Of a DNA stretch of 6,431 nucleotides, positions 1-6,431 are shown in pieces. The DNA lies in contig JACMJT010000531.1 in the NCBI GenBank assembly GCA_014380505.1, positions 1 through 6,431 of the forward strand, in the 5' to 3' direction. The translations under genes were made by a program, and so were the position numbers. The stretch comes from Hyphomicrobiales bacterium. GTDB taxonomy: Bacteria; Pseudomonadota; Alphaproteobacteria; Rhizobiales; Aestuariivirgaceae. Below the pieces are notes generated by a model. The model was not told the origin of the DNA. It did no database searches and saw only the letters and a list, made by a program, of their open reading frames with translations. Position 1 is the first letter of the stretch; every line of letters begins with the position of its first letter.

Positions 1-242
1 GCCTTGTCCGAAAGCTCGTCATTGCCGGCCTTCAGCAGGAAGGCATCGAGGCCGCCCCTGTGTTCCACCGTTTTCAGCGCGATGGCACTGATGCGGAAAC
101 GATAGGTGAGGCCCATCGCGTCGCTGATCAGGCTGACATTGCACAGGTTCGGCATGAACCGCCGCCTGGTCTTGTTGTTGGCATGGCTGACATTATTGCC
201 TGCCAGCGCGTCTTTACCTGTCAATTCACAACGGCGAGCCAT
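1..242 (-). CDS. rpmB: 50S ribosomal protein L28 (partial, C-terminus beyond window edge)
   Basis: Structural protein of the large ribosomal subunit. Read on the minus strand from the ATG at 242-240, 80 codons are visible and the frame runs off the left edge, so the C-terminal end (roughly 15-20 residues in relatives) is missing. The protein begins [10 protein letters not shown], followed by the family signature [14 protein letters not shown] (residues 16-29), PNLC (31-34) and [12 protein letters not shown] (59-70), all characteristic of alphaproteobacterial L28. Only Cys5 and Cys34 are visible, so this is not the four-cysteine zinc-ribbon form. The start is supported by a GGAG ribosome-binding site (250-253) seven bases upstream and by a good promoter further out. 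It is divergently transcribed from the helicase gene. The identification is near certain. Confidence 0.97.
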
Positions 243-249
243 TGTCACG

Positions 250-253
250 CTCC
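250..253 (-). promoter_or_regulatory. Ribosome-binding site of rpmB
   Basis: On the minus strand GGAG lies seven bases before the ATG at 242. It fixes the rpmB start. Confidence 0.8.
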
Positions 254-300
254 ACATATAAATATCGTGAGGGCCGGAATCCTGATGGCTCCAGCCCGGT

Positions 301-336
301 CGCGGTGTCTATAGAAGCGCAGACTCGGTAGGTCAA
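301..336 (-). promoter_or_regulatory. Sigma70-type promoter of rpmB
   Basis: On the minus strand a -35 element TTGACC (336-331) and a -10 element TATAGA (313-308) are separated by exactly 17 bases. Transcription would start near 301, giving a 5' leader of about 58 bases. The leading C before TTGAC also fits the alphaproteobacterial CTTGAC -35 preference. A GANTC methylation site (GAGTC on this strand, 326-322) lies inside the spacer, the position described for GcrA/CcrM-controlled promoters in Caulobacter. The promoter is read directly from sequence; GcrA control is inference. Confidence 0.75.
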
Positions 337-586
337 GCCGCGACCCGCGTTTCCGCAACTGGACGATTCCCATTTCGGCGCAAGTTGTTTAACGGGTGTC
401 TGCCAAATTTGGCCCCGCTTAATTCTGCACTCCGGCAATTGGTAGGTCGGGCCAGATCTACTGCTACATTTGGTGCGAACAGATCGGGAATCCCGGCGTT
501 TCTACGATTCGGCCATGGTCCGTTCCGCAAAGGGAACGCTTCCTTAACAAGCCGCGTTCAATTCGCCAGCGAGACGTCACGGACCA

Positions 587-610
587 TTAACCCTTGGGGG
601 CAGAGGTTAA
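587..610. repeat. Short inverted repeat TTAACC-N12-GGTTAA
   Basis: Two perfect 6-base arms separated by 12 bases lie in the rpmB/helicase intergenic region. The symmetry does not continue inward or outward. It could be an operator, but the arms are short and the spacing does not match the CtrA consensus TTAA-N7-TTAA. Function unknown. Confidence 0.35.
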
Positions 611-706
611 CGGCAACCCGGCACAAGGGCGAACAAACCAGCCACCTTGGTAGGGAGTAGCGATCCGGAACACCACTCGAAACCAGCCGTTCGGCTGTGG
701 AACAAA

Positions 707-737
707 GCCTGAATCGGGACGGGACACCGATTCGGGC
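707..737 (+). repeat. 11-bp hairpin in the helicase upstream region
   Basis: GCCTGAATCGG (707-717) pairs with CCGATTCGGGC (727-737) around a 9-base loop. There are eleven pairs including one G-U, which forms only in the plus-strand transcript; on the minus strand it would be an A-C mismatch. There is no T-run after it, so it is not an intrinsic terminator. It ends 111 bases before the helicase ATG and could be a leader structure or a DNA operator. Each arm contains a GANTC site. Confidence 0.5.
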
Positions 738-759
738 GGGATTCGTTCTGCTTTGAATC
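711..759. promoter_or_regulatory. Cluster of four GANTC (CcrM-type) methylation sites
   Basis: GAATC at 711-715, GATTC at 729-733, GATTC at 740-744 and GAATC at 755-759 lie within 49 bp upstream of the helicase. GANTC is the recognition sequence of CcrM, the cell-cycle adenine methyltransferase of Alphaproteobacteria. The motifs are seen directly; methylation and any regulatory role are inferred. Confidence 0.5.
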
Positions 760-760
760 C
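739..760 (+). repeat. 6-bp hairpin next to the 707-737 hairpin
   Basis: GGATTC (739-744) pairs with GAATCC (755-760) around a 10-base loop. Each arm contains a GANTC site. Because all four GANTC-containing arms share GAATC or GATTC, alternative pairings between this hairpin and the preceding one are possible. Confidence 0.4.
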
Positions 761-848
761 ATTTGCTAACATGGCGTCCCCGCGGCGGCATTTCCGCTTG
801 ACCTGACTGTTTCCCGACCCCAAGTCTGGCCAAAGACAGCCATCTCCC

Positions 849-3782
849 ATGCCACCCGTTCGAAACGTCACCGCCGTGTTGGGACCCACCAACACAGGCA
901 AGACTCACCTCGCGGTTGAGCGCATGCTCGCCCATGGCGGCGGCATGATCGGCCTGCCCCTCAGGCTCCTAGCCCGTGAAATTTATGACCGGGTGCGCTT
1001 GCGCGCGGGCGACGCCGCGGTGGCGCTGATCACTGGCGAAGAAAAAATTATTCCCGCCAACCCTCGCTACTGGGTGTCCACCGTCGAGGCCATGCCCGCC
1101 GATATCGATGTACCGTTTCTGGCAATCGATGAAGTTCAGCTCTGCGCCGATTTCGAGCGTGGCCACATTTTTACCGACCGGGTGTTGCACCGCCGGGGCC
1201 GCGAGGAAACCATGCTGCTGGGTGCCGCCACCATGCGGCCCATCCTCGAAAAACTTCTGCCGGGCACATCTTTCGTGTCGCGGCCGCGCTTTTCCAAACT
1301 CACCTATGCGGGCCACAGGAAGATCACGCGGCTCCCGGGCCGATCCGCCATCGTCGCCTTCTCGGCAGAGACGGTCTACGCCGTGGCTGAACTGATCCGC
1401 AGGCAGCGTGGCGGCGCCGCGGTCGTTCTCGGCGCCCTGTCGCCGCGCACCCGCAACGCGCAAGTGGCCCTCTATCAGTCCGGCGATGTCGACTACATCG
1501 TGGCAACCGACGCAATCGGCATGGGTCTCAACATGGATGTCGACCACGTGGCTTTCGCCGCCACTCGAAAATTCGATGGCTTTCAGCACCGCACTCTCAA
1601 TCCCGGTGAACTGGGCCAAGTGGCGGGCCGCGCCGGCCGCTTTCTCAACGATGGCACCTTCGGCGTCACCGCCGATGCGGACCTGTTCGATGCCGAAACC
1701 GTCGAGCGGCTGGAAAACCACCGCTTCGAGCCGGTGCGCGTTCTCCAATGGCGCAACCGCGATCTCAACTTCGCAACATTGGATCGCCTGCGGCTGAGCC
1801 TCGGTTCACCACCGAAACGCGATGGCCTCACCCGCGCCCAGTCCGGTCCCGACGTAATGGCACTGGAGGCAATGGCTCGCGATAGTGAAATCGTTGATCT
1901 TGCGGCAAGCCCCAAGGATGTTCAGCGACTGTGGGAAGTCTGCCAGATCCCCGACTACCGCAACATCTCGAACTCCGAACATGCGAACCTTGTGGCGTGT
2001 GTGTTCCGGTTCCTGCAAACCGGCCGCGGTTTCATCGACGAGGACTGGTTTTCCCGCCAGCTCAAACATTGCGATGTGTCCGAAGGCGATCTCGATACGC
2101 TTTCCAACCGCATCGCCCATGTCCGCACCTGGACCTTCATTGCCAACCGTGGCGATTGGCTCGAGGCACCCATCTATTGGCAATCCGCTGCCCGCGCGAT
2201 AGAGGACAAGCTATCGGACGCCTTGCATGAACGGCTGACACAGCGTTTTATCGACCGCCGCACCAGTGTTCTGATGAAGCGCCTCGCGGGTAAGGAAGAA
2301 TTGATGTCGACTGTTGAAGACGATGGCGCCCTTCGGGTTGAAGGCGAGTATGTGGGGCGGATCAAGGGATTTCACTTCATACCCGATGGCGTTGCCGAAG
2401 GAACCGAAGCCCGCACCCTGAAGGCCGCGGCCCTCCAGGCCGTCGCCGCCGAGATCGCGGCCCGCGCCAAAGCCGTGGCCGTCTCCGCCGATCCCGATCT
2501 CAAGCTCACTCGCGATGGCCAGATCCTGTGGAACCATGCCGCCATCGGCAGGATCGAGGCCGGAAGCTCGCTTCTCAAGCCCCGCGCCGTCGTCAGCGCC
2601 GGCGATCAGCTCTCGGGCACAGACCGTGACGAGGTCCAGGCGCGTTTGCAAAAATTCCTCGACCGCCATGTCGCCGCAACGCTGGAACCTCTGATCAAGC
2701 TCGAAGAGGGCGAGGGCCTCGATGGCATTGCCCGCGGCATCGCCTTCCGTCTGGTGGAAAACCTTGGCGTGCTGCCGCGCGAACAAGTAGCCACGGAAGT
2801 TAAGTCCCTGAGCCAGGACGACCGCGCCAAACTCCGCGGTTTCGGCATCCGTTTTGGGGCTTTCCATCTGTTCGTGCCGGCCCTGCTCAAACCCGCAGCC
2901 ACTGAACTGCGTCTGCTGCTTTGGGCACTCCAGCTCCAAAAAGACGGCAAACTCGAACTCGGAGCATTGCCCCAACCACCGGGCCAAGGCCTTACCTCCG
3001 CAATCTTCGACCGCGCCACGCCGCGCGGCTTCTACGGCATTTGCGGATATCGGATTTGCGGCAACCGCGTGGTTCGCATCGACATGCTGGAACGGCTAGC
3101 CGATCTGGTGCGCGAGCGAGTGTTCTGGCGTCCGCGCTTTCCCGAAGAACCCCGCCCGGCGGGCTCCGCCGAGGGTGGGGGCTTCACCATCGTCGCCGAC
3201 ATGATGTCGCTGGTGGGCTGTTCCGGCGAGGAGTTCCAGGGAATCCTTCGCAGCCTGGATTTCCGCATGCAGAAGAAGAAAATAAAACGGCCTGTGGTAA
3301 CCCAGGTCGTCGCCGATACGGTGCCGGAGGCTGCGGAAATGCTTGCCGAGCCGGTTCCGGAACCGGCGCCCGAGTTGATTGCTATCGACCCGGTACCGGC
3401 AACTGAACCGTTGGCGGATATCGTGGTGGCGGCCGAACAACCTGCCCCTGCCAACGCACCAATGGAAGAAATCGAAATCGAGGTCTGGTGGCCAAAAGAC
3501 ACTGGACCTTTCCGCCACCGGGCCGAGAAGCAGGCACGGCGCCCCACCCCTGCCAAGTCCCTCGCGGAGCAGAAACCCGCCCCAAGCACCGATACGCAAC
3601 CGGAAGGCGAGCGCCCGCGCCGTGAGGGCCGGCGGCAGCGCGAGGGCAACAAACCCCCACGCCAGCATCAGGCCCCCATCCGAGAGGAACGTGTGGCCCG
3701 GCCGGAAAAGCCCGTGGACCCGGATTCACCCTTTGCAGTGCTCATGGCCCTAAAGGCGAAGATGGCAGGTAACAAAAACTGA
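849..3782 (+). CDS. SUV3-like superfamily 2 DEVQ-box ATP-dependent RNA helicase
   Basis: The 977-residue protein belongs to the alphaproteobacterial helicase family related to mitochondrial SUV3 (SUPV3L1), an ATP-driven RNA unwinder of the RNA-degradation machinery. Helicase motifs in order: I/Walker A GPTNTGKT (12-19), Ia-like GLPLRLLAREIY (35-46), II DEVQ (94-97), III GAATM (125-129), V ATDAIGMGLN (219-228), VI QVAGRAGR (257-264). After the motor core comes a long family-specific middle and C-terminal part up to about residue 808, including LVGCSGEEFQGILRSLDFR (788-806). Residues about 815-955 are low complexity, first Pro/Ala/Glu-rich and then strongly basic, probably disordered. The protein ends with DSPFAVLMALKAKM (959-972), a short segment I recall as conserved in relatives. 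The ATG at 849 places Walker A at residue 12, as in the family, and the frame is closed upstream by TGA at 804-806. No clear ribosome-binding site precedes it. Its substrate here is inferred from family. Confidence 0.93.
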   Translation: MPPVRNVTAVLGPTNTGKTHLAVERMLAHGGGMIGLPLRLLAREIYDRVRLRAGDAAVALITGEEKIIPANPRYWVSTVEAMPADIDVPFLAIDEVQLCADFERGHIFTDRVLHRRGREETMLLGAATMRPILEKLLPGTSFVSRPRFSKLTYAGHRKITRLPGRSAIVAFSAETVYAVAELIRRQRGGAAVVLGALSPRTRNAQVALYQSGDVDYIVATDAIGMGLNMDVDHVAFAATRKFDGFQHRTLNPGELGQVAGRAGRFLNDGTFGVTADADLFDAETVERLENHRFEPVRVLQWRNRDLNFATLDRLRLSLGSPPKRDGLTRAQSGPDVMALEAMARDSEIVDLAASPKDVQRLWEVCQIPDYRNISNSEHANLVACVFRFLQTGRGFIDEDWFSRQLKHCDVSEGDLDTLSNRIAHVRTWTFIANRGDWLEAPIYWQSAARAIEDKLSDALHERLTQRFIDRRTSVLMKRLAGKEELMSTVEDDGALRVEGEYVGRIKGFHFIPDGVAEGTEARTLKAAALQAVAAEIAARAKAVAVSADPDLKLTRDGQILWNHAAIGRIEAGSSLLKPRAVVSAGDQLSGTDRDEVQARLQKFLDRHVAATLEPLIKLEEGEGLDGIARGIAFRLVENLGVLPREQVATEVKSLSQDDRAKLRGFGIRFGAFHLFVPALLKPAATELRLLLWALQLQKDGKLELGALPQPPGQGLTSAIFDRATPRGFYGICGYRICGNRVVRIDMLERLADLVRERVFWRPRFPEEPRPAGSAEGGGFTIVADMMSLVGCSGEEFQGILRSLDFRMQKKKIKRPVVTQVVADTVPEAAEMLAEPVPEPAPELIAIDPVPATEPLADIVVAAEQPAPANAPMEEIEIEVWWPKDTGPFRHRAEKQARRPTPAKSLAEQKPAPSTDTQPEGERPRREGRRQREGNKPPRQHQAPIREERVARPEKPVDPDSPFAVLMALKAKMAGNKN

Positions 3783-3783
3783 C

Positions 3784-4077
3784 GTGGACGACAATGCCCG
3801 CCAGCGCATCGACAAATGGCTCTGGTTCGCCCGGATCGCCAAATCGAGGCCTCTCGCCTCGGGGTTGGTCGAAGCGGGGCATGTCCGTATCAATCGCAAC
3901 AAGGTGACGAAACCCGCACACTCCGTGGGCCCGGGCGATGTCCTTACCATCGCCATCCATGGCCACGTCCGCGTCCTCAAAGTGCTCGCTTGCGGTGCGC
4001 GCCGGGAGTCGGCACCGGTTGCTCAAGCCCTCTATGAGGCGGCCGCCATGACAAATTCGGATGGGCCAGCACCGTAA
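3784..4077 (+). CDS. S4-domain RNA-binding protein, Hsp15 (HslR)-like
   Basis: A 97-residue protein starting at GTG 3784, two bases after the last base of the helicase stop, which suggests translational coupling. No in-frame ATG lies near the start, and the nearest purine-rich stretch (AGG at 3767-3769) is rather far upstream. Residues 8-50 ([37 protein letters not shown]) form the S4 RNA-binding fold. The C-terminal part, with [14 protein letters not shown] (residues about 72-85), matches the region after S4 in Escherichia coli Hsp15. That protein binds 50S subunits carrying stranded peptidyl-tRNA and helps recycle them. The ribosome-rescue role here is by homology only. Its position between an RNA helicase and fdxA is a recurrent alphaproteobacterial arrangement as I recall it. 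Confidence 0.88.
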
Positions 4078-4144
4078 AAAGAGGGTGCAACCGGCACCGG
4101 AACTTGCTAGATATTCGTTCGGTATAAAGAACGGCCTGACCTTC

Positions 4145-4483
4145 ATGACCTACATCGTCAACGACAACTGCATCAAGTGCAAATACATGGATTGCGTGGA
4201 AGTCTGCCCCGTGGACTGTTTCTACGAGGGCGAGAACATGCTGGTGATCCATCCGGACGAATGCATCGATTGCGGCGTTTGCGAGCCCGAATGCCCCGTC
4301 GATGCCATTAAGCCCGACACCGAACCGGGTCTTGAATCCTGGCTCAAGATCAATACGGAATACGCCACCAAGTGGCCCAATATTACGATCAAACGCGAGG
4401 CCCCCGCCGACGCCAAGGAATTTGAAGGTGTCGCGGGCAAGTTCGAGAAGTATTTCTCAGCCGAACCGGGCGAAGGCGACTGA
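4145..4483 (+). CDS. fdxA: Seven-iron ferredoxin FdxA ([3Fe-4S][4Fe-4S])
   Basis: A soluble electron-transfer protein of 112 residues, the usual length for alphaproteobacterial FdxA. It has nine cysteines at 9, 12, 17, 21, 25, 40, 43, 46 and 50, the same spacing as Azotobacter vinelandii ferredoxin I shifted by one residue. By that template Cys9, Cys17 and Cys50 hold the [3Fe-4S] cluster, and Cys21, Cys40, Cys43 and Cys46 hold the [4Fe-4S] cluster. Cys12 and Cys25 remain free. The four-residue gap between Cys12 and Cys17 is the mark of the 7Fe type. The start at ATG 4145 gives the standard MTYIV N-terminus. The frame is open back to an ATG at 4061, which would add 28 unrelated residues overlapping the S4 gene, so I reject that start. 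A weak AAGAACGG (4127-4134) may serve as ribosome-binding site. It lies 67 bases after the S4 gene and is probably in its operon. The redox partner is unknown. Confidence 0.95.
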
Positions 4484-4566
4484 TCCCCATTTTTGCCGGG
4501 TCAGTCATGTTTTCACCGCAAGCAGCGTTCCAACATTGCAATAGCGTTAACCTTTTCCGCTGCAAT

Positions 4567-4604
4567 TCTCCGCATGCGACGTAATATTACGCCGTACACG
4601 GAGA
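4567..4604. repeat. 38-bp imperfect palindrome, candidate operator upstream of carD
   Basis: Outer arms TCTCCG (4567-4572) and CGGAGA (4599-4604) share the same centre (between 4585 and 4586) as a perfect 12-bp core CGTAATATTACG (4580-4591). Across the two 19-base halves, 15 positions match and all four differences are transitions. The centre lies about 62 bases before the predicted carD transcription start, a typical class I activator position. No T-run follows, so it is a poor terminator. The binding protein is unknown. Confidence 0.5.
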
Positions 4605-4612
4605 TGTGGTGC

Positions 4613-4641
4613 TTTAAAATTCACTAAACTTGTGTTATATT
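4613..4641 (+). promoter_or_regulatory. Extended -10 promoter, probably of carD
   Basis: The -35 element TTTAAA (4613-4618) and -10 element TATATT (4636-4641, five of six consensus bases) are 17 bases apart. TGT (4633-4635) directly before the -10 box makes it an extended -10 promoter. Transcription would start near 4648, leaving a leader of about 154 bases before carD. This is the best promoter-like sequence between fdxA and carD. Confidence 0.6.
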
Positions 4642-4677
4642 GATTTCAATGAGCATGACGACCTAGCCGATGGGTGA

Positions 4678-4703
4678 CCGGGCCACACAGCTCGGATTTT
4701 TTT
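4678..4703 (+). terminator. Intrinsic terminator-like hairpin in the carD leader (possible attenuator)
   Basis: CCGGGC (4678-4683) pairs with GCTCGG (4690-4695) around a CACACA loop, six pairs including one G-U, followed by A and seven Ts (4697-4703). The shape is that of a Rho-independent terminator. It lies downstream of the predicted carD promoter, so it could be an attenuator, or simply the terminator of the helicase-S4-fdxA operon. The arm CCGGGC can instead pair perfectly with GCCCGG at 4705-4710, which would exclude the terminator fold. Confidence 0.5.
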
Positions 4704-4791
4704 CGCCCGGACGGTGCATAAATGGCGAAACCAAGTGGAATCCGCCGTTTTGCCGCAATAATCGGGTAGATCCTTGAATATGTGAAAGGCG

Positions 4792-4796
4792 TAGGA
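4792..4796 (+). promoter_or_regulatory. Ribosome-binding site of carD, fixing the long form
   Basis: TAGGA at 4792-4796 lies five bases before the ATG at 4802. It supports translation from this ATG and therefore the unusual N-terminal extension. Confidence 0.75.
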
Positions 4797-4801
4797 CAAA
4801 A

Positions 4802-5704
4802 ATGACAAAAACCAAGAAGAAGAATACCGCCAGGAAAAAGGCCGTGGCCAGGAAGCCTGCCGCCAAAGCCAAGACCAAGTCGGCGCCAAAGAAAGTCTCG
4901 AAACCGCTGGTGAAGGCCAAGGCGAAAGCCAAGCTGGCGCCTGTCAAGAAGGCTGTCGCCCCGGTCAAGGCGAAAACCAAGCCCGCGCCTGTCAAGACTG
5001 CCGTCAAGCCGATGGTAAAGCCCCCCATGGCAAAACCCGCCGCCGCGGCTGTCAAGCCTGTGATAGCCCAGCCGCAGCGGCCGATGCCCGTCCAGGCTCC
5101 CATGGGAAGGCCCCTGATGACGGGTCCAGTGGTTGCCACGCCCGCTTCCAAGAAGCTTACTTTCAAGATCGGCGACCTCGTCGTTTATCCCGCCCACGGC
5201 GTGGGCCGGGTGACTATGATCGAGGAGCAGGAGATCGCCGGAGCGACACTCGAGCTCTATATCGTCGATTTCGAAAAAGAAAAGCTGCGCCTCAAGGTTC
5301 CCACGGGCCGGGCCGAACAAAAGGGCATGCGCCGGCTTTCGGACAAGGTTCAGATCGAGCAGGCTCTCAGGGTTCTGAAAGGCCGCGCCCGCATCAAGCG
5401 CACCATGTGGTCGAGACGCGCCCAGGAGTATGATGCGAAAATCAACTCCGGCGATCTGATTTCCGTGGCCGAAGTGGTGCGCGATCTTTACCGCTCCGAA
5501 CGCCAGCCCGAACAGTCCTATTCCGAACGCCAGCTGTTTGAGCAGGCGCTGGAACGCATGGCCCGCGAGATCGCGGCCGTGAGAAAGATGGACGACGATC
5601 AGGCGATCAAGGAACTCACGGACTACCTCGTCAAGAACGCCAAGCGGGTGCCCGTGCCGGGCGAGAAATCCGAAGAGGATGCTCCGGCCGAGAAAGCTGC
5701 ATAG
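4802..5704 (+). CDS. carD: CarD/CdnL-family RNA polymerase-binding regulator with long basic N-terminal tail
   Basis: A 300-residue protein in two parts. Residues about 119-282 are a complete CarD/CdnL module. It starts with the Tudor-like RNA polymerase beta-interacting domain (FKIGDLVVYPAHGVGRV, 121-137) and continues with a helical DNA-contacting domain (TMWSRRAQEY, 201-210; SGDLISVAEVVRDLYRS, 216-232; QSYSERQLFEQALERMARE, 238-256). Trp203 corresponds to the tryptophan that wedges into the promoter minor groove in mycobacterial CarD. The family stabilises the open promoter complex, notably at rRNA genes. Residues 1-118 are an extension absent from the 160-200-residue alphaproteobacterial proteins I know. 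It has 26 lysines in the first 80 residues, is rich in Ala and Pro, has no Asp or Glu before Asp125, and resembles histone H1 or AlgP tails. The C-terminus is acidic and ends in Ala-Ala. A good ribosome-binding site supports the start. It is monocistronic, with its own promoter region and terminator. Confidence 0.94.
   Translation: MTKTKKKNTARKKAVARKPAAKAKTKSAPKKVSKPLVKAKAKAKLAPVKKAVAPVKAKTKPAPVKTAVKPMVKPPMAKPAAAAVKPVIAQPQRPMPVQAPMGRPLMTGPVVATPASKKLTFKIGDLVVYPAHGVGRVTMIEEQEIAGATLELYIVDFEKEKLRLKVPTGRAEQKGMRRLSDKVQIEQALRVLKGRARIKRTMWSRRAQEYDAKINSGDLISVAEVVRDLYRSERQPEQSYSERQLFEQALERMAREIAAVRKMDDDQAIKELTDYLVKNAKRVPVPGEKSEEDAPAEKAA
4937..4997 (+). repeat. 13-bp direct repeat inside the carD tail
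   Basis: GCGCCTGTCAAGA occurs at 4937-4949 and 4985-4997, a period of 48 bases or 16 codons. It encodes APVKKAV at residues 46-52 and APVKTAV at residues 62-68. This suggests the tail grew partly by in-frame duplication. Confidence 0.6.
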
Positions 5705-5727
5705 GATTTCGCAAACTGATGTGATTT

Positions 5728-5757
5728 GGCCCGGTCATGAACCGGGCCTTTTCTTTT
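5728..5757 (+). terminator. Rho-independent terminator of carD
   Basis: A perfect 8-bp stem, GGCCCGGT (5728-5735) with ACCGGGCC (5741-5748), and a five-base loop are followed by TTTTCTTTT (5749-5757). It begins 24 bases after the carD stop codon. Confidence 0.92.
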
Positions 5758-5772
5758 GCACTCCACCCCTCC

Positions 5773-5778
5773 TATAAG
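5773..5778 (+). promoter_or_regulatory. Possible -10 element of the tRNA-Arg gene
   Basis: TATAAG lies 13 bases before the tRNA, at a fitting distance. No good -35 is seen because the expected place overlaps the T-run of the carD terminator. A promoter must exist here if that terminator is efficient. Confidence 0.35.
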
Positions 5779-5791
5779 CGTGGGCCAGCGC

Positions 5792-5868
5792 GGTCCCGTA
5801 GCTCAGCTGGATAGAGCATCGGTTTCCTAAACCGGGGGTCGCAGGTTCGAATCCTGCCGGGGCCGCCA
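5792..5868 (+). tRNA. tRNA-Arg, anticodon CCU (reads AGG)
   Basis: A 77-base cloverleaf with encoded CCA. The acceptor stem is GGTCCCG (5792-5798) with CGGGGCC (5858-5864), including one T-G pair. The D-stem is GCTC/GAGC. The anticodon stem TCGGT/ACCGG (5819-5823, 5831-5835, including one T-G pair) encloses the loop TTCCTAA with anticodon CCT at 5826-5828. The T-arm is GCAGG-TTCGAAT-CCTGC. The discriminator base is G (5865) and CCA is at 5866-5868. The fold is complete, so the gene should be functional. AGG is a rare arginine codon in GC-rich genomes, and a single gene for this tRNA is usual. Confidence 0.97.
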
Positions 5869-5894
5869 ATTGGTTCAACAGAAAACCTCAATTC

Positions 5895-6431
5895 ATGACT
5901 GATCTGATAGTGATCCCCGCCTTCGGTTGCGATGAACGGCTCTATGGAAAAATCGCGCCGGCGCTTCGCAAGATTGTCAACTTTCGAACGATGATCGCGG
6001 ACCGCGATACGTTCGAAGGCTGCGTCAGCCAGATTCTTGACCGGGCGCCCGAAAGATTTGTGATCCTCGGCACATCCTTCGGCGGCCGAGCCGCCATGGA
6101 GGTGGCGCTCGCCGCACCCGGCCGGGTCATAGGCCTCATCGTCATCGGATCGACGGCAGGGCCACCGCCCGACCCCGCCGCAGGGCTGCGCCGTTCGGCA
6201 CGCCTCAGGAGCGGAGAAGTGGAGGGCGTCGTTGCCGAGATGGCCGCCATGATTTCACATCTGCCGGGCTCCAACGGCGCGGCGGCGCGGGACGCCTTCA
6301 TCGCCATGGCGCGAACCCAAGGTGCCGAGCTCATGGCGCGGCAATCGGACGCCATGGCCAAACGCTCCGACCTCAGGCCACGGCTTTCATCGATCACCTG
6401 CCCAGCACTCATGCTCTGGGGCGTTCATGAC
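5895..6431 (+). CDS. Alpha/beta-fold hydrolase (partial, C-terminus beyond window edge)
   Basis: The frame is open from ATG 5895 to the right edge, 179 codons exactly, so the C-terminus is missing. Features of an alpha/beta hydrolase are a first strand and oxyanion loop (LIVIPAFGCDERLY, residues 4-17), a nucleophile elbow GTSFGG (59-64) with Ser61 as likely nucleophile, and a following helix and strand (AAMEVALAAPGRVIGLIVIGST, 66-87). A helical cap region (about 95-160) precedes the strand before the acid residue, CPALMLWGVHD (169-179), where Asp179 is the probable catalytic acid. The catalytic His would lie beyond the edge. No signal peptide is visible, so it is probably cytoplasmic. Substrate unknown. 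No clear ribosome-binding site precedes the ATG, which lies 26 bases after the tRNA with no terminator between. Confidence 0.85.
   Translation, partial: MTDLIVIPAFGCDERLYGKIAPALRKIVNFRTMIADRDTFEGCVSQILDRAPERFVILGTSFGGRAAMEVALAAPGRVIGLIVIGSTAGPPPDPAAGLRRSARLRSGEVEGVVAEMAAMISHLPGSNGAAARDAFIAMARTQGAELMARQSDAMAKRSDLRPRLSSITCPALMLWGVHD

Follow-up and report, generated by a model that had tools for sequence, protein, structure and literature searches.

The window, i.e. the whole stretch of 6,431 nucleotides that was analysed, carries a CarD/CdnL gene at positions 4802-5704 of the plus strand, which encodes a protein of 300 amino acids. Upstream of this gene lie the genes for a SUV3-type helicase (849-3782), an S4-domain protein (3784-4077) and the ferredoxin FdxA, and downstream of it a gene for tRNA-Arg(CCT) (5792-5868) and the 5' part only of an alpha/beta hydrolase gene (from 5895). 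FdxA is encoded inside an open reading frame (4061-4483) with about 28 additional N-terminal residues that overlaps with the S4 gene; the FdxA model begins at residue 29 of this frame, near base 4145, which is probably the true start. By eye the helicase shows a long low-complexity C-terminal end with acidic as well as basic stretches. The open frame at 3-257 of the minus strand is presumably related to ribosomal protein L28, which it resembles.

The CarD/CdnL protein is assigned to the CdnL type due to its domains and their order. A CarD_TRCF_RID domain, the RNA polymerase-interacting domain (residues 121-179, positions 5162..5338, E 2.4e-14), is followed by a CarD_C domain (residues 188-271, 5363..5614, E 3.7e-25), and both exceed the Pfam cut-offs. 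The sequence pattern Trp203-Ser-Arg-Arg206 (5408..5419), which represents the conserved Trp and basic patch, is intact. In CdnL this patch has been tied to contact with DNA (PMC4374960, PMC5324124), and among the CarD loci compared in this study W[ST]RR is kept in 96 of 97 with the N-terminal tail described below and in 229 of 232 short ones, duplicates included. All 15 solved structures that were matched by sequence belong to the CarD/CdnL family. A protein search revealed a homologue from Aestuariivirga sp. (P0004) that is 82% identical, and several more matches from Aestuariivirga. A Pfam match to RE_HindIII (residues 185-273) was dismissed, as its 19.5 bits lie below the curated cut-off of 25.3. 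Apart from this match Pfam returned only the CarD domains, and a histone H1 winged-helix globular domain was not found in the protein. Past the core the C-terminus is short and not basic; it ends in Ala-Ala (5696..5701), which may be compared with the protease-sensitive C-terminus reported for Caulobacter CdnL (PMC5324124).

Due to the basic tail of 118 residues that precedes these domains (4802..5155, plus strand), the protein is to be regarded as an extended CdnL and not as a plain standalone CdnL. Residues 1-118 comprise 29 Lys, 4 Arg, 25 Ala and 19 Pro, and neither Asp nor Glu. The tail carries a net charge of +33, compared with +2 in the other 182 residues. Given the base composition of the window, 118 codons would yield at least 29 Lys with a binomial chance of about 4e-22. 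The only GRP (residues 102-104) has no basic residue alongside, so that the tail contains no RGRP AT-hook. An earlier note, made from the letters of the DNA, had described an intact CarD module of the CdnL type behind about 118 residues of Lys/Ala/Pro-rich sequence, with 26 Lys in residues 1-80, Asp125 as the earliest acidic residue of the protein and a tail resembling H1 and not HMGA. Recounting and the domain assignments agree with that description. The ribosome-binding site, which the same note had placed at 4792-4796, is indeed present as an SD-like AGGA 5' of the start codon, but spans 4793-4796. The next in-frame stop upstream is found at 4775, and there is no start codon between 4775 and 4802.

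An alignment of the 47 nearest proteins indicates which parts of the tail are conserved. The most conserved stretch comprises residues 18-35 (KPAAKAKTKSAPKKVSKP, 4853..4906), within which K18, A21, K22, A23, K24, K26, P29, K30, K31 and P35 are almost invariant. In the linker MTGPVVATPASKK (residues 106-118, 5117..5155) the same holds for M106, P109, V110, V111, P114 and K117, and K118 is invariant; the conservation of the linker is, however, not general across the wider clade. In an AlphaFold model calculated from 47 sequences, residues before 126 form neither helix nor strand, and residues 1-120 reach pLDDT values of 41-50 per 10-residue block. The folded part is modelled only moderately, with blocks of 52-83 for residues 121-290 (overall mean 58.5, pTM 0.27). 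CarD/CdnL chains come top when the predicted fold is compared with the PDB; the match of the whole chain is weak (TM by target at most 0.37), that of the C-terminal domain is good (0.90 to 4kmc). The tail is predicted to be disordered, and the low pLDDT fits disorder without proving it.

The tail is a constant feature of the nearest relatives. Of the 37 genomes in the genus-level group to which the nearest named genome (L001) belongs, 36 encode CarD, and all 32 of the CarD genes read encode a tail; 31 of them were called tailed, and the remaining one (L311) was scored as short for the sole reason that the contig stops within an in-frame K/A/P-rich tail. The other four genes have open frames of 305-336 amino acids. 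In the tree of the CarD cores the window belongs to a clade of 38 tips, which has only tailed members by construction, since it was delimited as the largest clade around the window without a short form. Tails in this clade are 89-149 residues long and have net charges of +23 to +36. They contain 34 acidic residues among 4544, and 730 of their 1096 basic residues are located in the first half of the tail. In one homologue (P0112, 255 amino acids, encoded on a contig of 955 bases) a hydrophobic N-terminal segment stands in place of the basic tail, which may result from the contig edge or from the assembly.

The constraint on the tail was estimated from closely related tailed loci, compared in pairs with a core identity of at least 0.93. 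Where it was computable (some pairs yielded no dS), dN/dS was 0.04-0.39 for the tail and 0.00-0.14 for the core, values which come from gapped alignments of repetitive sequence that can depress dN, and with a tail dS above the core dS in most pairs. That the ratio of the tail is well below one in these relatives argues for translation of the whole tail. In 18 pairs, hand-picked from this set and not all independent, 2148 aligned tail residues comprise 15 Lys/Arg exchanges versus a single Lys/Glu exchange, and a charge-blind aligner gave 13 versus 1 over 2162 residues. Counting single-nucleotide exchanges only, the numbers are 8 versus 0, and 7 versus 0 with the charge-blind aligner. As a Lys codon can be changed to Arg as well as to Glu by one A-to-G exchange, this points to positive charge being kept. 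Other charge-losing differences are present in the tails of the same 18 pairs, namely 13 Lys/Thr and 9 Ala/Glu.

These data also bear on the question whether the tail could be an artefact of the start codon, in which case translation would begin at Met101 or Met106 and leave out the tail. Such a start would suit the near invariance of Met106 among the 47 nearest proteins, the GGAAGG upstream of it in the window and the annotation of one homologue (P0063) as a protein of 195 amino acids starting from the Met106 equivalent. However, the conservation at the codon level runs through the tail, only nine of the 38 clade members (the window counted) have a Met 13-14 residues ahead of the core, and the GGAAGG of the window is not common to the other eight. 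Tail calling itself rarely produces such sequences by chance: when short loci were read in shifted frames or upstream, a K-tail was called in only 1 of 226 and 3 of 1332 readings, respectively. A wrongly chosen start is thus an unlikely source of the tail, and it is extremely improbable that the tail is never made. The rarity of the Met and the unshared GGAAGG also led us to reject an internal short isoform starting from Met106 for the clade of 38 as a whole, although the nearest relatives of the window may have one.

CarD_C was found in 337 of 385 class-level genomes. One CarD per genome is the usual number (333 of the 337 positive class-level genomes, and nine of nine genomes in one set); more than one CarD_C match was seen in G104, G121, G128, G166, G407, G450 and G463. 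Among the best-scoring 150 CarD matches of the class, which are for that reason not a random sample, 35 have a Lys-rich N-terminal tail of 56-267 residues with a net charge of +10 to +77. Fewer than 40 residues, usually 3-15, precede the core in 114 of the 150, and one has another kind of long N-terminus. One of the short loci (L230) and one of the tailed loci (L256) are cut by the contig end, and the open frame of a further tailed locus (L213) has no start codon. All tails are N-terminal; a C-terminal basic tail was not seen among the alphaproteobacterial CarD loci read.

Tails are also encoded by 15 of 40 family-level and 6 of 37 order-level loci, and by 18 of 80 named loci, the latter chosen by likeness to the core of the window. 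The 18 tailed named loci, two of which (L021 and L069) are cut by the contig end, include seven from Hyphomicrobiaceae (among them Hyphomicrobium and Filomicrobium) and five from Parvularculaceae as well as Bradyrhizobium, Methylocystis, Devosia and others, while 45 of the 62 short ones belong to Rhizobiaceae or Phyllobacteriaceae. Another of the 18, titled Hydrogenedentota (L075), falls beside Bradyrhizobium in the tree, and its contig may have been misbinned. The tails of the five Parvularculaceae (L030, L044, L057, L060, L076) contain 49-64 Lys and, judged by eye, a VGQ-x-PR motif of their own near the core, which differs from the motif of the window clade. The CarD proteins of the Bradyrhizobium type (L038, L075, L168) carry in addition to the tail a long Asp/Glu-rich C-terminus of 41-43 residues past the core, and this acidic end could rival DNA for the basic tail.

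The tree used here is a FastTree tree of the CarD cores (at most 165 residues) and comprises 321 of 331 rows; genome duplicates, second CarD copies, contig-edge loci and cores below 120 residues were omitted. The tailed class loci fall on several separate branches of it. By parsimony the fewest changes between tailed and short forms are 25 (shuffled mean 79), 15 if branches below 90 are collapsed (52) and 6 if those below 95 are collapsed (33), counts in which gain cannot be separated from loss. They make several separate gains or losses of the tail likely, in a number that depends on the branches kept. The earlier note had suspected that a single lineage evolved a CarD-like architecture in reverse order. 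The reverse order stands, but since tails occur in 35 of the best 150 class loci they are not special to one lineage, and the N-terminal lengths of the relatives, placed on the tree, indicate that the extension is recurrent in the class. As a cause for the N-terminal placement a C-terminal degron was considered and rejected. In the class sample, with identical proteins entered a single time, the chain ends in AA or VA in 21 of 35 tailed and 97 of 112 short proteins; over all loci the numbers are 76 of 94 and 203 of 220. The tailed proteins thus retain this end less often, and the degron idea is not supported.

We favour, with a probability of about 0.6, the explanation that the disordered polycation adds a non-specific anchor on DNA and so raises the dwell of CdnL on promoters or on the nucleoid. 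Like CdnL elsewhere, the folded part should bind the beta lobe of the polymerase and stabilise the open promoter. The tail would probably contact the DNA phosphate without specificity, in the manner of the H1 C-terminal region, and this contact would increase the local concentration of CdnL, alone or in complex with the polymerase, at promoter or nucleoid DNA and prolong its stay there. As CdnL is usually single in a genome, the tailed protein must normally do the ordinary CdnL work. Purifying selection, the conservation of charge and the predicted disorder would all agree with a DNA-binding tail.

Several published observations can be set beside the proposed anchor. The extra basic disordered domain of Myxococcus CarD is reported to raise activity (PMC4374960), and to be replaceable by histone H1 or by the H1 C-terminal region (PMC8156234). 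Caulobacter CdnL is described as binding DNA weakly and without specificity (PMC5324124). HupS offers an analogous tail in its lysine-repeat domain, and acetylation is reported to reduce the affinity of HupS for DNA (PMC11229371). It counts against the anchor that tail length and sequence vary strongly, that charge-losing exchanges such as Lys/Thr and Ala/Glu are present, and that the core job is possible without a tail, as 114 of the best 150 class loci are short. An extension at the N-terminus is also not obviously harmless, since in Caulobacter no strain could reportedly be obtained in which the sole CdnL was N-terminally FLAG-tagged (PMC5324124). A further-reaching idea, which we put forward tentatively and consider doubtful, is that CdnL, the general co-activator of RNA polymerase, was repeatedly made chromatin-like in Alphaproteobacteria by an N-terminal tail of the H1 type. 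The CdnL of these species, usually the sole one, would then be nucleoid-bound in itself and might couple the opening of rRNA promoters to the state of the nucleoid, perhaps through acetylation of Lys.

The tail might also be a near-neutral low-complexity sequence without a specific task. Slippage in K/A/P codons would lengthen a short N-terminus that is already basic, and selection would purge only harmful, i.e. acidic or hydrophobic, changes. The spread of lengths within a single clade (89-149 residues) and the scatter of gains or losses, with a minimum of 25 changes on the tree, would both suit such a process, and at least two Lys are present in the first 10 residues of 41% of the 114 short class forms. 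Lys-rich C-termini are moreover found on the topoisomerase I of all 18 alphaproteobacterial genomes inspected (L331-L348), whose last 110 residues contain 12-32 Lys; given as plain ranges, these are 19-32 in the 8 genomes with and 12-24 in the 10 genomes without a CarD tail. Such tails may therefore be a cheap general habit, which would also weaken the case for an anchor, and the ranges show no link specific to the genomes with a CarD tail. A tail dN/dS well below one, the near absence of K/E exchange and the presence of the tail in all 32 CarD genes that were read out of 36 in the nearest genus-level group all speak against neutrality, which we consider unlikely. In place of DNA, the tail could bind RNA or an acidic surface on RNA polymerase or sigma, or it could promote the clustering of polymerase with rRNA operons. 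Disordered polycations generally bind polyanions, and the tail adjoins the polymerase-binding domain. CdnL is furthermore known to work at rRNA promoters (PMC5324124). By eye, however, the tailed clades have no motif in common, which makes a specific protein partner less likely, and we regard a protein or RNA target as quite improbable.

Transcription of rRNA and housekeeping genes has a core regulator in CdnL/CarD. That K/A/P tails have appeared repeatedly on this one module in Alphaproteobacteria suggests that they are readily added, and the tailed and tail-less relatives form a natural comparative set for the use of H1-like tails in bacterial transcription. The paper on Caulobacter CdnL calls alphaproteobacterial CdnL highly conserved, and the word "extension" is absent from its main text (PMC5324124). 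In the open-licence literature, which omits most subscription journals, we found no description of N-terminal basic tails on alphaproteobacterial CdnL.

Compared with known systems, the protein of the window shares with Caulobacter CdnL and other standalone alphaproteobacterial CdnL proteins the same kind of core, the Trp and basic patch and the C-terminal Ala-Ala, but these proteins have no long basic tail. Mycobacterial HupB and Streptomyces HupS likewise combine a long Lys-rich tail with a protein acting on DNA. They are, however, HU-type proteins, and the tail of HupS is C-terminal, whereas in the window the tail is joined to a polymerase-binding protein. The HMGA-like CarD of Myxococcus xanthus, to which the earlier note had compared the protein, has an extra basic disordered domain as well, which maximises activity there (PMC4374960). 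It differs by its C-terminal acidic segment and four RGRP AT-hooks, the latter being absent from the tail of the window, and M. xanthus possesses CarD alongside a separate CdnL, while the tailed alphaproteobacterial relatives are usually without a second CdnL.

The comparison with M. xanthus is valid but incomplete, since H1-like C-terminal tails are described for CarD of Anaeromyxobacter dehalogenans and Vulgatibacter incomptus (PMC9304148). As in the window, a polymerase-binding module is combined there with a K/A/P-rich tail without AT-hooks, which in these two species binds DNA (PMC9304148). In contrast to the window their tail is C-terminal, and their CarD shares an operon with its partner CarG, while CarG is absent among the annotated neighbours of CarD/CdnL in the window (fdxA, tRNA-Arg and the alpha/beta hydrolase). 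H1-like CarD tails are thus already known, and those that we found described are C-terminal and myxobacterial; the N-terminal version of the Alphaproteobacteria appears to be new, and its chief interest lies in its recurrence in the reversed domain order.
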